Below, piece by piece: positions 1 through 64,000 of a stretch of 64,000 nucleotides of DNA. The translations under genes were made by a program, and so were the position numbers. Source of the DNA: Phycisphaera sp. Its GTDB lineage: Bacteria; Planctomycetota; Phycisphaerae; Phycisphaerales; Zrk34. Every line of letters begins with the position of its first letter. The first letter of the stretch is position 1. The notes under the pieces were generated by a model, which was not told the DNA's origin, did not search any database, and saw only the letters and a program-made list of their open reading frames with translations. The stretch is from positions 1-64,000 of the forward strand of contig WGMA01000024.1 in the NCBI GenBank assembly GCA_016125285.1. The letters run 5' to 3'.

Positions 1-1
1 C

Positions 2-103
2 GCGTCGATCACCGACTACATCGACAACTACTACAACCCCCAACGACGTCACTCGGCCCTGGGCTACCTCAGCCCCGTCGAGTATGAACAATCCGCCGCC
101 TAG
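2..103 (+). CDS. IS3-family transposase, C-terminal fragment cut by the window edge
   Basis: Only the last 33 codons are present. They read as the end of the integrase (rve) domain of an IS3-type OrfB, with the typical YNxxRRHSALGYLSPxEYE signature. Such transposases carry a DDE domain that moves the element by a copy-and-paste route. The rest of the gene, the other orf and the left inverted repeat lie outside the window. I could not identify a convincing right terminal repeat in the roughly 90 bases after the stop. It may be an intact element whose right end falls near base 130-190, or a remnant. Confidence 0.8.
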   Translation, partial: ASITDYIDNYYNPQRRHSALGYLSPVEYEQSAA

Positions 104-190
104 CGATATACTCGCGCCCACCATTCGTGGGGAACCTCATCTGCGTCTGAATGCACCACGACTGTGGCACCCGGCACGCGGCCCGGCAAA

Positions 191-742
191 CTACTTTCGA
201 AAGCGTTGGATCCGCTTTGGGATCGCCGCCGACAACCATTCATCTATTGCAGCAAGTTCGTCCTTTGACTGAAGGTTTTTTGTAATCGCAACGGGCAGGC
301 GGGAATTCATGCAGAGAATCACCGAATCCGTATCGTGAACCACATCGAATTGATGCCACGATTGGAAGCATTTAAATCCATCCCATTCGACTTCAACGCC
401 TTTAGGTGTAGCGACAACTATTAGGGATCGCGGCACATCGCCGGCTTGGTACCACACGGCAACTCCTCGCCGATATATCAACCAGTAGACGACGCCACAA
501 ACGATTAACCCGCCTATCCAAGGCAAACTCACCCGAAGGATTACATGAACCGTCGACGCATCCGTTCCACCGCTCCAAAAAACTGCTGCAATCGTTCCCG
601 GAACAAGGGAAATGAGGCAAACGCCGACGACGAACAATCTGCCTACGCGGCTGCGCAAGCCGCGATCACCTCGATTCCAAAGCCGCCATACTTCACGCGA
701 TTCAGGTTCAGACACTTCGGTCGCGATGACAACTTGTTCCAT
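191..742 (-). CDS. Membrane protein with a YcxB-like C-terminal domain
   Basis: A 183-residue protein with two hydrophobic segments (about residues 36-56 and 73-90) followed by a soluble domain. The domain contains WDGFKCFQSW, a strand-rich stretch and a closing IPKR motif, the pattern of the YcxB-like family found in small bacterial membrane proteins of unknown role. It sits alone between an IS remnant and the dehydratase gene. The family link is by eye and modest. Confidence 0.6.
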   Translation of the reverse strand: MEQVVIATEVSEPESREVWRLWNRGDRGLRSRVGRLFVVGVCLISLVPGTIAAVFWSGGTDASTVHVILRVSLPWIGGLIVCGVVYWLIYRRGVAVWYQAGDVPRSLIVVATPKGVEVEWDGFKCFQSWHQFDVVHDTDSVILCMNSRLPVAITKNLQSKDELAAIDEWLSAAIPKRIQRFRK

Positions 743-817
743 AGTTCGTAATCCAATCCGTACGCCCCGCCCCCGGCGCGATATGTTGTTCAGGCCGATG
801 TCCCGCCGGGGTGGGAC

Positions 818-2755
818 CTACTTCAATCTCTCAGCAATCGCATCCACATCATAAACGCAGCCACCCCACGTGCCGCCGCTGGCTTGTTGGAGCAAGGCCC
901 ACAGGCGTGTGTCGGCGGGGAGGTGTGGGTCGGGTTTCAAATCCGGGCGTTGGGGACGTTGTTGCAGTTCGCGCGTGCCCCAATGTTCGTCATGGATGTC
1001 GTCGGCGTGGCCGATCAAATCTATCGAGCCGGTGAGGTTCACGCGGTCGATTTCGATCTGGATGATGTCGCGGTCTTGGAGTTTGCCGATGGGGCCGCCG
1101 GCGAGGGCTTCGGGGCCGACGTGGCCGATGCAGGCGCCGGTGGAGACGCCGGAGAATCGGGCGTCGGTGAGGAGTGCGACTTGGTTGCCCCAGGGCAGGT
1201 GCTTGAGGGCGATGGTGAGCTGGGCGCATTCTTCCATGCCGGCGCCGAGGGGGCCGCGGGCGGCGAGGACGATGACGTCGCCGGGCTGGATGCGTGAGTC
1301 GTCGGTGGCCTTGATGGCGGCGATGGCGTGGGGCTCGGTGGTGAACACGCGTGCGGGGCCGGTGTGTCGGTAGACGCCGTCGGGGTCGACGACGTCGGGG
1401 TCGATGGCGGTGGACTTGATGACGGAGCCCTGGGGGGCGACGTTGCCGGTGGGGAAGGTGACGGTGGAGGTCAGGCCGGCGGCTTTGGCGGAGTCGGGGG
1501 AGTGGATGACGGTGTCGGGGTCGACTTGATCCAGTTGCTGAAGCAGCTGCCGGAAGCGCTCGCGGCGCTCGCTGGTTTGCCAGGCGTCGAGTTCGTCGCC
1601 GAGGGGTGTGCCGAGCGCGGTGAGCGCGTCGAGTTTGAGCAGGCCGAGGTCGCGGAGGTGGAGCATGACTTCGGGGACGCCGCCGGCGAGGAAGACGCGG
1701 ACGGTCGGGTGGTAGATCGGGCCGTTGGGCAGGACGGAGACGAGCCGCGGGACGGCGCGGTTGACGGCGTTCCAGTCGTCGACGGTGGGCCGGCGGAGTC
1801 CCGCGGCGTGCGCGACGGCGGGGATGTGCAGCAGGAGGTTGGTGGAGCCGCCGAACGCGGCGTGGACGACCATGGCGTTGTGGATCGCGTCGTCGGTGAG
1901 GATGTGGCGCAGCGCGATCCCGCGGCGGCGCTGATCGACGACGGCGCGCGCGGAGCGTTCGGCGGCGTCGAGCCAGACGGGCTGACCGGAGGGCGACAGC
2001 GCCGAGTGCGGGACGGACAGGCCGAGCGCTTCGCCGACGACCTGCGACGTCGCGGCGGTGCCGAGGAACTGGCAGCCGCCGCCGGGCGTGGCGCAGGCGC
2101 GGCAGCCCATGTCCGCGGCGTGCTGCAAGTCGATGAGGCCGTGGCTGAAGCGTGCGCCGATCGTCTGGATCTTGCCCGCGTCTTCACCGACGGTCGGCGG
2201 CAGCGTGACGCCGCCCGGCACGATGATCGCGGGCAGGTCGGGGATGTCGCGCGACGCGCCGGCCAGCGCCATCATCATCGCGGGGTGCCCCTTGTCGCAC
2301 GTGGCGACGCCGATGACGCCCTTGCGTGTGGGCAGCGAGCGGACGAGCCGACGCAGCACGATCGCCGCGTCGTTGCGATACGCCAGCGAGTCGAACATCG
2401 CGGTGGTGCCCTGGCTGCGTCCGTCGCAGGGGTCGGTGCAGAACCCGGCGAAGGGGATGGCGGCGAGATCGTCGCGGAGGACGCGCGCGGCGCGTTCCAT
2501 GAGCAGGCCGACCTCGAAGTGACCGGTGTGGTAGCCGAGGGCGAGCGGCGTGCCGTCGGGCTGCCGGATGCCGCCGAGCGTGGAGAGGATGAGGTATTCA
2601 TCGCGGCCGAGGTGCGCCGGTTCCCAGCCCATGCCGGCGTCCTGTGACCAGCCGAAGAGGTTGCCGGAGGGTTCGCTGCGGAGTTGGTCGGCGGTGAGCG
2701 GGAGTGAGCCGGTGGGGCCGGGCGCGGTGGTGCGGATGTTGTAGATGTCGGGCAT
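818..2755 (-). CDS. yjhG: D-xylonate dehydratase, YjhG/YagF type
   Basis: A 645-residue protein of the IlvD/Edd dehydratase superfamily, close in length and start to E. coli YjhG. It should convert D-xylonate or a related aldonic acid to the 2-keto-3-deoxy acid in the cytosol. Visible hallmarks are the cluster-binding cysteine motifs CTDPCDG (106-112), TCDKGHP (152-158) and GGGCQF (225-230), and an opening PxxxxIYNIRT segment as in YjhG. It lies at the edge of a sugar-acid cluster (lactonase, permease, dehydrogenases, gluconokinase), which fits. The exact substrate (xylonate, gluconate or other) cannot be read from sequence. Confidence 0.9.
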
Positions 2756-2810
2756 GTGCGGATTGGCGCGGCGGGGTTGAAGGATAACGTGCTAAGCCGC
2801 GAGCGGTCTA

Positions 2811-2816
2811 TACAAT
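2811..2816 (+). promoter_or_regulatory. Candidate -10 box of a leaderless PAP2 transcript
   Basis: TACAAT lies 8 bases before the ATG at 2825, and no Shine-Dalgarno sequence is present. A transcript started about 7 bases downstream would begin at or next to the start codon. No convincing -35 box is seen. Confidence 0.4.
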
Positions 2817-2824
2817 AGCGGCTC

Positions 2825-3526
2825 ATGAGTGACGAGTCGCAGGATAAGGCGTGGCAGTTGACGGCGGCGGCCGGCGTGCAGGTGGTGCTGGCGGCGACGG
2901 TGAGCGGCGTGGTGTTCGATCGTCGTCTGTCGCTGTGGGTGTCGCGGCTGCCGGATTCGTATCGCGAGTTCGGGGCGATCGTCACGCAGGTGGGCGACGC
3001 GAACCTCTGGCTGATCGGCGCGGGCGTGCTGACGGCTGGGGCGATCGCGCTGCGGATGCGGACGCTGGCGTTGCGTGCGGGGTGGGTGCTGGCGTCGGTG
3101 GGCGTGGCGGGGATCGCGGCGAACGTGCTGAAGTGGGTGTTCGGGCGCTGGCGTCCGGGCGCGATGCTCGACCCGGACAAGTTCGACGGCGCGAAGTACG
3201 GGTTCGACTGGTTCGAGACGGGGTTCCACCGCACGGGCTTCCCGTCGGGACACGCGACAACGATCTTCGCGGTGTTCGGCGTGCTGTGGCTGATCTGGCC
3301 GCGGGCGTGGTGGGTGTGGCTGCCGGTGGCGACGGCGTTGGCGCTGACACGCGTGCTGGTCAACGCGCACTACCTGAGCGACGTGATGGCGGGTGCGTGG
3401 CTGGGGTTCGCGACGGCGCTGCTGCTGCGTGACGCGTTCACGCGCGAGACGGGGCTGGGCGTGCGGCTCGCCGACGGGCTCGGCCTGCGCAAGGCGAACG
3501 ACGTCCGCGTCGCGCCGCCCGCGTGA
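2825..3526 (+). CDS. PAP2-family membrane phosphatase
   Basis: A 233-residue integral membrane protein with about five to six hydrophobic segments and the three-part phosphatidic acid phosphatase 2 signature: K103 with R110-P111, PSGH at 140-143, and R176, H182, D186. These enzymes remove phosphate from lipid or isoprenoid phosphates on the outer face of the membrane (for example undecaprenyl pyrophosphate or phosphatidyl phosphates). It is convergent with the SDR gene, their stop codons being adjacent. The substrate is not predictable. Confidence 0.9.
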   Translation: MSDESQDKAWQLTAAAGVQVVLAATVSGVVFDRRLSLWVSRLPDSYREFGAIVTQVGDANLWLIGAGVLTAGAIALRMRTLALRAGWVLASVGVAGIAANVLKWVFGRWRPGAMLDPDKFDGAKYGFDWFETGFHRTGFPSGHATTIFAVFGVLWLIWPRAWWVWLPVATALALTRVLVNAHYLSDVMAGAWLGFATALLLRDAFTRETGLGVRLADGLGLRKANDVRVAPPA

Positions 3527-5041
3527 TCAGTGCTTGCCGCCCATCTGCCGGGCGGCGCGCTCGCGGAGCTTGTTGATCATGCCCTCGACTTCCTTCGCGT
3601 AGGCGGAGTTCGGGAACTCCTTGACCAGCTGCTCCCCGACGCGCAGGGCCTGGATCCAGTCCTTGTCTTCCATCGACATCTTGAAGCGGACGCCGAGGTT
3701 TTCCTTCTTGGCGTGCAGCACCTCGCGCGCCATCTCCGCGTAGGGCGCGGCCTCCTCGGGCGTGAGGGTCTTGTCCATCTCTTCGAGCAGCGCCATCGCA
3801 CGCTGCATGTCTTCGCGGTCGAAGGCTTCCTTGAAGTTCTTGAGCAGCGAGTCCTTGAACGCGGTGCGCGTCGCGGCGATCTTCGCGGGCAGCGCGGCGA
3901 CCTCCTCGAACAGCTCCGCGCCGGACCGGACCTCGTCGGCGAACCGCTTGGCCTCCATCCAGTGCCCGGTCTGGCAGAGTTCGTCGACGCGCTTGACGTT
4001 CGGCGCGAACGCGGTGAGGTACGTGTACTGCCGGTAGCTGGTGACCTCGTCGGGCGTGAGCATCTGCTCGAGCGCACGGAGATACTCCAGGATGATGGCG
4101 GGGTCTTCCTTCGTGACGGCCTCGCGGAACTCGGCGATGGCCTCTTCCTTGCCGGGCGCGGCGGAGGCGTCGACGGGCATGGGCGGCGGCGCGGGCGCGA
4201 CGGGGGTCGGCGCGGGGGCGGGCGTCGGAGCGGGGGTCGGCGCGGCGGCGCCCTTGCGTTTCGGCACGGCGTGCGTCGAGCCGGTGGAGATGCCGCCGTC
4301 GACCAGCAGCGTCTGGCCGGTGATGTAGGCGCTGGCGTCGGACGCGAGGAACACGACGGCGCCGTCGAGGTCGTGCGGCTGGCCGGGGCGGTTGAGCGGG
4401 ATGCGGTCGGTGATGTACTCGACCCACTCGGCGTCCTGGTAGAGCACGGCGTTCTGCGCGGTCTTGAACCAGCCGGGCGCCAGGCAGTTGACGGTCACAC
4501 CGTGCGGGCCCCAGTCGTCGGCGAGGCTCATGGTCAGCTGCTTGACGCCGCCGCGGCTGGCGCAGTACGGCGCGAGCCCCGCGTAGCCGGACACGCAGGT
4601 GACCGATCCGATGTTGATCACGCGGCCGTAGCGCCGGTCGACCATGTACTGCCCGACGGCCTGGGCGACGAAGAACGCGCCGCGCAGGTTCGTGTCCATC
4701 ACCATGTCCCAGTCCTCGGGGGTGACCTCGAGGGCGGGCTTGCGGACGTTGCACCCGGCGTTGTTGACGAGGATGTCGAGCTTGCCGAAGAACTTGTGCG
4801 CCGCCTCGGCCATCGTCTGGATGCTCATGAAGTCGCGCACGTCCAGCTGCACCGCCAGCACGCGCCGGCCGAGCCCTTCGAGCTCCGACTTGAACGTGGT
4901 CAGCGACTCGACGTTGCGCGACGTGATCACCAGGTCCGCGCCGGCGCGCGCCAGCGCGAGGGCGAACTGCTGCCCGAGACCACGGCTCGCTCCGGTAACG
5001 ATCGCGACCTTGCCCGACAGATCAAACAGGTTGTGACTCAT
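3527..5041 (-). CDS. SDR oxidoreductase (gluconate 5-dehydrogenase-like) fused to a helical C-terminal domain
   Basis: A 504-residue protein. Residues 1-260 are a classical short-chain dehydrogenase with the TGASRGLG nucleotide loop (16-23), NNAG (93-96), Ser146 and Tyr159. The expected YxxxK catalytic lysine is an arginine (Arg163, codon CGC). A Pro/Ala linker (about 265-290) leads to a charged, all-helical domain (295-504) I do not recognise; normal SDRs end near 260. The core resembles gluconate 5-dehydrogenases, which interconvert gluconate and 5-ketogluconate. It is the last gene of the minus-strand operon gntP - lactonase - zinc dehydrogenase - SDR. Confidence 0.85.
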   Translation of the reverse strand: MSHNLFDLSGKVAIVTGASRGLGQQFALALARAGADLVITSRNVESLTTFKSELEGLGRRVLAVQLDVRDFMSIQTMAEAAHKFFGKLDILVNNAGCNVRKPALEVTPEDWDMVMDTNLRGAFFVAQAVGQYMVDRRYGRVINIGSVTCVSGYAGLAPYCASRGGVKQLTMSLADDWGPHGVTVNCLAPGWFKTAQNAVLYQDAEWVEYITDRIPLNRPGQPHDLDGAVVFLASDASAYITGQTLLVDGGISTGSTHAVPKRKGAAAPTPAPTPAPAPTPVAPAPPPMPVDASAAPGKEEAIAEFREAVTKEDPAIILEYLRALEQMLTPDEVTSYRQYTYLTAFAPNVKRVDELCQTGHWMEAKRFADEVRSGAELFEEVAALPAKIAATRTAFKDSLLKNFKEAFDREDMQRAMALLEEMDKTLTPEEAAPYAEMAREVLHAKKENLGVRFKMSMEDKDWIQALRVGEQLVKEFPNSAYAKEVEGMINKLRERAARQMGGKH

Positions 5042-5083
5042 CAGATTCCTCGTGCGTCTGAGTTGCTGTCCAGTCCCCGGTCA

Positions 5084-6115
5084 TCACGGTGTCAGAATGA
5101 CCTTCATCAGTTCCGCGTCCCCGGCATAGAGTCGGTCGAAAAGCGCCGGACCTTCATCGAGCGGCGCAATTTTTGTGATCAGCGGCGACACGTCGATCAG
5201 GCCGCGGCTCATCAGATCGATGCACTGCGGGTACTCGCCGTTGGACCCGCACGTGCCGATCAGCGTGATCTCGCGGGTGACGACCGGCTGCAGCGGCAGG
5301 TCGATCGTCGGGGCGAGGTTGCCCACGAGCGTCACCGCACCGCCCTTCCGCACGCAGGCGATGGCGGTCTTGATCGGCTCGGTCGCCCCGACGCACTCCA
5401 GCGCCACGTCGGCGCCGCGCCCGTCGGTCATCGCCAGCACCTCGGCCAGCACGTCGCACTTCTTCGGGTTCAGCCCGGCCTCGGCGCCGAGCGATTTGGC
5501 CATGCCGAGCTTGCGGTCGTCGAGGTCGACGGCGATCACGCGGGTGCACCCCGCGGCGCGCAGCGCCTGGACGACCAGCAGGCCGATCATCCCCGCGCCG
5601 ACGACGACGGCGGTGTCGCCGAGCGTGACGGGCGTGCGGTTGACGGCGTGGACGGCGACGCTGACCGGCTCGACCATCGCGGCGTGCTCGAGTGACAGGT
5701 TGTCGGGCACGCGGTAGATGATGTGCTGCGGCACGGCGACGAGCTCGGCGAAGCAGCCGTGCTGGCGGTACTCGCCGCACGACACGCCGAGCACGCGGCG
5801 GCTGTCGCAGAGGTTGAGCTGGCCGCGGCGGCAGTAGTGGCACGCGCCGCACGAGACCATCGAGTCGAATGTGACGCGGTCGCCCGGCTGGTACTTCGTG
5901 ACGCCCTCGCCGACGCTCTCGACGACGCCCGCCGCCTCGTGGCCCATCACCAGCGGCGGGATGCGCCGACCGCTGGACCCGTCGAAGCCGTGGATGTCGC
6001 TGCCGCAGATGCCGCAGGCGTGCACGCGGACGAGCACGTGCCCCGGGCCGACGTCCGGCTCGGGGAAGTCGGTCATCTCGAGGCGCTTGTATTCGGTCAA
6101 CAACATCGCACGCAT
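5084..6115 (-). CDS. Zinc-dependent medium-chain alcohol/polyol dehydrogenase
   Basis: A 343-residue MDR enzyme. Cys37 (GICGSD) and His59-Glu60 (GHE) form the catalytic zinc site, Cys89, Cys92, Cys95 and Cys103 the structural zinc site, and VVGAGMIG (171-178) the NAD(P) loop. It resembles galactitol-1-phosphate, sorbitol and threonine dehydrogenases. The frame stays open far upstream into the lactonase gene; I place the start at the ATG at 6115 because the family homology begins there. It lies 42 bases upstream of the SDR gene in a sugar-acid operon, so a polyol or aldonate substrate is likely. Confidence 0.88.
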   Translation of the reverse strand: MRAMLLTEYKRLEMTDFPEPDVGPGHVLVRVHACGICGSDIHGFDGSSGRRIPPLVMGHEAAGVVESVGEGVTKYQPGDRVTFDSMVSCGACHYCRRGQLNLCDSRRVLGVSCGEYRQHGCFAELVAVPQHIIYRVPDNLSLEHAAMVEPVSVAVHAVNRTPVTLGDTAVVVGAGMIGLLVVQALRAAGCTRVIAVDLDDRKLGMAKSLGAEAGLNPKKCDVLAEVLAMTDGRGADVALECVGATEPIKTAIACVRKGGAVTLVGNLAPTIDLPLQPVVTREITLIGTCGSNGEYPQCIDLMSRGLIDVSPLITKIAPLDEGPALFDRLYAGDAELMKVILTP

Positions 6116-6159
6116 GCGGTGGCTCACGTTTCGAGGTGAAGCGTTCGGGTCGCGCGTCT

Positions 6160-7668
6160 TTACTTCGCGGCCTTCTTGGCGCACTCGGGGCACTTGGCGC
6201 ACATCTCGGCGCATTTGGCGCACATGCCGGTCTTGGATTTGGCGCACATCTCGCACTTGTGCATCTCGGCGGCGCACTTGTCGCACATCTTCTTCGCGTC
6301 GTCGCACGAGTCGCACATCATCTTGGCGCACTTGGCGCACATGCCGGTCTTCATCTTGGCGCAGTCGGGGCAGTGCTTGGCGGCCTCGGCGCAGGTCGGG
6401 CACTTCTTGCCGTCCCTCATCGCCTCGCACGCGGCGCAGTGTCCGGCCGAGATGCACTTGGCGCACATGCCGCAGCCGCCGCAGTCCTTCATCGTCACCG
6501 AGCCCTTGATGTTGTAGTCGAGGGTCGGGCCCGTGGGCATCTCCGGCAGGTGCGGCACGCCGACGACGGCGCCGTGCGTGTTGGTGCGGATGCGGAGGAT
6601 GTAGCTGTCGGCGGTGATGTAGAGGATGTTGCCGTCACGCCCGCCGAACGCGACGTTGCTCGTCGCCTCGCCGGTCAGCAGCGTGCCGAGGTGATCGCCC
6701 TGGGCGTTGAACACGTAGACGCCGCCCGGTCCGGTCGCGAAGACGTTGCCGTTGACGTCGACCTTCATGCCGTCGGGCAGGCCCTTGTACTTGCCCACGC
6801 GCTCCGACGCGTCGGCGAAGACGTGGCCCTCGCCGAGCGTGCCGTCCCAGTTGACCGGGAACCACTTCCAGATCGGCATGTCCGGATCGGAGTTCGCGAC
6901 GTAGAGCTTCGTGTAGTCGGGCGAGAAGGCGATGCCGTTGGGGCGCGTCAGCTCCTTGGTCAGCAGCGTCACGTGGCCGTACTTCGACAGCATGTAGACG
7001 CCCTGGAACGGGATCTTCTTCCAGTGGTCTTCCATCTTGCGGGTCAGGCCGTACGGCGGGTCGGTGAAGTAGAGCGCGGTGCCGGGGCCGAACGCGGCGT
7101 CGTTGGGGCTGTTGAGGCGCTCGTCGTTGTAGCGGCCGGCGAGGGTGATCCACTTGGACATCGGATCGTTGAGCGGCGCGGCCATGCGGGCGACCTGGCG
7201 GTTGCCGTGCTGGCAGAGCACGAGGCGTCCCTTGGGGTCGAGCAGCAGGCCGTTGGACCCGGGCTCGTCGGGCTCGATGGCGCCGGTGCGCGGGATCGGG
7301 CCGTCATAGCCCGAAGGGTCGAGGTAGACGCTGACCGACGAGCCGCCGTTGGCGTTGTAGGACAGCTTCATGACGCGGTTCGGGGGGATGTCGCTGAACA
7401 GCAGGTATCCGCCGCCGACGGCCTTGCTGTCCGGCACCCACAGCGGGCCCTCGGACCAGACGAAACCCTCGGCGACCACTTCCATCTTCGCGTCGGCCGG
7501 GATCAGCGCATCGAACGCCGGGTCGAGCCGCTCGACCTCGCCGAGCGTCTGATACACGCCCGGCGGCAGCTGCTGCTTCTCGTCGCTCGGCGTCGTCTGG
7601 CAGCCGGTCATCCCGCCCGCCAGGGCGCAAAGGCCCAACACGAACGCGAACCACGTTGCACTCTTCAT
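6160..7668 (-). CDS. SMP-30/gluconolactonase-like lipoprotein with a cysteine-rich tail
   Basis: A 502-residue protein that starts at the ATG at 7668, preceded by GAGGGAA. It has a lipoprotein signal peptide with lipobox cysteine at residue 23. Residues 60-390 form an SMP-30-type beta-propeller (LNSPNDAA, LTRPNGIAFSPD, GLPDGMKVDVNGNVF), the fold of gluconolactonases, which open sugar lactones to aldonic acids. The last 107 residues (396-502) hold 23 cysteines, mostly as CxxC pairs spaced by Lys/Ala/Met, with an internal duplication (KTGMCAKCA twice). The tail looks like a metal-binding or redox domain and is not part of known gluconolactonases. It sits between the permease and dehydrogenase genes. 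Confidence 0.85.
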   Translation of the reverse strand: MKSATWFAFVLGLCALAGGMTGCQTTPSDEKQQLPPGVYQTLGEVERLDPAFDALIPADAKMEVVAEGFVWSEGPLWVPDSKAVGGGYLLFSDIPPNRVMKLSYNANGGSSVSVYLDPSGYDGPIPRTGAIEPDEPGSNGLLLDPKGRLVLCQHGNRQVARMAAPLNDPMSKWITLAGRYNDERLNSPNDAAFGPGTALYFTDPPYGLTRKMEDHWKKIPFQGVYMLSKYGHVTLLTKELTRPNGIAFSPDYTKLYVANSDPDMPIWKWFPVNWDGTLGEGHVFADASERVGKYKGLPDGMKVDVNGNVFATGPGGVYVFNAQGDHLGTLLTGEATSNVAFGGRDGNILYITADSYILRIRTNTHGAVVGVPHLPEMPTGPTLDYNIKGSVTMKDCGGCGMCAKCISAGHCAACEAMRDGKKCPTCAEAAKHCPDCAKMKTGMCAKCAKMMCDSCDDAKKMCDKCAAEMHKCEMCAKSKTGMCAKCAEMCAKCPECAKKAAK

Positions 7669-7808
7669 GGTGTTCCCTCGAATCCGTACGAATCGCTGTT
7701 CAACCGTACACCCCTGTTGCGCGGCCGCCACGGCGACCGGTTACCCCATATCCTAGCCGATGGGCGCGACTTGTCGCGGCCCGGCCCCGATCAAACCGCG
7801 ACCCCGGC

Positions 7809-9449
7809 TCAGGTCATCGGCATCAGCACCGCCAGCAGCACGGTGGTGATCATGCCCGTGACGCCCAGCACCACGAGCAGCGGCGTCCACGACTTCAGCG
7901 CCTCGGCCTCCGTCAACGCGCCCATCTTCGCGAAGATCCAGAACCCCGAGTCGTTCATCCACGACCCGATCAGCGACCCGTTGCCGATCGCCAGCGCCAG
8001 GTAGACCGGGTGATACGTCAGCGACTCGGGCGTGATCATCGCGACGATCATGCCCGAGGTGACGATCATCGCCGCGGTGCTCGAGCCCTGGGCGAACTTG
8101 ATCAGCGACGCGATGCCGAACGCGAAGAACAGCAGCGGCAGGCCCTTCGTCGCCGACGACCCGAACATGTTCTCGATCGCCGCGCCGAGTTCCGCGGCCT
8201 TGAGCATACCGCCGAACGCCCCGCCCGCCGCCGTGATCAGGATGATGATGCCGCCGGACATCAGCGCGTGCTCCAGCGTCTCGGCCATCTGTTCCTTCGT
8301 CGGCTTCTTCATCAGCCACAGCGTCCACACGGCGATGCCGGCCGACAGCAGCAGCGCGAAATTCGGGTTGCCTACGAGGTTCGTCGCACCGAAGGTCTTG
8401 GCGATCGGCAGCTTGTGGCTCACCGCCAGCAGGGCGTTGGTGATGTCGCCGTCGCCCATCGCCTGCACGTACTTCTTGCCGGACTTGCTCGTGGCGATGA
8501 CGCCGAGTTTGCCGTCGTGACCGGCGAGCTTGGGGTTCGCCTCGGCGTCGGCCGCGCTGATGTGCAGCACGAACTTCGCCGCGGGCGTCTCGTTGAGCAG
8601 CGACGGATTGGCCTCGAGGGCGTTGTGACCGACGACCTTCACGATCGAGTTCGCGGTGATCAGCACGATCGGCAGGAGGATCGGCGCCAGGGCGAGCATG
8701 AGGTTGGGCAGCTTCGCGTCGGCGATGGCCTGCTCGGTCTCGCGTTCCTCTTCCCCGGCGTAGGGCCGCATCTCGATGGGCATCCGCTTGTTGATCCACC
8801 CGGCGAAGATCAGTCCGGCGATCGCGCCGGGGACGGCGACGAGGGCGCCGATGCCGATCATCACGCCGAGGTCGACGCCGAGTTGGTTGGCGATGAACAG
8901 CGGGCCTGGCGTCGGGGGCACGAGCGTGTGGGTGATCGCGCCACCGGCGGCGATGGCCACGAGGTAATAGAGGTAGCGGTGCTTCGTGCGTCGGTAGAGC
9001 GACCGGGCGAGCGGCACGAGCAGGTAGAACGCGGTGTCGAAGAAGACGGGGATCGACAGCGTGTAGCCGCTGGCCAGCAGGGCCGCGCCGCTGCGTTTTT
9101 CGCCGAGCAGGTCGAGGAACATCTTCACGACGCGGTCGGCGGCGCCGCTGTCCATCATCGCCTTGCCGATGACCGCCGCGAGGGCGATGACGATGCCGAT
9201 GCCCGCGGCCGTGCCGCCGAACGCCTGCGCCACGCGCTCGATCTTCAAGGCCCACTCGCCCGGCGCCAGCAGGCTGATGACGATCGCGCCGGTGATCAAC
9301 GCGATGAACGCGTTGATCCGCAGCCAGACGATCATGCCGATCACGATGACGATCGCGATGGCCAATATGCCCATGGGGTGGATCAACGGCTGAGGCTTCG
9401 ACGCGGTGTCAGCGGCCTGGGCCAATAACATCGGAACGGTGTCGAGCAA
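7809..9449 (-). CDS. gntP: Gluconate permease, GntP family
   Basis: A protein of about 546 residues with 12 or more hydrophobic segments and GntP/DctM-like signatures ([41 protein letters not shown]). It imports gluconate or related sugar acids across the inner membrane. The frame stays open into the divergent gene. I place the start at TTG 9449 because GGAGG (9458-9462) lies 8 bases before it; ATG 9431 is the alternative. A polar insert of about 100 residues (roughly 240-330) between membrane segments is longer than in E. coli GntP. It heads the minus-strand aldonate operon. Confidence 0.9.
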
Positions 9450-9493
9450 CGTGCCTGCCTCCAGACCAGTCGACAGCGGGAAGTCGCTGCCCC

Positions 9494-9521
9494 TTTTGAA
9501 GATGCGATCGGGGTGTACAAT
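9494..9521 (+). promoter_or_regulatory. Candidate promoter for the polytopic membrane protein gene
   Basis: TTTTGA (9494-9499), a 16-base spacer and a good -10 box TACAAT (9516-9521) lie in the divergent space between gntP and the membrane protein gene. The predicted leader is about 75 bases. Confidence 0.4.
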
Positions 9522-9602
9522 ATCGCACACACGCCCCGACTCGGCAAGGCGGCCGCCCCGGGATCGGCCCGATGTGCCACGCCGCGTCATCAGAGACCCG
9601 TC

Positions 9603-11240
9603 ATGACCGATCCGATCGAAGAGCCCCCACGCGGCGTTTCGCTGCAACACCTGCGGCGGGTGCTGTGGGCCGCGTCGATCCTCTATCTGGCGATCCCCGT
9701 GGCGATCTTCTGCGCCGGATGGCTCAGGCCGGTCGTCGCGGCGGTTTTCGTGGCGATCCTGGCCGGTGGCGTGGGGTGGTGGCTGCGTGAGCTGTTCAGG
9801 CCGACGGCCCCTAAAGAGGGTGATCCGCCCGCCATCGACGAGCCGCGGGTGACCGTGCGATCGCTGCTGCTGGCGGCGATCCCGGTGATGCTCGCCCTGC
9901 TGATATGCGGGTCGGGCGGCTGGGGCCTCGAAGACGTCGACTGGCTCAAGCACAACGCCGTGCTGATGGACCTGATCCGGCACGACTGGCCGGTCACCTA
10001 CTACACCACCTCCGGGCCGGTGACGCTCGTCTATTACGTCGCCTACTACCTGCCCGCGGCCGTCGTCGGCAAGCTGTTCGGCTGGACCGCCGCCAACCAC
10101 ACGCTGTGGCTGACCACCGTCGTCGGCACGATGATCGCCCTCGGCTGGTTCATCCTGCTGACGCGCGGCCGGCGACCCGTCTTCTGCAGCGTCGTCTTCG
10201 TCCTGTTCTCCGGCATGGACGTGATCGGCCAACCGATCGTCCCGCTGATCGTCGGCGCGGCCATCAACCCGCACGGCTGGGAACACATCGAGTGGTGGTC
10301 CGGCGTGTCACAGTGCCCATCCACACTCACGCAGCTCTTCTGGACGCCCCAGCACGCCGTCACCTCCTGGCTCTGCACCGCCATGACACTCGACGCCATC
10401 CACCGTCGCGACCCGCGATTCCCCGGCGTGTTCCTCCTGGCGATGGGGCTGCTCTGGTCGCCTATGGTCATCATCGGACTCGCCCCCTTCATCGCCCTGC
10501 AGTGGTTCGTTCAGCCCGGCGCGTTCAACGCCCGCCTCCGCACGCTTGTCGCCCCGCTCAACCTTACCGGCGTGATCCTCGGCGGACTGCTCGTCGCATA
10601 CTTCCTCCAGCGCGCCGTCCCGTTCGACATCCCAAAGGATTACGACATCGCCAACCCGCTGCCCAACGGGTTCGTCCTGACGATGCTGCCCGTCGAGCGT
10701 ATCTGGCTCTTCCTGGCGCCCTACGCGCTATTCGTCGTGCTGGAGTTCGCGCTGCTGATCGTCGCGTGCTTCTTTACGCTGCGGCGCGACGCCGACCTCC
10801 GCGTCAACCGCGTGCTGCTCGCCGCGTGCCTCGCCCTGATGACCCTCGCCCCGCTGTACCGCTACGGCTACTTCAACGACCTGGCGATGCGCGGGTCGAT
10901 GCCGGCCTTGTTCATCGTCGCCGTGTTCGCCGCCGCCGCGCTGACGCACTGGGACCGACACCGCATCGCCGCCTCCGCGATCGCGCTGATGCTCGCCATC
11001 GGCGTCGCCACCCCCGCCATCGAGATCCGCCGACACCTGACCCACACGGTCGAAACCGGTCGGCTCATCGAGGCGCCCGCCCCCGAGACCGTCGACACGC
11101 TGTTCACGCTCCAGAAGACGATCGGCCAGCAATTCGATCTGGCGCGTCAGTATCTCGGCTCGACCGACACGCCGTTCTATCAGGTGCTCAGCGCCGCCGA
11201 CCCCGACGCCGCGCCTCGCCCGGACGAGATCATCAAGTAA
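9603..11240 (+). CDS. Polytopic membrane protein, possibly GT-C glycosyltransferase-like
   Basis: A 545-residue protein with about 11-12 hydrophobic segments. After the second to third segment there is a long loop with an acidic [13 protein letters not shown] stretch, which recalls the acidic first loop of GT-C fold glycosyltransferases. I do not recognise a named family. The start is the ATG at 9603; the upstream part of the frame (from 9513) is unlikely to be coding because it overlaps the leader. It lies 34 bases before gluconokinase on the same strand, but its sequence does not suggest gluconate transport. Confidence 0.7.
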
Positions 11241-11274
11241 ACTTGACGGCCATGCGACACGGAGCGGACCAGCC

Positions 11275-11769
11275 ATGGTGATCTTACTGATGGGTGTCAG
11301 CGGGTGCGGCAAGACGACGATCGGTCGGACGCTCGCGTCGCGCCTCGGCTGGGTGTTCGAGGACGCCGACGACTACCACCCGCCCGCCAACGTCGAGAAG
11401 ATGCGCCGGGGCGAGCCGCTGACCGAGGCCGACCGCGTGCCCTGGCTCGACGCGCTCGCCGCGCTGATCCGCGAGCGCAACGCCGCCGGCCGCAACACCG
11501 TGCTCGCCTGCTCGGCGCTGACCCGCGCCGCCCGCGTCCGCCTCGGCGCGCACGCCGAGTTCGTCCAGCTCGTCCACCTCGCCGGGTCGTTCGAGCTGAT
11601 CGCCGCCCGCTTGCGTGAACGCCAGCACGAGTACATGCCCGACACGCTGCTCCGCAGCCAGTTCGACACGCTCGAGCCGCCCGGCGACGACGAACGCGTG
11701 CTCATCGTCAACATCGCCCGCCCCGTCGACGACATCGTCGAAACCATCGTGCAGGTCCTGCGACAGTGA
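11275..11769 (+). CDS. gntK: Gluconokinase
   Basis: A 164-residue P-loop kinase with Walker A GVSGCGKTT (7-15), the gluconokinase signatures DADDYHPPANVEKM and GEPLTEADRVPWL, and CSALTRAAR. It phosphorylates gluconate to 6-phosphogluconate. Its size and motifs match E. coli GntK. It completes the aldonate route in this region: lactone opening, uptake by GntP, then phosphorylation, with the dehydratase and dehydrogenases as alternative oxidative branches. Confidence 0.95.
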   Translation: MVILLMGVSGCGKTTIGRTLASRLGWVFEDADDYHPPANVEKMRRGEPLTEADRVPWLDALAALIRERNAAGRNTVLACSALTRAARVRLGAHAEFVQLVHLAGSFELIAARLRERQHEYMPDTLLRSQFDTLEPPGDDERVLIVNIARPVDDIVETIVQVLRQ

Positions 11770-11776
11770 TGGCATT

Positions 11777-11927
11777 GGGTGATTTGGTGAAGTGGTGATC
11801 TGGTGATGTGTTCAACGTGACCGATCGCACCTAGCGAATTGCCGCAGGCGTCGTCCTCGATTCGACCGCAAGTCACGAGCGACTCAGTCAAACCTCACCA
11901 AATCACCACTTCACCAGATCACCAAAT
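11777..11927. repeat. Octamer tandem-repeat hairpin (TTTGGTGA family)
   Basis: The left arm (11777-11808) is made of TTTGGTGA/AGTGGTGA octamers and the right arm (11894-11927) is the inverted complement. The two arms can form a long imperfect stem around an 85-base loop. It fills the space between the convergent gluconokinase and rtcA genes. The same family recurs in tRNA spacers at 17459-17614, 18181-18326 and 19419-19453. Confidence 0.75.
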
Positions 11928-11935
11928 GAACCGCG

Positions 11936-12973
11936 TCACCGCCGCGCCACGCGCACCACCCGCCGATCACCCTCGACCTCCTCCACCGTCACGTCCACGT
12001 CGACAAACCGCTTGATCAGCTCGATGTGCGTCGTCGCGTGCAGCGTCAGCGGCATCGTCGTGAATGCGCCCTCGCCCGCGATCGCCAGCGGCAACAGCAG
12101 CTGATCCGCCAGGTGCGGGCCGACCGGCACGTCGCTGTCGATCCACGCGCGTGCCTCCGTCAGCACCTCGCGCGCCACCACCTCCGCCTTGACGCCGCGT
12201 CGCCCGAACGCGATGAACAACTCCCGCGCCTTCACCGCTCGCACCTCGATCGTCAACACGTTGCCCGGCCCCGGCGAGGGCACGTCCTCCACGAACGCCC
12301 GAGACCCGCCCCACCACGGCACGCTCGTCACCTTACGCAGCTCGCGCTCGGCGATGTGCCGCGGCAGGTTCGACACGATCGCCCGCGCCAGCTTCTCGTC
12401 GATCCCGCCACGCTCGTGCAACTCGAAACCGCGCAGCACGCCGCCCGCCGCCGGCTCGACCCTCACGCGCACGCTGCCGCCCCCCGCCGGGTAAAACCCG
12501 CAACGCTCCAGGTCCACCGTCACCGTCGGCCCCATCCGGTTGATCAGCGGCACGTACACACGCTCTACGAAATCGAACGGCGGACCGCCCGGGTTGTGCG
12601 TCCCGCCCTCCAGCGTCACACGCGAAGTCCCCTCCGCCACGAGCAACGCCGGGAGGATCGTCTGCAGCACCAGCATCGTGCTGCCCGCCGTGCCGATCGA
12701 AAACCGGTAGTCGCCCGCGCGCACCACGCCGGGCTTGAACACGAACCGACACGACCCGACGTCCGCGCCCTCGATGTCCGCGCCGCAGACCTGCCCCGCC
12801 GCGCGGATCGCCGTGGCGTGCTGACGACGCAGGCCCGGCTTGTCACGCCCGGCGCGCACGTTGACCACCTCGATCGCCCGCCCCGTCAGCATCGCCAACG
12901 CGACCGACGACCGCACGATCTGCCCGCCGCCCTCGCCGAACGAACCGTCAATCTGGAGCAGGTCACCGTCCAT
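11936..12973 (-). CDS. rtcA: RNA 3'-terminal phosphate cyclase
   Basis: A 345-residue protein. It converts RNA 3'-phosphates to 2',3'-cyclic phosphates (and can adenylate 5' ends) through an AMP-histidine intermediate; His316 in TTHIEL is the likely nucleophile by position. Family motifs seen: DGSFGEGGGQIVRSS (9-23), GRDKPGLRRQH (42-52), SIGTAGST (92-99), GGTHNPGGPPFDF (123-135) and HLADQLLLPLA (287-297). It is 3 bases downstream of the oxygenase gene and follows the Ro60, Y-RNA and tRNA island on the same strand. In other bacteria rtc genes are often linked to Ro60. No rtcB is in the window. Confidence 0.95.
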   Translation of the reverse strand: MDGDLLQIDGSFGEGGGQIVRSSVALAMLTGRAIEVVNVRAGRDKPGLRRQHATAIRAAGQVCGADIEGADVGSCRFVFKPGVVRAGDYRFSIGTAGSTMLVLQTILPALLVAEGTSRVTLEGGTHNPGGPPFDFVERVYVPLINRMGPTVTVDLERCGFYPAGGGSVRVRVEPAAGGVLRGFELHERGGIDEKLARAIVSNLPRHIAERELRKVTSVPWWGGSRAFVEDVPSPGPGNVLTIEVRAVKARELFIAFGRRGVKAEVVAREVLTEARAWIDSDVPVGPHLADQLLLPLAIAGEGAFTTMPLTLHATTHIELIKRFVDVDVTVEEVEGDRRVVRVARR

Positions 12974-12976
12974 CGT

Positions 12977-13537
12977 TTACTCCGGTCGATACATCACGTC
13001 GGTCCGCAGCACGTACTTGACGCCCTCGCGCACCGGATCGCCCTGATGATGCACCTCGTGGGTGAACAGCAACGCCGTGCCGCGCACGGGCTCGACGGTG
13101 CAATACGTGAACGACGTCCGGCCACCCACGAAGTCGTCGTTGAGGTAGATCATGAAGGTCAATCGGCTCCGCTCGCCGTTTTCTCGGCGAAACGCGCCGT
13201 CGCGATGCCAACGAAACCGCTGCCCCGACTCATATCGATAGAACCGCAAGCGTTCGTTAAGCCCGATCGCGTGCCAGAGTCCGATCTTCGTCGGAACGTA
13301 GTCCTTGACGCGACGCCACAGGTCGGCGGCGCGATCAAGGTCGTCGACCATCGCCCGCCGGTTGTTGCGCACGTCAGAGACGACGAAATCGCCGTAGCCC
13401 GTCGAGATCGGCGCCTCGACGAACCCGACGCCCTCAGCGAACGCAATGTACGCCGCGCATTCCTCCGCAGAGAGCACGTCGGAGACGGTGAACACGTCAT
13501 CGTTGTACTGGCGGTACTCGCTCATCGGGGAGTCCAT
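12977..13537 (-). CDS. Prolyl-4-hydroxylase-like 2-oxoglutarate/Fe(II) oxygenase
   Basis: A 186-residue protein with the P4H-type double-stranded beta-helix core: His111 and Asp113 (WHRDG), the distal His164 (EVHHQG) and a basic residue at the 2-oxoglutarate site (Lys174 or Arg178 in VKYVLRTDV). Such enzymes hydroxylate protein side chains or small molecules. It precedes rtcA by 3 bases and is probably co-transcribed with it; a role in RNA or translation-factor modification would fit but is not shown. A shorter start (Met5, 13525) is possible. Confidence 0.82.
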   Translation of the reverse strand: MDSPMSEYRQYNDDVFTVSDVLSAEECAAYIAFAEGVGFVEAPISTGYGDFVVSDVRNNRRAMVDDLDRAADLWRRVKDYVPTKIGLWHAIGLNERLRFYRYESGQRFRWHRDGAFRRENGERSRLTFMIYLNDDFVGGRTSFTYCTVEPVRGTALLFTHEVHHQGDPVREGVKYVLRTDVMYRPE

Positions 13538-13631
13538 TCTGCCATGAATATCCGCGAGCGCCTCGGCCGTGGGCTCAGCCGGGACGCTCGCGCGTGGGTA
13601 AACCGGTGTGAATCGCCTTGATGTATTGTTG

Positions 13632-13728
13632 AACTGGGAACGCGGATCTCGGAACGCGGAACTGCTGCATCAAACGGATTGACGCACCGTTGGATCACTT
13701 CCGCGTTGCGAGATCCGCGTTCCCACTT
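13632..13728. repeat. Heptamer tandem-repeat hairpin (GGAACGC family)
   Basis: The left arm (13632-13662) consists of GGAACGC/GGATCTC-type heptamers. The right arm (13697-13728) is the inverted complement. It lies between the last tRNA of the array and the oxygenase gene and could terminate or protect the transcript. Confidence 0.7.
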
Positions 13729-13732
13729 GGAA

Positions 13733-13806
13733 TGGCCCTGGCAGGATTCGAACCTGCACCGTGCGGCATCTCGGGCCGCTGCCTCTGCCGGTTGGGCTAC
13801 AGAGCC
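13733..13806 (-). tRNA. tRNA with anticodon GAG (Leu), lacking a long variable arm
   Basis: Complete cloverleaf: 7-bp acceptor (GGCTCTG/CAGGGCC), T-arm loop TTCGAAT, anticodon loop CCGAGAT. The variable loop is only 5 bases and position 33 is C instead of the usual U, unlike normal class II tRNA-Leu. Last tRNA of the array; no CCA encoded. Confidence 0.85.
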
Positions 13807-13832
13807 GATGGTGGACGCGCGTCCGACCGGGG

Positions 13833-13935
13833 CGTGACGACAAAATGGCGAAGAAACATGACGACCGACGCATCGAGCCGGTCGGTGGGAGTCGAACCCA
13901 CAAACCCAATGTAGTTCCTTACAGCATTCGCCACG
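13833..13935 (-). ncRNA. Y-RNA-like element 7
   Basis: Outer stem CGTGGCGA/TCGTCACG; internal loop ATGCT opposite a strand ending in TTTTG; inner stem AAGGAAC/GTTTCTT; then TACATTGG. The apical module has a T-arm (GTGGG, loop TTCGACT, CCCAC) and a capped acceptor-like stem CGACCG/CGGTCG but no D-arm. It is the closest of the seven to the terminal tRNA. Confidence 0.75.
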
Positions 13936-14001
13936 GCCGGGTCGGACCCCGGCCAAAACGTCCGCCGGCGTGTCGGCGCCGGGCGAACGACTATGAAAAG
14001 G

Positions 14002-14148
14002 CGTGACGACGAGTGGTTGTGAAACGGTTTACGCGCTCTGCCAACTGAGCTACGGGCCCGTCGATCGCCTCGCGGCAATGGACCCGGTCGGACTCGAACC
14101 GACGACCTCGGGAGCCAAATCCATGTAGTTCCACGGGCATTCGTCACG
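14002..14148 (-). ncRNA. Y-RNA-like element 6 with permuted tRNA-like module
   Basis: Outer stem CGTGACGA/TCGTCACG (8 bp), internal loop ATGCCC opposite AACCACTCG, inner stem GTGGAAC/GTTTCAC, then TACATGG. The apical module reads T-arm, acceptor 3' strand CGGGTCC, a 20-base cap, acceptor 5' strand GGGCCCG, then a full D-arm (GCTC..GAGC). It is a circularly permuted tRNA whose anticodon arm is replaced by the Ro-site stem. A CCTTTT tract follows. Confidence 0.85.
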
Positions 14149-14165
14149 ACTGCGTGAACGCGGCG

Positions 14166-14316
14166 CCGCAGCAAGATTGGACCAGACTGAGTTTTGGACG
14201 CCGTAGAAGCGTGACGCGCACGCCCACTGGGCCGGGGCTCGCCGCGTGTGCGACGAGACCGCTTCACCTTCGTGGCTACCTTAGGTCCGTCATGTAGTCC
14301 GGGCCCGCATCTGCGG
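14166..14316 (-). ncRNA. Y-RNA-like element 5 without tRNA-like module
   Basis: Outer stem CCGCAG/CTGCGG, internal loop ATGCGG opposite CAATCTTG, inner stem GCCCGGAC/GTCTGGTC with one mismatch, then TACATG. The apical part (about 95 bases) has its own stems (GACGGACC with GGTC-T-CGTC; CGCAC with GTGCG) and no T-loop. It fits the common architecture but is the most divergent element. Confidence 0.65.
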
Positions 14317-14340
14317 ACTCCGCAAGTATCTCGAAAAGGA

Positions 14341-14456
14341 CGACGACAAGGGGCGGCGAAACAATGCTCCCAATGAGCACGCCGGCATGTACGCGGCGGG
14401 CGCCGCAAGGCCGGCGAATGGAGTTGAACCAATGTAGTTCCACCAGGCATTCGTCG
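14341..14456 (-). ncRNA. Y-RNA-like element 4 with T-arm, acceptor-like stem and D-arm
   Basis: Outer stem CGACGA/TCGTCG, internal loop ATGCCT opposite GCCCCTTG, inner stem GGTGGAAC/GTTTCGCC, then TACATTGG. The module has a T-loop TTCAACT, a 7-bp acceptor-like stem CGCCGGC/GCCGGCG capped by a small hairpin, and a D-arm-like hairpin TGCTC/GAGCA. A CCTTTT tract follows. Confidence 0.78.
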
Positions 14457-14466
14457 TATGTGCGAT

Positions 14467-14622
14467 GCGTTCGGTGACGAGTAGATGACGAGACGATTTT
14501 TTGAGCTAGTGCGGCACACTCATCAAACAATGAAATACCGCACCCGGGGATTGAACCCGGAACCTCCCAAGTGAACGTCGGGCGCTCTTACCATGTAGTC
14601 CCATCGGGCATTCGCCGATCGC
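14467..14622 (-). ncRNA. Y-RNA-like element 3: permuted tRNA opened in the D-loop, anticodon arm kept
   Basis: Outer stem TCGGCGA/TCACCGA (one mismatch) extended by GCG/CGC, internal loop ATGCCC opposite ATCTACTCG, inner stem GATGGGAC/GTCTCGTC, then TACATGG. The module is a full tRNA in permuted order: D-stem GAGC, anticodon stem CCCGA/TTGGG with loop CGTTCAC, T-arm (loop TTCAATC), acceptor GTGCGGT, a 21-base cap, acceptor GCCGCAC, D-stem GCTC. The Ro stem is inserted in the D-loop. Confidence 0.85.
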
Positions 14623-14651
14623 GATCGTTTGTGTAAGCACATCGTTCAAAA

Positions 14652-14802
14652 GGTCGTTGGCGACAAGGTTCTGACGAGACATTTCGGTGTGCCTGCCCAT
14701 GCACCACCGGAGCAGCTGTCGCCCCGGGCGGGAGTCGAACCCGCAAAGCCGCTTGCGCGGCGCCGAATTGAATGTAGTCCCACCGGCATTCGCCGTTCGA
14801 CC
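14652..14802 (-). ncRNA. Y-RNA-like element 2: permuted class II tRNA opened in the anticodon loop
   Basis: Outer stem GGCGA/TCGCC extended by GGTCG/CGACC, internal loop ATGCCG opposite AGAACCTTG, inner stem GGTGGGAC/GTCTCGTC, then TACATTC. The module has an anticodon stem CCGAA/TTCGG, a long variable arm (GCCGC, GCAA tetraloop, GCGGC), a T-arm (loop TTCGACT), acceptor CCGGGGC, a short cap, acceptor GCTCCGG and a D-arm GTGC/GCAC. It mimics a Ser- or Leu-type tRNA without an anticodon. CCTTTT follows. Confidence 0.87.
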
Positions 14803-14812
14803 GTTTGAGGAA

Positions 14813-14884
14813 CACGCCGACGAGTTCGTTGCCGAGACTTGGTTATGGTTAACAGCCATGTAGTCCCGACGGGCATTCGGCGTG
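14813..14884 (-). ncRNA. Y-RNA-like element 1, minimal form
   Basis: Only 72 bases. Outer stem CACGCCGA/TCGGCGTG (8 bp perfect), internal loop ATGCCC opposite AACGAACTCG, inner stem GTCGGGAC/GTCTCGGC, then TACATGG and a small hairpin (ATGG/CCAT). It has the Ro-site architecture without a tRNA-like module and lies 69 bases after the Ro60 stop codon on the same strand. Confidence 0.82.
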
Positions 14885-14952
14885 TCCGAATCGCGGCCGC
14901 CGCCGTTAGACGACGGCCGCATCTCCTAAAAGAGGTTGAGGTTGTTGTTGAA

Positions 14953-16533
14953 TCACAGGGTCACCGAGCGGACCTGGTTGACCCAGTGGCCCTGCTCGGT
15001 CGCGCCCTGCGCGACGTCGGCGATGAATCGGAAAACCTGGTCCGAGAAGCCGCCGACGTTGATCACGTCCGGCCGCTCCTTCGCCTGCGTCGAGCCGTAC
15101 GGCTGGATGTCGATGCAGACGAGCTTCGCCTTCGGGTTGCGCTTCTTGAACGCCGACCACTCCTTCATGGTCCGCGTCGCGGTGCTGCCCGCCGTTCGAC
15201 CATGCAGCGGCGAGTCCATCCACGACTCGTTGTCCGAGACGTAGATGACCATTTCGGCGCGAGCCTTGCGACGGTTCAGTTCCGCCAGGGGCGCCGAGCA
15301 GTCCGTACCGCCCGGCGGCTGACGCGTCAGTCGCTCGGCGTTGGTCATGACCGAGTCGCGCGGGTTCAGGCGGACGCCGCGAACCTTCTCGGCGAACGGG
15401 ACGACCTCGGCCGTATCGTTGCGACGGAGGACCGCCGCCGCGAACAGGGCCGCGACGTCCACGCAGCGCACCTTGCTGGTCGCGCCGGTGCGGAAGCCGG
15501 TGACCGGGCTCTGCATCGAGCCCGAGACGTCCGGGCAGACGACCACGCGGCCGTCGACCTTCGGCACGTTCTCGATCGCGATCTCCATCGCGTCCTGCAG
15601 GGCGTTGGTCACGGCCTTCGGGATGCCCGTCGCGGTGTTGAGGTACGCGACCATCAACTGGTACGGCATCACGCGCGAACGCGCGATCGCCTCGCGGTTA
15701 CGCAGGCGGTTGGCGACCACGCCGACCATCTCACGCTTCTCGAACACGCCGTGGCGTGCGAAGGTGTTCAGGTTCATGCGCGTCGTCTGCCACGACGCGT
15801 GACGCGCGACGTCGATCCAGTCCTTGACCGTGAGGTTCAACGCCGTGAGCATCTGCATCGGCACGTCCGGCACGTCGACCTTGCCGGCGTTGGTGTTGCG
15901 CTTGAACTTCTCGTAGTGCTTGACCAGGTCCGGCAGCGCCTCGGCGTCGTGAGCGCGACCGATGAGGTAACCGTACAGGGCCTCACGCGACGCGCCCGTC
16001 GGCTTCGGGTGCGCCATCTTGATCACGTCGGCGAGCGACGGGCTCTTGCCGATCGAGCCGACGAACAGCTGCGTGTCCGTGCGGGCGTCGAACCAGCGTC
16101 GGATCATCCGCTTCGGCAGCGAGCCGAGCGACTTGCGCCCCGTCACGCCGCTGCGCATGATCTGCACGAAGTTGCGGAGCATCTTCGCGTTGTCGATCAC
16201 GCGGTCGAACGCCTTGGCGAACAGCTGCGGGTCACGCGAGCTGAGCACCGCCAGCAGGATCGCCGGCATGTCCTTCATGTACCCACGCTCGCGAGCGAAC
16301 ACGGCCAGCTTCGCGATGAACTCGCTGTCGACGCGGCCGCACAGCGACAGGACCGTGTCGAGCTGCTCCTCGGCCGACGCGTAGAACGTCGCGTTGATGC
16401 AGCCCGTCGCCGCGTACTGGGCCAGGGCGTGGGTCGCGTCGAAGCCGTACGCGCGGCCCCCCGCCTCGTTGAAGGTATCCGTCTTCGGCGCGAGCACGCC
16501 GCGCCCCGAACCAAACAGCGCCTTGTTTGCCAT
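14953..16533 (-). CDS. rsr: Ro60 ortholog (TROVE plus von Willebrand A domain)
   Basis: A 526-residue protein. The TROVE HEAT-like ring occupies roughly residues 1-300 and binds Y RNAs and misfolded RNA ends. The vWA domain (about 328-526) carries the MIDAS motif Asp335-x-Ser337-x-Ser339. In Deinococcus the ortholog tethers Y RNA to polynucleotide phosphorylase and acts in rRNA maturation and decay of structured RNA. The start is ATG 16533, preceded by an excellent GGAGGT 6 bases upstream; the longer open frame runs into a tRNA. It is embedded in the tRNA array and followed directly by seven Y-RNA-like elements. Confidence 0.95.
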   Translation of the reverse strand: MANKALFGSGRGVLAPKTDTFNEAGGRAYGFDATHALAQYAATGCINATFYASAEEQLDTVLSLCGRVDSEFIAKLAVFARERGYMKDMPAILLAVLSSRDPQLFAKAFDRVIDNAKMLRNFVQIMRSGVTGRKSLGSLPKRMIRRWFDARTDTQLFVGSIGKSPSLADVIKMAHPKPTGASREALYGYLIGRAHDAEALPDLVKHYEKFKRNTNAGKVDVPDVPMQMLTALNLTVKDWIDVARHASWQTTRMNLNTFARHGVFEKREMVGVVANRLRNREAIARSRVMPYQLMVAYLNTATGIPKAVTNALQDAMEIAIENVPKVDGRVVVCPDVSGSMQSPVTGFRTGATSKVRCVDVAALFAAAVLRRNDTAEVVPFAEKVRGVRLNPRDSVMTNAERLTRQPPGGTDCSAPLAELNRRKARAEMVIYVSDNESWMDSPLHGRTAGSTATRTMKEWSAFKKRNPKAKLVCIDIQPYGSTQAKERPDVINVGGFSDQVFRFIADVAQGATEQGHWVNQVRSVTL

Positions 16534-16623
16534 GGCGCACCTCCGGAAACATGCGGAGCGGCATTCGCCCGGCCACACGCCGCGCGACAACATCGCCCCC
16601 GGAATGAAATGCAGAATCGAGAA

Positions 16624-16696
16624 AGACCCCGGCAGGGATCGAACCTGCGGCCTCCGCCTTCGCACGGCGACGCTCTTCCGGCTGAGCTACGAGGTC
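16624..16696 (-). tRNA. tRNA-Arg (anticodon GCG)
   Basis: Acceptor GACCTCG/CGGGGTC, D-arm GCTC/GAGC, anticodon loop GTGCGAA, T-loop TTCGATC. It lies immediately upstream of the Ro60 gene. No CCA encoded. Confidence 0.92.
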
Positions 16697-16702
16697 AGAT
16701 TC

Positions 16703-16763
16703 AGGGGACAGGAGACAGGTGACAGGAGGCAGTCGGACGCTCCATCTGTCTCCTGTCTCCTGA
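16703..16763. repeat. Heptamer tandem-repeat hairpin (GGAGACA family)
   Basis: Degenerate GGAGACA/GGTGACA heptamers (16703-16733) face the inverted TGTCTCC array (16745-16763), giving a hairpin in the spacer between tRNA-Arg and the Cys-anticodon tRNA. Confidence 0.7.
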
Positions 16764-16774
16764 CCGCTGGATCA

Positions 16775-16859
16775 AGCGCGGTGTGGGACTCGAACCCACG
16801 CGGGGCCATCGGCCCATCGGCTTTGCAGGCCGATGCCTTCGCCACTTGGCTAACCGCGC
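16775..16859 (-). tRNA. tRNA with anticodon GCA (Cys) and a long variable arm
   Basis: Acceptor GCGCGGT/ACCGCGC, anticodon stem TCGGC/GCCGA with loop CTGCAAA, T-loop TTCGAGT. The 17-base variable region forms a GGGCC/GGCCC stem, making this a class II tRNA. Standard bacterial tRNA-Cys has a short variable loop. Confidence 0.9.
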
Positions 16860-16866
16860 ACGTGAA

Positions 16867-16939
16867 TCGACCCGGGCGGACTTGAACCGCCGACCTCCCG
16901 ATTATCAGTCGAGCGCTCTGCCATCTGAGCTACGAGTCA
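16867..16939 (-). tRNA. tRNA-Ile (anticodon GAT)
   Basis: Acceptor TGACTCG/CGGGTCG, D-arm GCTC/GAGC, anticodon loop CTGATAA, T-loop TTCAAGT. Confidence 0.93.
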
Positions 16940-16944
16940 ATGAA

Positions 16945-17018
16945 TCGCGGTGGTGGGATTCGAACCCACGCTCTCCGGGTTATGAGCCCAGCGGGGACAG
17001 CCGCTCCCCTACACCGCA
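16945..17018 (-). tRNA. tRNA-Met (anticodon CAT), initiator-like
   Basis: Anticodon loop CTCATAA on a stem with three consecutive G-C pairs (GGG/CCC), a feature of initiator tRNA. The first acceptor pair is U-G rather than the C-A mismatch of E. coli initiator, so initiator or elongator identity is open. D-stem GGGG/CCCC; T-loop TTCGAAT. Confidence 0.88.
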
Positions 17019-17019
17019 A

Positions 17020-17091
17020 TGGACCATCTCGGGATTGAACCGAGACCTGCCGGGCTTCAACCGGCCGCTCTTCCGATTGAGCTAACGGTCC
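17020..17091 (-). tRNA. tRNA-Phe (anticodon GAA)
   Basis: Acceptor GGACCGT/ATGGTCC, anticodon stem GCCGG/CCGGC with loop TTGAAGC, T-loop TTCAATC. Confidence 0.93.
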
Positions 17092-17097
17092 TTTGTG

Positions 17098-17202
<105 letters not shown>

Positions 17203-17205
17203 GTA

Positions 17206-17365
17206 CGGAGCGACGTGTCGGCGTCGGCGGGTCGAAGGCACCCCGGCGCCGCGTTCGGTTCGGATGCCATGGACCCAAGGCCCCCGCGAGGGCCCCCTTC
17301 GGATGCTGAGTCGAAGGCCTCGTCCCTGTCACTGGCCGCCCTGCCAACGCCGACACGTCGCTCCG
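17206..17365. repeat. 160-base element closed by an 18-bp perfect inverted repeat
   Basis: CGGAGCGACGTGTCGGCG (17206-17223) is the exact inverse of 17348-17365. The interior holds imperfect repeats (GTCGAAGGC twice, TTCGGATGC twice) and a GGCCCCCGCGAGGGCCCCC hairpin. It has no tRNA or Y-RNA signature. It could be a structured RNA or a small mobile element remnant. Confidence 0.6.
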
Positions 17366-17379
17366 CGATCGATCAACAA

Positions 17380-17452
17380 TCCTCCCGGGTGGATTCGAAC
17401 CACCGCATCGCTGTTTGTAAGACAGCTGCTCTGGCCGCTGAGCTACGGGAGA
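17380..17452 (-). tRNA. tRNA-Val (anticodon TAC)
   Basis: Acceptor TCTCCCG/CGGGAGG, anticodon stem GCTGT/ACAGC with loop CTTACAA, T-loop TTCGAAT. Confidence 0.93.
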
Positions 17453-17458
17453 GAATTC

Positions 17459-17614
17459 ATTTGGTGATTTGGTGAAGTGGTGATTTGGTGAAGTAAAGTC
17501 GGAAGTGGGATCTGGGAACGCGGAAGTAGGCGACGCCGCCAGTTCCGCAATCCGAGTTCCGAGTTCCAACTTGGATCACTTCACCAAATCGCCACTTCGC
17601 CAAATCACCAAATG
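17459..17614. repeat. Nested tandem-repeat hairpin (octamer arms outside, GGAACGC heptamers inside)
   Basis: Outer arms 17459-17495 and 17575-17614 are TTTGGTGA octamers and their inverse. Inner arms 17499-17527 and 17541-17572 are GGAACGC/GGATCTG heptamers and their inverse. One family is nested exactly inside the other; 18181-18326 has the same nesting. Confidence 0.8.
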
Positions 17615-17621
17615 AATCGAA

Positions 17622-17693
17622 TCAGGCTGGAAGGATTCGAACCTACGCGTACGTGTTCCCGAAACACGCGCTCTGCCGCTGAGCTACAGCCTG
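17622..17693 (-). tRNA. tRNA-Pro (anticodon CGG)
   Basis: Acceptor CAGGCTG/CAGCCTG, anticodon stem CGTGT/ACACG with loop TTCGGGA, T-loop TTCGAAT. One T-stem mismatch (position 50-64). Confidence 0.92.
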
Positions 17694-17696
17694 TGG

Positions 17697-17768
17697 GGTG
17701 ACCGACGGGACTTGAACCCGTACCCCCGGACTCACACTCCGGTACTCTGCCGATTGAGCTACGATCAC
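17697..17768 (-). tRNA. tRNA-His (anticodon GTG)
   Basis: Acceptor GTGATCG/CGGTCAC with discriminator C, anticodon stem CCGGA/TCCGG with loop GTGTGAG, T-loop TTCAAGT. The base at -1 is T, so the extra G of tRNA-His is not encoded at the expected place. Confidence 0.92.
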
Positions 17769-17770
17769 AA

Positions 17771-17844
17771 TGGCCCCGGCGGGATTCGAACCTGCACTGG
17801 ACGGTGTCTGAAGCCGCTCCCTCTGCCGATTGGGGTACGGAGCC
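17771..17844 (-). tRNA. tRNA with anticodon CAG (Leu), lacking a long variable arm
   Basis: Acceptor GGCTCCG/CGGGGCC, anticodon loop TTCAGAC, 5-base variable loop, T-loop TTCGAAT. It is similar in body to the GAG and CAA tRNAs of the array. Mismatches at 31-39 and 51-63. Confidence 0.82.
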
Positions 17845-17850
17845 AAGTTG

Positions 17851-17941
17851 ATTTCGGATTGCGGATTTGGGATTGCGGATTGAAACCCAAACCCGAAAGT
17901 CGCTTGCCAAATCCGAAATCCGAAATCACAAATCCGAAATT
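17851..17941. repeat. Heptamer tandem-repeat hairpin (GGATTGC family)
   Basis: Left arm 17851-17882 (GGATTTC/GGATTGC heptamers), right arm 17907-17941 the inverted complement. Confidence 0.75.
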
Positions 17942-17946
17942 GACGA

Positions 17947-18019
17947 AGCCCCCGGCTGGACTCGAACCAGCACCTCCCGCTTTAGAAGAGCGGCACTCTT
18001 CCGCTTGAGCTACGAGGGC
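17947..18019 (-). tRNA. tRNA-Arg (anticodon TCT)
   Basis: Acceptor GCCCTCG/CGGGGGC, anticodon stem CCGCT/AGCGG with loop CTTCTAA, T-loop TTCGAGT. Confidence 0.93.
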
Positions 18020-18020
18020 G

Positions 18021-18093
18021 TTGGCAGGAGACACGAGACAGGAGACAGTGGACAGTGGGACTATCCGACTGTCTCCTGGTTCCTGTCTCCTGC
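18021..18093. repeat. Heptamer tandem-repeat hairpin (GGAGACA family)
   Basis: GGAGACA-type heptamers at about 18023-18058 face the inverse at about 18068-18093. Confidence 0.65.
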
Positions 18094-18099
18094 CGAAAG

Positions 18100-18171
18100 C
18101 ACGGCCGGCAGGATTTGAACCTGCATCCTCCGGTTTTGGAGACCGGCGCTCCGCCGTTGAGCTACGGGCCG
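18100..18171 (-). tRNA. tRNA-Trp (anticodon CCA)
   Basis: Anticodon stem CCGGT/ACCGG with loop CTCCAAA, D-arm GCTC/GAGC, T-loop TTCAAAT. The acceptor stem pairs well only if one C on the 5' strand is bulged, so the 5' boundary is uncertain by 1-2 bases and function may be reduced. Confidence 0.82.
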
Positions 18172-18180
18172 CGTGTTGCA

Positions 18181-18326
18181 TTTGGTGATTTGGTCTTGCT
18201 TAACTCAGAAGTGGGAACTCGGAACGCGGAACACGGAAGCGGGCGGCGCGATCAGTTCCGCGATCCGAGTTCCGAGTTCCCACTTGCATCACATCACCAA
18301 ATCGCCACTTCACCAGATCACCAAAT
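18181..18326. repeat. Nested tandem-repeat hairpin (octamer outside, GGAACGC heptamers inside)
   Basis: Octamer arms 18181-18197 and 18288-18326 enclose heptamer arms 18207-18238 and 18254-18284, the same order as at 17459-17614. Confidence 0.75.
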
Positions 18327-18328
18327 AA

Positions 18329-18402
18329 ATAGGGGCGGCTGGATTCGAACCAACACCTTGCGGAGTTTGAGTCCGCTGCCTCTGCCGTTGGGCTACGCCC
18401 CC
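18329..18402 (-). tRNA. tRNA with anticodon CAA (Leu), lacking a long variable arm
   Basis: Acceptor GGGGGCG/CGCCCCT, anticodon stem GCGGA/TCCGC with loop CTCAAAC, variable loop AAGGT, T-loop TTCGAAT. A well-paired class I cloverleaf with a Leu anticodon. Confidence 0.87.
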
Positions 18403-18551
18403 ACAACCTGAATCGTGACGACCGGACCGGACCGCGCCCGGAAGGGCTCATCCATCACCCCCGGAACAATCCCGGAACCACGGCGGGTTCAAATCAACTT
18501 TCTCCCCTCCGCGATCCGTATCCGGTCGCCACGATCATGAAGCGCTGCGCA

Positions 18552-18632
18552 TGTGCCGAGCAGGAGTCGAACCTGCAAGCCCTCTCGGGCGCGGGGTTAC
18601 AGCCCGCTTGGCTCACCGATGCCAGTCAACAC
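18552..18632 (-). tRNA. tRNA-Tyr (anticodon GTA)
   Basis: Class II: variable arm GCCC-GAGA-GGGC as expected for bacterial tRNA-Tyr. Acceptor GTGTTGA/TCGGCAC, anticodon stem GCGGG/CCCGC with loop CTGTAAC, T-loop TTCGACT. Position 8 is C instead of U. Confidence 0.88.
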
Positions 18633-18654
18633 GTGATGCGTGCTCAGCACGCAA

Positions 18655-18727
18655 TGGACCGACCAGGGACTCGAACCCTGAACTTCTCTGTGCAAGAGAG
18701 ACGCGTTTCCGGTTACGCCAGTGGCCC
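18655..18727 (-). tRNA. tRNA-Ala (anticodon TGC), copy 1
   Basis: Anticodon stem TCTCT/AGAGA with loop CTTGCAC, D-stem GCGT/ACGC, T-loop TTCGAGT. The acceptor (GGGCCAC with GTCGGTCC) pairs fully if one C on the 3' strand is bulged; the G-U pair that specifies Ala is then kept. Confidence 0.82.
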
Positions 18728-18745
18728 AGATTCGATGCGATGCAA

Positions 18746-18817
18746 TGGAGCTGGCAGGACTCGAACCCGCATCCCCCGCTTGCAAGGCGGGCACTCTGCC
18801 TGTTGAGTTACAGCCCC
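18746..18817 (-). tRNA. tRNA-Ala (anticodon TGC), copy 2
   Basis: Acceptor GGGGCTG/CAGCTCC with the alanine identity pair G3-U70, anticodon stem CCCGC/GCGGG with loop CTTGCAA, T-loop TTCGAGT. Confidence 0.93.
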
Positions 18818-18823
18818 GAACAA

Positions 18824-18898
18824 CGCCCCCAGGGGGACTTGAACCCCCGACCTTCCGGTTGACAACCGGGTGCTACCTGCCGTCTGAGCTATGAGGGC
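18824..18898 (-). tRNA. tRNA-Asp (anticodon GTC)
   Basis: Acceptor GCCCTCA/TGGGGGC with discriminator G, anticodon loop TTGTCAA on a CCGG/CCGG stem, T-loop TTCAAGT. Confidence 0.92.
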
Positions 18899-18904
18899 GG
18901 ATTG

Positions 18905-18990
18905 AAGTGGGAACGCGGAACTCGGAACGCGGAAGTGTTCCGATCTGCATCGCGAATCACTTCCGCGTTCCGCGATCCCACTTTCCACTT
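18905..18990. repeat. Heptamer tandem-repeat hairpin (GGAACGC family)
   Basis: Left arm 18905-18936, right arm 18958-18990; GGAACGC/GGAACTC heptamers and inverse. Confidence 0.75.
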
Positions 18991-18995
18991 ATGAA

Positions 18996-19068
18996 TGGCT
19001 TCGGTGGGATTCGAACCCACATCCAACCGCTTAAGAGGCGGCTGCTCTGCCAGTTGAGCTTCAAAGCC
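18996..19068 (-). tRNA. tRNA-Lys (anticodon CTT)
   Basis: Acceptor GGCTTTG/CGAAGCC, anticodon stem GCCGC/GCGGT with loop CTCTTAA, T-loop TTCGAAT. Position 8 is A instead of U. Confidence 0.9.
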
Positions 19069-19074
19069 GTGAAG

Positions 19075-19171
19075 TGATTTCGGATTGCGGATTGCGGATT
19101 TCGGATTTGAAACCAGCGCCCGACGGTGCCTGCCCAATCCGAAATCCGAAATCGAAAATCCGAAATCGAAA
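19075..19171. repeat. Heptamer tandem-repeat hairpin (GGATTGC family)
   Basis: Left arm 19075-19108, right arm 19133-19171; GGATTGC/GGATTTC heptamers and inverse. Confidence 0.75.
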
Positions 19172-19244
19172 TGGCCCCCGCAGGAGTCGAACCTGCAACC
19201 CTCCGGGTAAAAGCCGGACGCTCTGCCGGTTGAGCTAAGGAGCC
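19172..19244 (-). tRNA. tRNA-Lys (anticodon TTT)
   Basis: Acceptor GGCTCCT/GGGGGCC, anticodon stem TCCGG/CCGGA with loop CTTTTAC, T-loop TTCGACT. Confidence 0.92.
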
Positions 19245-19346
19245 GATGCCAACGTGAACGGCGACGGAACCGGGTCGAGCCGAGCAGGGACAGGGACTCG
19301 GATCAGCGAAGCTGGAGCCCGGCCCAACCCGGGTTCCATCGCCAAA

Positions 19347-19417
19347 AGCCAGCGGCGGGAATCGAACCCGCATCTACACCGTGGCATAGTGTCGTTCTGC
19401 CGTTGAACCACGCCAGC
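19347..19417 (-). tRNA. tRNA-Gly (anticodon GCC)
   Basis: Acceptor GCTGGCG/CGCTGGC, anticodon stem ACACT/GGTGT with loop ATGCCAC, T-loop TTCGATT. Confidence 0.93.
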
Positions 19418-19418
19418 G

Positions 19419-19453
19419 TTCATTTGGTGATTTGGTGAAGTGGTGATTTGGTG
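19419..19453. repeat. Single arm of the TTTGGTGA octamer family
   Basis: Four tandem octamers without the matching inverse nearby. Confidence 0.65.
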
Positions 19454-19477
19454 CGCCATCACCCGGTTTCGAAGAAG

Positions 19478-19549
19478 AGCCGGCAGTGGGAGTTGAACCC
19501 ACAACCCCTCCATTACGAGTGGAGAGCTCTGCCGTTGAGCTACACCGGC
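19478..19549 (-). tRNA. tRNA-Thr (anticodon CGT)
   Basis: Acceptor GCCGGTG/TGCCGGC, anticodon stem CTCCA/TGGAG with loop CTCGTAA, T-loop TTCAACT. Confidence 0.93.
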
Positions 19550-19552
19550 AAT

Positions 19553-19632
19553 TCAGGGATCAGGAATCAGTAGTCAGTGACCAGCGCGACGCCCGTGCCC
19601 ACACGCGACAAACTGACTACTGACCACTGACA
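19553..19632. repeat. Heptamer tandem-repeat hairpin (CAGTAGT family)
   Basis: Left arm 19553-19583 (CAGTAGT/CAGTGAC-type heptamers), right arm 19612-19632 the inverse. Confidence 0.7.
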
Positions 19633-19636
19633 CAAC

Positions 19637-19709
19637 AGCTATCGGCGGGAGTCGAACCCACGGCCTCGTTCGTACCAGGAACGCGCTCTGCCAACTGAGC
19701 TACGACAGC
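19637..19709 (-). tRNA. tRNA-Thr (anticodon GGT)
   Basis: Acceptor GCTGTCG/CGATAGC, anticodon stem CGTTC/GAACG with loop CTGGTAC, T-loop TTCGACT. Confidence 0.93.
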
Positions 19710-19797
19710 ATCAACAATCGCGAGACTCGGGTCCGGGGACTCGACCGGCTGAGAGAACCGGGAGTCGACCGCGGACCTGAATCCCGCATACCCACGG

Positions 19798-19882
19798 AAA
19801 GGAGACAGGTGACAGGCAACAGCCCAGCGGATCGCGCGCTGCACTGTCTCCTGTCTCCTGTTTCCTGTTTCCTGTCCCCTGA
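19798..19882. repeat. Heptamer tandem-repeat hairpin (GGAGACA family)
   Basis: Left arm from 19799, right arm to about 19880; GGAGACA variants and the inverse TCCTGTC/TTCCTGT. Confidence 0.7.
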
Positions 19883-19889
19883 TCAACAA

Positions 19890-19963
19890 CCGGCCCGGCG
19901 GGACTCGAACCCGCATCCTCCTGATTCAAAGTCAGGCGCTCCGGCCGATTGAGCTACGGGCCC
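19890..19963 (-). tRNA. tRNA-Gln (anticodon TTG)
   Basis: Acceptor GGGCCCG/CGGGCCG with an unpaired 1-72 (G-G), discriminator G, anticodon stem CCTGA/TCAGG with loop CTTTGAA, T-loop TTCGAGT. A weak first pair is typical for tRNA-Gln. Confidence 0.9.
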
Positions 19964-19965
19964 GG

Positions 19966-20047
19966 TTCCAGGAGCCAGTGGGCAGGAGACAGGAGCCAGA
20001 AGACGGCGCGTCGTACTGACACCTGACTCCTGACACCTGACCACTGA
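19966..20047. repeat. Mixed heptamer repeat region between tRNA-Gln and tRNA-Gly
   Basis: GGAGACA/GGAGCCA heptamers at 19966-20000 and CTGACAC/CTGACTC heptamers at 20016-20047; partial inverse complementarity. Confidence 0.6.
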
Positions 20048-20050
20048 AAA

Positions 20051-20122
20051 AGCGGACAGCGGGGATCGAACCCGCGCCACCGGTTTGGAAGACCGGTGCT
20101 CTGCCGATTGAGCTACATCCGC
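20051..20122 (-). tRNA. tRNA-Gly (anticodon TCC)
   Basis: Acceptor GCGGATG/TGTCCGC, anticodon stem CCGGT/ACCGG with loop CTTCCAA, T-loop TTCGATC. Confidence 0.93.
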
Positions 20123-20136
20123 GCTTTGATGGTGAG

Positions 20137-21060
20137 TTACTTCGAGTCGTTCGACGGCTTGTTCAGCCAGCCCATGCGCTTCATCCACGTGGCGCATCGG
20201 TCGGGCCAGGTGGTGACCGGCTCGTCGGTGCGACGCAGGCCGTAGCCGTGTCCGCCGAACGGGTAGATGTGCACCTCCGCGGTGCCGCCGACGCGTTTGA
20301 TCTCCGCGGCGAGCAGCAGCGAGCTCAGCGGCGTGACGTGATCGTCGAACGCCTGCGCGAAGAACATCGGCGGGGTCGTCTTGTCGGCCTTCACGTCGTC
20401 GTAGAGCTTGCCGGCCTTCGCGTCGGCGAGGTACGCCGGGTAGACCAGCACCGCGAAGTCGGGCCGGGCCGAGAGCTTGTCTGCGTCATCGATCGGGTCG
20501 TACAACTGCTCGGCGTGCTTCAGCGCGGTGAGCGCCGCGGCGTTGCCCCCGGCGGAAAAGCCGAGTACACCGACACGCCGCGGATCGATCGTCCACCTCT
20601 CCGCGTTGGCGCGCACGAGGCGGATCGCACGCTGCGTGTCCTGCACGGCGGCGAGCCACCGCTTGTCCTTGTCACGGGCCGGGACGCGGTACTTGAGCAC
20701 GATGCCGGTCACGCCGATCGAGTTGAGCCAGTCGGCGACCTCCGTGCCCTCGAGGTCGAGCGCGAGGATGTGGTAGCCGCCGCCGGGGCAGATCACGATC
20801 GCGGCGCCGGTGTCCTTGTCGGGCGCGGGCTTGTACACGGTGATGGTCGGCGTCGAGACGTTGCCGAGGCGGATGAGCCGACGCCCGGCCACGAGCCCGG
20901 ACTTCTCGTTCGTCGTGTCGGCCTCGGGCGGCAGTTTCAGGTCGGCGTCGCCCGGAGGCGTGCTCGGCCAGACGTTCATCTCCACAGGATCGGCGGCGAT
21001 CGCCGCGTCACCCAGCAGACCCATCGTCAACACCATCGTCAGCATCATCATGTATCGCAT
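20137..21060 (-). CDS. Secreted alpha/beta-hydrolase, acetyl-xylan esterase/lipase type
   Basis: A 307-residue protein with a signal peptide (about residues 1-22, ending AIA-ADP) and an alpha/beta-hydrolase of the BD-FAE/esterase group: oxyanion loop CPGGGYH, nucleophile elbow GFSAGG, acid in FDDHVTP, and catalytic His in GGHGYG. Likely an exported carbohydrate or lipid esterase. It is the only ordinary enzyme gene inside the tRNA array (between tRNA-Gly and tRNA-Gln, same strand), so it looks like an insertion into the array or a passenger gene. Confidence 0.87.
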   Translation of the reverse strand: MRYMMMLTMVLTMGLLGDAAIAADPVEMNVWPSTPPGDADLKLPPEADTTNEKSGLVAGRRLIRLGNVSTPTITVYKPAPDKDTGAAIVICPGGGYHILALDLEGTEVADWLNSIGVTGIVLKYRVPARDKDKRWLAAVQDTQRAIRLVRANAERWTIDPRRVGVLGFSAGGNAAALTALKHAEQLYDPIDDADKLSARPDFAVLVYPAYLADAKAGKLYDDVKADKTTPPMFFAQAFDDHVTPLSSLLLAAEIKRVGGTAEVHIYPFGGHGYGLRRTDEPVTTWPDRCATWMKRMGWLNKPSNDSK

Positions 21061-21130
21061 AGTTTGTGCCCATGTACGAGTAGCGAATGGTTCGACGCAT
21101 CAGCATAACGTCACAGGAATCGTACGCGAA

Positions 21131-21204
21131 CTGGCCCGGCAGGGATCGAACCTGCAACCTCCCGCTTCAGAGGCGGGCGCTCTCCCGGGTTGAGCTACAA
21201 GCCA
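21131..21204 (-). tRNA. tRNA-Gln (anticodon CTG)
   Basis: Acceptor TGGCTTG/CGGGCCA with the U1-A72 pair typical of tRNA-Gln, discriminator G, anticodon stem CCCGC/GCGGG with loop CTCTGAA, T-loop TTCGATC. Confidence 0.94.
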
Positions 21205-21208
21205 TCAA

Positions 21209-21281
21209 TGACCGCGGCAGGACTCGAACCTGCAACCGTCCGGTTCGAAGCCGGGGACTCGTCCGATTGAGCTTCGCGGTC
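21209..21281 (-). tRNA. tRNA-Arg (anticodon TCG)
   Basis: Acceptor GACCGCG/CGCGGTC, anticodon loop CTTCGAA, T-loop TTCGAGT. Position 8 is A instead of U; one mismatch at 27-43. Confidence 0.9.
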
Positions 21282-21299
21282 GTGTGTTGTGAGTGTGAA

Positions 21300-21371
21300 C
21301 TGGCGCAGCGGGATTCGAACCTGCATCTGGGCGGTTAACAGCCGCCTGCTCTACCGTTGAGCTACACGCCA
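21300..21371 (-). tRNA. tRNA-Asn (anticodon GTT)
   Basis: Acceptor TGGCGTG/TGCGCCA, discriminator G, anticodon stem GGCGG/CCGCC with loop CTGTTAA, T-loop TTCGAAT. Confidence 0.93.
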
Positions 21372-21379
21372 ATAGGAAA

Positions 21380-21465
21380 CGGAAGGTGAGGGAGTCGAAC
21401 CCCCAAGGCTGGTTAGGCTCCGCTGTTTTCGAGACAGCTTCCGTCGCCGATCGGATTGACCTTCC
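21380..21465 (-). tRNA. tRNA-Ser (anticodon CGA)
   Basis: Class II with a long variable arm. Acceptor GGAAGGT/ACCTTCC, discriminator G, anticodon stem GCTGT/ACAGC with loop CTCGAAA, T-loop TTCGACT. Confidence 0.93.
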
Positions 21466-21473
21466 TAATGGAA

Positions 21474-21564
21474 AGGAGAGAGTGGGATTCGAACCCACGG
21501 GAGACGTGTCCGCCTCCTGCGCCTTAGCACGGCGCCGCGTTCGGCCAGGCTCCGCCACCTCTCC
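21474..21564 (-). tRNA. tRNA-Ser (anticodon GCT)
   Basis: Class II. Acceptor GGAGAGG/TCTCTCC, anticodon stem GCGCC/GGCGC with loop GTGCTAA, 20-base variable arm, T-loop TTCGAAT. Confidence 0.93.
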
Positions 21565-21568
21565 GCAA

Positions 21569-21641
21569 CAGCCCCAGGGGGATTCGAACCCGCCATCATC
21601 CGATTGAAAGACGGACATCTTCGCCATTGGACCATGGGGCC
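21569..21641 (-). tRNA. tRNA-Glu (anticodon TTC)
   Basis: Acceptor GGCCCCA/TGGGGCT, discriminator G, anticodon loop CTTTCAA, T-loop TTCGAAT. Mismatches at 31-39 and 50-64. Confidence 0.88.
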
Positions 21642-21649
21642 GAAGGTGC

Positions 21650-21735
21650 AGCAGTCAGTGGTCAGTATTCAGTAGTCAGTTCTATAGAATGATTCAGATT
21701 ACTGATTCCTGACTACTGATACCTGACTTCTGCAT
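21650..21735. repeat. Heptamer tandem-repeat hairpin (CAGTAGT family)
   Basis: Left arm 21650-21680 (CAGTGGT, CAGTATT, CAGTAGT heptamers), right arm 21700-21735 the inverse. Confidence 0.75.
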
Positions 21736-21738
21736 AAG

Positions 21739-21811
21739 CAGCCCCAGTGGGAATCGAACCCTACGTCTTCCGGTAGAGAGCCGGACGTCCGTTCCGCTGG
21801 ACCATGGGGCC
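21739..21811 (-). tRNA. tRNA-Glu (anticodon CTC)
   Basis: Acceptor GGCCCCA/TGGGGCT, anticodon stem TCCGG/CCGGA with loop CTCTCTA, T-loop TTCGATT. The T-stem has only three pairs. It is a sister of the TTC tRNA at 21569. Confidence 0.87.
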
Positions 21812-21917
21812 GTAACCGCCCCCGGAAGCCCGGGGGCGGGTTGTGCTCACATCAAGGCGATTCACTTGTCAAAGACCGCTGTAATCACCGCGTTTAGACG
21901 CGATGAAGGCGTAACAA

Positions 21918-21999
21918 TAGCCCCGGCAGGATTTGAACCTGCACGCCGTTGCGGCATCGGTTTCTAAGACCGACGCGTCTCCCGTTCCGCCACGGGGCC
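21918..21999 (-). tRNA. tRNA-Leu (anticodon TAG), normal class II
   Basis: Acceptor GGCCCCG/CGGGGCT, anticodon stem TCGGT/ACCGA with loop CTTAGAA, variable arm with GCCG..CGGC stem, T-loop TTCAAAT. It is the first tRNA of the array; its 5' end directly touches the poly-U tract of terminator 2. Confidence 0.93.
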
Positions 22000-22033
22000 A
22001 AATAAAAAACCCGGCGACCTGAGTCACCGGGTT
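22000..22033 (-). terminator. Terminator 2 (attenuator) directly before the tRNA array
   Basis: On the minus strand an 11-bp stem (AACCCGGTGAC / GTCGCCGGGTT, loop TCAG) is followed by TTTTTTATTT. The 5' arm and loop contain GTGACTCAG (22027-22019), exactly complementary to CTGAGTCAC at 22061-22053, which begins two bases after the leader stop codon. The two pairings exclude each other. Confidence 0.85.
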
Positions 22034-22051
22034 TCTATAGAACCGTGTGGT

Positions 22052-22062
22052 AGTGACTCAGA
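22052..22062 (-). promoter_or_regulatory. Antiterminator strand abutting the leader stop codon
   Basis: CTGAGTCAC with a flanking base on each side can form 9 Watson-Crick and 2 wobble pairs with the 5' part of terminator 2. It starts at the first base after the UGA of the 50-codon leader, so a ribosome that finishes the leader would cover it and let the terminator form. Confidence 0.7.
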
Positions 22063-22215
22063 TCATGACGCACCGTCCCCGAGCTTCGGCATCGAGATAC
22101 CCAGATCGACGGCGGGGTTCGCATTAAAGCGATAACCCATCACGTGCGTCGCGCAGGGTGACCATGGCCGGCTGGCTTCGGTCGTCTGCATTCTTGTCTC
22201 TTCTTGCCGTAACAT
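22063..22215 (-). CDS. Leader peptide (50 codons) containing all 20 amino acids
   Basis: The ATG at 22215 is preceded by AAAGGAAA with about 7 bases spacing. The 50-residue product contains every one of the 20 amino acids, encoded by 37 different sense codons, including ones rare in this GC-rich window (TTA, AGA, ACA, TCA, CCA). It matches no protein family I know. Directly after its stop lie an antiterminator strand and terminator 2, then the tRNA array. The design is that of a translational attenuator whose ribosome would stall on shortage of any charged tRNA. A longer in-frame start (22311) has no supporting ribosome site. Confidence 0.6.
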   Translation of the reverse strand: MLRQEETRMQTTEASRPWSPCATHVMGYRFNANPAVDLGISMPKLGDGAS

Positions 22216-22309
22216 CGTGGTTTCCTTTGAAGGCTTTCCCTCGGTATTCCCTTGTTTCTGGCCCAACGAATGGTTCGCGGGCCTATTGCGTTCCGCCGTC
22301 AGTTTCGCC

Positions 22310-22340
22310 AAATAAAAAACCCGGCCACACTGTCGCCGGG
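22310..22340 (-). terminator. Terminator 1 in the leader of the tRNA array
   Basis: CCCGGC/GCCGGG stem (22320-22340) followed by TTTTTTATTTGGC, the same tail as terminator 2. The 5' arm can instead pair with GCCGGG inside the 10-codon ORF just upstream, so this too may be an attenuator. Confidence 0.75.
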
Positions 22341-22347
22341 ATCCGTT

Positions 22348-22380
22348 TCATCTCTTCAACGAGCCCCCCGGCTCACTCAT
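22348..22380 (-). CDS. Candidate 10-codon leader ORF upstream of terminator 1
   Basis: Starts about 15 bases after the predicted transcription start and ends in UGA 7 bases before the terminator 1 stem. It encodes MSEPGGSLKR. Its GAGCCGGGGGGCTC can fold on itself or compete for the terminator 5' arm. The ribosome site is weak. Confidence 0.4.
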   Translation of the reverse strand: MSEPGGSLKR

Positions 22381-22401
22381 CTTCGGTTGTCAACTGATGA
22401 A

Positions 22402-22430
22402 ACTTTAGTTTTCGGATGTGCCAAGGTCAA
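22402..22430 (-). promoter_or_regulatory. Promoter of the leader and tRNA array
   Basis: Minus strand: -35 TTGACC (22430-22425), 17-base spacer, -10 TAAAGT (22407-22402); predicted start near 22395. It is the best sigma70-like promoter upstream of the leader ORFs and the array. Confidence 0.6.
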
Positions 22431-22452
22431 CCCCCTATCTGAATTTCTGTCG

Positions 22453-22639
22453 AAAAAAGCATGCAAAGCATGTCGCAACCGACGTGCGCGGCTCGCGGCA
22501 TACGTCGATCACGCCGCTGCACGAACCCGCCGCAACATGCGGGCTTCGAGCGGATCGGCTCCGCGTACGCGCCGCGCTCCCACACCGCTCGAGGCGGCGA
22601 TGACGCGTAGGCACATCTCTGATGCGCGCCTGGGGCGGA
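22453..22639 (-). ncRNA. Candidate upstream transcript with -10 TATAAT and terminator-like end
   Basis: A perfect TATAAT (22639-22634, minus strand) precedes a GC-rich stretch that ends in a small hairpin CATGC-TTT-GCATG and CTTTTTT (22472-22453). It contains an arginine-rich 35-codon ORF (22616-22509) that may be chance. It could be a small RNA or a further leader unit. No clear -35 box. Confidence 0.3.
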
Positions 22640-22824
22640 ATTATACATATACGTAGGCGTGTCCCGTACAAAATTGCTGTGAAATTTATCGCGAACTTCC
22701 GCTGATTTCGCCCATAAGCTCATGTTTTAGCGCGATCTGCGCGATTCGATCCCGCGATTGTGACGGGATTATCAAATGAACTTTCGGGTGGTGTCGCGTG
22801 TAAGATATTACGGAGGAAGATGCC
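22640..22824. other. Non-coding stretch, lower GC, upstream of the small basic protein
   Basis: I see no gene. It holds A/T-rich segments that could carry the promoter for the gene at 22825 (for example TAAGAT at about 22801), but no confident -35/-10 pair. Confidence 0.4.
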
Positions 22825-23037
22825 ATGTCCCGCAAGTTCAAACAGACCCGAAAGAGCCGTCGATCCAAGACACGAAGCCCCGTCAATAACCTGTCACAGG
22901 TCACCGCCGACGCCCCTCGCGTGCACCGCTTCGGCGAGCTTCGCATCCCGGCCGACGCGCAGGTCCGAGATTCGTGTTACATCCAGGGCCAGGACGTGAA
23001 TGAGTCGATGGACATGTGGTGGAACTGCGAAGAGTAA
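22825..23037 (+). CDS. Small protein with a basic N-terminus, unknown function
   Basis: A 70-residue ORF with a strong ribosome site (GGAGGA 7-8 bases before ATG). Residues 1-18 are almost all Lys/Arg/Ser/Thr; the rest is acidic and ends in MWWNCEE. It might bind nucleic acid through the basic tail. I do not recognise it. It ends 28 bases before the convergent MFS-PlsC gene. Confidence 0.6.
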   Translation: MSRKFKQTRKSRRSKTRSPVNNLSQVTADAPRVHRFGELRIPADAQVRDSCYIQGQDVNESMDMWWNCEE

Positions 23038-23065
23038 ACTCTTGATCGCTCGCCGCGTCGTGATC

Positions 23066-25021
23066 TCATCCGAGCAACTTCTCGTCTGACAACGCATCCA
23101 CCTGCGCCGCCGCATCGTCGGCCGGTGGATCGAACTGCGCGCCCAGCGCCGCGATGCGGTCTCGGATCGTGTCGAGCATCTGCTGGCGATCGGTCGAATC
23201 GTCGAGCTTGAACGGCTCGCCGAACACGAGGCGCGATCGGCTGGGGATGAGGAACGACAGCAGCGGGCTGTCGGTGTTGGGCGTGTCGCAGATGTAGACG
23301 GGCACGATGACCGCACCGCCCTTCTTCGCGATGAGCGCGACACCGGGGCTGAACTCCATCAGCGCTTCGCGCTCACGGTTCAGGCCACCCTCGGGAAAGA
23401 TGCCGACGATGTCGTTCTCGCGCAGCAGGCCGATGGCCTGCCGCACCGCGCCGCTGTCGCGTTGATCGCGGTGCACGAGGATCGGGTCGGTGACGTACCA
23501 CAGCCAGCCGAGCCACCACTTGTGGTAGTGCGCGACCATCATCCATCGCACGACGCGCGGCACCACGGCCTGGATCAGGATGGGGTCGATGCCCGCGGTG
23601 TGATTCGCGACGATGAGCACGGGGCCTTCGCGCGGCACGCGGTGGCGGTGGAACGCGTCGAGGCGGTGCATGGCGTGCGCGTAGAGGCGTGACAGCCGCC
23701 AGACGAGGTTCTGCGACGGTCGCTCGAAAGGGGCCGAAAGGACGAAGCGGCGCACGCCGTAGATCGCCGCGAGGAACAGCGCGACGCCCAGCGCGATGCT
23801 GATCGGCGGCAGGTCGCGGTCGGTGCCGACGAGCCAGATCGCCAGCGACCCGCCGACCTTGCCGATATCGGTGAGCACTTCCTTGGCGGCGAAGACACGT
23901 CCGCGGATGCGATCGGCGGCGACACGCTGGAGCATCGTGTTGAGCGGCACGAGGATGCACGACGCGGAGACGCCGGTGATCAGCGCGAGCACAAGCCCGA
24001 CGTGGAAGTTGGGCACGATCATCTGCGCGGACATGGCGATGGCGGCGCCGATCATTCCGACGGTGATGTAGATCTCGGCGCCGAATCGCGTGTTGGCCAC
24101 GCCCATGATGATCGAGCCGACCAGCATGCCGCCGCCGAGGCAGCCCATGAGCGTGGTGAGCGACGCGATGTCGCCGTGATACATGTCGACGTTGATCACG
24201 TGCATGGCGGGGACGTAGACGGCGGTGCAGGTCCACATGAGCGAAGCGGCGAGCGTCAGGAACTTCGCGGGCCTGTGCTGGGCGGTGTAACGCAGGCCGT
24301 CGCCGATCTCGGTGAAGACCTGCGTAACGCGCTCGAAATGTCGCCGGGCCGGTCTGTACCACGGTGTCTTGACGAACAGCCAGAACCCGCCGGAGACGAT
24401 GTAGGCCAGCGCGGCGGTGACGATCGTCGGGCCGAGCGACGGCGGGTGATCGGGCGTGCCGGCGAGCAGTTGTCCGCCGATGATGTAGCCGGTGAGGTTG
24501 CCGGTGATGCCCATGCAGACGACGGCGGCGTTGGCGCGCTGGAGGTCGGCGAAGCCGGCGATGTTGGGCACGATGCTGAGCTTCGCGGGGACCATGGTCG
24601 CGGCCATGAACCCGATGGCGAGCATGAACGTCCAGACCATCCACGTGTGCTGCGGGGCGATGATCTGTCCGGCGGTGTACGGGATGAGTCCCCACGCGAC
24701 GAGGACGAACACGCCGCGGGTCTCGTCGGCGCCGAACAGCATCATCCGGCGCGGCACGCGGTCGGCGAGCCAACCGGCGAGCGGACACCACAGCAGGTAC
24801 GGCAGGAAAAAGAAGAAGTCGATGCCGGCGGAGATCGACGCGTTGTTCACGCCCTCGCGGCCGTAGCCGAGCATCTGGAGCGACGCGAGCATCGCCAGGC
24901 GATCGCCGAACCCGCTGGCGAACACGCTGGTCCACAGCAGGTGGAAGCTGACGTTGCGGCCGAGCGACGGCGGCTGCAGCGTTCCGGCGGCGGCGGTGGT
25001 GTCGGCGCGTTGGCGACCCAT
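23066..25021 (-). CDS. MFS transporter fused to 1-acylglycerophosphate acyltransferase (LplT-PlsC type)
   Basis: A 651-residue fusion. Residues about 25-430 form a 12-helix major facilitator like the lysophospholipid transporter LplT (motif A-like GWLADRVPRRMM). Residues about 445-630 are a PlsC acyltransferase with the catalytic NHTAGID motif (Asn473-Asp479), PILVHRDQRD and the FPEGG substrate motif. Together they would flip lysophospholipids inward and re-acylate them, as LplT/Aas do in E. coli, but without the acyl-ACP synthetase domain. Single gene, minus strand. Confidence 0.9.
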   Translation of the reverse strand: MGRQRADTTAAAGTLQPPSLGRNVSFHLLWTSVFASGFGDRLAMLASLQMLGYGREGVNNASISAGIDFFFFLPYLLWCPLAGWLADRVPRRMMLFGADETRGVFVLVAWGLIPYTAGQIIAPQHTWMVWTFMLAIGFMAATMVPAKLSIVPNIAGFADLQRANAAVVCMGITGNLTGYIIGGQLLAGTPDHPPSLGPTIVTAALAYIVSGGFWLFVKTPWYRPARRHFERVTQVFTEIGDGLRYTAQHRPAKFLTLAASLMWTCTAVYVPAMHVINVDMYHGDIASLTTLMGCLGGGMLVGSIIMGVANTRFGAEIYITVGMIGAAIAMSAQMIVPNFHVGLVLALITGVSASCILVPLNTMLQRVAADRIRGRVFAAKEVLTDIGKVGGSLAIWLVGTDRDLPPISIALGVALFLAAIYGVRRFVLSAPFERPSQNLVWRLSRLYAHAMHRLDAFHRHRVPREGPVLIVANHTAGIDPILIQAVVPRVVRWMMVAHYHKWWLGWLWYVTDPILVHRDQRDSGAVRQAIGLLRENDIVGIFPEGGLNREREALMEFSPGVALIAKKGGAVIVPVYICDTPNTDSPLLSFLIPSRSRLVFGEPFKLDDSTDRQQMLDTIRDRIAALGAQFDPPADDAAAQVDALSDEKLLG

Positions 25022-25068
25022 GCGCGGCAGTGTACCGCATCGGGTCGGGTCGAGTCGGATCGCGGACG

Positions 25069-26316
25069 CTACTTATAGATGTACCGACGGGCGAGGAGCA
25101 CGGCGTGCATCTGGTGCTCGGTGTAATCGATGCGGAGCACCGGGTCGCTCGGCCCGCGCATCACCCCGCCGATGGCCGCGTCGCTGGCCGGCGGATGTGT
25201 CATCAGGAACTCGTTGGCGGTTGACGAGCCGACCTGCCAGGTCATGATGCGGTAGAGCTGGTCGTCGATCGCCCGATCGAGTTGGATGGCGTCGTCGGCG
25301 TGGCCGAGTCGGCGGGCGGCCTCGCGTGCGACGATCACGCCCTCGAGAACCCACGCGGAGTTGGCGTCGCGCTGGGCGCCGAGGACGGCGTCGTCGGTCC
25401 AGCCCAGGCCGCGCGCCATCCAGCGCGCCATGTCGACGACGAGCTGACCGCAGCCCGCCGCGTCGGGCCAGCCCGCGTCGTACATGTCGAAGTACGCCAT
25501 CGCGCCCCACTGAAAGAACGCGGCGTCGACGCCGGCGGCGGGCCCGGCGTGCGCCAGGTCGTCGGCGACATACGCGCGGCGCATCGCCTCGGCGGATTCG
25601 ATCGCCTTGTCGCGCACGTCGGCGTCACCGGTCAGCCGGGCGTAGCGGACCAGCGCGAGCAGCGCCTCGCCGTCGGAGTAAGGTGACGGCGCGTCGAGGC
25701 CCGCGCCGTCGTTGTGGGCGTACTTGCCGAAGAATTGGCCACTCGGCAGACGCAGCCGCATCAGCCCGGCGATGAGCTGGCGCAGCGTGTCGGCGTACGC
25801 GACCCGCGCGGGATCGGCGGCGTCGAGCGTCGGCAGCGTGTCGATGATCGCCAGGCAGACCAGCGCCTGCGTGCCGGTCGTGCCGACGTCGAGGCCGGGA
25901 TATCCGACGAACCGCCGGCCCTTGTCGTCGAGGCGGCTGTTGCGGACGAAGAAGTCGACGCCGCGCGCGATCGCGTCGGCAGTCTGCGGCGTCGGCGCAT
26001 CGCGGTGGATCAACGCCACGCCCCACAGCGCCCCGGCGCGACGCACGACCAGCTCGTCGGTCGTGTCGCGGTCGGTCGTGAAGTCGAACTCGTAACGGAA
26101 CCGACCGTCGTCGAGCTGGTTGGCGAGCAGGTGACGCCGGCCGAGCTGGAGCGACGCGTCGAGCAGGTCACGCGTGACGCGCGGCGTGAACGGCGTCGAT
26201 GCGGCGGTCGACGTTGAAGTTGACGTCGACGCGCCCGCCCCGCCGCTCGGCTTGTCGCCGCAGCCGGGCAGCGCCAGCACGCAAACCGCCGATAACACGA
26301 GCCGCGCCATTCGCAT
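25069..26316 (-). CDS. Lipoprotein with a helical toroid-like catalytic-type domain
   Basis: A 415-residue protein with lipobox cysteine at residue 19 (LALPGC), a Ser/Thr/Ala linker and a repeated-helix domain with WGVALIHR, GYPGLDVGTTGTQALVCLA, SPYSDGEALLALVR and QWGAMAYFDMY motifs. The pattern resembles six-hairpin (alpha/alpha) enzymes such as terpene-cyclase-like or glycoside hydrolase-type folds. Function unknown. Start chosen at ATG 26316 for a compact signal peptide; 26334 is possible. Divergent from hemB. Confidence 0.72.
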   Translation of the reverse strand: MRMARLVLSAVCVLALPGCGDKPSGGAGASTSTSTSTAASTPFTPRVTRDLLDASLQLGRRHLLANQLDDGRFRYEFDFTTDRDTTDELVVRRAGALWGVALIHRDAPTPQTADAIARGVDFFVRNSRLDDKGRRFVGYPGLDVGTTGTQALVCLAIIDTLPTLDAADPARVAYADTLRQLIAGLMRLRLPSGQFFGKYAHNDGAGLDAPSPYSDGEALLALVRYARLTGDADVRDKAIESAEAMRRAYVADDLAHAGPAAGVDAAFFQWGAMAYFDMYDAGWPDAAGCGQLVVDMARWMARGLGWTDDAVLGAQRDANSAWVLEGVIVAREAARRLGHADDAIQLDRAIDDQLYRIMTWQVGSSTANEFLMTHPPASDAAIGGVMRGPSDPVLRIDYTEHQMHAVLLARRYIYK

Positions 26317-26339
26317 CGCGTCATGGTATCGCATCCCGC

Positions 26340-26345
26340 TATACT
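26340..26345 (+). promoter_or_regulatory. Candidate -10 box of a leaderless hemB transcript
   Basis: TATACT ends 8 bases before the hemB ATG and no ribosome site is present, the same spacing as at 2811 and 38323. Confidence 0.4.
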
Positions 26346-26353
26346 GATCCGCC

Positions 26354-27355
26354 ATGAGCGAATCGGACACGCCATATCGACCCGTCGAGCGGCCCCGCCG
26401 GCTGCGACGCGGGCAGCTGATGCGGGACATGGTCGCGGACGTGCGCGTCACGGCGGACCACCTCGTGATGCCGCTGTTCGTGCGGCACGGCGAGGGGCTG
26501 CGCAAGCCGATCGCGTCGATGCCGGGCGTCGAGCAGATGTCGCCGGACGTCGCGGTCGACGTCATCGGCGAGCAGTGCGCTCGCGGGCTGCGGCGGTTCA
26601 TCCTGTTCGGCGTGATCGACGCGTCGGCGAAGGACGCGACGGGCAGCGCGGCGGTCGACGTTGACAACCCCGTCAACGTGACGCTCAAGCGCGTGCGCGA
26701 CGCCGGGCACGACGCGCTGATGATCGCCGACCTGTGCTTCTGCGAGTACACCGACCACGGCCACTGCGGAGCGCTGTGCGACGACGCGGCCCTGACGGTC
26801 GACAACGACGCGACGCTCGACATGCTCGGCGAGCAGGCGATGGTGCTGGCCGATTGCGGCGCGGACATCGTCGCGCCGTCGGGCATGATGGACGGGCAGG
26901 TCGCGGCGATCCGCGAGGCGCTCGACGACGCCGGCCACGACCACATCGCGATCATGAGCTACGCGGTGAAGTACGCGTCGTCGATGTACGGCCCGTTCCG
27001 CGACGCCGGCGAGGGCACGCCGCAGTTCGGCGACCGCCGCGGCTACCAGATGGACTACCGCCGATCGCGCGAGTGGATGACGGAGCTGGAGCTCGACCTC
27101 GACGAGGGCGCGGACATCGTGATGGTCAAGCCCGCCGCGACGTACCTCGACGTGATCCGCGGCGTGCGCGACGCGTGCGACGCGCCGGTCGCGGCGTACC
27201 ACGTCAGCGGCGAGTTCAGCATGATCCACGCCGCGGCCGCCAACGGCTGGATCGACCTGCGCGCCGGCGCGGTGGAAGTGACGACCGCGATCAAGCGCGC
27301 CGGCGCCGACGTGATCCTCACGTATTTCGCGCCGCAGCTGATTGACTGGTTGTAA
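26354..27355 (+). CDS. hemB: Delta-aminolevulinic acid dehydratase (porphobilinogen synthase)
   Basis: A 333-residue cytosolic enzyme that condenses two 5-aminolevulinate molecules to porphobilinogen in heme synthesis. Catalytic lysines Lys206 (YAVKYASSMYGPF) and Lys259 (MVKPA), zinc cysteines Cys128, Cys130 and Cys138 (DLCFCEYTDHGHCG). Full length and clearly zinc-type. No other heme gene is next to it. Confidence 0.97.
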   Translation: MSESDTPYRPVERPRRLRRGQLMRDMVADVRVTADHLVMPLFVRHGEGLRKPIASMPGVEQMSPDVAVDVIGEQCARGLRRFILFGVIDASAKDATGSAAVDVDNPVNVTLKRVRDAGHDALMIADLCFCEYTDHGHCGALCDDAALTVDNDATLDMLGEQAMVLADCGADIVAPSGMMDGQVAAIREALDDAGHDHIAIMSYAVKYASSMYGPFRDAGEGTPQFGDRRGYQMDYRRSREWMTELELDLDEGADIVMVKPAATYLDVIRGVRDACDAPVAAYHVSGEFSMIHAAAANGWIDLRAGAVEVTTAIKRAGADVILTYFAPQLIDWL

Positions 27356-27364
27356 TCGATACAG

Positions 27365-27730
27365 CTAACTCGACGGCATCTTCACGCGGAAGCGACGTGG
27401 CACGTCGTCGTCCGCCAACACATAGCACTGGCACGACTTTGCGATGGACACCGACATTCCCGGCTTGAGATGAACGGTGAACGTGTCGCTGTCGGGCGGA
27501 ATGCACACGAGCATATCGTCGGGCCCCGTAATCGATTCGGTCATCGGCCGGTTCTCATCAAATATCGCGGTCGGCAACGCAAGCGCCACCTCGTCCAGCG
27601 CCGTCAAGACCGCGCCCTTCGGCCACGGAAAGATCACTCCCGGCGGCTGGGCGGCGACAGGATCGTGGGCGGACTCTGGCTTGCGTTGATGCCTCAACCA
27701 ATTGAACACACGGACCTCCGTCATCGACAA
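27365..27730 (-). CDS. Hypothetical protein
   Basis: A 121-residue ORF with a soluble, beta-rich profile (PDDMLVCIPPDSDTFTVHLKPGMSVSI) and no signal peptide. Convergent with hemB, about 10 bases between the stops, and 28 bases downstream of the PqaA-like gene on the same strand. I recognise no family. Its codon use is less GC-biased than that of its neighbours. Confidence 0.55.
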   Translation of the reverse strand: MSMTEVRVFNWLRHQRKPESAHDPVAAQPPGVIFPWPKGAVLTALDEVALALPTAIFDENRPMTESITGPDDMLVCIPPDSDTFTVHLKPGMSVSIAKSCQCYVLADDDVPRRFRVKMPSS

Positions 27731-27758
27731 TGTGCGCCGGATTGGCGTTGCAATCCGG

Positions 27759-29180
27759 CTACTCCGCGGCCCGCGTCACCGTGACTTCGCCGTCGGGGCC
27801 CACGATTCGGACGTTGGTGGACAGGTAGTACGGCAGGCCCGCGCCGCCGTAGGTGGCTTCGGCGAAGAAGGCGGTGTAGCCGGTCTGCGGGTACGGCATG
27901 TCGAAGGTCCAGGCGTCACCGGCGTCGTTGGTTTGAGTGGGCTGGGCGGTCCATTGCGACTGGCGGAAATCGCGCGTCGTTGACGTAGCGACCCACGCGG
28001 TGACGGAGGCGGGCTTGACGTCGGAGCCGACGCGGAGGTCGATCGACTGGCCGTTGGGGGTGAACTTCCATACGAGGTTGGGCAGCGGCTGCTGGCCGGT
28101 GACGTGGCGGTGCAGGGCGACGATGGAGCCGACGACGCGGCCGAGGTCGCGCAGGTCGTGGCGGTTGTTGGGCACGTAGACCAGGTGCTTGTTGCCCGTC
28201 AGGTCGCCCCAGTAGAGGTTCGCGGCGTCGAGGGGCCAGTAGTCATCGTTGGTGCCGATGAGCAGCAGCTTGGGCTGCGTGAGCGCGGCGCGGTAGGTGT
28301 ACGGATCGACGATCTCGCGGAGCTTCTGCCCGGCGGGCTCGGCGAGACGCTCGTGCAGGTGACGCTCGGTGTAGTCGCGGATCTGGTCGGACGGCCGGCC
28401 CCACGCGTCGATCGAGTGCTTCATCTGCGGGCCCATGTTCAGCGTGTCGATGACCATGGGGGCGATGGCGTTGGCGCGCTGGTCGACGGCGCCGGTGAGC
28501 CAGGTCGTCCAGCCGCGCTTCGACGCGCCGGTGACGGTGAACCCGGTGATCTTCGCGCCGTCCCACGTCTTGGCGGCGAACTGCTGCACGGCGTCCATCG
28601 CCCGGACCGCGGCCTTGGTCATCGGCAGCAGCAGCGGCCAGGTCTCGTCGCCGGTGTCGAGGTACTTCTCGAACGTCAGCGCGATGATCTGGTCTTCGTG
28701 GAGGTTGCCGAACAGCGGCTGCCGCGGCACCTGCAGCAGCACCGCGACGGGCGACTGCAGCTGCTCGGCGATCGACGCGAACACCGCCGCCTCGCGCGGC
28801 AGGCGCGCGTCTGCGGCGGGCGGCTGCTCCAACTCGTCACGCCACGACCCGCCGGTGATGAACAGCATCGCCTGCTGGTCCCCCGCCCGCATGACCGACG
28901 GCTTGATGATGAACAGTTGGTGCTTCCACGGCAGGTCCCGCCAGGTCTGCGAAGTAAGGATCAGCTCGGTGTAGGTGGAGATGCCGAGCTTGCCTTCGCG
29001 TCGCCTGGTCCAACCGAACGAATCGTCGGGCGCGGCGACGTACTTGCCGAGCACCGTGTCGGCGACGGCCGGACGGATGTCCGCGGCGTGCAGCGACGCG
29101 GCGGCGCCGAGGCACGCGCACGCCGCCATCATCCATGCTGTTCGCGTCCCCCATGCTCGCCGCGCCGATCGTTCGCTCAT
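27759..29180 (-). CDS. PhoPQ-activated pathogenicity-related protein (PqaA-like)
   Basis: A 473-residue secreted alpha/beta-hydrolase-fold protein of the PhoPQ_related family. A signal peptide (about residues 1-33, ending LHAAD) is followed by WKHQLFIIKP, VTGASKRGWTTWLTGAVDQR with the nucleophile-type serine, and GTNDDYWPLDAANLYW near the acid site. Family function is unclear; members are common in planctomycetes and may be exported esterases. Start chosen at ATG 29180 because GAGGTG lies about 6 bases upstream. Confidence 0.9.
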   Translation of the reverse strand: MSERSARRAWGTRTAWMMAACACLGAAASLHAADIRPAVADTVLGKYVAAPDDSFGWTRRREGKLGISTYTELILTSQTWRDLPWKHQLFIIKPSVMRAGDQQAMLFITGGSWRDELEQPPAADARLPREAAVFASIAEQLQSPVAVLLQVPRQPLFGNLHEDQIIALTFEKYLDTGDETWPLLLPMTKAAVRAMDAVQQFAAKTWDGAKITGFTVTGASKRGWTTWLTGAVDQRANAIAPMVIDTLNMGPQMKHSIDAWGRPSDQIRDYTERHLHERLAEPAGQKLREIVDPYTYRAALTQPKLLLIGTNDDYWPLDAANLYWGDLTGNKHLVYVPNNRHDLRDLGRVVGSIVALHRHVTGQQPLPNLVWKFTPNGQSIDLRVGSDVKPASVTAWVATSTTRDFRQSQWTAQPTQTNDAGDAWTFDMPYPQTGYTAFFAEATYGGAGLPYYLSTNVRIVGPDGEVTVTRAAE

Positions 29181-29255
29181 CGCGCACCTCATGCCCAGAG
29201 TTTCAAATGGCTTACCCAGTCAATCATACGACCGGCCCGGGCGTGGGTTGCAGCG

Positions 29256-29855
29256 TCACCGCGCGCCGTGGCGTTTGTGCAGGCGCGGTCCGCCGTAAAG
29301 TGCGATATGCAGCGCCATCAGGCTCGCGAGCGTCGGCAGCATGCCGAAGCCGACTACCATCGCCGAGCCGATCAGCACGAAACGCTCACGCGTGACCGGC
29401 GTCTCGACGCCGTCCTTCTCGAATACGTACGTGGCCCGCTCGGCCATGATCGGCCAGTCGCCGTGTGGCCCCCCCGTCTCGCTCATCGCCGAGCCCGCCC
29501 AGAGCAGCGTGCCCGCCAACGCCAACCCGCACGCGACGATCGTCCCGACCAGCCACGGCCGGCATCGTTGCAGCCGTGGCCACGCCGCGGACAACCCGCC
29601 GCGCGGCCAGCGCGCCCCACCGTTCAGCCGCTGGAGGCGAGCCAGCCACGCCAACAGCACGACCGCGATGATAAGGCTCGCGGAGAATCCCGAGACGAGC
29701 TTGTCCGGCCCGACGATACAGCCGAACATCCCCATCAGCGCCGCCGCGACCGACACGCAGGCGCCGACCGCGGCGAGCTTCAGTTTCAGCAGGTCGTCGC
29801 CGGCGCCGATATCACGCACGCCGTCGTCGGCTTCGTAAAGGGGATCTTTATCCAT
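29256..29855 (-). CDS. Hypothetical membrane protein
   Basis: A 199-residue protein with four hydrophobic segments (about 28-50, 57-76, 102-122, 160-185) and an acidic N-terminus. It ends with a basic tail. No family recognised. It shares the strand with the secreted protein gene 9 bases upstream, so the two are likely co-transcribed. Confidence 0.65.
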   Translation of the reverse strand: MDKDPLYEADDGVRDIGAGDDLLKLKLAAVGACVSVAAALMGMFGCIVGPDKLVSGFSASLIIAVVLLAWLARLQRLNGGARWPRGGLSAAWPRLQRCRPWLVGTIVACGLALAGTLLWAGSAMSETGGPHGDWPIMAERATYVFEKDGVETPVTRERFVLIGSAMVVGFGMLPTLASLMALHIALYGGPRLHKRHGAR

Positions 29856-29864
29856 CGGCCCACC

Positions 29865-30689
29865 TCACGGCAGCTCGATGTCCGTCAGCTTGAACGGCAC
29901 GTCGGTCTCGGTGGTCGACGTCGCGACGCTCAGCTTGAGCTTCGCGTTGGCCGGCAGCGACCGGCAGTCGATCGAGACCGTCTTGGTGTTGTTGAAGCCG
30001 AACGAGCTGCGCCCGTTGCTCAGCGAGTTGCCCGACGCGTCGACCACGTCGTACTCGGCGATGCGGTCGTTGGGGTCCGTGACCTTCATCTCGACCTGCT
30101 TCGAGGCCGTATCGACCTTCGTGATCGTCACCGTCGCGCCCGCGGCCTTGATGGCCGGGTCCGCCACAGCCTTGCCGACCTGCCCGGCGAGCCCGCCGAC
30201 CATCACGTCCTTCAGCGTCGCGCTCTTGAGCTTCAGCGTCCCCTCGAGCGACGCGATCTTCGTCGCCTGGCGCGGCGCCTGCGACAGCATCAGGCTCACC
30301 TTGATGCGGTCCTTCGGCTTGACGTCCTCGAAGAACCACATGTGCTCGCGGTTCAGCTCGTCGTAGCTGTTCTGCCCGCCGAAGCTGAAGTTCGACTTGG
30401 CCGGGCTCAGGTCGTTACCCTTGTCGTCCACGGCCCTGGTGATCTTGATGTACCCCGCATGCGTGGCCGCTTCGACTTCCTTGCCCGCCAGCTGCAGCGT
30501 GACGGTCGTCGTGTTGAACGACCCGCCGAACTTGCGCGCCTTGTCGGACACGATAAAGTCCTTCGTCCGGCTCTCGCTGACGCCGAACACCTTGACCTCC
30601 ACGCCCGCCGCGTCCGCCCGCGTCGTCGTCATCCCCCACGGCAGCGCCACGGCCAGCAGCGCCGCGGCGCCGATCGTTTGCCTGATCAT
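29865..30689 (-). CDS. Secreted beta-rich protein of unknown function
   Basis: A 274-residue protein with a signal peptide (about 1-26, ADA-AG). The start at ATG 30689 has AAGGAG 8 bases upstream. The mature part alternates short strands (KVFGVSESRTKDF, VEMKVTDPNDRIAEYDVVDASG) and looks like two beta-sandwich-like halves. No family recognised. It lies directly upstream of the membrane protein gene. Confidence 0.7.
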   Translation of the reverse strand: MIRQTIGAAALLAVALPWGMTTTRADAAGVEVKVFGVSESRTKDFIVSDKARKFGGSFNTTTVTLQLAGKEVEAATHAGYIKITRAVDDKGNDLSPAKSNFSFGGQNSYDELNREHMWFFEDVKPKDRIKVSLMLSQAPRQATKIASLEGTLKLKSATLKDVMVGGLAGQVGKAVADPAIKAAGATVTITKVDTASKQVEMKVTDPNDRIAEYDVVDASGNSLSNGRSSFGFNNTKTVSIDCRSLPANAKLKLSVATSTTETDVPFKLTDIELP

Positions 30690-30911
30690 CGTTTCGTCTC
30701 CTTGTCGATATGACGTGTCCCCTGATCGCCGGACGTCCCTCCGTCCGACCCGACCAATGGTAACACGGCCCGCGATGGCAAAGGCGGCAAAACGGCGCGA
30801 CAAAAGGCGAATCCGGCATCGCGATGAACCCGCAACGCGGCGGGCGCACTGTATCGTTACGCGGTTTTTCCTTGATACCGCGCGGGAACAAACGCTAGGC
30901 TGGCGGGTCTG

Positions 30912-31361
30912 ATGACGTGTGAACCGACGTATAACCCGTACGACGGCTGCCGAACGCGGGCGCGCGTGTGGGGGGTGTTGGTGCTGGCGCTCAGCGCGTC
31001 GGCGCTCGGGTTCGCCGCGACGCTGCGGGTGGGCGAGCCGGGCTTCGGGACCGACTCGGTGCTGACGGCTCAGCACTGCGTGTGGCGTTCGGAGCACGGC
31101 ACGCCGTGCCCGACGTGCGGGTACACCACCGCGATCGTGCTGGCGACGCACGGGCGGATCGGCGCGTCGGCCGCCACCCAGCCGGCCGGGATGCTGCTGG
31201 CGATGGTCACCGCGATGGCGGTGTGGATCGCCGGGTGGGTCGCGTGGACCGGATCGACCGTGCCCGGCGCCGTGCTGGCGCGTTGGATGCGTGCGCGGAC
31301 GTTCGGCGTGATAATCGCTATCATGTTGGCCGCTTGGATCTACAAACTGGCGATCGGCTGA
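30912..31361 (+). CDS. DUF2752 membrane protein
   Basis: A 149-residue protein with three hydrophobic segments and the family motif CPTCGYTTA preceded by a cysteine-bearing loop. DUF2752 proteins are small inner-membrane proteins of unknown role, common in Planctomycetes and Bacteroidetes. It precedes two lipoprotein genes on the same strand with short spacing (29 bases). Confidence 0.85.
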   Translation: MTCEPTYNPYDGCRTRARVWGVLVLALSASALGFAATLRVGEPGFGTDSVLTAQHCVWRSEHGTPCPTCGYTTAIVLATHGRIGASAATQPAGMLLAMVTAMAVWIAGWVAWTGSTVPGAVLARWMRARTFGVIIAIMLAAWIYKLAIG

Positions 31362-31390
31362 CCCGCTCGCGGATCACCACGGAGACGCAG

Positions 31391-32098
31391 ATGACGATGG
31401 ATACCACAGAGTTCAACACCGGTCGGATGGCGCGGCGGACGGCGCTGCTGGGCGTGCTCGGCGTGCTGGCGGTGCTGCCCGCGCTCGGCGGCTGCGAGGC
31501 CGCGGGCTACGTCGCCAACGTCGTCGGCGGCGGCGGCAGCGACATCAAGGTGCCCGCCGAGTACCACGGCCTCGAGGGCCAGTCCGTCGCCGTGCTCGTC
31601 GACGCCGACCAGGCGATCCTCTTCGGCTACCCGCTCGCCCAGCTCGAGGTCGGCCAGCGCGTCAGCGACGAGATCGCCGGCAACGTCCCCGGCGTCAAGG
31701 TCGTCGACGCCAAGCAGATCGTCGACTTCCAGCAGCGCAACCTCTACTGGAACACCAAGCTCGCCAGCGACCTGGCCAAACGCCTCAACGTCACCCGCCT
31801 CGTCATCATCGACCTCAGCGACTACCGCATGCACGAGCCCGGCAACGTCAACCTCTGGAAGGGCCAGATCAGCGCGAACGTCGGCGTCGTCGAGGCCGAC
31901 TCCGCCACCCCCAACGACAAGGCCTACTCCACGCTCATCACCGTCTCCTACCCGCCGCGCGGCTCCAAGGAGATCCTCGATTCCGACGAGCGCACCATCC
32001 GCCTCGCCCTGCTCGACCTGTTCGCCCACCAGGTGACCGGCAAGTTCTACGAGCACCTCGAGTCGCGCGACGACCGCGGCCGACCCAACAGCAACTAA
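31391..32098 (+). CDS. Lipoprotein, paralog 1
   Basis: A 235-residue protein with lipobox Cys35 (ALGGC) after a twin-arginine-containing signal (ARRTALLG). The mature domain (VAVLVDADQAILFGYPLAQLEVGQRVSDEIA, shortened here to its core VAVLVDADQAILFGYP) suggests a Rossmann-like alpha/beta fold as in small outer-membrane assembly or LPS-type lipoproteins. ATG 31391 has GGAG 6 bases upstream. The next gene, 3 bases downstream, encodes a related lipoprotein of the same layout. Confidence 0.75.
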   Translation: MTMDTTEFNTGRMARRTALLGVLGVLAVLPALGGCEAAGYVANVVGGGGSDIKVPAEYHGLEGQSVAVLVDADQAILFGYPLAQLEVGQRVSDEIAGNVPGVKVVDAKQIVDFQQRNLYWNTKLASDLAKRLNVTRLVIIDLSDYRMHEPGNVNLWKGQISANVGVVEADSATPNDKAYSTLITVSYPPRGSKEILDSDERTIRLALLDLFAHQVTGKFYEHLESRDDRGRPNSN

Positions 32099-32101
32099 CT
32101 C

Positions 32102-32776
32102 ATGCACTCATCAAACGCCACGACATCCCGTCCGCTCACCGTCGCGCTGCTCGCCGCCGCGATGCTCGGCCCGATACTCGCCGGCTGCGAAGCCCCCGCG
32201 TTCATCCTCTCGAACGTCACGCCGCAGGAGGAGTCCGCGGTCTACAAGCCGCAGGACGTCAAGACCGTCATCTTCGTCGACGACCCGCGCCGCAAGCTGC
32301 CCAACGTCCAGATGAACGGCGTGCTGGCCAACCACATCGGCCACGAGCTGAAGCGCAAGGAGATCATCGCCGACATCGTCCCGCCCAACGTCGTCGACAA
32401 CCTCCGCATGAACGCCAAGGACTTCAACACCTGGGCGATCGATAAGGTCGGCCGACAGGTCGACGCCAAGCAGGTCATCTACATCCTCGTCGAGGAGTTC
32501 GACCTCGGCGAAGACACGAAGGACGTGACGTACCGCCCGCAGATGTCGGTGCGCGTCAAGGTCGTCGACGTCGACTCCGGCCGACGCATGTTCCCCGAGA
32601 AGGACGAGCTGGGGTACCAGTACGTGCGCAAGCTGTTCTACAAGCCGACCGATACCGAATCGCGCTCCGCGGACCAGATGTGGACGCGACGCCTGATGGC
32701 GATCGCCGGCGAAGAGATCGCCAAGCTGTTCTACGACCACCCGCCGCGCGGCCCCAGCGGCACGTTCACCGACTGA
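32102..32776 (+). CDS. Lipoprotein, paralog 2
   Basis: A 224-residue protein with lipobox Cys29 (ILAGC) and the same domain layout as the previous gene (TVIFVDDPRRKLPN, ANHIGHELKRKEII, AKQVIYILVEEFDLGE). The pair starts 3 bases apart and is surely co-transcribed. They may form a complex. Function unknown. Confidence 0.75.
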   Translation: MHSSNATTSRPLTVALLAAAMLGPILAGCEAPAFILSNVTPQEESAVYKPQDVKTVIFVDDPRRKLPNVQMNGVLANHIGHELKRKEIIADIVPPNVVDNLRMNAKDFNTWAIDKVGRQVDAKQVIYILVEEFDLGEDTKDVTYRPQMSVRVKVVDVDSGRRMFPEKDELGYQYVRKLFYKPTDTESRSADQMWTRRLMAIAGEEIAKLFYDHPPRGPSGTFTD

Positions 32777-33377
32777 TCGTCACGCCCCACGCGCAACGCC
32801 TCGACCGCCGCGCCCCGACGCGCGCATGCGCCGGAACATATCCATCCAATCACCTACAATATTGCGTTGATCGCTAGATAAACGCCGAAGCCAGCGATAC
32901 GATCTACTGATCGGCAGGTGTGCATTTGCGAAGCCTGTCGTCCGCAGCGCGCGAGCCTTCGTGCGAGGCTCGCTGGGGCACTTCGTCGTAACCGGGGCCG
33001 AGAATCCTGCGTAGGAGTTGTGCGATTTCACACGCGTGTGTTGTGGTGCGCGCGACGAGGGCGCGCGATCGCGTCCGCCCTCTCACGTCATGTCCCGCGC
33101 CGACACGCCCCGTCGCTCGATCGCCCGTTGCCGGAGAAACGCCGTTGACCCTCTCGTCTGTACGTCCGTCGCGTCACGCGTGTGATCGATCGCACGACCG
33201 GGCCCGCGCCCGACGCCCGCGCGAAGTCCCGGTAAGAGGGCTCAACAAAAATTGCCTTAAGTCGCGATTTACATGCCTGATTCAGCTTGTTCGCAAGTCT
33301 ATAGTTTGTGACGTTACGGGTCCATCTTCCTCCCCCACCAAGCGCTTCCTCAGCGCGTCCTCACCGGAGATCAATCT
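32777..33377. other. 600-base intergenic region before the surface metalloprotease gene
   Basis: No gene seen. A good -10-like TACAAT at 32853-32858 and a TATAGT near 33299 could start plus-strand transcripts toward 33378, giving a long leader. The middle is GC-rich and without strong hairpins. Confidence 0.4.
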
Positions 33378-35687
33378 ATGAATGAGTACTGCCGGAACAT
33401 CGTCAGCCGAGTGCTGTGGCTGTCCAGGTCGGCGCGTCGTCACGCGGCGGGCGCGTCGCCGCAGCGTCCGACCGAGCCGCTGTTCGAGACGCTCGAGTCA
33501 CGCGTGCTGCTGTCCGCGGTGATGAGCGACCTCGACGCCGAGCTGCACGCGCTGCCCGTCGTCGACGAGTCCCGCGTCGTCGAGACCGGCACGCTCGACG
33601 CGGCAACGGCTGGCGTCACTCCGGAAGGGCTGCTGTCCACCGTGCCGCTCAGCGAGACGTTCACGCTCCACTCCAACCCCGGCGCGAGCAAGGTGATCTA
33701 CCTCGACTTCGACGGGCACATCACCTCCGGCACGATCTGGAACTCGAACTTCAACGGCGGCGCCGACATCGTCACGCCCGCGTACGACATCGACGGCGAC
33801 CCGTCGACGTTCACCAACACCGAGCTTCAGCGCATCCAGTACATCTGGCAGCGCGTCGCCGAGGACTACATCCCGTTCGACGTGGACGTCACCACCCAGG
33901 ACCCCGGCTCCGCGGCGCTGATCAACAGCGGCGGCGGCGACACCGACTGGGGCGTACGCGTCGCCATCGGCGGCAGCAGCTACGACTGGTACGGCGCGGG
34001 CGCCGGCGGCGTGGCCTACGTCGGCTCGTTCAACTGGAACAGCGACTCGCCCTGCTTCGTGTTCGACGATCAGCTCGGCAACGGCGGCGAGAAGTACGTC
34101 GCCGAGGCCGCCAGCCACGAGGCCGGTCACACCCTCGGCCTCAGCCACGACGGCACCTCCACGCAGGGCTACTACGACGGCCAGGGCGCCGGCGAGACCG
34201 CCTGGGCGCCGATCATGGGCGTCGGCTACTACGTCAACCTCACCCAGTTCAGCAAGGGTGAGTACTTCGACGCCAACCAGCACCAGGACGACCTGGCGAT
34301 CATCACCTCGAACAACGGCTTCGGCTACCGCGCAGACGACCACGGCAGCACAACCGGCTCGGCCGACGCCCTGAACATCAGCGGCACGTCGGTGTCCGAT
34401 GGCGGCATCATCGAGCGTAACACCGACTACGACGTGTTCGCGTTCGTCACCGGCGCCGGCGACGTGTCCTTCGACGTCACCCCCGCCCTGCGTGGCGCCA
34501 ACCTCGACATCCTCGCCGAACTGCTCAACAGCGCCGGCACGGTCATCGCCTCGGCGAATCCGACCGGCGTGCTCGCCGCCTCGCTCAGCGCCTCGCTCGC
34601 CGCGGGGTCCTACTTCCTGCGTGTCAGCGGCGTCGGCCAGGGCGACCCGATGGTCGACGGCTACAGCGACTACGCGTCGCTCGGCCAGTACGCGATCAGC
34701 GGCAGCATCGTCGACTCCGGCCCGACCTTCTCGGTCAACGACGTGACCGTCAACGAGGCCGACGGCACGGCGACCTTCACCGTCTCGCTGTCGCAGGCCC
34801 AGGCGGCGACGGTCGGCGTCGACATCGCCACGGCCAACGGCTCGGCCGTCGCCGGCAGCGACTTCACCGCCAAGTCGGCCACGCTCAGCTTCGCGCCCGG
34901 CGTGACGACGAAGACCTTCAGCGTCGCGATCACCGACGACACGGCCGTCGAGAGCACCGAGACGTTCGTCGTCGTGCTGTCCAACGCGACCGGCGGCGTG
35001 ACCATCGCCGACGGCAGCGGCGTCGGCACGATCATCGACAACGACCTGCCGCCGATCACCGCGTCCGTCGCCGACGCCTCGGTCAACGAGCGCGACCTCG
35101 GCAAGGGCAAGCACGGCGGGGCGCAGGTCAGCACGATGACCTTCACCGTCACGCTCAGCCGCCCGGCCGACTCGACCGTGACGATCCACTACGCGACCGC
35201 CGACGGCAGCGCGACCGCGGGCGTCGACTACGTCGCGAAGTCCGGCACGCTGACGATCGCCGCGGGCCAGAGCTCCGGCACGATCAGCGTCGACGTGCTC
35301 GGCGACACCGCCGTCGAGGGCAACGAGACGTTCACCCTGCAGCTGTCCAACGCCAGCGGCGCGACGCTCGTCGACGCGGTCGCGACCGGCACCATCGTCG
35401 ACAACGACACCGGTGGCGGCGGCGGTGGCGGTGGCGGCAAGGGCGGCGGCAAGCCCGGCAGGAAGGCGGCCGTGTTCGCCGACGTGCTGGCCGACGCGGC
35501 GCCCGCCGACACCGGCGCGACCAACGCCCTGCTCGGCCTGGCCACCGCGCTGAACCTCGAGGCCCCGCTGCCGTCGTTCGCCGACCTGTTCGCCCACAGC
35601 GACAGCCACGACCCCGACAGCCACGCCAACAACAACGCCAAGACGCACCCGCTCAGCGGCGTCATCGATCTGCTCGCGAGCGCGTAA
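33378..35687 (+). CDS. Surface zinc metalloprotease with LEPR-XLL motif, PPC and two Calx-beta domains
   Basis: A 769-residue exported protein. N-terminal LESRVLLSA (about residues 38-46) is the planctomycete LEPR-XLL sorting-type motif. The protease domain has the metzincin site His247-Glu248, His251, His257 (HEAGHTLGLSH) and a following MGVGYY Met-turn. A bacterial pre-peptidase C-terminal-like domain (about 340-450) and two Calx-beta domains (about 452-556 and 562-675, each ending in a VxxND strand) follow, then a Gly-rich linker. Likely a secreted or cell-surface protease that degrades proteins outside the cell. Confidence 0.88.
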   Translation: MNEYCRNIVSRVLWLSRSARRHAAGASPQRPTEPLFETLESRVLLSAVMSDLDAELHALPVVDESRVVETGTLDAATAGVTPEGLLSTVPLSETFTLHSNPGASKVIYLDFDGHITSGTIWNSNFNGGADIVTPAYDIDGDPSTFTNTELQRIQYIWQRVAEDYIPFDVDVTTQDPGSAALINSGGGDTDWGVRVAIGGSSYDWYGAGAGGVAYVGSFNWNSDSPCFVFDDQLGNGGEKYVAEAASHEAGHTLGLSHDGTSTQGYYDGQGAGETAWAPIMGVGYYVNLTQFSKGEYFDANQHQDDLAIITSNNGFGYRADDHGSTTGSADALNISGTSVSDGGIIERNTDYDVFAFVTGAGDVSFDVTPALRGANLDILAELLNSAGTVIASANPTGVLAASLSASLAAGSYFLRVSGVGQGDPMVDGYSDYASLGQYAISGSIVDSGPTFSVNDVTVNEADGTATFTVSLSQAQAATVGVDIATANGSAVAGSDFTAKSATLSFAPGVTTKTFSVAITDDTAVESTETFVVVLSNATGGVTIADGSGVGTIIDNDLPPITASVADASVNERDLGKGKHGGAQVSTMTFTVTLSRPADSTVTIHYATADGSATAGVDYVAKSGTLTIAAGQSSGTISVDVLGDTAVEGNETFTLQLSNASGATLVDAVATGTIVDNDTGGGGGGGGGKGGGKPGRKAAVFADVLADAAPADTGATNALLGLATALNLEAPLPSFADLFAHSDSHDPDSHANNNAKTHPLSGVIDLLASA

Positions 35688-35718
35688 TCGTCCACCCACG
35701 ATCACGCCATCACACGTG

Positions 35719-35748
35719 TCACGCCGCGCACCTCGGTGCGCGGCGTGA
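35719..35748. terminator. Strong hairpin after the metalloprotease gene
   Basis: A perfect 13-bp stem (TCACGCCGCGCAC / GTGCGCGGCGTGA) with a CTCG loop, followed by a short T-run on the plus strand. Likely terminator. Confidence 0.75.
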
Positions 35749-35759
35749 TGCATTTAGAG

Positions 35760-35905
35760 GGAATCCTGGAACGCCTCTACCCCAGGCGGGGGAGAGGTTG
35801 GGTGAGGGGGTCGATTCATCGGACGCCGCGATTCGTGCGGGAAACACGCAATGGGTTCGAAGGATTCACCCTCACCCCTGCCCTCTCCCTCAAGGGAGAG
35901 GGGGC
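35760..35905. repeat. Dispersed extragenic repeat region
   Basis: Contains CCCCAGGCGGGGGAGAGG, GGGTGAGGGGGTCG and the hairpin CCCTCTCCCTCAAGGGAGAGGG (35880-35902). Such sequences occur as dispersed REP-like elements in many GC-rich genomes. Only one copy is in this window. Confidence 0.5.
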
Positions 35906-35952
35906 GCCGGGACAGCGAATTGCGCGACGTCACGGCACGCGCGCCGCGCGTG

Positions 35953-37512
35953 TCACACCTCGTGCTGCTGGCCACCCTCGTTGTAGACCACGCGGTACAG
36001 GTCACGGCGGCGGTCGTTCCAGTTCTGCACCGAACCGGACTCGCGGTGGCGGCGCAGCTGCTCGAAGTCGAGGTCGTGGATGATGACCGTCTCGACGTTC
36101 GGGTTGCACTCCGCGGCGACGGCGTCACGGGCGAACTCGGCGTCGGCGGGTGTGAAGATGCCGGACTGGGCGTAGTGGATGTCGGCGTTCTCGACGAACG
36201 GCAGGTTGCCGGTGCAGCCCGAGATCGCCACGTACAGGTGGTTCTCGACGCAGCGCGCCTGCGCGCAGCGGCGCACGCGGAGGTAGCCGTGCCGCGTGTC
36301 GGTGTTGAACGGCACGAAGATGATCTGCGCGCCCTTCTGCGCCGCGATCCGCGTCAGCTCGGGGAACTCGATGTCGTAACAGATCTGGATCGCCACCCGG
36401 CCGCAGTCGGTGTCGAACACCTCCACGGTGTCGCCCGGCGTCACGCCCCACCACTTCTTTTCCGACGGCGTGATGTGGATCTTGTACTGCTTGCCGATCG
36501 ACCCGTCGCGTTTGAACAGGTACGAGACGTTGTAGAGCGTGCCGTTCTCCACGACGAACTGCGAGCCGCCCACGACGTTCAGGTCGTACTTGACGGCCAT
36601 CTCGGTGAACAGGTCGAGGTACTGTGGCGTAAACTTCGCCAGCTCGCGCGCCGCCATGCCCGGCCGCATCGCCTCCACGCACGACAGCAGCTGCGTGGTG
36701 AACAGCTCGGGGAACAGCACGAAGTCGCACTTGTAGTCCGACGCGGTGTCGAGAAAGAACTCGCACTGCCGGGCCCACTCGTCGAAGGTCTTGACCAGGC
36801 GCATCTCGAACTGGACGACGCACACACGGATGGGTTCGACGATGTTGTGGAACCGCCGCCGCGCGCCGGACACGTAGTCGAGGTTCCGCCACTCCAGAAA
36901 AGTCGCGTAGCCGCGCGACGCGTCGTCCGCCGGGAAGTAGTTCGGGATCAGCCCCTGCACCGCGAACCCGTTCGACAGCTGCGCCGTGAGCACCGGGTCG
37001 AACATCGCCTTCTCCATCACACACTCGATGTACTCGCGCGGCCCCATCGCGTCGGCGTGCGCGCCGTACCCGGGGATGCGCCCGCCGATGATGATCCGCG
37101 CCAGATTCCGTTCGCGGCAGAGCTCCTTGCGCGCGTCGTACAGGCGGCGTGACAGCTTCATGCCGCGGAACTCCGGGTCGACCATGATCTCGATGCCGTA
37201 CAGCGTGTCGCCCTGCGGGTTGTGGTTGCGGATGAAGCCGCCGTCGGCCACCGCCTGCCAGTTGTGCCACTCCATCTTCGGGTCGTACTCGAGGATCAGG
37301 CTGCTCGACGACGCGGCGAGCTTGCCGTCGACCTCGACGCCGATCTGCCCCTCGGGAAAGATCGCCAGCTGACTCTCGATGTGGTCGCGCGTCCACGGCT
37401 TCATCCCGGGAAAGCAACGCTCCTGCATCGCCACCAGCGCATCAAAGTCGTCGATCGTCAGATTACGGACGACCGTTTTCCACTCGAATTCCTTCAGGTC
37501 CAACGGTTCCAT
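35953..37512 (-). CDS. GNAT acetyltransferase fused to a carbon-nitrogen hydrolase
   Basis: A 519-residue bifunctional protein. Residues 10-215 are a GNAT N-acetyltransferase ([20 protein letters not shown] acetyl-CoA loop). Residues 228-500 are a nitrilase-superfamily amidohydrolase with catalytic triad Glu269 (FPELF), Lys344 (KQYKIHITP) and Cys378 ([10 protein letters not shown]). Proteins with this exact fusion are widespread (B. subtilis YhcX type); substrate is unknown. Single gene on the minus strand. Confidence 0.93.
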
Positions 37513-37894
37513 CGCTCAAACTCCCTGTTCTCGCGCCGGTGTGGCGCGCGTCTAAAGTCACTAATGATCATACCAGCACGCCGTGGACGCACCCGCGTCG
37601 GCGCGCCGCCGCGCATCGTTGACGCGCGTACGTCGACCTTGCCGCCAGGCGTCTCCCCGCGCTGATTGTGATGGATGGACGACGACCGGTCGTCGCGTTA
37701 GTGACCTCTCCCCACAGCCGCGCCGGCGTGGCCCCGACGCGATTCGATCGGCGAAGGGGGATCGGTGGGGGCCGACCGCACAACTCGGCAACCCGTCCGG
37801 CAACCCCGCTTGCGTGCTCGCGGACGGGTCATCCCGACCGCGCGTCCGGCTCGGCCCGGACGATGTTCCCCGGCAATGGCGCGTTCGGCGACGA
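37513..37894. other. 380-base intergenic region
   Basis: I see no gene, RNA or clear repeat. It is GC-rich, with short six-frame shadows only, and contains the promoter regions of the genes on either side. Confidence 0.5.
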
Positions 37895-38176
37895 TCACGC
37901 GGCGTCGGACGCTTCCTTATCGTGAGCCGCCACGGCCGCCTCGAGGTCTTCGTCGCCGTCGACGCCGATCACCTGCTCGATCATGCTGCGTTGCGACTCG
38001 TAGCCCTTGAGCTTCGTCTCGATCTCGATGATCGCGATCTCGATCTCGTTGAGCCGCTCCGACAGACGCTCCTTGTCTCCCTCGAGGGCGCGGAGCTTGA
38101 GCAGGTCCGCCTCCTCGTCGTGCCGGAGTCGCCGCAGCTTGCCCATGATCACGTCGGTATCGTTCGGTCCACTCAT
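37895..38176 (-). CDS. Small coiled-coil protein
   Basis: A 93-residue, highly charged protein predicted to be one continuous helix (residues 10-70 rich in Leu/Ile/Glu/Lys/Arg heptads). No signal peptide. No family recognised; such proteins often act as structural or scaffold factors. It stands alone, divergent from the glycosyltransferase. Confidence 0.6.
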   Translation of the reverse strand: MSGPNDTDVIMGKLRRLRHDEEADLLKLRALEGDKERLSERLNEIEIAIIEIETKLKGYESQRSMIEQVIGVDGDEDLEAAVAAHDKEASDAA

Positions 38177-38322
38177 TGCCGTGCTCCCATCAGTAAGTTG
38201 GTTCCGAAGTCCTCACCGTCTCAGCGGCACCTGTAGAACGGTCACGTCTACCAATAATTGCTTCTGGCGGGCCGATAGTTACGGATGTCGACACGCCGGT
38301 TCCGCCCGCGGCGGGCTGGGCC

Positions 38323-38328
38323 TACAAT
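38323..38328 (+). promoter_or_regulatory. Candidate -10 box of a leaderless transcript
   Basis: TACAAT ends 9 bases before the ATG of the glycosyltransferase-like gene, with no ribosome site. Confidence 0.4.
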
Positions 38329-38337
38329 TGCCGGATC

Positions 38338-39528
38338 ATGCGATGGTTGCACGTCATTGAGCCCGGTGTGAGCGTGGCGGCGGCGGCGATGGCGGCGGAC
38401 CTGATCGGGTCCGACGCACGCAGCGGCCGCGATGTGGAGCACGTGGTCTGCGCGGTCGGCGCGGCGGCGTGCGACGTCGCCGACGTCGTGGGGCTGCGTG
38501 TCGATCACCGCGTCGCGGCGTCGGCGACGGCGCTGGCGGCGGGCGTGGGTCCGGTGACGGCGTTGACGAGCCGCACGCGGACCGAGCTCGGTCGCGCGAT
38601 CGAATCGATCGGCGACGTGCAGCGCATGCACGCGTGGTCGATCGACGCGGCGCTGCTGATGCGCTGGGGCTGGTGCGACGCGTTGATCAAGCGACGCAAG
38701 CGGCGCGACGTGCCTCAGACCGTCAGCGTGTTCGGCCCCGCGCCGCGGTGCGGGTCGCCGGCGCTGCGACGCCTGCTGCGTCACGACACGCGCGCCCACA
38801 CGACGCTGATCACCGCCGACGAGCACGCGCGCGACTCGTGGCGTGCGGCGACGGCGCAGCAGCGCGGCGACGCGGAGCGCGTGGTGCTGATCGAGCCCGG
38901 CGTCGACACGCGGCGGCTGGTCACCGGCGAGCGCGACTCGTCGCGGATGCGGTGGTCGGTCAACGACGGCCGCAGCGTCGTGGCGGTGCTCTCGGACCCG
39001 CCGCAGCAGACCGACGCGCTGCTGGCGATGCTGTCGGTGGGGATCGCGCGCGAGACGGGCCGAGCGTTTCACATGCTGATCCACCGCGGCGCGGTCGGGC
39101 TGGAACGGGCGGCGCGCGTGGTGAAGGCGGCCGGTCGCGGCGAGCTGATGTCGGTCCGCGACGAGGCGGCCGAGCCGTGGCGGTCGCTGGGCGGGTGCGA
39201 CATGGCGCTGGCGCTGGGCGGCGGGGTGCACCTGGCGTGGGCGTTGGCGGCGGGCGTGCCGGTGGTGGCCCACTACGACGCGGCCGGGACCCTGCTGCGG
39301 CACGAGGACAACGCCCTGATCAGCGACATGGGCACGGCGGCGAACCTGGCGCGGATGATGTGCAGGCTGCACGACGACCCGCAGCTGCGTCAGCGGCTGG
39401 CCGACGCGGGCCGAAACAGCGCCGAGCGGTTCGGGATGGACCGATTTGTCGACCAGATGCACGCGATATCGGGCGGCGCGCCGACGTTTGCGGACGGCGC
39501 GGATCGACGGTCGCTGCGGGCCGGTTAG
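38338..39528 (+). CDS. GT-B fold glycosyltransferase-like protein (GT4 type)
   Basis: A 396-residue protein with a GT-B layout: an N-terminal half ending in a linker (LIEPGVDTRRL, the usual IPNGVD position) and a C-terminal half with MALALGGGVHLAWALAAGVPVVAHYDAAG, the acceptor-like GG..P.. region, then ERFGMDRFVDQM as the C-terminal helix. The catalytic EX7E glutamates are not obvious, so activity is uncertain. It precedes two genes on the same strand. No cluster of sugar genes surrounds it. Confidence 0.6.
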   Translation: MRWLHVIEPGVSVAAAAMAADLIGSDARSGRDVEHVVCAVGAAACDVADVVGLRVDHRVAASATALAAGVGPVTALTSRTRTELGRAIESIGDVQRMHAWSIDAALLMRWGWCDALIKRRKRRDVPQTVSVFGPAPRCGSPALRRLLRHDTRAHTTLITADEHARDSWRAATAQQRGDAERVVLIEPGVDTRRLVTGERDSSRMRWSVNDGRSVVAVLSDPPQQTDALLAMLSVGIARETGRAFHMLIHRGAVGLERAARVVKAAGRGELMSVRDEAAEPWRSLGGCDMALALGGGVHLAWALAAGVPVVAHYDAAGTLLRHEDNALISDMGTAANLARMMCRLHDDPQLRQRLADAGRNSAERFGMDRFVDQMHAISGGAPTFADGADRRSLRAG

Positions 39529-39636
39529 AATGATTGTGGAGCGATTCGTCACGGGGTTCGCAATCCCATGAGTGAAGCGGACTTGACGGTTGGGCGAATC
39601 CGGCCGATACTTCTGCCTTGCGGAGCTGCGTGGCCT

Positions 39637-39942
39637 ATGTCCGTGAAGCTACTGCCAACGATCGACCGCTTGCCCGAGCCGTTGCGGCGCTACCTGGACC
39701 GGCTGGACGATCAGGGCAAGATGCTGATCGTGCTGAAGCGTGAGCTCTATAACGGGGACTGGCGGCCGATGGTCACGGATCTGCACAATCGGCTCGAAGG
39801 GAAACCCTACATCTTCAAGCTCGCAGCGCGGATCGAAGATGACCTCCGCCGGATCGAGCAGATGCGCGAGCTGGAGCAGCATTATCAGGTGGATCTGGCC
39901 AACTACCTCCAACCGTTAAATGAGACGGAGACCGGTTCATGA
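39637..39942 (+). CDS. Small protein of unknown function coupled to the BamB-like gene
   Basis: About 101 residues from ATG 39637 (a longer frame begins at 39568 but has no ribosome site). It is charged and helical with a central LVRELYNGDWRP-like segment (here LKRELYNGDWRP). Its stop overlaps the ATG of the next gene (ATGA), so the two are translationally coupled. Possibly a partner of the beta-propeller lipoprotein. Confidence 0.55.
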   Translation: MSVKLLPTIDRLPEPLRRYLDRLDDQGKMLIVLKRELYNGDWRPMVTDLHNRLEGKPYIFKLAARIEDDLRRIEQMRELEQHYQVDLANYLQPLNETETGS

Positions 39943-41036
39943 ACAGGTTTTACGTGGTTCTGGTGACGGGGTTGATCGCGGTGTTCGGTTTCGGGTGCCA
40001 ACAGCAGAAGGTCGATCCGATGACTCGGCTGTTGATTCCCCAGGAATCGGCACGTGCGCTGGAGTACGGGATCCGCTGGCAGGAGCATCTCGGACTCGAA
40101 AACGGCGCGGCGATCAAGAACGCCGAGGTCCTCGACGACAAGGTCGTGACGCTCGAGTCCGGCAACATCGTCTCCGTGCTCGACGCCGCCACCGGTGACG
40201 TGCGCTGGCGGACGAAGGTCGCCAAGGACATCAGCAACCTGCACGCCCCCGAGCGTACCGGCAAGCGGCTGGTCGTCTGCTCCGAGACTCGCGCCCACGT
40301 CTACAACATCGACTCCGGCAACCTCGAGAACATCTTCAACCTCACGTTCATCTCCTCCACCGCCCCGCTGATCACGCAGAACATGCTGATCAACGGCTCG
40401 CCCAACGGCATCGTCTGGGCGCAGGACCTGGACTACGGACTGAAGCGCTGGGACTACTCGATGCAGTCGGCGATCTCCACCGACCCGATCCTCACCGGCC
40501 CGTCGCTGCTGGTCACCAGCCGACGCGGCGACCTCGCGGCGTTCAACCCCACCAGCGGCGTCATGCTCTGGCGCACCAGCACGTGGAACCGCATCGCCGC
40601 CCAGCCGTTCTCCACCGACCTGATGATCTACGTCGCCTCCGAAGACCAGTCGCTATACGCCTACGAGCGCAGCACCGGACGCCAGCGCTGGCGATACTTC
40701 GCCGAGGACCCGCTCACGTCCAGCCCCACCGCTATCGGCGACCTCGTGTTCGTCAACGTGCCCGGCAAGGGCCTGGTCGCCCTCGACACCATCAACGGCA
40801 ACCTGCGCTGGAACCGCGCCGACCTCGACGGCTACAAGCCGCTGCACATCCGCGGCGAACACCTCTACCTCTTCGGCGAGCACCGCATCCTGATCCTCTC
40901 CCGCACCGACGGCCGCACCGTCAGCGAGATCAAGACCCCCAAGGTCGACACCGCCTTCATCGACAACCCCAAGGACGGCAACCTCTACCTGATCAACAGC
41001 CGCTCCGGGCAGATCATGAAGCTCACGCCGCGGTAA
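39939..41036 (+). CDS. PQQ-like beta-propeller lipoprotein (BamB-like)
   Basis: A 365-residue protein with lipobox Cys20 (FGFGC) and repeated propeller blades with W-x-x-x motifs (DVRWRTKVAK, GVMLWRTS, RQRWRYFAED, NLRWNRADLDG), typical of BamB and PQQ-type propellers. BamB helps the BAM complex insert outer-membrane proteins; here the assignment is by fold only. The gene follows the small coupled ORF and ends before a clear terminator. Confidence 0.8.
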   Translation: MNRFYVVLVTGLIAVFGFGCQQQKVDPMTRLLIPQESARALEYGIRWQEHLGLENGAAIKNAEVLDDKVVTLESGNIVSVLDAATGDVRWRTKVAKDISNLHAPERTGKRLVVCSETRAHVYNIDSGNLENIFNLTFISSTAPLITQNMLINGSPNGIVWAQDLDYGLKRWDYSMQSAISTDPILTGPSLLVTSRRGDLAAFNPTSGVMLWRTSTWNRIAAQPFSTDLMIYVASEDQSLYAYERSTGRQRWRYFAEDPLTSSPTAIGDLVFVNVPGKGLVALDTINGNLRWNRADLDGYKPLHIRGEHLYLFGEHRILILSRTDGRTVSEIKTPKVDTAFIDNPKDGNLYLINSRSGQIMKLTPR

Positions 41037-41037
41037 A

Positions 41038-41067
41038 GTCGGAAGTGGGACCGCGGAACGCGGACCT
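41038..41067. repeat. Single arm of the GGAACGC heptamer family outside the tRNA island
   Basis: GGAAGTGGGACCGCGGAACG heptamers directly after the BamB-like stop; the matching inverse arm is absent. It shows that this repeat family is spread beyond the RNA island. Confidence 0.55.
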
Positions 41068-41085
41068 CAATTGACAACACCACAC

Positions 41086-41122
41086 AACCGGCCGGCGCGA
41101 CGCGTCGGCCGGTTTTCGTTTT
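41086..41122 (+). terminator. Terminator after the BamB-like gene
   Basis: AACCGGCCG/CGGCCGGTT stem followed by TTTTCGTTTT on the plus strand. Confidence 0.85.
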
Positions 41123-41560
41123 GCGCAACGCCGACCCGCCCGCGTGTCGCGCACCAGAATCGGCGCACGACACGGCGCACACAACGGCGCACGGATCGGC
41201 GCGACGAAATCTCGGGCAACGCCGCGGCGCGCGATCGCGCCTCCCGCGACCGCCCCGCCGAGACTCTCCGAGCGGTTCTTACGACGCGCCACCGGGCTAT
41301 TTCGCGAAAACCTGCTGATATATCACGATTTAGACCGGTGCGCCCGACGTGCAAAACCGGGACGCCGACGGGGCGCACAGGGGCGCAAACGGGGCGCGAA
41401 GCGGACATTTTCCGGCAGAATACGCATCGAAACGGGCCCAAAAGGGCGACGCAAAACCGGCATCGCGCCGGGCCGCGCGCACGGCGTGACCGCCCCAACA
41501 CCGCCCGCGCACGCGCGGCTATCATGGTCACGCCAACCTCACCCATCGAAAGGGCACTCG
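41123..41560. other. Non-coding GC-rich stretch before the BNR-repeat gene
   Basis: The frame of the next gene stays open through it, but there is no ribosome site and the composition is low-complexity, including a run of CGGCGCAC units spaced 12-14 bases apart (about 41161-41205). I see no RNA gene. Confidence 0.45.
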
Positions 41561-42640
41561 ATGAAGACCACCACGCCGCTACCGCGTCTGCTGATCGCCT
41601 GTTGTCTGCTGACCATCTGTTGTCTCGTCACCCCCGTCCGCGCCGCCGACCCGGAGTGGCAGAGCGTTGCCGACGACACGTTCAAGCGGCTCGGCGTGTG
41701 GGAGATGAAGCCGAGCTTCAAGAAGCGTTGCGTGGGGATGGCGGTCGCGCCGACGGGTGACGTGTTCATCGTGACCAGCGCGGAGGCGGGCGTGATCGTC
41801 AGCCGGGATCACGGGCAGACGTGGAGCGTCGCGGAGGGCAACGGCGTGACCGGCCGCAGCGAGACCGGCTGGGGCGCGCCGATCGCGTATCCGTACGACG
41901 GCCGCCTCGCGTTCTTCACGATCGACGGCACGGGCGGGATCACGCTCGACGGCGGCAAGACGTGGCGAGCGTTCGGGCGCATCCTCCGCATGTTCGACTA
42001 CGCCGACGCCGACTGGTCCGTCGCCGACCCCCAAACCGTCTTCGGCCTGACCCACGAGCCCTACTTCACGACCCTCAGCACCGACGGCGGACGCACGTGG
42101 ACGCAGCTCTACAAGGACGCCGAGACGCCGAAGGACGTGTGGAACGCCACGAAGCGCACCTGCTTCGGCGTCGTCAACGCGGGCACAATCGTGCGCGGCC
42201 ACCTCGACCACCCCGGCATCGAGCTGTCCACCGACGCCGGGGCGACGTGGACCAAGGTGTCCGACCGCCAGGTCACCGGCCGCCGCCCCGTGCACTACGG
42301 CAAGCGCCTCTACTGGACGACCCCCGACGGCGTGATCGCGTCGGACGACGGCCGCGACTGGTCCCTCGTCGGCACGAAACTCGAAGGCGCCGCCTACGGC
42401 CCCCACTTCGGCAACAGCGAAAACGAGATGATGGTCGTCACGGAGCAAGGCTTCCACATCACCCGCGACGCCGGCAAGACGTGGAAGTGCGTCGCCCCGC
42501 TCTACATCGCTCCCGACGGGATCACGAACAAGTGGCAACCCAGCGGCTCATTCCTCTACTACGGCTGGGACGCGACGGGCAACTACCTGTACGCCTCACA
42601 ACTGGGCGGGTCGGTGTGTCGGATGAAGGTGGCGGAGTAG
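41561..42640 (+). CDS. Secreted BNR/Asp-box repeat protein
   Basis: A 359-residue protein with a signal peptide (about 1-27, VRA-AD). The ATG at 41561 has AAAGGG 7 bases upstream. The mature part has Asp-box repeats of the S-x-D-x-G-x-T-W type (SRDHGQTWS, TLDGGKTWR, STDGGRTWT, STDAGATWT, TRDAGKTWK), the hallmark of sialidase or VPS10/YCF48-like propellers. Catalytic sialidase residues are not evident, so a binding or assembly role is as likely as hydrolysis. Confidence 0.82.
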   Translation: MKTTTPLPRLLIACCLLTICCLVTPVRAADPEWQSVADDTFKRLGVWEMKPSFKKRCVGMAVAPTGDVFIVTSAEAGVIVSRDHGQTWSVAEGNGVTGRSETGWGAPIAYPYDGRLAFFTIDGTGGITLDGGKTWRAFGRILRMFDYADADWSVADPQTVFGLTHEPYFTTLSTDGGRTWTQLYKDAETPKDVWNATKRTCFGVVNAGTIVRGHLDHPGIELSTDAGATWTKVSDRQVTGRRPVHYGKRLYWTTPDGVIASDDGRDWSLVGTKLEGAAYGPHFGNSENEMMVVTEQGFHITRDAGKTWKCVAPLYIAPDGITNKWQPSGSFLYYGWDATGNYLYASQLGGSVCRMKVAE

Positions 42641-42699
42641 CGGCAGAATCGCGCAAGAAGTCGGTTGGTCTGCAGAACGACATGTAGTAACGTGATGAC

Positions 42700-43713
42700 A
42701 TGTCCAAGAAGACCGAACGCATCGACTATCCTGACGGCGGCTGGGGATTATTTGAGAAGGTTGACGGCATCAACCACGGCTGGTGGCGATTCTATTATCC
42801 GAATGGCAAAGTCAAGTGGGAACGGCACTACGAACGCGGCCTGCAAAGCGGACCCGAGCGACACTACGACACGAACAGCACATTGCAGGAAGAGAAGATC
42901 TTTCGCCGCGATGTTCTACACGGGCCTTGGCGAACCTTTGAACGCGGAAAAGAGACGTTGCATGGCAATTTCAAGTACGGCTATCCCGTTCAACGCTTGG
43001 AGAATCCGCTCAACCCAGAGTTCAAATCGATTCTGCGTCCTTGGTACAACATCGAAGATGCCTCGGACGTGAACATGGACGAAGCGAGAGCAAAACTCGC
43101 ACTGCCATCAATTGCAATTGAGCGAGGACGCACGCTCACTGATGCCGAGAGTCGGAGAGCGAACGGTTCTCTCATCGGTACAGTGACTGTCTTGGGTCGG
43201 AGCGAGCCGTGGCCTGTGTTCCAAGACAAGCCCCTGAGTCCCATCATGCAACTCGCATGCGCTGAAATGCCAATCATACAACCATGGTTCGACGGGTTTG
43301 ACTACGTCACCGTGTTCGCGGCAAACGATATCGTTGCGGACATTGGACAAGACATTGTCGTAAGACGGTACAAGCCGGGCGAGTATGTTCCTATCAGCGC
43401 CGCTCCACGGCACGAAGAACTTGGGCCGGTATCCGCTGCTCAACTTAACGTCGTGACCTCGATGCCTGACAGCAATGACCTGCCGCCATGGTATCGACAG
43501 ATGGATCGACCTTTTGACTATGAGCAGAAACTGAGCACCCGAGTCGGGGGTTGGCCTGGCTGGATACAATTCGCCTCCATCATCTCGCTCCCTCGGTTCC
43601 TGTTCCAAGTGGATTCAAATCTATTCGATTATTGGGAATGCGGAGACGGGACGATTCACTACATCTTCGAGGGCGACTCGGAAAGTCTTGTGTACTTCAA
43701 CGAAATGTGTTGA
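42700..43713 (+). CDS. YwqK-like (MORN-type) repeats joined to a DUF1963-like domain
   Basis: A 337-residue protein, notably less GC-rich than its neighbours. Residues 1-100 contain MORN-type repeats (GWWRFYYPNGKVKWERHYERG, here its core YYPNGKVKWERHYERG; HGPWRTFERGKE) as in YwqK-family antitoxins. Residues 230-337 resemble DUF1963/YwqG (GWPGWIQ, FLFQVDSN, DGTIHYIFEGD). YwqK neutralises a secreted deaminase toxin in B. subtilis. A combined protein may be an immunity protein against a polymorphic toxin. Composition suggests transfer. Confidence 0.62.
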   Translation: MSKKTERIDYPDGGWGLFEKVDGINHGWWRFYYPNGKVKWERHYERGLQSGPERHYDTNSTLQEEKIFRRDVLHGPWRTFERGKETLHGNFKYGYPVQRLENPLNPEFKSILRPWYNIEDASDVNMDEARAKLALPSIAIERGRTLTDAESRRANGSLIGTVTVLGRSEPWPVFQDKPLSPIMQLACAEMPIIQPWFDGFDYVTVFAANDIVADIGQDIVVRRYKPGEYVPISAAPRHEELGPVSAAQLNVVTSMPDSNDLPPWYRQMDRPFDYEQKLSTRVGGWPGWIQFASIISLPRFLFQVDSNLFDYWECGDGTIHYIFEGDSESLVYFNEMC

Positions 43714-44094
43714 CAGAACGTAGCGACTGTCTTTCCTGTCAAGTTATTTCGATGAACTGTGGCCACGCTTTGTAGTCGAGTCTCTCCGAGACTCGACGGT
43801 CGGTCTCGGAGAGACCGACCTACACGCCGCGGAGCGGCGGCAGTCCATAGCGAAGGGCGCGAGCCCTGGAATCCGCGGCGGCCATCCATTCGTTTCGCTT
43901 CTTCAATCGATCCCTGACAGGGCGACAGAGGGTTGCGTTTCTTTCGCCCCATCGGGGCTCGACGTGTGTACGCCTGCAACCCGGGGCTTGCGCCCCGGGC
44001 TATTGGCTTGCGCCCGCGTTGCGGGCTGTTTGTTGTGATGGACATCACGCCGGAACGCCCTGCCAGCACGGCTTGGGCGTGGCCCATAGTCCGA
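43714..44094. repeat. Extragenic repeat cluster
   Basis: Two consecutive hairpins (GTCGAGTCTC-TCC-GAGACTCGAC at 43775-43797 and GGTCGGTCTC-GGA-GAGACCGACC at 43798-43820) lie inside an outer TGTAG..CTACA, and a CCCGGGGC-TTGC-GCCCCGGG hairpin is at 43980-43999. These look like dispersed planctomycete extragenic palindromes. No gene is seen. Confidence 0.6.
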
Positions 44095-45126
44095 TCAGTG
44101 AGCCGTCGTGGATTGGCTCTCCCACTCCTTAAACGTGTCGATGACGATCGCGCCGGAGTCGGCGACGCCGTTGGTCCCTGTGCCGGCGATTCGGTAGTTC
44201 AGCTGACATCGCCATACACCGTCGCCGCCTAGGGTATAGATCATGACTTTGACGGATTCGCCCGGCGGGAGCGTAAAGGCGCCGAGGCCTACACCGCAGA
44301 ACCCCCCGTCTTGCGGTGGCCAACCCGTCCCCGCCTGCCACCGCTTGGTGTACATCGTGGTGCGCAACGGCGGCCTGACGGCGAACTCGCCCCCGTCCGG
44401 CGCGCTGTCGTAAGCCGAGATGACGACCGGTTTGTCGAGGTGATTGGTCACTATTCCAATCGCATCGCCATAGTAGCCGCGTGGCTCGGAGGAATCGGCG
44501 ACGATCGTCACGTCGGTGCTCGCCCGGGCCGAGTTTTGCGCGTCCGCGAGGCTCGCGGTGCGGATCGTGAACGTTGCTTCGGGTGAGACCAGATCGCCGT
44601 CGAACCGGAGGCCGTCTTGGATCTCAAAGGAGTTTCTGGGGTAGCGCAGCTGGACCGAGTAGGTTCCAGGCCCGAGTCGGCCGAATACCTTTCTCAGGTC
44701 CACATCGAATTTCAGAACGCTATAGGAACGCGTGGCTCGGGTGGCGCACTCCAGCCGTTCGAGTACGCCCCCGGGTGGACGCGAAACGTTCACGCGGCGA
44801 ACGATCGGTTCGCCGCTCGCCGGGGTCAGAATGAACTCGACCAGGTTTGATCGCGATTGGGTTTCGAACCTGTAGGAAACGCGCGCGTTGTTCGTCATGT
44901 CGACCGACAGCTCAATCGCATCGAACTGCGTCAGGCCGCGCGGGACCCTGAGGACCCAGTCGACCGGCTGCGATGTGACGTTCAGGGGAGGCGGCGACCC
45001 GGACACCGTGCGGAGGCGCACCACGGCCACGCCGTATGCAATCAGAGCCAACAAAAGCAGAAGCACAGCGAACACGCCACGCCTTGAGGCCGTCGGCTTC
45101 GTCCTGTTTGATGCGACGTCGGTCAC
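44095..45126 (-). CDS. Membrane-anchored protein of unknown function
   Basis: About 343 residues from a GTG at 45126 (GGGGA about 10 bases upstream); an ATG at 45285 is the longer option. One N-terminal membrane segment (GVFAVLLLLLALIAYGVAVV) precedes beta-rich domains, with a final part like a cohesin-type or fibronectin-like strand pattern (TLPPGESVKVMIYTLGGDG). Divergent from the next secreted protein gene. Confidence 0.6.
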   Translation of the reverse strand: MTDVASNRTKPTASRRGVFAVLLLLLALIAYGVAVVRLRTVSGSPPPLNVTSQPVDWVLRVPRGLTQFDAIELSVDMTNNARVSYRFETQSRSNLVEFILTPASGEPIVRRVNVSRPPGGVLERLECATRATRSYSVLKFDVDLRKVFGRLGPGTYSVQLRYPRNSFEIQDGLRFDGDLVSPEATFTIRTASLADAQNSARASTDVTIVADSSEPRGYYGDAIGIVTNHLDKPVVISAYDSAPDGGEFAVRPPLRTTMYTKRWQAGTGWPPQDGGFCGVGLGAFTLPPGESVKVMIYTLGGDGVWRCQLNYRIAGTGTNGVADSGAIVIDTFKEWESQSTTAH

Positions 45127-45323
45127 CGGATTTGAATCCCCAGGTGGAAATGCACACTCAATGATACGGCTCGGCGCGCGTTCGGACCAGGCGCCGGAAC
45201 GCCCGGGCGCGCCGACGAAGATTGACCGACAATCACCGGTCGAGCCTCCGCAATCCTGAGTTTGCGCAGGTATTCTCACGTCCATCAGCGTAAAATCCGC
45301 GTGGTTGGTGGAGTGGATTAGGT

Positions 45324-46304
45324 ATGAGACCGTACCCATCTGTTCGATTCGCCGTGGCGGTGTGCTTCCTGGTGGTCGCTCACAGCCTGATGGCTGACGA
45401 GGGCTCCGGGCAGAAGGACGCCGCGGCCACCAGCCAAGTCGCGAACAACACCACACAGGCTTCGCGCGAAACCGCCGATGGAGTCGTCCTGAAGATCCTG
45501 AGGCCGAAGCTCAAAGGAGAGCAGGTCAGTCCGACCTGGACCGAGCTGAATTACGTCATGATCGATGCGCGGCATCCGAACGGGATCGCGAAGCTGCAGT
45601 TGTGGAAGCCGGGCGCGAAGAAGGCCGAAGCCTCCCTGACCGAGGCCGATCGGCACAGATCGGGCTACTTCTTTCTCAAGCGACGGTTCAAGAGTGGCGG
45701 GGACCTGGACTTCAAGATTCTCTGCTGGCCCAAAGGCGCCGATCCAAACGTCGACCCACCCATCACCAGTGACGCCACGTTTCTCCTGCAATACCGCGAC
45801 CCGAAACCGAAGATCCCGGATTACCTGGGATTCACGAATCTCGGCGACGGAAGCGTCGTCAACGCCAACGATCCGACCCGGCGTGACGACCTGACCTACA
45901 TCTACCTGGACTGCATGGATTCGAGCGGCACATGGGGCGAGGGCACCTTCAAGGAAATGCACGTCGGATATCGCGATGACGACGGGATCAAGTGGGTCGA
46001 GCTGGTGATCGATGGCCCGGATGGTCAGACGGTTTTGCATAACGACAGGGCGTTCATTACCGAGAGGGACGAGGCTTACTACGGGCCGTACTGGGGGCAA
46101 GCGGTCGATCCGAAGCAAACGAAGAAGCCGGAAGAGGCCTGGCCGGCGGGCGTGAAGTGGAAACCGATCGAGGGCTTCGGCCTCTACGAGTTCGCGGTGC
46201 CGCTGAAGCCGGGCGCCTACAAGCTGTCGATCCGGGCAAGGAACAACGACGACAAGACGCTCGATGGCCCCAGCATTTCCATCACGGCGCGATCTGCGAA
46301 ATGA
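45324..46304 (+). CDS. Secreted protein of unknown function
   Basis: A 326-residue protein with a signal peptide (about 1-24, LMA-DE) and two beta-sandwich-like segments (residues 55-140 and 160-320). LYEFAVPLKPGAYKLSIRARNND near the end is an immunoglobulin-like strand pattern (core PLKPGAYKLSIRARNND). No family recognised. It may be a partner of the divergent membrane-anchored protein. Confidence 0.65.
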   Translation: MRPYPSVRFAVAVCFLVVAHSLMADEGSGQKDAAATSQVANNTTQASRETADGVVLKILRPKLKGEQVSPTWTELNYVMIDARHPNGIAKLQLWKPGAKKAEASLTEADRHRSGYFFLKRRFKSGGDLDFKILCWPKGADPNVDPPITSDATFLLQYRDPKPKIPDYLGFTNLGDGSVVNANDPTRRDDLTYIYLDCMDSSGTWGEGTFKEMHVGYRDDDGIKWVELVIDGPDGQTVLHNDRAFITERDEAYYGPYWGQAVDPKQTKKPEEAWPAGVKWKPIEGFGLYEFAVPLKPGAYKLSIRARNNDDKTLDGPSISITARSAK

Positions 46305-46376
46305 GTTTGTGTGGATGGTCGGGGCGCCGGGTGGCGGGCGTAGCGCATGGGTGTCGGGGACGCGGCAGGCGATCGC

Positions 46377-46398
46377 GGCGAAGAGGCAAGCGGTGCGG
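46377..46398. repeat. 22-base direct repeat, left copy
   Basis: GGCGAAGAGGCAAGCGGTGCGG occurs here and at 48362-48383 in the same orientation. The two copies flank the sulfatase gene. Confidence 0.5.
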
Positions 46399-46433
46399 GC
46401 CGTGCGGGAGAGGCTGGCGAGCGGAAGCGTTGG

Positions 46434-47867
46434 CTACTGATCCGCGGGCACGTCGAAGCGGTCGTCGACGCGTGTGCACCAGTCGCGGAGTTGGGCGCGG
46501 AGCTCTTTGAGTGTCGCGGCGTAGGCGGGGTCGGGGGCGAGGTTGATCGTTTCGCCGGGGTCTTTTTCCATGTCGAACAGCAGCTCGCGCGGGTCGCCCT
46601 GGTCGAGGACCCAGTACTTGTAGCGGGCGGTGCGGAGCATGCGGCTGTGGGGGTGGGGGTCGACGCCGTTGGCCTTGGCGCCCTGGGCCATGTAGTCGGA
46701 GACGACGATGAACGATCGCTTCGGCGTGGCGTCGGCGTTGCCGGTGGCGTCGCCCTTGAGGCTCATGCCGGGCAGGTCGGCGGGCGGTTTGACGCCGGCG
46801 AAGTCGCAGAGGGTGGGCATGATGTCGACGCCGGTGTTGACGAGTTGGTCAGACACGCCGTGCTGGACGACGCCGGGGTAGACGACGATGAACGGCACGC
46901 GTGCGGACTCTTCCCACATGACGGTCTTCTGGTTCCAGCCGTGCGCGCCGGCGCACTCGCCGTGGTCGGCGGTGAAGACGATGAGCGTGTTGGCGTCCTG
47001 GCCGGAGTCGTGCAGGGCGTCGAGCACGGGGCCGAGCTGGGCGTCGACCTTCTCGATGAGTCGGTAGTAAGCCCAGCGGTACTGGCGCCACTTGTCGGCG
47101 GAGAAGTCGCCGACGGGGAACGTGGTCGAGGCGTGGTAGCAGTCGCGCATCTGGGCCATGATGGGCGGCTCGTTGGCGCAGGGCGCGAGGTTGGCGGGGG
47201 CGGGCGGGCACTGGTCGGGCGGCGGCGCGTCGCCGATCGGGCCGTTGGGCAGCTTCTGGTCGCGCGACCACTGGCAGATGTTGTGCGGGTTGAGCATCGA
47301 CAGGACGAGGAGCCAGGGTTTGTCGCGCTTGGCGCGGATGAATTTGGTAGCGACCGGCGGGTGCTTCTCGTCGTCGTCGCTGACCTGCATGACCGCGAAG
47401 CCGTGTTGGTCGGTGTTCTTGCTGGTCGCCCACGGCAGGTGCCACTTGCCGATGTAGCCGGTGTCGTACCCGGCGTCGGCGAAGACGCGGCCGAGCGACG
47501 TGAAGCGGTCGAAGTCGAACTTCTTCGCCGGCTTGTTGGACTCGATGCCGGTCTGCACGGCGTAGTGACCGGTGAACATCGCGGCGCGCGACGGCTTGCA
47601 GAGCGGGTTGGCGGCGTAGGCGCGGGTGTAGAGCATGCCGGCGGCGGCGAGGCGGTCCATGTTCGGCGTGTGGATCCACTTGTCGCCCATGCGGCAGCTC
47701 ATCGCGTCGGCGAACTGCTGATCGGTGATGATGAACAGCACGTTGGGGCGGGCGGGCGCGGGCGGCTCGGCGGCGATACACGGGGCGATCGCCGCGGCGA
47801 TGACGAGCGCGGCGACGAGCGTGATGGCGGCGGCGAGCGGGCGGACGGCGTGGAGGGGTCGATGCAT
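46434..47867 (-). CDS. Secreted sulfatase (type I, formylglycine)
   Basis: A 477-residue protein with a signal peptide (about 1-33, CIA-AE) and the sulfatase signature Cys90-Lys-Pro-Ser-Arg (CKPSR), whose cysteine is converted to formylglycine. Metal ligands are seen in the N-terminal TDQQ stretch and in FTADHGE. Planctomycetes carry many such enzymes for sulfated marine polysaccharides. No modifying enzyme (FGE or anSME) lies in the window. Stop to start distances leave it as a single gene. Confidence 0.93.
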   Translation of the reverse strand: MHRPLHAVRPLAAAITLVAALVIAAAIAPCIAAEPPAPARPNVLFIITDQQFADAMSCRMGDKWIHTPNMDRLAAAGMLYTRAYAANPLCKPSRAAMFTGHYAVQTGIESNKPAKKFDFDRFTSLGRVFADAGYDTGYIGKWHLPWATSKNTDQHGFAVMQVSDDDEKHPPVATKFIRAKRDKPWLLVLSMLNPHNICQWSRDQKLPNGPIGDAPPPDQCPPAPANLAPCANEPPIMAQMRDCYHASTTFPVGDFSADKWRQYRWAYYRLIEKVDAQLGPVLDALHDSGQDANTLIVFTADHGECAGAHGWNQKTVMWEESARVPFIVVYPGVVQHGVSDQLVNTGVDIMPTLCDFAGVKPPADLPGMSLKGDATGNADATPKRSFIVVSDYMAQGAKANGVDPHPHSRMLRTARYKYWVLDQGDPRELLFDMEKDPGETINLAPDPAYAATLKELRAQLRDWCTRVDDRFDVPADQ

Positions 47868-48086
47868 GGGTGTCTCTCGGTTGGGTGCGCCCGGCGTGCG
47901 CGACGACGACGCGGCGGCGGTGCGGCGGCGGTGCGTTACGACGGATCGTAGCGCGTTGCGCCCCCACCGCCAACTCGGGGGGCCGGCGCCCGACCCCGCG
48001 CGGACCCGACACCGCTGACCGAGTGCGTGACACGCGAGCAGAGACCGATCGGTGGGCCGCGGGCGGTTGTGCGTTTAGCCATCCAT

Positions 48087-48120
48087 GCACGGCTTGCCCG
48101 CATATGCGGGCAAGCCGTGC
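48087..48120. repeat. 34-base perfect palindrome
   Basis: GCACGGCTTGCCCGCAT followed by its exact inverse. Typical dispersed extragenic palindrome; possibly a bidirectional terminator. Single copy in this window. Confidence 0.6.
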
Positions 48121-48361
48121 CGCACCCAAACCGGGGCACACGGCCGGGTGCTGGATAGCTGGCGAAATTGTATCCAGGGGTTTTTACGATTTTAAGAAAA
48201 GTCATTACTATTTTTGGATCGCGACTCGCGAGGCGCCGCGACCGGCGCACGACCGGATCAGCTGTGCATTGCGACGGTCGCCCCGTTCAGGTGACGCACC
48301 GCGCTCACGGCAGCGACACACCGATGGGTCACCCGCCTGCGATCGTGGGGGGCGTCGCGTC

Positions 48362-48383
48362 GGCGAAGAGGCAAGCGGTGCGG
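48362..48383. repeat. 22-base direct repeat, right copy
   Basis: Identical to 46377-46398. Confidence 0.5.
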
Positions 48384-48547
48384 CGCGGGTTCGGCGGACG
48401 AGGCGGGTGCGGGATGCGGTTCACCTTGGGAGTTCGGAGTTCCGCGCTAGTAATGACACGCGGCTTGACTCGGCTGGGGCGTGGCTGTCAACTACCGTCT
48501 CGAATAATCGAACGAAAACGCCCGCAAAACCGTGGAGTGAATGCGTC

Positions 48548-50131
48548 ATGAGCGATCTGGTGAAGATCAAGCGTGCCCTGTTGTCGGTGTCGGACAAGAA
48601 CGACCTGGTTCCGTTCGCGCGGAAGCTGGCGGAGTACGGGGTGACGCTGATCTCGACGGGCGGGACGGCCAAGGCGTTGCAGGAGGCGGGGCTGGAGGTC
48701 GTGCCGATCGACGCGGTGACGGGGTTCCCGGAGATGATGGACGGGCGTGTCAAGACGCTGCACCCGCTGGTGCACGGCGGGCTGCTGGGGCTGCGTGACG
48801 ACGAGGGGCACGTGGCGTCGATGAAGGAGCACGGGATCGAGCCGATCGACCTGGTATGCATCAACCTGTATCCGTTCGAGCAGACGGTGGCGAAGCCGGA
48901 CGTAACGGAGGCGGAGGCGATCGAGAAGATCGACATCGGCGGGCCTTCGATGGTGCGTTCGGCGGCGAAGAACCACCGGTTCGTGACGGTGGTGACGGAC
49001 CCGAGCCAGTACGACGCGGTGGTGCAGGAGCTGGACGCGCACGAGGGGGCGACGTCGCTCCAGCTGCGTAAGAACCTGACGCTGGCGGCGTTCGCGCGGA
49101 CCGCGGCGTACGACACGGCGATCGCCGAGTGGCTGGGCAAGCAGTCCGACGAGGTGTTCCCGCAGTCGATGCTGCTGCGTCTGAACCGCGGCGCGCAGCT
49201 GCGCTACGGCGAGAACCCGCACCAGGGCGGCGCGCTGTACCTCGACCCCGGCGCGACCGAGCCGAGCGTCGGCACGGCCAAGCAGGTGCACGGCAAGCAG
49301 CTGAGCTTCAACAACCTTTATGACGCCAACGGCGCGCTCGAGCTCGTCAAGGAAGTCGACGGCAACGACCAGGCGGCGGTGGCGGTGATCAAGCACGCGA
49401 ATCCGTGCGGTTTCGCGGTGGGCGACACGCTGGCCGAGACGTTCAACAACGCCTACTCGGGCGATCCGCTGGCGGCGTTCGGCGGGATCGTGGCGCTGAA
49501 CCGCAAGGTGGACCGCGCCACGGCGGACGCGATCGCCGACGGGCAGAAGTTCCTCGAGGTGATCGTCGCGCCGGACTACGACGCCGACGCGCTGGAGCTG
49601 CTGCAGGCGCGGTGGGCGAACGTGCGGATCCTGGCGACGGGCGCGTTGCCGAGCCCCGACGACCGCGACCCCGGCGAGCTGGAGTACAAGCGGATCACCG
49701 CGGGGCTGCTGGTGCAGGAGCGCGACCTGGCGCCGTTCGACGTGGACAACTGGGAGCACAAGGCCGGTCCGAAGCCGGACGCCGCGGCGCTGCTGCAGAT
49801 GCGTGTGGCGATGACGGTGGTCAAGCACCTCAAATCGAACGCGGTGTGCCTGGTGCGTGACGGGATGCTGGTGGGCGCGGGGGCGGGTCAGATGGACCGG
49901 CTGGCGTCCTGCCGGATCTCGATCGACAAGGCGGGCGAGCGCGCGAAGGCGTCTTACGCGGGCAGCGACGCGTTCTTCCCGTTCCGCGACGGGCCCGATC
50001 AGCTGATCGCGGCGGGCGTGGCTGGCATCGTTCAGCCGGGCGGCTCGAAGCGTGACGACGAGACGATCGCGGCGTGCGAGGAGGCGGGCGTGACGCTGAT
50101 GTTCACCGGGCGGCGCCACTTCCGTCACTAA
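48548..50131 (+). CDS. purH: Bifunctional AICAR formyltransferase/IMP cyclohydrolase
   Basis: A 527-residue enzyme of purine synthesis. The N-terminal MGS-like cyclohydrolase domain (1-200) has STGGTAKAL and GFPEMMDGRVKTLHP. The C-terminal formyltransferase domain (about 210-527) has KHANPCG (282-288), SGDPLAAFGGIVALN and GDQLI-type GPDQLIAAGVAGIVQPGGS. GGAG precedes ATG 48548 by about 10 bases. Essential housekeeping gene; no other pur genes are adjacent. Confidence 0.96.
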   Translation: MSDLVKIKRALLSVSDKNDLVPFARKLAEYGVTLISTGGTAKALQEAGLEVVPIDAVTGFPEMMDGRVKTLHPLVHGGLLGLRDDEGHVASMKEHGIEPIDLVCINLYPFEQTVAKPDVTEAEAIEKIDIGGPSMVRSAAKNHRFVTVVTDPSQYDAVVQELDAHEGATSLQLRKNLTLAAFARTAAYDTAIAEWLGKQSDEVFPQSMLLRLNRGAQLRYGENPHQGGALYLDPGATEPSVGTAKQVHGKQLSFNNLYDANGALELVKEVDGNDQAAVAVIKHANPCGFAVGDTLAETFNNAYSGDPLAAFGGIVALNRKVDRATADAIADGQKFLEVIVAPDYDADALELLQARWANVRILATGALPSPDDRDPGELEYKRITAGLLVQERDLAPFDVDNWEHKAGPKPDAAALLQMRVAMTVVKHLKSNAVCLVRDGMLVGAGAGQMDRLASCRISIDKAGERAKASYAGSDAFFPFRDGPDQLIAAGVAGIVQPGGSKRDDETIAACEEAGVTLMFTGRRHFRH

Positions 50132-50138
50132 GCGTCGG

Positions 50139-50158
50139 GCGGGCCCGCGAGGGCCCGC
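50139..50158 (+). terminator. Candidate terminator after purH
   Basis: GCGGGCCC-GCGA-GGGCCCGC hairpin 7 bases after the purH stop; the T-run follows only after 13 bases. Confidence 0.5.
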
Positions 50159-50315
50159 TGGCGGGCGTGATTTTCGTTGTTTCGGTGGCTGCCTGCGGTT
50201 AGAGTAATTGCAGGGATTGGCACATCTTCCTGTCGTGCGATGAGCTTGGGGTGATCGCGCTGGCATCGGGCATAGCGTGACTTGGGGTTAGTACAACGCC
50301 TGAGGACGGTCGGGG

Positions 50316-52370
50316 ATGCAGGGACAAGGCGGAGTCATCCGGTGGTATGTGATGGTGGCGTGCGCGGTCGGCGTGACGTGCGGCGTGGTACGCGCGCAGG
50401 CGACCGACGACCCGCCGAACGACGGGCTGAACCTCACGCCGAGCCCCGAGGCGCTGCTGGAGGTGACGCGCGGCAAGCGTGACCTGTCCGTGTTCGACCT
50501 CTCGCTCGAGCAGCTGATGGCGATGAAGGTGACGTCGGTGCAGGGCGTGGCGCGCGACTGGTTCACCACGCCCGCGGCGATCTACGTGATCACCCACGAC
50601 GAGGTCCGTCGCAGCGGACACCGCAGCCTCGCCGAGGCGTTGCGGCTCGCGCCGGGGGTGCACGTGGCGCAGGTCGACGGGCGCAACTGGGCGATCAGCA
50701 CGCGCGGCATCAACTCGCTGTTCGCCGGCAAGCAGCTGGTGCTCATCGACGGACGCACGGTCTACACGCAGCTGTTCAACGGCGTGTTCTGGGACGAGCA
50801 GGACGTGATGATGGCGGACCTCGACCGCATCGAGGTGACACGCGGACCCGGCGCGACGCTGTGGGGCGCCAACGCGGTCAACGGCGTGATCAGCGTCACC
50901 ACCCGCCCCGCCGACGAAACCCAGGGCTGGTACCTCAGCGGCGGCGGCGGCAACCTGCACCAGGGGTTCGGCGCGGTGCGCTACGGCGGGCAAATCGACG
51001 ACGATACCTTCTTCCGCGTGTGGGGCAAGTACGACAACTACGACAACTTCAAGCGGCCCGACGGCCGCGACTGGGCCGACGACTGGGACATGTACCGCAC
51101 CGGCTTCCGCGTCGACCGCTACGTCGACATCAATCGGACATTGACGGTCAGCGGCGGTTACTACGGGTCGCGTCGGCTGGGCGAGAACGTCCGCGAGCCG
51201 GTGCCCGGGGCGCACCTGCAGTTCCGCGAGGCGGTCGGCGACGGCCGCACCGACGGCGTCCACCTGCAGGGCAAGCTCGCCGAGGAAAACCCCGAAGACG
51301 GCAGCGGCTGGTCCGTGCAGTCGTACTGGATGTGGGAGGACCGCACGGTGTTCGACGGCGTCGAAGCCAACCGCCACACGTTCGACCTCGACTGGCGGCA
51401 CCACTTCCACCTCAACGACACCAACGAGCTGATCTGGGGGCTGGGCTACCGGCTGCATACGTCGGACGTCGACGACGGGTCGTTCCTGACGCTCGATCCC
51501 GGCCAGCGCACGACGCACCTGCTGTCGGCGTTCGTGCAGGACACGATCACGCTCTCGCCCGACCGGCTGTTCGCGATGATCGGCACGAAGCTGGAGCACA
51601 ACAGCTACACGGGATTCGAGGTGCAGCCGAGCGGCCGCGTGTGGTGGACGCCCGACGAGAAGCAGACGGTGTGGGCGGCGGTGTCGCGCGCGGTGCGGAC
51701 GCCCTCGCTGGCGTCGCAGAACGTGCGGCTCGTCGCGGCGTACGTCGGCGCGGGGCCCGGCAACACGGCGCCCTTCGTGCCGCTGGAGCTGACCGGCGAC
51801 CCGGACCTCGAGGCCGAGACGGTGATCGCGCTGGAGACCGGCTACCGCGTGCGGCCGCGCAACGACCTGACCCTCGACGCGACCGTCTTCTACAACATGT
51901 ACGACAACCAGATCGTCTCGCCGAGCGCGGGCTACGGGTCGAACACCAACAGGGGCGAGATCGACACCTACGGCGCGGAACTCAGCGCGACGTGGCAGGT
52001 GACGGCCGAGTGGCGGCTGACGGGCAGCTACTCGTACCTCAACACGCACGACTACGGTAACTTCGATCCGCCGACCAACGGCATCGGCCCGGATCACATG
52101 GTGCAGATGCGGTCGCGGTACGACATCACGCGCGACCTCGAGTTCAACGCCGCGGTCTACTACGTGTCACGGCTGCGGGGCGCGGGCGTGCCCGGCAACG
52201 TGCGGCTCGACCTGGGCGTGACGTGGCGGCCGACCGAGAACCTCGAGCTCAGCGTCTTCGGACAGAACCTGCTGGACCCGTCGCACCCGGAGTTCAACGA
52301 CCCGTTCCTGCAGAGTTCCGCGGCGGAAGTGCCCCGAGCGGCGTACGTGCAGGCGACGGTTCGATTCTGA
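50316..52370 (+). CDS. TonB-dependent receptor, paralog 1
   Basis: A 684-residue outer-membrane protein with an N-terminal signal (about 1-27, VRA-QA), a plug domain (about 70-190: ALRLAPGVHVAQVDGRNW, STRGINSLFAGKQLVLIDGR, RGPGATLWGANAVNGVI) and a 22-strand-type barrel ending in an aromatic-Phe (VQATVRF). No extra N-terminal signalling domain is seen. It resembles the receptor that follows at about 57% by eye over the plug and barrel; ligand unknown. Followed by its paralog, DUF4154 protein and sensor kinase. Confidence 0.9.
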   Translation: MQGQGGVIRWYVMVACAVGVTCGVVRAQATDDPPNDGLNLTPSPEALLEVTRGKRDLSVFDLSLEQLMAMKVTSVQGVARDWFTTPAAIYVITHDEVRRSGHRSLAEALRLAPGVHVAQVDGRNWAISTRGINSLFAGKQLVLIDGRTVYTQLFNGVFWDEQDVMMADLDRIEVTRGPGATLWGANAVNGVISVTTRPADETQGWYLSGGGGNLHQGFGAVRYGGQIDDDTFFRVWGKYDNYDNFKRPDGRDWADDWDMYRTGFRVDRYVDINRTLTVSGGYYGSRRLGENVREPVPGAHLQFREAVGDGRTDGVHLQGKLAEENPEDGSGWSVQSYWMWEDRTVFDGVEANRHTFDLDWRHHFHLNDTNELIWGLGYRLHTSDVDDGSFLTLDPGQRTTHLLSAFVQDTITLSPDRLFAMIGTKLEHNSYTGFEVQPSGRVWWTPDEKQTVWAAVSRAVRTPSLASQNVRLVAAYVGAGPGNTAPFVPLELTGDPDLEAETVIALETGYRVRPRNDLTLDATVFYNMYDNQIVSPSAGYGSNTNRGEIDTYGAELSATWQVTAEWRLTGSYSYLNTHDYGNFDPPTNGIGPDHMVQMRSRYDITRDLEFNAAVYYVSRLRGAGVPGNVRLDLGVTWRPTENLELSVFGQNLLDPSHPEFNDPFLQSSAAEVPRAAYVQATVRF

Positions 52371-52464
52371 TCTAAATCTTCCGATTTGCCTGACACCGCT
52401 CACTTTATGAAGTATCATATGACTCACCGGGGATCGGTGAGGTGTTCAGGGAACGCAGCAGACA

Positions 52465-54531
52465 ATGAGACGATGCCAGATGCCAGCCTGGGCCGCTGTT
52501 GCAATTTGGGTGTGCGCGTGCGCACTCCCGTGGGCGACGGCGTTGCACGCCGCCGACGAGCCGACCGACGCGGCGGCGGCCGCGGCCGTTGAGGCCACCG
52601 CCGACGCCGTCTCGGACGACAACTCTAACAAGCCCGCCAAGTCGATCGACCTGTTCGACCTGCCGCTCGAAGAGCTGATGGCGATCGACGTGACCTCCGT
52701 CGCGGGCGTGGCCCGGCCGTGGTTCCGCACGCCCGCGGCGATGTACGTGCTGACCAACGAGGACGTGCGGCGCGGCGGTCACCGGCACCTCGTCGAGGCG
52801 CTGCGGATGGTGCCCGGCGTGCACGTGGCGCAGGTCGACAGCCGCAACTGGGCCGTCAGCACGCGCGGATTCAACTCGCTGTTCGCCAACAAGCAGCTCG
52901 TGATGATCGACGGCCGCACCGTCTACAACCAGATCTTCAGCGGCGTGTTCTGGGACGTGCAGGAGGTGATGCTCGCGGACCTGGATCGCATCGAGGTGAT
53001 CCGCGGACCCGGCGCCACGCTCTGGGGCGCCAACGCGGTCGACGGCGTGATCAACGTCACCACACGGCCCGCCGATGAAACCCAGGGCTGGTACCTCTTC
53101 GGCGGCGGCGGCAACGAGTACCAGGGATTCGGCGGCGTGCGCTACGGCGGCAAGATCGACGACGACACCTACTTCCGCGTCTGGTCCCAGTACGAGAACA
53201 ACAGCAGCTTCGAACGCCCGGACGGCAGCGACCGCCCCGACGACTGGGACCTCTACCACGTCGGCTTCCGCCTCGATCGCTACGCGGACCTCGACACGAC
53301 GATCACGCTGCAGAGCGATTACTACGGCTCGCGGCGGCTCGGCGAGGGGTACAAGCGGCCGGAGCCGGGGCAGCACCTGGTCTACACCGAGGCGGTCGGC
53401 GACGGGCGTGTCGACGGCGCGTACGTCCTCGGTCGCATCGAGCAGCAGAGCCCGGCGGACAACAGCAAGTGGACGCTGCAGTCGTACTGGTCGTGGGAGC
53501 GACGCGAGACGTGGGACGGCGTGGTGCTGGATCGTCACACCTTCGACCTCGACTTCCGCCATCACCTCGAACTCAACGACTGGAACGAGGTCATCTGGGG
53601 CCTGGGCTATCGCCTGTACGCCGCCAACGTGGACTCGACGGCGTCGGTCGGCCTCGATCCCGACCAGCGCACCACGCACCTGTTGACGGCGTTCGTGCAG
53701 GACACGATCACGATCATCCCCGACACGCTGTTCGGCATGATCGGCTCGAAGTTCGAGCACAACAGCTACACCGGATTCGAGCTGCAGCCCAGCGGCCGCA
53801 TCTGGTGGACCCCCGACGAGCGTCAGACGGTCTGGGCCTCGGTGTCGCGCGCCGTGCGGACGCCGTCCCTGGCCGAGGACGACGTGCGTTTGACCACCGC
53901 GTACTACGGCGCTGGCGCGGGCAACACGGCGCCGTATGTCCCGCTGCAGGTGACCGGCAACCGCGACGTGGACTCCGAGCGTCTGGTCGCGCTCGAGGCG
54001 GGCTACCGCGTGCGGCCGATCGATGAGGTGACGGTCGACGTGGCGGGGTTCTTCAACGACTACAACGATCTGATCACCGCGCCGGGCGTCGGCGACGGGC
54101 CGTTCCTCAACCTCTCGCACGGCAACACCGGCGGCGTCGAGCTCAGCACGACGTGGCAGATCGCCGACAACTGGCGCGTGACCGGCAGCTACAGCTACCT
54201 GTACCAGGAGCTGGACGGCCGGTACTCCGAGCGGGACGACTCGACCGGCGTGCAGCACATGGTCCAGGCCCGGTCGTACTACGACATCACCGACGACCTC
54301 GAGCTCAACGCGGCGGTCTATTTCGTTGACCAGCTGTTCGGGCGCGACGTGCCGGGGTACGTGCGGGTCGACCTCGGCGTGACCTGGCGCCCCGACGACC
54401 GGCTGGAAATCAGCGTGTACGGCCAGAACCTCCTGGACCCCCACCACCGCGAATTCGTCGACCCGTTCTTCCAGGGCTCGGCGGCGGAGGTGCCGCGTGC
54501 GGCGTACATCCAGGCGAGCGTGCGCTTCTAG
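52465..54531 (+). CDS. TonB-dependent receptor, paralog 2
   Basis: A 688-residue close paralog of the preceding receptor with the same plug motifs (STRGFNSLFANKQLVMIDGR, RGPGATLWGANAVDGVI) and a barrel ending in VRF. Its N-terminus differs, with an Ala/Asp-rich stretch after the signal peptide. The pair looks like a tandem duplication, both followed on the same strand by a DUF4154 protein and the hybrid kinase, which suggests nutrient sensing or uptake with regulated expression. Confidence 0.9.
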   Translation: MRRCQMPAWAAVAIWVCACALPWATALHAADEPTDAAAAAAVEATADAVSDDNSNKPAKSIDLFDLPLEELMAIDVTSVAGVARPWFRTPAAMYVLTNEDVRRGGHRHLVEALRMVPGVHVAQVDSRNWAVSTRGFNSLFANKQLVMIDGRTVYNQIFSGVFWDVQEVMLADLDRIEVIRGPGATLWGANAVDGVINVTTRPADETQGWYLFGGGGNEYQGFGGVRYGGKIDDDTYFRVWSQYENNSSFERPDGSDRPDDWDLYHVGFRLDRYADLDTTITLQSDYYGSRRLGEGYKRPEPGQHLVYTEAVGDGRVDGAYVLGRIEQQSPADNSKWTLQSYWSWERRETWDGVVLDRHTFDLDFRHHLELNDWNEVIWGLGYRLYAANVDSTASVGLDPDQRTTHLLTAFVQDTITIIPDTLFGMIGSKFEHNSYTGFELQPSGRIWWTPDERQTVWASVSRAVRTPSLAEDDVRLTTAYYGAGAGNTAPYVPLQVTGNRDVDSERLVALEAGYRVRPIDEVTVDVAGFFNDYNDLITAPGVGDGPFLNLSHGNTGGVELSTTWQIADNWRVTGSYSYLYQELDGRYSERDDSTGVQHMVQARSYYDITDDLELNAAVYFVDQLFGRDVPGYVRVDLGVTWRPDDRLEISVYGQNLLDPHHREFVDPFFQGSAAEVPRAAYIQASVRF

Positions 54532-54631
54532 CGGCGGCGACCCCGGCGGCGTACCGCAACGCAACGCCTTGCCGATATACTGTTAAGGGTCTTGGTGCAA
54601 GGACGCATCCGAAGCTTCACCGGGGGGAACG

Positions 54632-55450
54632 ATGGACATATCGCGCGCCGATGTCGGCCGTGCGCCCAGCTCGAACCCCCTCGGAGACAAAACGGCGATC
54701 GACGCGACGACACATGCGATGATCAGGCGTGCCGACATGCTGAGTTTGTTCACCGCAGCGACCCTCATGATCGCGGCGGTGGAGGTGCGCGCCGAGGGCC
54801 CGCCGAGGGTCGATCAGAAGCTCGCCGCGTCGATCAAGGCCGCCTACCTGTCCAAGCTCGCCGACTTCACGACCTGGCCCGAGTCCGCGATGGGCGAGGC
54901 GGGATCGCCCATCGGCATCACCGTGCTCGGCAAGGACCCCTTCGGCGTCGCGACCCTGCTGCGTGACGCGATCCGCCAGAAGAAGCTGACCTCGCAGGGA
55001 CGACCGCTCGTCGTCCACCGCATCGGGTCCACGCCGGACATGAACATCGAGGAGCAGCGCACGGCGTTCGCCGCGGCGCTCAACGGCTGTCACATCCTGT
55101 TTGTCACGGACCTCGAATCCGACCGCTGGAACGACCTCAAGCGCCTGCTGGCGAACCGGCCGATCCTCACCGTCGGCGAGTTCGAGGGCTGCGCCGCGTC
55201 GGGCGGCATGATCGAGTTCGTCATCGCCGGGCGCGGCAAGGACGGCAAGGACCTCGGCATCGACATGCACATCAACCTCGACGCGGTGAAACGCGCCGAC
55301 CTGCGGCTCAACTCGCGGCTGCTTTCGCTGCGGTGGGTGCGCATCGTGCGTGAGGCGGCCGGGGCCGCCCCGCCGCCGTCGCCCGCCGTGCGCCCCGACG
55401 CCCGCGTGCAACGCCTCACGCCGACCGGCGGCGAGGAGGTGGCGTCATGA
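54632..55450 (+). CDS. DUF4154 (YfiR-like) periplasmic protein
   Basis: A 272-residue protein. ATG 54632 has GGGGGGAA 4-5 bases upstream. A hydrophobic segment (about 36-53) ends in VRAEG. The mature domain matches the YfiR/HmsC DUF4154 pattern (AAYLSKLADFTTWPES, ITVLGKDPFG, HILFVTDLESDRW, ILTVGEFEGCAASGGMIEFV, DMHINLDAVKRADLRLNSRLLSL). YfiR inhibits a membrane partner in the periplasm. Its stop overlaps the kinase start (ATGA), so it probably regulates that kinase. Confidence 0.9.
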   Translation: MDISRADVGRAPSSNPLGDKTAIDATTHAMIRRADMLSLFTAATLMIAAVEVRAEGPPRVDQKLAASIKAAYLSKLADFTTWPESAMGEAGSPIGITVLGKDPFGVATLLRDAIRQKKLTSQGRPLVVHRIGSTPDMNIEEQRTAFAAALNGCHILFVTDLESDRWNDLKRLLANRPILTVGEFEGCAASGGMIEFVIAGRGKDGKDLGIDMHINLDAVKRADLRLNSRLLSLRWVRIVREAAGAAPPPSPAVRPDARVQRLTPTGGEEVAS

Positions 55451-58400
55451 TCCGCATCGGTCGTCTGCGATTCCGGACGAAGGTGACGCTGCACACGATG
55501 CTCACCGCGTGCATCGCGCTGGCGATGGTCGGGGTCTCGATCGTCGGCTACGACCGCATCCACACACGGCAGGCGATCGAGTCCGGCATGCTCTTCGACG
55601 CCGACAACATCGCCTCCGCCTCGACCGCCGCGCTGCAGTTCGACGACCGCTCCACGCTCGGCGAGAACCTCGAGGCGATCAAGCACCAGCCGCACGTCGA
55701 GGTCGCGGGCATCTACGACGACGAGAATCGCCTCGTCGCGTCGTACGGCCGCAAGGACATGGCGCCGCCCGTCCGCCTGCCCGCCGTCCAGGGCGTGACC
55801 TACACGGCGAATCACCTGCTCGTCGTGCGCCCCGTCACACTCGCCGCGCCCGGCGAATCCGAGCCGGGCCAGGTCGTCGGCCACGTGTACATCCGCCGCG
55901 ACCTGTCCGACCTCCGCGAACGGCTCTGGCAGTACCTCGGCATCGTCACCCTCGTGCTCGGCGCCGCGCTCGTGATCACGCTCGTCACCACGCGGTTCTT
56001 CACGCTCGTGCTCACACGCCCGATCGGCGAGCTGGTCGATACCGCGGCGCGCGTCACCGAGACGCAGGACTACGCCCTCCGCGCCAACAAGCTCAGCGAC
56101 GACGAGCTCGGAAGACTCACCGACGCGTTCAACCAGATGCTCGCGCAGATCCAGCAGCGCGACGCCGTCGTCCGCGACCGCGAGCACCGCTTCACCACGT
56201 ACATGGACAACAGCACGGCCGTGGCGTGGATGAAGGACGAGAAGTACCGCTACGTGTACATGAACGAGACGTTCGAGAAACGCTTCGAGATCCGGTTCGC
56301 CGACTGCTGGGGCAAGACGGATTACGAGCTGTTCCCCGCGGCCGTCGCCGACTCGCTGCGCGAGCACGACCAGACAGTCTTCGAGACGAACAAGACGCTG
56401 GAGACCGAAGAAACCGTGCCGACGCCGGACGGACGCACGCGCATCTGGCTCGTCATCAAGTTCCCGTTCACCGACGAGAACGACCGCCTCTACGTCGGCG
56501 GCATGGCGTTCGAGGTCACCGAGCGCGTCGAGGTGCAGCGCAAGCTCGCGCACTCCGAGGAGCTGTACCGCTCTCTGGTCGATCTCGCGCCGCTGGCGAT
56601 CTTCCGCAAGGACCTCGACGGCCGGATGACCTTCGCGAACCCGCGCTGCTACGAGATGATGCGGATGACCCCGGAGCAGGCGCTGGGCAAGACCGACCTC
56701 GAGCTGTTCCCCGAGGAGTTCGCCGAACGTTTCTTCGCCGACGATCAGCACGTGATCAAGACCGGCGAGACGATCGAGCACGACGAGGAGTTCCCCGGCG
56801 AAGACGGCGTGCGGTACATGCACACGATCAAGTCGCCGCTGCACGATCCGCTGGGGCGGGTGATCGGCGTGCAGGGCCTGGCGTGGGACATCACCGAGCG
56901 TATCCAGGCGGAGGCGGCGCTGCGTCAGTCCGAGCAGAACCTCGCCACCGCGCAGCAGATCGCGCACATCGGCAGCTGGACGTGGAACCCGCACACCGGG
57001 CGCGTCACGCTGTCCGATGAGCTGTACCGCATCTACGGCATCGTGCCCGATCAGTTCGACGGCACGTTCGAGTACCTGCTCGACCACGTCGTGCACCCCG
57101 ACGATCGCCAGAGCCTCATCGACTCGAGCGCGGCGGGCGCCCGCGGCGAGGCGACGCCGCTGGAGTTCCGCGTCGTGCACCCCGACGGGACCCTGCGCAT
57201 CGTGATCGGCGAAGGCGAGACCGTGCTCGACCCCGACGGCCAGATCATGGAACTCGTCGGCACCGTGCAGGACATCACCGATCAGAAGCGCGCCCAGGAC
57301 GCGCTGCAGCAGAGCGAAGAGAAGTACCGCCGCATCGTCGAGACGGCGCAGGAAGGCATCTGGGTGCTCGACGCCGACGCGCTGACGTCGTTCATCAATC
57401 CGCGCATGGCGGAGATGCTCGGCTACACGGTCGAGGAGATGATCGGCCGGTCGATGTACGACTACATGAGCGACGCCGCGCGCGTCGAGGCCGAGAGCAA
57501 CTGGCAGAAGCGCAAGTCGGGCCTGCGCGAGACGCACGAGTTCTGCTTCCGCCACCGCGACGGCCACGACGTGTGGACGCTGCTGTCGGCCAACCCGCTG
57601 ACCAACGACGCGGGCGAGTTCGTCGGCGCGCTGGGCATGGTCACGGACGTGACCGAGCAGCGCCAGGCCGAGGCGGCGGTCAAGGAACTCGAAGAGCGGC
57701 TGCACACGATCGTGGCCAACACGCCCATCGTGCTGTTCGCCACCGACCGCCACGGCCAGTTCATGCTGTCGGAGGGCCAGGGCCTCGACGTGCTGGGGCT
57801 GGAGCCCGGCGAGGTCGTCGGGCGGAGCGTGTTCGAACTCTACGGCGACTACCCGGAGGTGATCGAGTGCATCAACCGCGCGATGTCCGGCGAGGCGCAC
57901 ACCGCCGTCAACGCCATCGGCAAGGTGTACTTCGAGACGCAGTACTCGCCGCTGTTCGACGCGCGCGGCGAGGTCAGCGGCGTGATCGGCGTGGCGATCA
58001 ACATCACCGACAGGCTCCAGGCCGAGGTCGCGCTGCGGCAGAGCGAGCAGCTGAACCGCAGCATCGTCGAGAACGTGCCGGGCGGCATCGTCCGCGTCGA
58101 CACCGACGGATCGATCCTGCACGCGAACACCGAGGCGCAGTCGTTCCTCGGCCTGTCGCTCGACGAGCTGTCGCACCGGTACACGTCGGACTGGGACGCC
58201 GAGACCGTCCACGAAGACGGCTCGCCCTGCTCGGCCGCGGACTACCCGGTCACGCGTTGCCTGAGCAGCGGCGAACCCGCCCCGCCGATGACGATCGGCG
58301 TGCGTCGCCCCGACGGCACGATCCGCTGGGCGATCTTCTCCGCGGTGCCGCTGTTCGATCCGCAGTCGCACAAGCTCAACGGCGCCGTCGTGACCTTCCT

Positions 58401-60906
58401 CGACATCACCGACCGTAAGCGCACCGAAGAGGAGCTGCAGTACCACGTCGAGTTCGAGCGGCTGATCACGTCGATCTCGACGGACCTGCTGAACCTCGAG
58501 CCCGAGCTGATCGACAACGCCGTGCACGACGCGCTGCGGCGCATCGGCCGATTCGTCGGCGTCGACCGGTGCTACATCCTCGTCTACGACGCGAAGTACC
58601 GGCGCTGGCTCGTCAACAGCATGTACCAGTGGGTGGACACCGAGCACGGCGTCGACGCGCCGATGCAGGACGCGCTGTCCGTCGACGACGTGCCGTGGGC
58701 GTCGGAGCAGTCGCTGACCGGTCACGTCATCCAGGTCCGCTCGCCCGATCAGCTGCCGCCGGAGGCCGCGCCCGAGAAGGCCCGCTGGCTCGAGCAGAGC
58801 ATCGTCTCGCTGATCAGCGTGCCGATCTTCTCGGCGGGCAGCGTCTACGGCGTGCTGGCCATGGAGACCATCTCGCGGGAGCGCGAGCTGTCCGAGGACG
58901 TGCTGACGCTGCTGCAGATCGCCGGTGAGAACCTCGCCAACGCGCTGCACCGCAAGCAGACCGAGCAGAACCTCCGCGAGAGCGAACGCACGCTGTCGAC
59001 GCTCATGAGCAACCTGCCCGGCATGGCGTACCGCGCCACCGCCGATCCCGACATGAAGGTGCTGTTCGCCAGCGAGGGCTGCATCAAGCTCACCGGCTAT
59101 TCGCCCGAAGAGCTGACCGGCGGCAACGTCTCGTTCACGCGGACGATCATCCACCCGCGCGACCGGCAGGCGGTGCGCCACCGCGTCGAGTCCGCGATCT
59201 CGTCGTTCCGCCCGTTCCGGCTGATCTACCGCATCCTCACACGCGACCGCCGCACGAAGTGGGTGTGGGAGCAGGGCCAGGCCGTCTACAACGACGCCGG
59301 TGAGGTCGAGCGCCTCGACGGCTTCATCACCGACATCACCGAGCGTCGGCAGGCCGAGCAGGCGCTGCGGAACAGCGAACGCCGACTCGAGCTCGTGCTC
59401 GAAGCGACCAGCGAGGGCGTGTGGGACTGGAACGTCAAGACCGGCGAGGCGCACTACTCGCGGCGGTGGATCGAGTCGCTGGGCTACGAGCCGGAGGACG
59501 TGCCGCCCCACATCGACTTCTGGGAGAGCATCGTCCACCCCGAGGACCGCCCGATGGTCGAGGCGGCGCTGAAGGACCACTTCGAGGGGCGGACCCCGGT
59601 CTACCAGTGCGAGAACCGCCTGCGGATGAAGAACGGGAGTTACCGCTGGAACCTGGACCGCGGCAAGGTCGTGCGGTGGGACGCCGACGACAAGCCGCTG
59701 CGCATGGTCGGCACGGACACGGACATCACCGCCCGCAAGGAGGCCGAACAGACCAAGGCGACGCTCGAGGCCGAGCTGCGTCAGGCGCAGAAGCTCGAGG
59801 CGGTCGGCACGCTCGCCAGCGGCATCGCGCACGACTTCTCCAACCTGCTGACGGCGTTGTACGGCTACATCGAGGACGCCCGCGAAGAGGTGGCCGAGGA
59901 TCACCCGGCTCGACAGACGCTGGCGATGATCGAACGCGTCGCCGACGAGGCGAGCGGCGTAACGCGGTCGCTGCTCACGTTCACGCACAAGTCCGCGGTC
60001 GAGAAGACGGCGGTCAACCTCGCCGACGTCGTCGAGGGCGCGTTCCACCTGCTGCGGCGCGTGCTGCCGGCGTCGGTGCGCATCCGCACGCACCTCGACC
60101 AGCGCGATCACGTGTGGACCAACGGCGACGCCGCCCAGCTCCAGCAGATCGTGATGAACCTCGCGATCAACGCCCGCGACGCGATGCCCGACGGCGGCCA
60201 GCTGGAGATCACCGTCCGCCCCACCGACGCCGCGCCCGGCGAGGCCGAACTCGTCGAGATGATCGTTACGGATACCGGCGTCGGCATGAGCGACAAGGTC
60301 ATCGCACGCATCTTCGAGCCGTTCTTCACGACGAAGGCGCGCGGCAAGGGCACGGGACTGGGCCTGTCGATCATCCACGGGATCGTCACCGATCACGGCG
60401 GACGCGTCGACGTGCAGTCGCAGCCCGGCAAGGGCACCACGTTCACGCTGCTGTTCCCCGCGTGCGCCGCCCCGCCGGTCAGCACGAAGAGCAAGGACAA
60501 GGTCGTGGTTCCCGCCGGTCACGACGAGCTGATCCTGCTCGCCGAAGACAACGATTTCGTCCGCGAGCTGACGATCACGTCGCTCGAGCAGGCCGACTAT
60601 CGCGTCATCGGCGCCGACAACGGGCAGGAGATCATCAGCGCCCTCAAGAAGCACCTCGGCGACGTCCGCGTCGTCATCCTCGACATCGACCTGCCGGACA
60701 TGACCGGCCTGAACTGCCTCAAAGCGCTGCGCGAGATCGACACGGACCTGCCCGCGATTCTCGTCACGGGGCGTATCGACCACCTCAGCGAAGAGTCCCT
60801 GCCGAGCGGCACGTGGGTGCTCCCCAAACCGTTCCAGATGCCGATGCTGGTCGAACTGATCCGTTCAACACTGCAATCACACACACCCGCGGAGGCCCAG
60901 CCATGA
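55447..60906 (+). CDS. Giant hybrid sensor histidine kinase
   Basis: An 1819-residue membrane protein. Two membrane helices (about 13-33 and 165-190) enclose a CHASE8-type periplasmic sensor; a HAMP domain follows. Then come six PAS/PAC domains (about 250-990), a GAF domain (about 1000-1170), two more PAS domains (about 1180-1440), a HisKA with His1462 (GIAHDFSNLL), an HATPase (NAR near 1570, DTGVGM) and a C-terminal receiver with Asp1746 (ILDIDLPDMTG). It is joined to the DUF4154 gene and the first regulator by ATGA overlaps. Confidence 0.93.
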   Translation: MIRIGRLRFRTKVTLHTMLTACIALAMVGVSIVGYDRIHTRQAIESGMLFDADNIASASTAALQFDDRSTLGENLEAIKHQPHVEVAGIYDDENRLVASYGRKDMAPPVRLPAVQGVTYTANHLLVVRPVTLAAPGESEPGQVVGHVYIRRDLSDLRERLWQYLGIVTLVLGAALVITLVTTRFFTLVLTRPIGELVDTAARVTETQDYALRANKLSDDELGRLTDAFNQMLAQIQQRDAVVRDREHRFTTYMDNSTAVAWMKDEKYRYVYMNETFEKRFEIRFADCWGKTDYELFPAAVADSLREHDQTVFETNKTLETEETVPTPDGRTRIWLVIKFPFTDENDRLYVGGMAFEVTERVEVQRKLAHSEELYRSLVDLAPLAIFRKDLDGRMTFANPRCYEMMRMTPEQALGKTDLELFPEEFAERFFADDQHVIKTGETIEHDEEFPGEDGVRYMHTIKSPLHDPLGRVIGVQGLAWDITERIQAEAALRQSEQNLATAQQIAHIGSWTWNPHTGRVTLSDELYRIYGIVPDQFDGTFEYLLDHVVHPDDRQSLIDSSAAGARGEATPLEFRVVHPDGTLRIVIGEGETVLDPDGQIMELVGTVQDITDQKRAQDALQQSEEKYRRIVETAQEGIWVLDADALTSFINPRMAEMLGYTVEEMIGRSMYDYMSDAARVEAESNWQKRKSGLRETHEFCFRHRDGHDVWTLLSANPLTNDAGEFVGALGMVTDVTEQRQAEAAVKELEERLHTIVANTPIVLFATDRHGQFMLSEGQGLDVLGLEPGEVVGRSVFELYGDYPEVIECINRAMSGEAHTAVNAIGKVYFETQYSPLFDARGEVSGVIGVAINITDRLQAEVALRQSEQLNRSIVENVPGGIVRVDTDGSILHANTEAQSFLGLSLDELSHRYTSDWDAETVHEDGSPCSAADYPVTRCLSSGEPAPPMTIGVRRPDGTIRWAIFSAVPLFDPQSHKLNGAVVTFLDITDRKRTEEELQYHVEFERLITSISTDLLNLEPELIDNAVHDALRRIGRFVGVDRCYILVYDAKYRRWLVNSMYQWVDTEHGVDAPMQDALSVDDVPWASEQSLTGHVIQVRSPDQLPPEAAPEKARWLEQSIVSLISVPIFSAGSVYGVLAMETISRERELSEDVLTLLQIAGENLANALHRKQTEQNLRESERTLSTLMSNLPGMAYRATADPDMKVLFASEGCIKLTGYSPEELTGGNVSFTRTIIHPRDRQAVRHRVESAISSFRPFRLIYRILTRDRRTKWVWEQGQAVYNDAGEVERLDGFITDITERRQAEQALRNSERRLELVLEATSEGVWDWNVKTGEAHYSRRWIESLGYEPEDVPPHIDFWESIVHPEDRPMVEAALKDHFEGRTPVYQCENRLRMKNGSYRWNLDRGKVVRWDADDKPLRMVGTDTDITARKEAEQTKATLEAELRQAQKLEAVGTLASGIAHDFSNLLTALYGYIEDAREEVAEDHPARQTLAMIERVADEASGVTRSLLTFTHKSAVEKTAVNLADVVEGAFHLLRRVLPASVRIRTHLDQRDHVWTNGDAAQLQQIVMNLAINARDAMPDGGQLEITVRPTDAAPGEAELVEMIVTDTGVGMSDKVIARIFEPFFTTKARGKGTGLGLSIIHGIVTDHGGRVDVQSQPGKGTTFTLLFPACAAPPVSTKSKDKVVVPAGHDELILLAEDNDFVRELTITSLEQADYRVIGADNGQEIISALKKHLGDVRVVILDIDLPDMTGLNCLKALREIDTDLPAILVTGRIDHLSEESLPSGTWVLPKPFQMPMLVELIRSTLQSHTPAEAQP

Positions 60907-61565
60907 GCGCCGACAAGGTTAAGCTGATACTCGTGGACGACCACTCGCTGTTGCGTCAGTCGCTGGCCGACCGGCTCAACGCCGAGATCGACTTCGACGT
61001 CGTCGCGCAGCTCGAGAGCGCCGACGACGCCGTCCGCACCGTCGTGGAGCTCCGCCCCGACGTCGTGCTGATGGACATCGACATGCCGGGCGTCACGTCC
61101 TTCGACGCCGCCGAGCAGATCAACTCCCGCCGACCCGAGACCCGCATCATCTTCCTCAGCGCGTTCTTCAACGACCGCTACATCGAGCAGGCGCTGCGTG
61201 TGGAAGCCAAGGGGTACCTGATCAAGTCGTCGACGATGAGCACGGTGATCAAGGCGATCCGTCAGGTCGCCCAGGGCCGCGTGTACTTCTCCGACGAGGT
61301 GCGTGACCGCATCGTGGTCGACGCCAAGGGGATCCGGCTGAGCCCCAAGGCGCCGCAGACGCGGGTGTCGACCCTCACGCCGCGCGAGCTGGAGGTGCTG
61401 CGGTACCTGGCGCGCGGCCTGAGCAAGAAGGAGATCGCGCAGACGATGCACATCAGCGCCAAGACCGTCGAGGGACACACCGAAAAGGTCATGAACAAAC
61501 TCGACATCCACGACCGCGTCGAGCTCGCCCGGTTCGCCATCCGCGAGGGCCTCGTCGAGGCGTAA
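60903..61565 (+). CDS. LuxR-type response regulator, copy 1
   Basis: A 220-residue NarL/FixJ regulator with an intact receiver (VDDH acidic pair, VVLMDIDMPG phosphorylation site, LSAF serine, LIKSS lysine) and a C-terminal LuxR helix-turn-helix (STLTPRELEVLRYLARGLSKKEIA). The start overlaps the kinase stop. The likely direct partner of the giant kinase. Confidence 0.93.
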   Translation: MSADKVKLILVDDHSLLRQSLADRLNAEIDFDVVAQLESADDAVRTVVELRPDVVLMDIDMPGVTSFDAAEQINSRRPETRIIFLSAFFNDRYIEQALRVEAKGYLIKSSTMSTVIKAIRQVAQGRVYFSDEVRDRIVVDAKGIRLSPKAPQTRVSTLTPRELEVLRYLARGLSKKEIAQTMHISAKTVEGHTEKVMNKLDIHDRVELARFAIREGLVEA

Positions 61566-61605
61566 TTTCGGGCTGAATTGCTGATAAACCCGCAAAAATC
61601 AGGCT

Positions 61606-61617
61606 TATTCCCTATAG
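61606..61617 (+). promoter_or_regulatory. Repeated box TATTCCCTATAG, copy 1
   Basis: A 12-base sequence that recurs exactly at 63188-63199. Both lie in intergenic space upstream of regulator copies 2 and 4, about 90-101 bases before their starts. TATAG may be a -10 box, or the box may bind one of the regulators. Confidence 0.45.
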
Positions 61618-61718
61618 CCGAAATCTCCCACATCTCTAATAATCCTCATGAATTGGAACTCGGGGATCGGTTTTTCTATGGGGTGGTGGTTCGCGCCACC
61701 TCATGACGGAGTGTTCGA

Positions 61719-62372
61719 TTGGGCAGTGGCTCGGCTAAGGTCCTCTTCATCGACAATCACACGCTGATGCGAGAGTCGATGGGCAAGAGGCTGGAGGCGT
61801 TTCCAGCAGTGCGCGCATTGGTCGCGGTGGGCGCCACAGACGATGCTGGCGGTTTTGTCGTCGCCATCGAGCCCGATGTCATTCTCGTCGACCTCGATAT
61901 CCAGCCGACCCGAGCCCTGTTGACCGCTTCGCAGATGCTCGAACGCTATCCCGACGCGCGTCCGATCTTCGTCGCCTCGCCGCGTTACGAACGCCACCTC
62001 ATCCCGGCGATCGAGCTCGGCGCCCGCGGCTTTCTGCTCAAGCCGGTCTACACGGACGTGCTCGCCGACGCGATCTCCGAGGTCGCCGAGGGTGGCGTGT
62101 ACTTTTCCGAGCCGCTGCGAACGCGGGTGCAGTTCGTGGCCGGCCGGGTCGAGTTGGTCGCGACCGTGCGCGAGGACACGCTGACCGATCGGCAGGTCGA
62201 GGTCCTGCGCATGATCGCCCTGGGCCTGACCAAGCGACAGATCGCGCAGGATCTGCGCATCAGCGAGAAGACCGTCGAGGGCCACACAGATAAGGTCATG
62301 GCGAAGTTGAACATCCATGACCGCGTCGGACTGACCAGGCACGCGATCCGAACCGGCGTGATCGCACCGTAA
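61719..62372 (+). CDS. LuxR-type response regulator, copy 2
   Basis: 217 residues from TTG 61719 (GGAG 7 bases upstream). The receiver has the phospho-Asp (VILVDLDI) and Lys (LLKP) but the acidic pair is IDNH instead of DDH. The HTH is canonical (DTLTDRQVEVLRMIALGLTKRQIA). Confidence 0.9.
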   Translation: MGSGSAKVLFIDNHTLMRESMGKRLEAFPAVRALVAVGATDDAGGFVVAIEPDVILVDLDIQPTRALLTASQMLERYPDARPIFVASPRYERHLIPAIELGARGFLLKPVYTDVLADAISEVAEGGVYFSEPLRTRVQFVAGRVELVATVREDTLTDRQVEVLRMIALGLTKRQIAQDLRISEKTVEGHTDKVMAKLNIHDRVGLTRHAIRTGVIAP

Positions 62373-62488
62373 CGCGACAACCCAGGCAAGACGCGTTGCA
62401 CGTTTTAACGAATTCTCAGCCTCGGTCACCCCCGAGCGTCCTGCGCGAATGATCTCCAGCCTCCCCGCGATGTGGTGAGTACCCGCCC

Positions 62489-63148
62489 GTGAATAGATCG
62501 GTCCTGCGAATCCTGATTCTCGATGAGCACGCCACGACGCGCGAGCCGCTGCACGCGGAGATCGCGCCGCGTGTGGAGGTGCGCGCCATCGCCGGAACCG
62601 GGGATCGTCAGGCCCCGATGCGCGAGATCGAAGCGTTCACGCCCGACGTCGTGCTGATCGATCTGGATTCCAACACCAATCACGCGTTCGACACCGCTAA
62701 GGCGATCCACGAGCGCCGCCCCGGTACGAAGCTCGTGTTCGTCGCGGCCGATTTCTCGAACTACGCCCTGGCGCGAGCCCTGGCGACCGACGCCGTGGGG
62801 TGCCTGATCAAAACCGACCCGTTGCCCGACTTGCTGGACGCGCTGACCCGCATTTCAGACGGCGAGCGCTACTACGCTCCCGCGGTTCAACGCCGGATGG
62901 TCCTGCATGCCGGCCGACCCAGCATCGCCCCCGACGCGCAGAGCCCGATCACCGATCTGACGCCCCGCCAGCTCGAGGTGCTGCGGCTGCTCGCCGAGGG
63001 CCGCAGCAAGCGGCAGATCGCCGAGTCGCTGCACATCAGCGCCAAGACCGTAGGCAGCCACGTCGAGAAACTCATGCAGAGGCTCGACGTGCACGACCGC
63101 GTCGCGCTGGCGCGCATGGCTATCCGCGAAGGCGTGATCGAGCCCTGA
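62489..63148 (+). CDS. LuxR-type response regulator, copy 3 (degenerate receiver)
   Basis: 219 residues from GTG 62489 (GGTGAG about 9 bases upstream). The acidic pair is DEH, the phospho-Asp context is LIDLDS and the conserved Thr/Ser is replaced by Ala (FVAADF). The HTH is intact (ITDLTPRQLEVLRLLAEGRSKRQIA). Confidence 0.88.
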   Translation: MNRSVLRILILDEHATTREPLHAEIAPRVEVRAIAGTGDRQAPMREIEAFTPDVVLIDLDSNTNHAFDTAKAIHERRPGTKLVFVAADFSNYALARALATDAVGCLIKTDPLPDLLDALTRISDGERYYAPAVQRRMVLHAGRPSIAPDAQSPITDLTPRQLEVLRLLAEGRSKRQIAESLHISAKTVGSHVEKLMQRLDVHDRVALARMAIREGVIEP

Positions 63149-63187
63149 AGCAGACGCCCTTCGCCGGCGACTTTGAAAACCTAGGCA

Positions 63188-63199
63188 TATTCCCTATAG
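63188..63199 (+). promoter_or_regulatory. Repeated box TATTCCCTATAG, copy 2
   Basis: Identical to 61606-61617. A TTGAAA 16 bases before TATAGA would make a fair sigma70 promoter here. Confidence 0.45.
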
Positions 63200-63289
63200 A
63201 TTTTGCCCCACGATGACAGGACAATGTTCTCGTAGTGAATGGCCTCGCGGGAGAATCCTTGCTGCACGACCGGGGTCGGAGTTGAAGTG

Positions 63290-63943
63290 TTGGGCAGCCG
63301 ACCGCAAACAATCCTGCTGATCGATAGCGAGCCGCAGCGCGACGCTCGCACCGAGCGACAGATCGGCACGATCCTGCTGCACGTCGTTGCATTGGTCAAT
63401 CCCGCGGCGCTGTGCGAGATCATCGAGAAGATCAAGCCGGGCGTGGTGCTGATCGACATCGACGCGCCCAATGGCAGCGCGTTCGACGCGGCGGATCACA
63501 TCCGGCGTGACCATCCCGACCAGCCTCTGGCGCTGATCGCACGCTGGTTCAGCAACACCCAACTCAAGCACGCGATGAAACTCGACGCGATCGGCTGCAT
63601 CACCAAGGGCGAGCCGCTGGCGGTGATGACATCCGCGTTGAACGCCCTGGCGAACGGCGAGCGATATTACTCCCCATCGGTCCGCAGGCGACTGACGGTC
63701 GACGAACGCGGCGTCCGGTTTAACGACGAAGACGCTCGCTCACTCGACCTGCTCACGCAGCGAGAATTTGAAGTGCTCAAGCAGATCGCCGAGGGCCTGA
63801 CCAAAAAGCAGATCGCCGAGCAGATGCACATCAGCCCCAAGACCGTGTCCACGCATACCGAGCGGCTCATGGACAAGCTCGACCTCCACGACCGCGTGGC
63901 GCTGACACGCTTCGCCATCCGCGAAGGCATCGCCGCGCTGTAA
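63290..63943 (+). CDS. LuxR-type response regulator, copy 4 (degenerate receiver)
   Basis: 217 residues from TTG 63290 (GGAG 8 bases upstream; start context matches copy 2). The receiver keeps Asp (LIDIDAP) and Lys (ITKGEP) but has IDSE for the acidic pair and Ala-Arg (LIAR) at the conserved Thr/Ser. The HTH is canonical. A longer ATG start at 63239 has no ribosome site. Confidence 0.88.
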   Translation: MGSRPQTILLIDSEPQRDARTERQIGTILLHVVALVNPAALCEIIEKIKPGVVLIDIDAPNGSAFDAADHIRRDHPDQPLALIARWFSNTQLKHAMKLDAIGCITKGEPLAVMTSALNALANGERYYSPSVRRRLTVDERGVRFNDEDARSLDLLTQREFEVLKQIAEGLTKKQIAEQMHISPKTVSTHTERLMDKLDLHDRVALTRFAIREGIAAL

Positions 63944-63970
63944 CGCATCGCCAATCGCATACGACGAAAA

Positions 63971-64000
63971 ACCCCCGGACGCTTAGAACGATCCGGGGGT
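63971..64000. terminator. Terminator hairpin at the window end
   Basis: ACCCCCGGA / TCCGGGGGT stem; the T-tract would lie past base 64000. Confidence 0.7.

Follow-up and report, generated by a model that had tools for sequence, protein, structure and literature searches.

Seven YrlA-type Y RNA elements with tRNA-like and 23S rRNA-like apical modules at a planctomycete Ro60 locus

We describe a cluster of seven consecutive bacterial Y RNA elements directly after the Ro60 gene of a planctomycete, the largest number at any of the loci that we compared. The cluster was found in a 64-kb stretch of DNA that was analysed in its entirety and is referred to below as the window; the elements, E1 to E7, occupy positions 13833-14887 of the minus strand, between the Ro60 gene and tRNA-Leu(GAG). 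The sequences and structures of the elements, their genomic linkage and their recurrence in other genomes are shown here. Their apical modules include tRNA-like structures entered at either of two points and a segment shared with 23S rRNA, and the explanation that we favour, with moderate confidence, is that the elements are modular Ro60 adaptors displaying mimics of translation RNAs. Expression, Ro60 binding, partners and function are all inferred in this explanation.

The Ro60 locus and its Y RNA elements

The Ro60 open reading frame (14953-16665, minus strand) matches Pfam vWA_Ro60 (7.8e-15), Pfam TROVE and the solved D. radiodurans Rsr structure (PDB 2nvo, 4e-20), and the protein is 58-65% identical to many relatives. 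We placed its likely start (MANKALFGSG) at about 16533 because the longer frame, to 16665, overlaps tRNA-Arg. On a practical level, the Pfam TROVE profile used alone missed the Ro60 of this genome in a genome search. The first Y element, E7, begins 65 nt past the Ro60 stop codon, and at the other end of the cluster the start of rtcA lies ∼0.9 kb beyond the Y RNAs, with tRNA-Leu and a 2OG-Fe(II) oxygenase gene in between. Only one RtcB was found in the genome, and it is encoded on a different contig from rtcA (G000:C48:6436-7521, L229). Read along the minus strand, the features of the locus are:

16624..22000, minus strand: array of 31 tRNA genes upstream of Ro60 and on the same strand (ARAGORN)
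14953..16533, minus strand: Ro60/Rsr gene
14810..14887, minus strand: E7, short Y RNA found by the scan, with a 24-nt tip and no tRNA module
14661..14795, minus strand: E6, YrlA-like, with T arm, acceptor-like stem, degenerate D arm and an extra hairpin resembling a variable arm
14471..14618, minus strand: E5, Y RNA whose tip is a complete tRNA cloverleaf, permuted so that it opens in the D loop (unconstrained fold)
14495..14597, minus strand: apical module of E5, GGTAAGAGC / CCCGA-CGTTCAC-TTGGG / T arm / loop-closed acceptor stem / TAGCTCA
14343..14457, minus strand: E4, YrlA-like, with degenerate T arm, acceptor-like stem and D-arm hairpin
14166..14316, minus strand: E3, Y RNA with a 23S rRNA-like module (scan score 12.6)
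14275..14293, minus strand: copy within E3 of the 23S H69 3′ strand and H70, ATGACGGACCTAAGGTAGC, 18/19 identical to the organism's own 23S
14002..14148, minus strand: E2, canonical YrlA type entered at the anticodon arm, with T arm, loop-closed acceptor-like stem and D arm
13833..13935, minus strand: E1, reduced Y RNA with only a T arm and an acceptor-like closing stem
13733..13806, minus strand: tRNA-Leu(GAG), directly after the Y RNAs
12977-13537, minus strand: 2OG-Fe(II) oxygenase gene, between the Y RNA cluster and rtcA
11936..12973, minus strand: RtcA, RNA 3′-terminal phosphate cyclase (Pfam RTC, 3.6e-75)

The elements were identified with a motif-plus-stem scan requiring an outer stem, an ATGC strand and an inner stem ending in AC before TAC; we relied on such scans and on shuffles rather than on a single covariance model because apical insertions of 24-109 nt defeat one model. 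The scan of the window returned exactly seven elements, all on the minus strand, and the same scan of ten shuffled windows gave zero matches at a score of ≥13. A strict pattern, CGAATGCN{2,9}GGRACTACAT, is matched by six of the seven and nowhere else in the 6.1 Mb genome; the element outside it is E3, a variant with AGATGC instead of GAATGC. In each element the outer helix leads into an AUGC strand and then into an inner helix that ends in RAC before UACA; after a variable apical insertion, the 3′ half returns through the complement of the inner strand and a CUUG-type strand to the second strand of the outer helix. The AUGC/CUUG internal loop and the inner helix on the basal stem are present in 7/7 elements and conserved in 239 elements.

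Because the scanner itself requires pairing, an unbiased test of the stems must use pairs outside the six that it demands. Among the 239 distinct elements, pairing extended beyond the required six more often than with shuffled partners at the first (79% vs 44%), second (68% vs 41%) and third (65% vs 40%) additional pair. The overall fold was better than that of shuffled sequences for E7 (z-score −3.1) and E4 (−3.2) and no better for E3 (−0.7), E6 (−0.8) or E2 (−1.3). All of this evidence is sequence-based, and many of the relatives are metagenome-assembled genomes. An initial annotation of the window had proposed seven consecutive Y-RNA-like elements directly after a Ro60 gene, had quoted complementary outer and inner stem pairs, and had called for support for these stems in relatives. 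The proposal held with respect to the scan, the stem tests in relatives and the identity of Ro60; the quoted pairs are all present on the minus strand, and the support in relatives is supplied by the pairs beyond the scanned six in the 239 elements. Its span of 13833-14884 is corrected here to 13833-14887.

We assign the seven elements to the bacterial YrlA-type Y RNAs found at Ro60 loci; their binding to Ro60 is inferred, as there are no pull-down data. The Rfam YrlA model (RF02553) matched E2 with 65.6 bits (E 2e-14), E6 with 37.1 (3.9e-6), E4 with 36.0 (8e-6) and E1 with 30.7 (3e-4), all below its gathering score of 69, and left E3, E5 and E7 unmatched (E5 with none at E≤10); the model covers only one apical topology. 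Operons of the form rsr-yrlBA-rtcBA have been described for Salmonella (PMC7790460), and the YrlA encoded there is, like the elements of the window, located near Ro60 and RtcA and built on the same Ro-binding stem. The window differs from that arrangement in having seven copies, in an E5 that is entered at the D loop and keeps its anticodon arm, in an E3 that has a 23S segment replacing the tRNA, and in the reduced E7 and E1. E7 resembles YrlB (RF02565) in being short and without a tRNA-like module, but reaches just 20 bits against a gathering score of 97. The Rfam Deinococcus_Y_RNA model gave no meaningful match to the elements. For the Deinococcus Y RNA, which forms the RYPER complex of Ro60, Y RNA and PNPase, the expected mode in common is as tether and gate of Ro60, with PNPase binding by our elements inferred from the literature only.

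The initial annotation had also likened the CTTG-type strand to the ACUUG of animal Y RNAs. The appropriate yardstick is bacterial YrlA, in which the YTYG strand is the usual CUUG of the Rfam consensus. Animal Y RNAs share the idea of a Ro60-binding stem and a CUUG-like strand, but no match of the elements to the Rfam animal Y families was reported, and bacterial Y RNAs have been described as not homologous with vertebrate clades (PMC4726728), so that the likeness is one of analogy only. The same annotation had called seven elements unusual and had left their diverse apical modules unidentified. The modules can now be described: they mimic either tRNA, in one of two topologies, or 23S rRNA. 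The claim about number held with a qualification. A single scanner was applied to 143 loci. Besides the window, this set included Ro60 relatives taken from GTDB contigs and whole genomes, together with some weak vWA matches and a few contigs of viral origin. At least one Y element was found at 114 of the 143, showing that clusters near Ro60 are normal; the window has the maximum of seven, the remaining loci have 0-5 and the commonest count is two. However, clusters of 2-4 are common, and the Planctomycetia, in which the cluster lies upstream of Ro60 and the scaffold has diverged (CGAC-UGCC ... GGAGU-ACAU ... ACUCU ... CUUC-GUCG), reach 5 elements with verified stems and ∼5-6 when motif-level members are included.

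Apical modules resembling tRNA

A tRNA-like domain is present in at least one Y RNA of the species, in canonical form in E2 and as a cloverleaf in E5. The permuted order of YrlA (T arm, acceptor stem, D arm) is common to E2, E4 and E6, and by sequence E2 is a textbook YrlA, with E4 and E6 as degraded versions of the same permuted tRNA mimic. Tips entered at the anticodon arm also predominate elsewhere, with 84 of 133 large inserts fitting the corresponding grammar at a score of ≥10. Short first Y RNAs like E7 were likewise found in L044, L045, L048 and L051. The possibility that the tips are recent captures from neighbouring tRNA genes was not supported: their best local scores to the organism's own tRNAs were 20-33, below the yardstick of 34 given by the mean similarity of an ordinary tRNA to its nearest tRNA, and they showed no preference for members of the tRNA array.

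E5 departs from the YrlA order, which E2 fits. In its unconstrained fold the D stem GAGC/GCTC closes a junction of anticodon arm, T arm and acceptor stem; the anticodon arm (CCCGA-CGTTCAC-TTGGG, 5 bp with a 7 nt loop) precedes the T arm, and a loop connects the two ends of the acceptor stem. The sequence retains marks of the tRNA core, namely TA-GCTC-A, GG before the D stem and TTCAA in the T loop. The grammar score of E5 for this arrangement, 22.8, exceeds those of all 2260 nulls planted with a T arm (maximum 21.1), although the score alone is lenient. The arrangement recurs in 12 other loci, bringing the total to four phyla: Planctomycetota (L047, L186, L197, L199), Acidobacteriota (L092, L093, L098, L100), Alphaproteobacteria (L122, L124, L155) and Verrucomicrobiota (L154). 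A junction with ≥3 branches forms in the unconstrained fold of E5 and of 9/12 of the other loci, and in 8/10 of these it is closed by the same GAGC/GCTC stem. The anticodon-arm, T-arm and acceptor helices of the members differ in sequence yet pair. A scan of viral contigs and 392 genomes of the phylum with the D-loop-entry tip pattern found no Y RNA.

It could be argued that E5 and E2 are permuted tRNA genes, matured to working tRNAs by RNase P/Z and RtcB, and the four arms and loop-joined acceptor ends of E5 are what such a gene would offer. We regard this as very unlikely. The E5 anticodon loop has G instead of U at position 33, the acceptor is closed by a loop, and a re-ordered E5 was not accepted by ARAGORN, leaving the criteria for a functional tRNA unmet; Glu tRNAs (TTC, CTC) are already present twice in the genome. 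The anticodon loop is shortened or altered in most other members, and its usual replacement indicates that decoding is not the purpose of the D-loop-entry modules.

Two members of the class have individual features. L092 (7353-7497), from the Acidobacteria, resembles a permuted class II tRNA in that its variable arm is long and its anticodon loop, CTAAGAA, has 7 nt. In L047 (10112-10239), from a relative of the same order as the window, the anticodon arm is capped by a TTCG tetraloop.

An apical module resembling 23S rRNA

The tip of E3 opens with ATGACGGACCTAAGGTAGC, the reference for which is the organism's own 23S rRNA (locus L272), and we take this segment to comprise the 3′ strand of H69 and its continuation into H70, in the region of m5U1939 (E. 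coli numbering). Compared with ∼3 kb of 23S, E3 scored 16.5, whereas none of 400 dinucleotide shuffles exceeded 13.5, and when all distinct apical inserts were compared with the whole 23S, the top two, from L087 and E3, fell on one site. By the tRNA grammars E3 contains neither the canonical nor the D-loop-entry module, and it was rejected as a tRNA mimic with a score of 14.5 against a null maximum of 16.5.

In a pattern search of Ro60-bearing genomes, eight from Planctomycetia (L258, L260-L264, L266, L270) proved to carry the segment at a distance of 660-940 bp upstream of Ro60, as copies apart from the true 23S genes. These copies sit within the Y RNA scaffold, with 7-10 paired positions per stem. 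That of L260 is identical over 29/29 nt to the 23S of the window's organism and then continues into a short hairpin, while L263 and L270 additionally retain the TGAATGGC strand of 23S. In two Burkholderiales (L108, L111), AACGGTCCTAAGGT occurs within GGCGAATGCCAGTGAAC ... GTTTCAC ... CTTGTCGCC, downstream of Ro60, and in the Acidobacteriota L087 is a clear member and L092 the weakest, at noise level by score. A reversed-query control scored ≤13, against 14-29 for the clear 23S-like members. The segment always lies within a few nt after the Ro-stem strand, and its register is therefore conserved. A second apparent 23S site, shared by L083, L047 and L084 at about position 1382 of the 23S piece, we attribute to a similarity of T-loop-like hairpins and do not count.

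One objection is that E3 resembles 23S by chance or contains a stray piece of rRNA, for instance from an insertion at a homing site. In its favour, the segment belongs to the most conserved parts of 23S, which makes fragments of it easy to recognise, and E3 was not found in relatives of the same order. We nonetheless consider this very unlikely, since the score is above those of all 400 shuffles and since the same site, at the same position after the Ro stem, occurs in at least ten further Y RNAs from three phyla with their Ro stems intact. The E3-type module is absent from ∼20 Ro60 loci of the same order, which makes the function of E3 in this organism less certain than in its Planctomycetia relatives. 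E3 also lacks the H71-like hairpin seen in the Planctomycetia versions, and it is possible that it is a relict or was newly gained in this lineage.

No description of a 23S-mimic class of Y RNA was found in Rfam or the searchable literature. For permuted-tRNA Y RNAs the searchable literature yielded nothing and is incomplete enough that D-loop-entry tips might already be described. The 23S-mimic and D-loop-entry classes are likely to be new variants of Y RNA.

Adaptors, decoys and the neighbouring tRNA genes

In the adaptor explanation, one constant Ro-binding stem, formed by the outer helix, the AUGC/CUUG loop and the inner helix, would carry exchangeable apical modules. The large modules would mimic translation RNAs, either a tRNA entered by the anticodon arm (E2, E4, E6 and the reduced E1), a tRNA entered by the D loop (E5) or the H69-H70 junction of 23S rRNA (E3), and each member of the set would serve Ro60 as an alternative adaptor and gate. 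The individual tips are predicted to recruit, or compete for, proteins that handle tRNA or 23S rRNA; candidate partners are modification enzymes, maturation or repair factors, and PNPase, which is already known from the RYPER complex. Under stress, the Ro60 ring may in this way be steered to the processing and decay of tRNA or rRNA. YrlA has been reported to tether Rsr to PNPase and to be a substrate of DusA and TruB (PMC8394870), and in D. radiodurans Rsr assists 23S maturation, with the Y RNA restraining it (PMC4030889).

A bolder reading, which we consider likely, is that bacterial Y RNAs form a modular display system, in which one Ro60-binding handle presents a repertoire of translation-RNA mimics that extends beyond the single known tRNA mimic to include the 23S H69-H70 and D-loop-entry classes, with the window as the richest example found. 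The roles of bacterial Ro60 and Y RNAs are poorly understood, and the tip known so far imitates tRNA. Rsr is reported to act in 23S maturation and rRNA decay; a 23S H69-H70 tip whose register is shared by three phyla accords with this role and provides a direct way into the question of how Ro60 could be guided to rRNA. For the D-loop-entry class, binding partners different from those of YrlA are predicted, and both tip classes make the question of adaptor versus decoy testable by tip swaps.

The main rival, which we think unlikely, is that the tips are decoys that bait ribonucleases attacking tRNA or 23S H69/H70, such as anticodon nucleases and MazF-type toxins, so that the real targets are shielded while RtcA and RtcB repair damage. 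Several observations speak for it: RtcA is adjacent and RtcB is encoded elsewhere in the genome, H70 is cut by MazF-mt3 and MazF-mt6 (PMC5408214), a decoy role for YrlA against an anticodon nuclease has been proposed earlier (PMC7790460), and the same locus contains a divergent second set of tRNAs. However, the UUCCU cleavage site of these MazF toxins is missing from the copied segment of E3 and its relatives, and simple cleavage decoys are thereby weakened; most D-loop-entry modules are without a 7-nt anticodon loop, and the nuclease that was studied left the Salmonella YrlA uncut (PMC7790460).

In a further rival explanation, the Y RNAs do no more than titrate Ro60. The role of all seven would be to gate Ro60 or to stabilise it; their tips would be stable folds that can stand in for one another, and the resemblance to other RNAs would mainly serve the processing of transcripts shared with the tRNA array. 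The Y RNAs do have tRNA genes of the same strand on either side, the spacers between the Y RNAs showed no promoter-like sites, and E7-type Y RNAs do without a large tip. Against it, the same two kinds of RNA have been copied repeatedly across phyla with their register conserved, and Y RNA clusters without a tRNA array occur (L044-L048). We judge titration alone to be improbable.

Together with tRNA-Leu(GAG), the 31 array tRNAs make 32 genes (13733-22000, minus strand) that constitute a near-complete second tRNA set, ∼60-85% identical to the tRNAs of the same anticodon elsewhere in the genome; the array members closest to Ro60 are tRNA-Cys(GCA) and tRNA-Arg(GCG) (16624-16859). The Anabaena trn operon, a stress-induced tRNA array (PMC10272220), is likewise a large secondary array alongside a housekeeping set, but the planctomycete array is set apart by its linkage to Ro60, Y RNAs and RtcA. 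At the Ro60 loci of the window's close relatives, tRNAs are few or absent. In Planctomycetia, tRNA genes also occur beside the Y cluster, often tRNA-Arg and tRNA-Cys(GCA), with 14 in L258 and 6 in L263; given these similar neighbours, linkage of tRNA genes to Ro60 and Y RNAs recurs in the phylum. The presence of tRNA genes beside Y clusters in several planctomycete lineages suggests that their linkage with Ro60 loci is old.

Two further observations concern the tRNA genes of these loci. Where the Y cluster lies upstream of Ro60, tRNA-Arg, often with tRNA-Cys(GCA), is found beside it in L257-L261, L263, L264 and L266. In the window, the spacers of the tRNA array (13632-13728, 16700-20050) are rich in imperfect inverted and direct repeats, including GGAACGCGGAA..., GTCTCCT repeats and TTTGGTGATTTGGTG.

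Follow-up and report, generated by a model that had tools for sequence, protein, structure and literature searches.

A short leader ORF containing all 20 amino acids before a spare tRNA array of a Phycisphaera genome: a probable ribosome-dependent attenuator with counterparts in two other phyla

Known attenuators each sense a single amino acid or a small number of them. The leaders of amino-acid operons carry repeated codons for one to three of the amino acids made by the operon, and the ilv and thr leaders are multi-amino-acid cases of the same kind of attenuation. In the leaders of tRNA arrays described here, by contrast, each amino acid has about one codon, these codons are dispersed through an ORF of 50–95 codons and take in all isoacceptor families, and the product is a set of tRNAs. 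Their control-codon enrichment is a completeness over amino acids and isoacceptors and not a repetition of one codon. With the trp and his attenuators they share a short ORF with a ribosome site, a terminator before the first gene, an antiterminator mutually exclusive with this terminator, and the position of the ribosome as the signal (PMC1183508). In such ribosome-mediated attenuation, which is the closest known mechanism, the ribosome departs from the stop codon after about 1 s (PMC1183508).

The closest biology is that of the Anabaena trn operon, which comprises 26 tRNAs on a megaplasmid and is silent until induced by translation inhibitors (PMC10272220). Like the array considered below, it is a normally redundant tRNA set thought to serve translational stress; in contrast to the array leaders, it is governed by the repressor TrcR, and its description mentions no leader or attenuator (PMC10272220). 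The closest gene company is found in the Salmonella rsr-yrlBA-rtcBA operon, where a Ro60 orthologue stands together with RNA repair enzymes answering damaged tRNA (PMC7790460), although there the switch consists of RtcR and sigma-54, Y RNAs are present, and neither a tRNA array nor a leader peptide occurs. T-box regulators also sense tRNA charging to control transcription, but each of them binds one tRNA directly. A search of the open-access literature returned no paper describing a leader that uses all 20 amino acids.

The window analysed here is a stretch of 64,000 nt from Phycisphaera sp. (Planctomycetota), contig WGMA01000024.1, positions 1 to 64,000 of the forward strand. Its minus strand bears an array of 31 tRNA genes (16624..22000), which begins with tRNA-Leu (22000) and which, as the first-pass annotation of this DNA had stated, covers all 20 amino acids. 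Since about 47 dispersed tRNA genes are present elsewhere in the genome, the array is a second set. It is followed by a Ro60-like gene (14953..16533, minus strand; TROVE plus vWA_Ro60), a further tRNA-Leu, a 2OG-Fe(II) oxygenase gene and, downstream on the same strand, the gene of the RNA 3'-terminal phosphate cyclase RtcA (11936..12973, minus strand), so that Ro60 and RtcA are both found at the locus. Within the array and on the same strand lies an alpha/beta hydrolase gene (BD-FAE like, 20137-21060, minus strand), whose neighbours are tRNA-Gly (20051-20122) and tRNA-Gln (21131-21204). Several array spacers (18906-18985, 19070-19165, 19560-19635 and others) contain simple-looking imperfect inverted repeats, for example GATTTCGGATTGCGGATT; similar spacers were seen in acidobacterial arrays and, in one locus (L202), upstream of the first detected tRNA.

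Upstream of the array, an ORF of 50 codons runs from ATG to TGA (22215..22063, minus strand), with the Shine-Dalgarno sequence AAGGA (22223..22227, minus strand) 7 nt before the ATG. Re-deriving it confirmed the earlier description of a frame with a ribosome site that employs every amino acid through 37 different codons; the peptide is MLRQEETRMQTTEASRPWSPCATHVMGYRFNANPAVDLGISMPKLGDGAS. The rare-tRNA codons TTA, AGA and AGC are present and the AUA (ATA) codon is missing. All 20 amino acids are held by 3.1% of random 50-mers drawn at the local composition, by 0.5% of the stop-free 50-codon stretches in the six frames of the window and by 0.8% of 50-aa windows taken from ordinary long ORFs. The ORF has no Pfam match, BLASTN against 200 genomes of its order revealed no sequence relative, and in its own genome the peptide found only itself above chance. 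Two short BLASTN matches, both within other genes and without tRNAs, were judged to be due to chance. As the window leader has no sequence relatives, the conservation reported below is that of the class and not of the window copy.

Just before the first tRNA there is an intrinsic terminator, composed of a hairpin and a T run (22002..22036, minus strand). The hairpin (22036..22005) has a computed energy of -25 kcal/mol in a 70-nt context (z = -3.8), and the T run stops a few bases short of tRNA-Leu (22000). The antiterminator strand GATCTGAGTCAC (22053..22064, minus strand) overlaps the last two bases of the TGA and would be covered by a ribosome standing on this codon. Its partner GTGACTCAGGTC (22016..22027, minus strand) is part of the 5' arm and loop of the terminator, and the two form 12 bp with one G-U. 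The complement next to the stop codon that the first-pass annotation had pointed out is thus real and slightly longer (12 nt) than was claimed; as a small correction, one T separates the UGA from CTGAGTCAC. In computed folds the antiterminator reaches -20.2 kcal/mol (z -3.6) versus -23.0 for the terminator (z -5.1), and the two, which differ little in strength, are predicted to exclude each other. When the region that a ribosome at the stop would cover was shuffled, the antiterminator gave p = 0.010. Judged from the window sequence alone, the leader and its antiterminator are suggestive and exceed chance only moderately.

A sigma-70-like promoter, TTGACC-17-TAAAGT (22402..22430, minus strand), is weak and a consensus match only; promoters of leaders elsewhere have TTGACA-17/18-TAAAAC or TATATT in the same place. 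The true promoter of the window is uncertain because a first terminator-like hairpin (22310..22340, minus strand) sits upstream of the leader ORF, between it and this weak promoter. The TTGACAACCGAA box (22382..22393, minus strand) resembles the conserved TTTGACAACYGAA box of acidobacterial leaders, in which the box comes after the terminator, and may play a boxA-like role. Identification with an rrn-type boxA was not supported: in one acidobacterium the exact motif was present only at the leader, and in another it was found at two places, neither of which has rRNA within 3 kb. The leader ORF is flanked by a 22-nt near-direct repeat (95%; 21997-22018 and 22307-22328, 310 bases apart), both copies of which are tails of terminator-like hairpins, and the module looks duplicated. 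A divergent ORF of 70 codons (22825-23037, plus strand), also without a Pfam match, lies upstream of the leader promoter.

Ro60 homologues were gathered from the order and phylum of the window, from an acidobacterial class and from a myxobacterial class using the protein itself as the query; most of these Ro60s were missed by the TROVE Pfam model when it was run against the genomes. Many of the acidobacterial and myxobacterial Ro60 genes have an array of 8 to 34 tRNAs on their upstream side. In front of the arrays of Acidobacteriota and Myxococcota, as in the window, stand a promoter, a ribosome site and a short ORF, and a terminator separates this ORF from the first tRNA. Twenty-nine leaders were picked by position and signals, their starts being hand-chosen: 21 of them contain all 20 amino acids, 7 contain 19 and one contains 18, as does a myxobacterial leader outside this series (L261). 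Ordinary long ORFs of the same loci are complete in 1.2% of 54-aa and 4.3% of 69-aa windows. The terminator between ORF and array was located by automatic search in 27/29 cases and by hand in two, and a terminator with an alternative pairing is present in nearly all leaders. The leader sequences cannot be aligned between phyla. The expectation that other arrays would keep the completeness and not the sequence therefore held in Acidobacteriota and Myxococcota. In four myxobacterial loci (L257, L259, L260, L271) a second ORF or terminator seems to be placed between the leader and the first tRNA, as in tandem modules.

Shuffling residues within alignment columns keeps the tolerance of each position and breaks compensation; the resulting P values are indicative, as this shuffle ignores relatedness. 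Complete leaders number 8/11 in the 54-aa acidobacterial group (2.6 expected) and 7/8 in a second group (1.0 expected), values never reached in 20000 column shuffles, and 17/24 in the enlarged 54-aa family, where 7.1 were expected and 14 was the maximum in 5000 shuffles. All 24 peptides of this family have exactly one Trp, at position 5, 27 or 28. By these sequence patterns, completeness over the 20 amino acids is under selection. A scan of both strands of 1.9 Mb of these loci, including 32 array-less Ro60 loci, for ORFs of 48-100 aa with a ribosome site, a terminator and 20 amino acids recovered 14 known leaders and no other ORF, at a sensitivity of about half.

A blind test was possible in Acidobacteriota. 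A covariance model was built from 19 leaders using only the RNA after the stop codon, and it matched 81 of the 162 genomes of the acidobacterial class. For each of 70 fetched places, a mechanical rule blind to composition picked the ORF whose end coincides with the first position of the model. Of the 57 leaders that came from genomes not used for training, 42 are complete, 10 lack one amino acid, 2 lack two and 3 lack three, so that 52 contain at least 19, the complete fraction of equally long ordinary protein segments being about 1-12%; a tRNA follows within the fetched stretch in 48/57. When these were reduced to 38 representatives less than 50% identical, 27 were complete versus 1.6 expected, a binomial tail of 7e-17 even with the longest-leader baseline. 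Eight acidobacterial genomes (G604, G616, G619, G626, G628, G629, G683 and G685) have two matches to the leader RNA model each, and in one pair of leader copies (L349/L350) the weaker copy is no longer complete (17-18 amino acids).

Selection is also apparent in the choice among synonymous codons. With the amino-acid sequence held fixed, AGA is present in 54 of the 57 new leaders versus 18 expected, ATA in 47 versus 17 and TTA in 48 versus 22; AAA (56/57, 44 expected) and CAA (53/57, 39 expected) are in excess as well, four-box NNT codons are depleted, and the first 28 leaders have the same bias. The over-representation of codons that require a tRNA of their own is selected and does not reflect a simple A+T bias. 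Because the excess of AGA, ATA and TTA is seen at a fixed amino-acid sequence, a function of the peptide cannot explain it; tRNA sensing does explain the codon pattern of the leaders.

The link to Ro60 is not essential. In the acidobacterial class the leader is found in 33 of 35 genomes with Ro60 and in 48 of 127 genomes without it; these 48 genomes indicate that it is the array, and not Ro60, with which the leader goes. At four planctomycete Ro60-linked arrays (L229, L233, L240, L241) no such leader was found. None of the Ro60 relatives from the window's own order has a tRNA array, and in the Ro60 tree the window protein nests among these array-less proteins, which implies at least five gains or losses of arrays. 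Ro60 relatives were also noted on plasmid, phage and virus contigs.

All of the features named so far, namely completeness, isoacceptor codon choice, terminator, alternative pairing and position, can be read from the genomes themselves, and we give a probability of roughly 0.8 to the view that the window ORF serves as leader in a transcription attenuator that depends on the ribosome and precedes the spare tRNA set. An upstream promoter would yield a transcript with a short ORF that samples every amino acid and most tRNA isoacceptor families. Reading of this ORF by a ribosome from start to stop would choose between two mutually exclusive hairpins beside the stop codon, and this choice would make RNA polymerase halt before the array or enter it. 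With control codons throughout the ORF, a signal independent of position can only be a ribosome at the stop versus one stuck before it, and by such a signal the failure of any one charged tRNA would be sensed. That the leader is translated and that the hairpins act in the cell in this way is what we infer from these arrangements. A translated leader polling all tRNAs before spare arrays is very well supported for the class and likely for the window. It also seems probable that we are dealing with a general decoding checkpoint, in which a single leader would poll every isoacceptor family and, upon failure of any one of them, switch a complete set of spare tRNAs, with or without RNA repair genes, in three phyla and independently of Ro60. 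The earlier idea of a universal sensor of tRNA shortage is strengthened to the extent that completeness is conserved and extends to isoacceptor families; the direction of the response and the link to Ro60 are not established.

The direction would depend on the architecture next to the stop codon. In Myxococcota and the window together the stop-abutting antiterminator is supported by a combined Fisher p=7e-6, and these pairings predict that a stall opens the array: a ribosome at the stop would hide the antiterminator strand and let the terminator form, a completed round favouring termination, and a stalled ribosome would leave this strand free and permit read-through into the tRNAs. The acidobacterial leaders have four strands, hairpin 1:2 starting 4-7 nt after the stop and 3:4 being the terminator, with strand 2 also able to pair with terminator strand 3. 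At every one of its 7 pairs this 2:3 complementarity is present in 72-74 of the 74 sequences, and it beats shuffled spacers in 15/19 cases (p 0.02 or less), and the position of the stop codon before the hairpin is constant within 1 nt in 70/70. With a ribosome at the stop the predicted terminator probability is 0.09 vs 0.94 in one leader (L213) and 0.22 vs 0.95 in another (L217). The acidobacterial attenuator is thereby predicted to have the opposite sign, a ribosome at the stop hiding strand 1, favouring 2:3 and allowing read-through. The antiterminators are supported by computed folds and shuffles with little covariation, which cannot settle the sign as the acidobacterial core is almost invariant. 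The sensor and the point of readout appear to be common to all groups, the predicted sign differing; the proposal that shortage releases tRNAs is in keeping with the pairings of the window and Myxococcota; the extra strand of Acidobacteriota predicts the opposite. In many acidobacterial arrays a further conserved element GGCAGAGAG...CTCTGCC with a T run stands just before the first tRNA; it was seen between the leader terminator and the first tRNA in L034, L038, L198, L199, L204, L207 and L223, has no Rfam match and is possibly a small RNA or a second terminator.

A tentative alternative, which we regard as possible and not as the preferred one, is the same sensor with the opposite sign, where full translation of the leader opens the array and a shortage of any charged tRNA closes it, a cis-acting counterpart of the stringent control of stable RNA. 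All acidobacterial leaders have hairpin 1:2 after the stop with strand 2 pairing to strand 3, and a ribosome over strand 1 lowers the predicted terminator probability in both leaders just mentioned; equilibrium folding, however, ignores kinetics, a ribosome at the stop would cover the antiterminator strand itself in the window and in Myxococcota, predicting the reverse, and the known spare array, the Anabaena trn operon, is induced by translation inhibitors (PMC10272220). We consider it improbable that the 20 amino acids of the window are a coincidence, the ORF merely lying between tandem terminators and the array using internal promoters. The single-sequence chance of only 0.5-3%, the want of a homologous leader in the window's order and the near-duplicate terminator tail flanking the ORF would fit this, but the ORF is placed exactly as the complete leaders of two other phyla are, a ribosome site precedes it, a terminator abuts it, an antiterminator overlaps its stop (p=0.010), and it includes the rare-tRNA codons TTA and AGA.

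Control of the array by a structured regulator other than a translated leader, such as a T-box, a riboswitch or a Y RNA, is very improbable. Structured elements and a boxA-like motif do occur between leader and array in many genomes; against this, Rfam gave no family for the leader region of the window at E up to 1 and, for ten relatives at gathering thresholds, no match besides tRNAs. A T-box covariance model had no match in the window, no Y RNA was found beside Ro60, and the Rfam matches in the window are tRNAs only. Least likely of all, and barely credible, is a functional small protein whose rich composition is incidental. Members of the 54-aa group do agree at some positions (mean identity 35%), yet the amino acids are kept while they move, as Trp does between positions 5, 27 and 28, groups of different phyla cannot be aligned with each other, there is selection for synonymous codons of rare isoacceptors, and the window ORF matches nothing in Pfam.

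If the attenuator reading is true, the array leader would be a global cis-acting sensor of decoding capacity, about 60 codons long and needing no protein regulator, selected to contain each amino acid and each tRNA that is hard to substitute. This would account for the silence of large spare tRNA sets, and it would connect these sets with toxins that cleave tRNA, with phages, antibiotics or starvation. A rule by which completeness is conserved and sequence is free lends itself to simple tests and to searches of any genome, and the leader is a part that could easily be built into reporters of translation stress.
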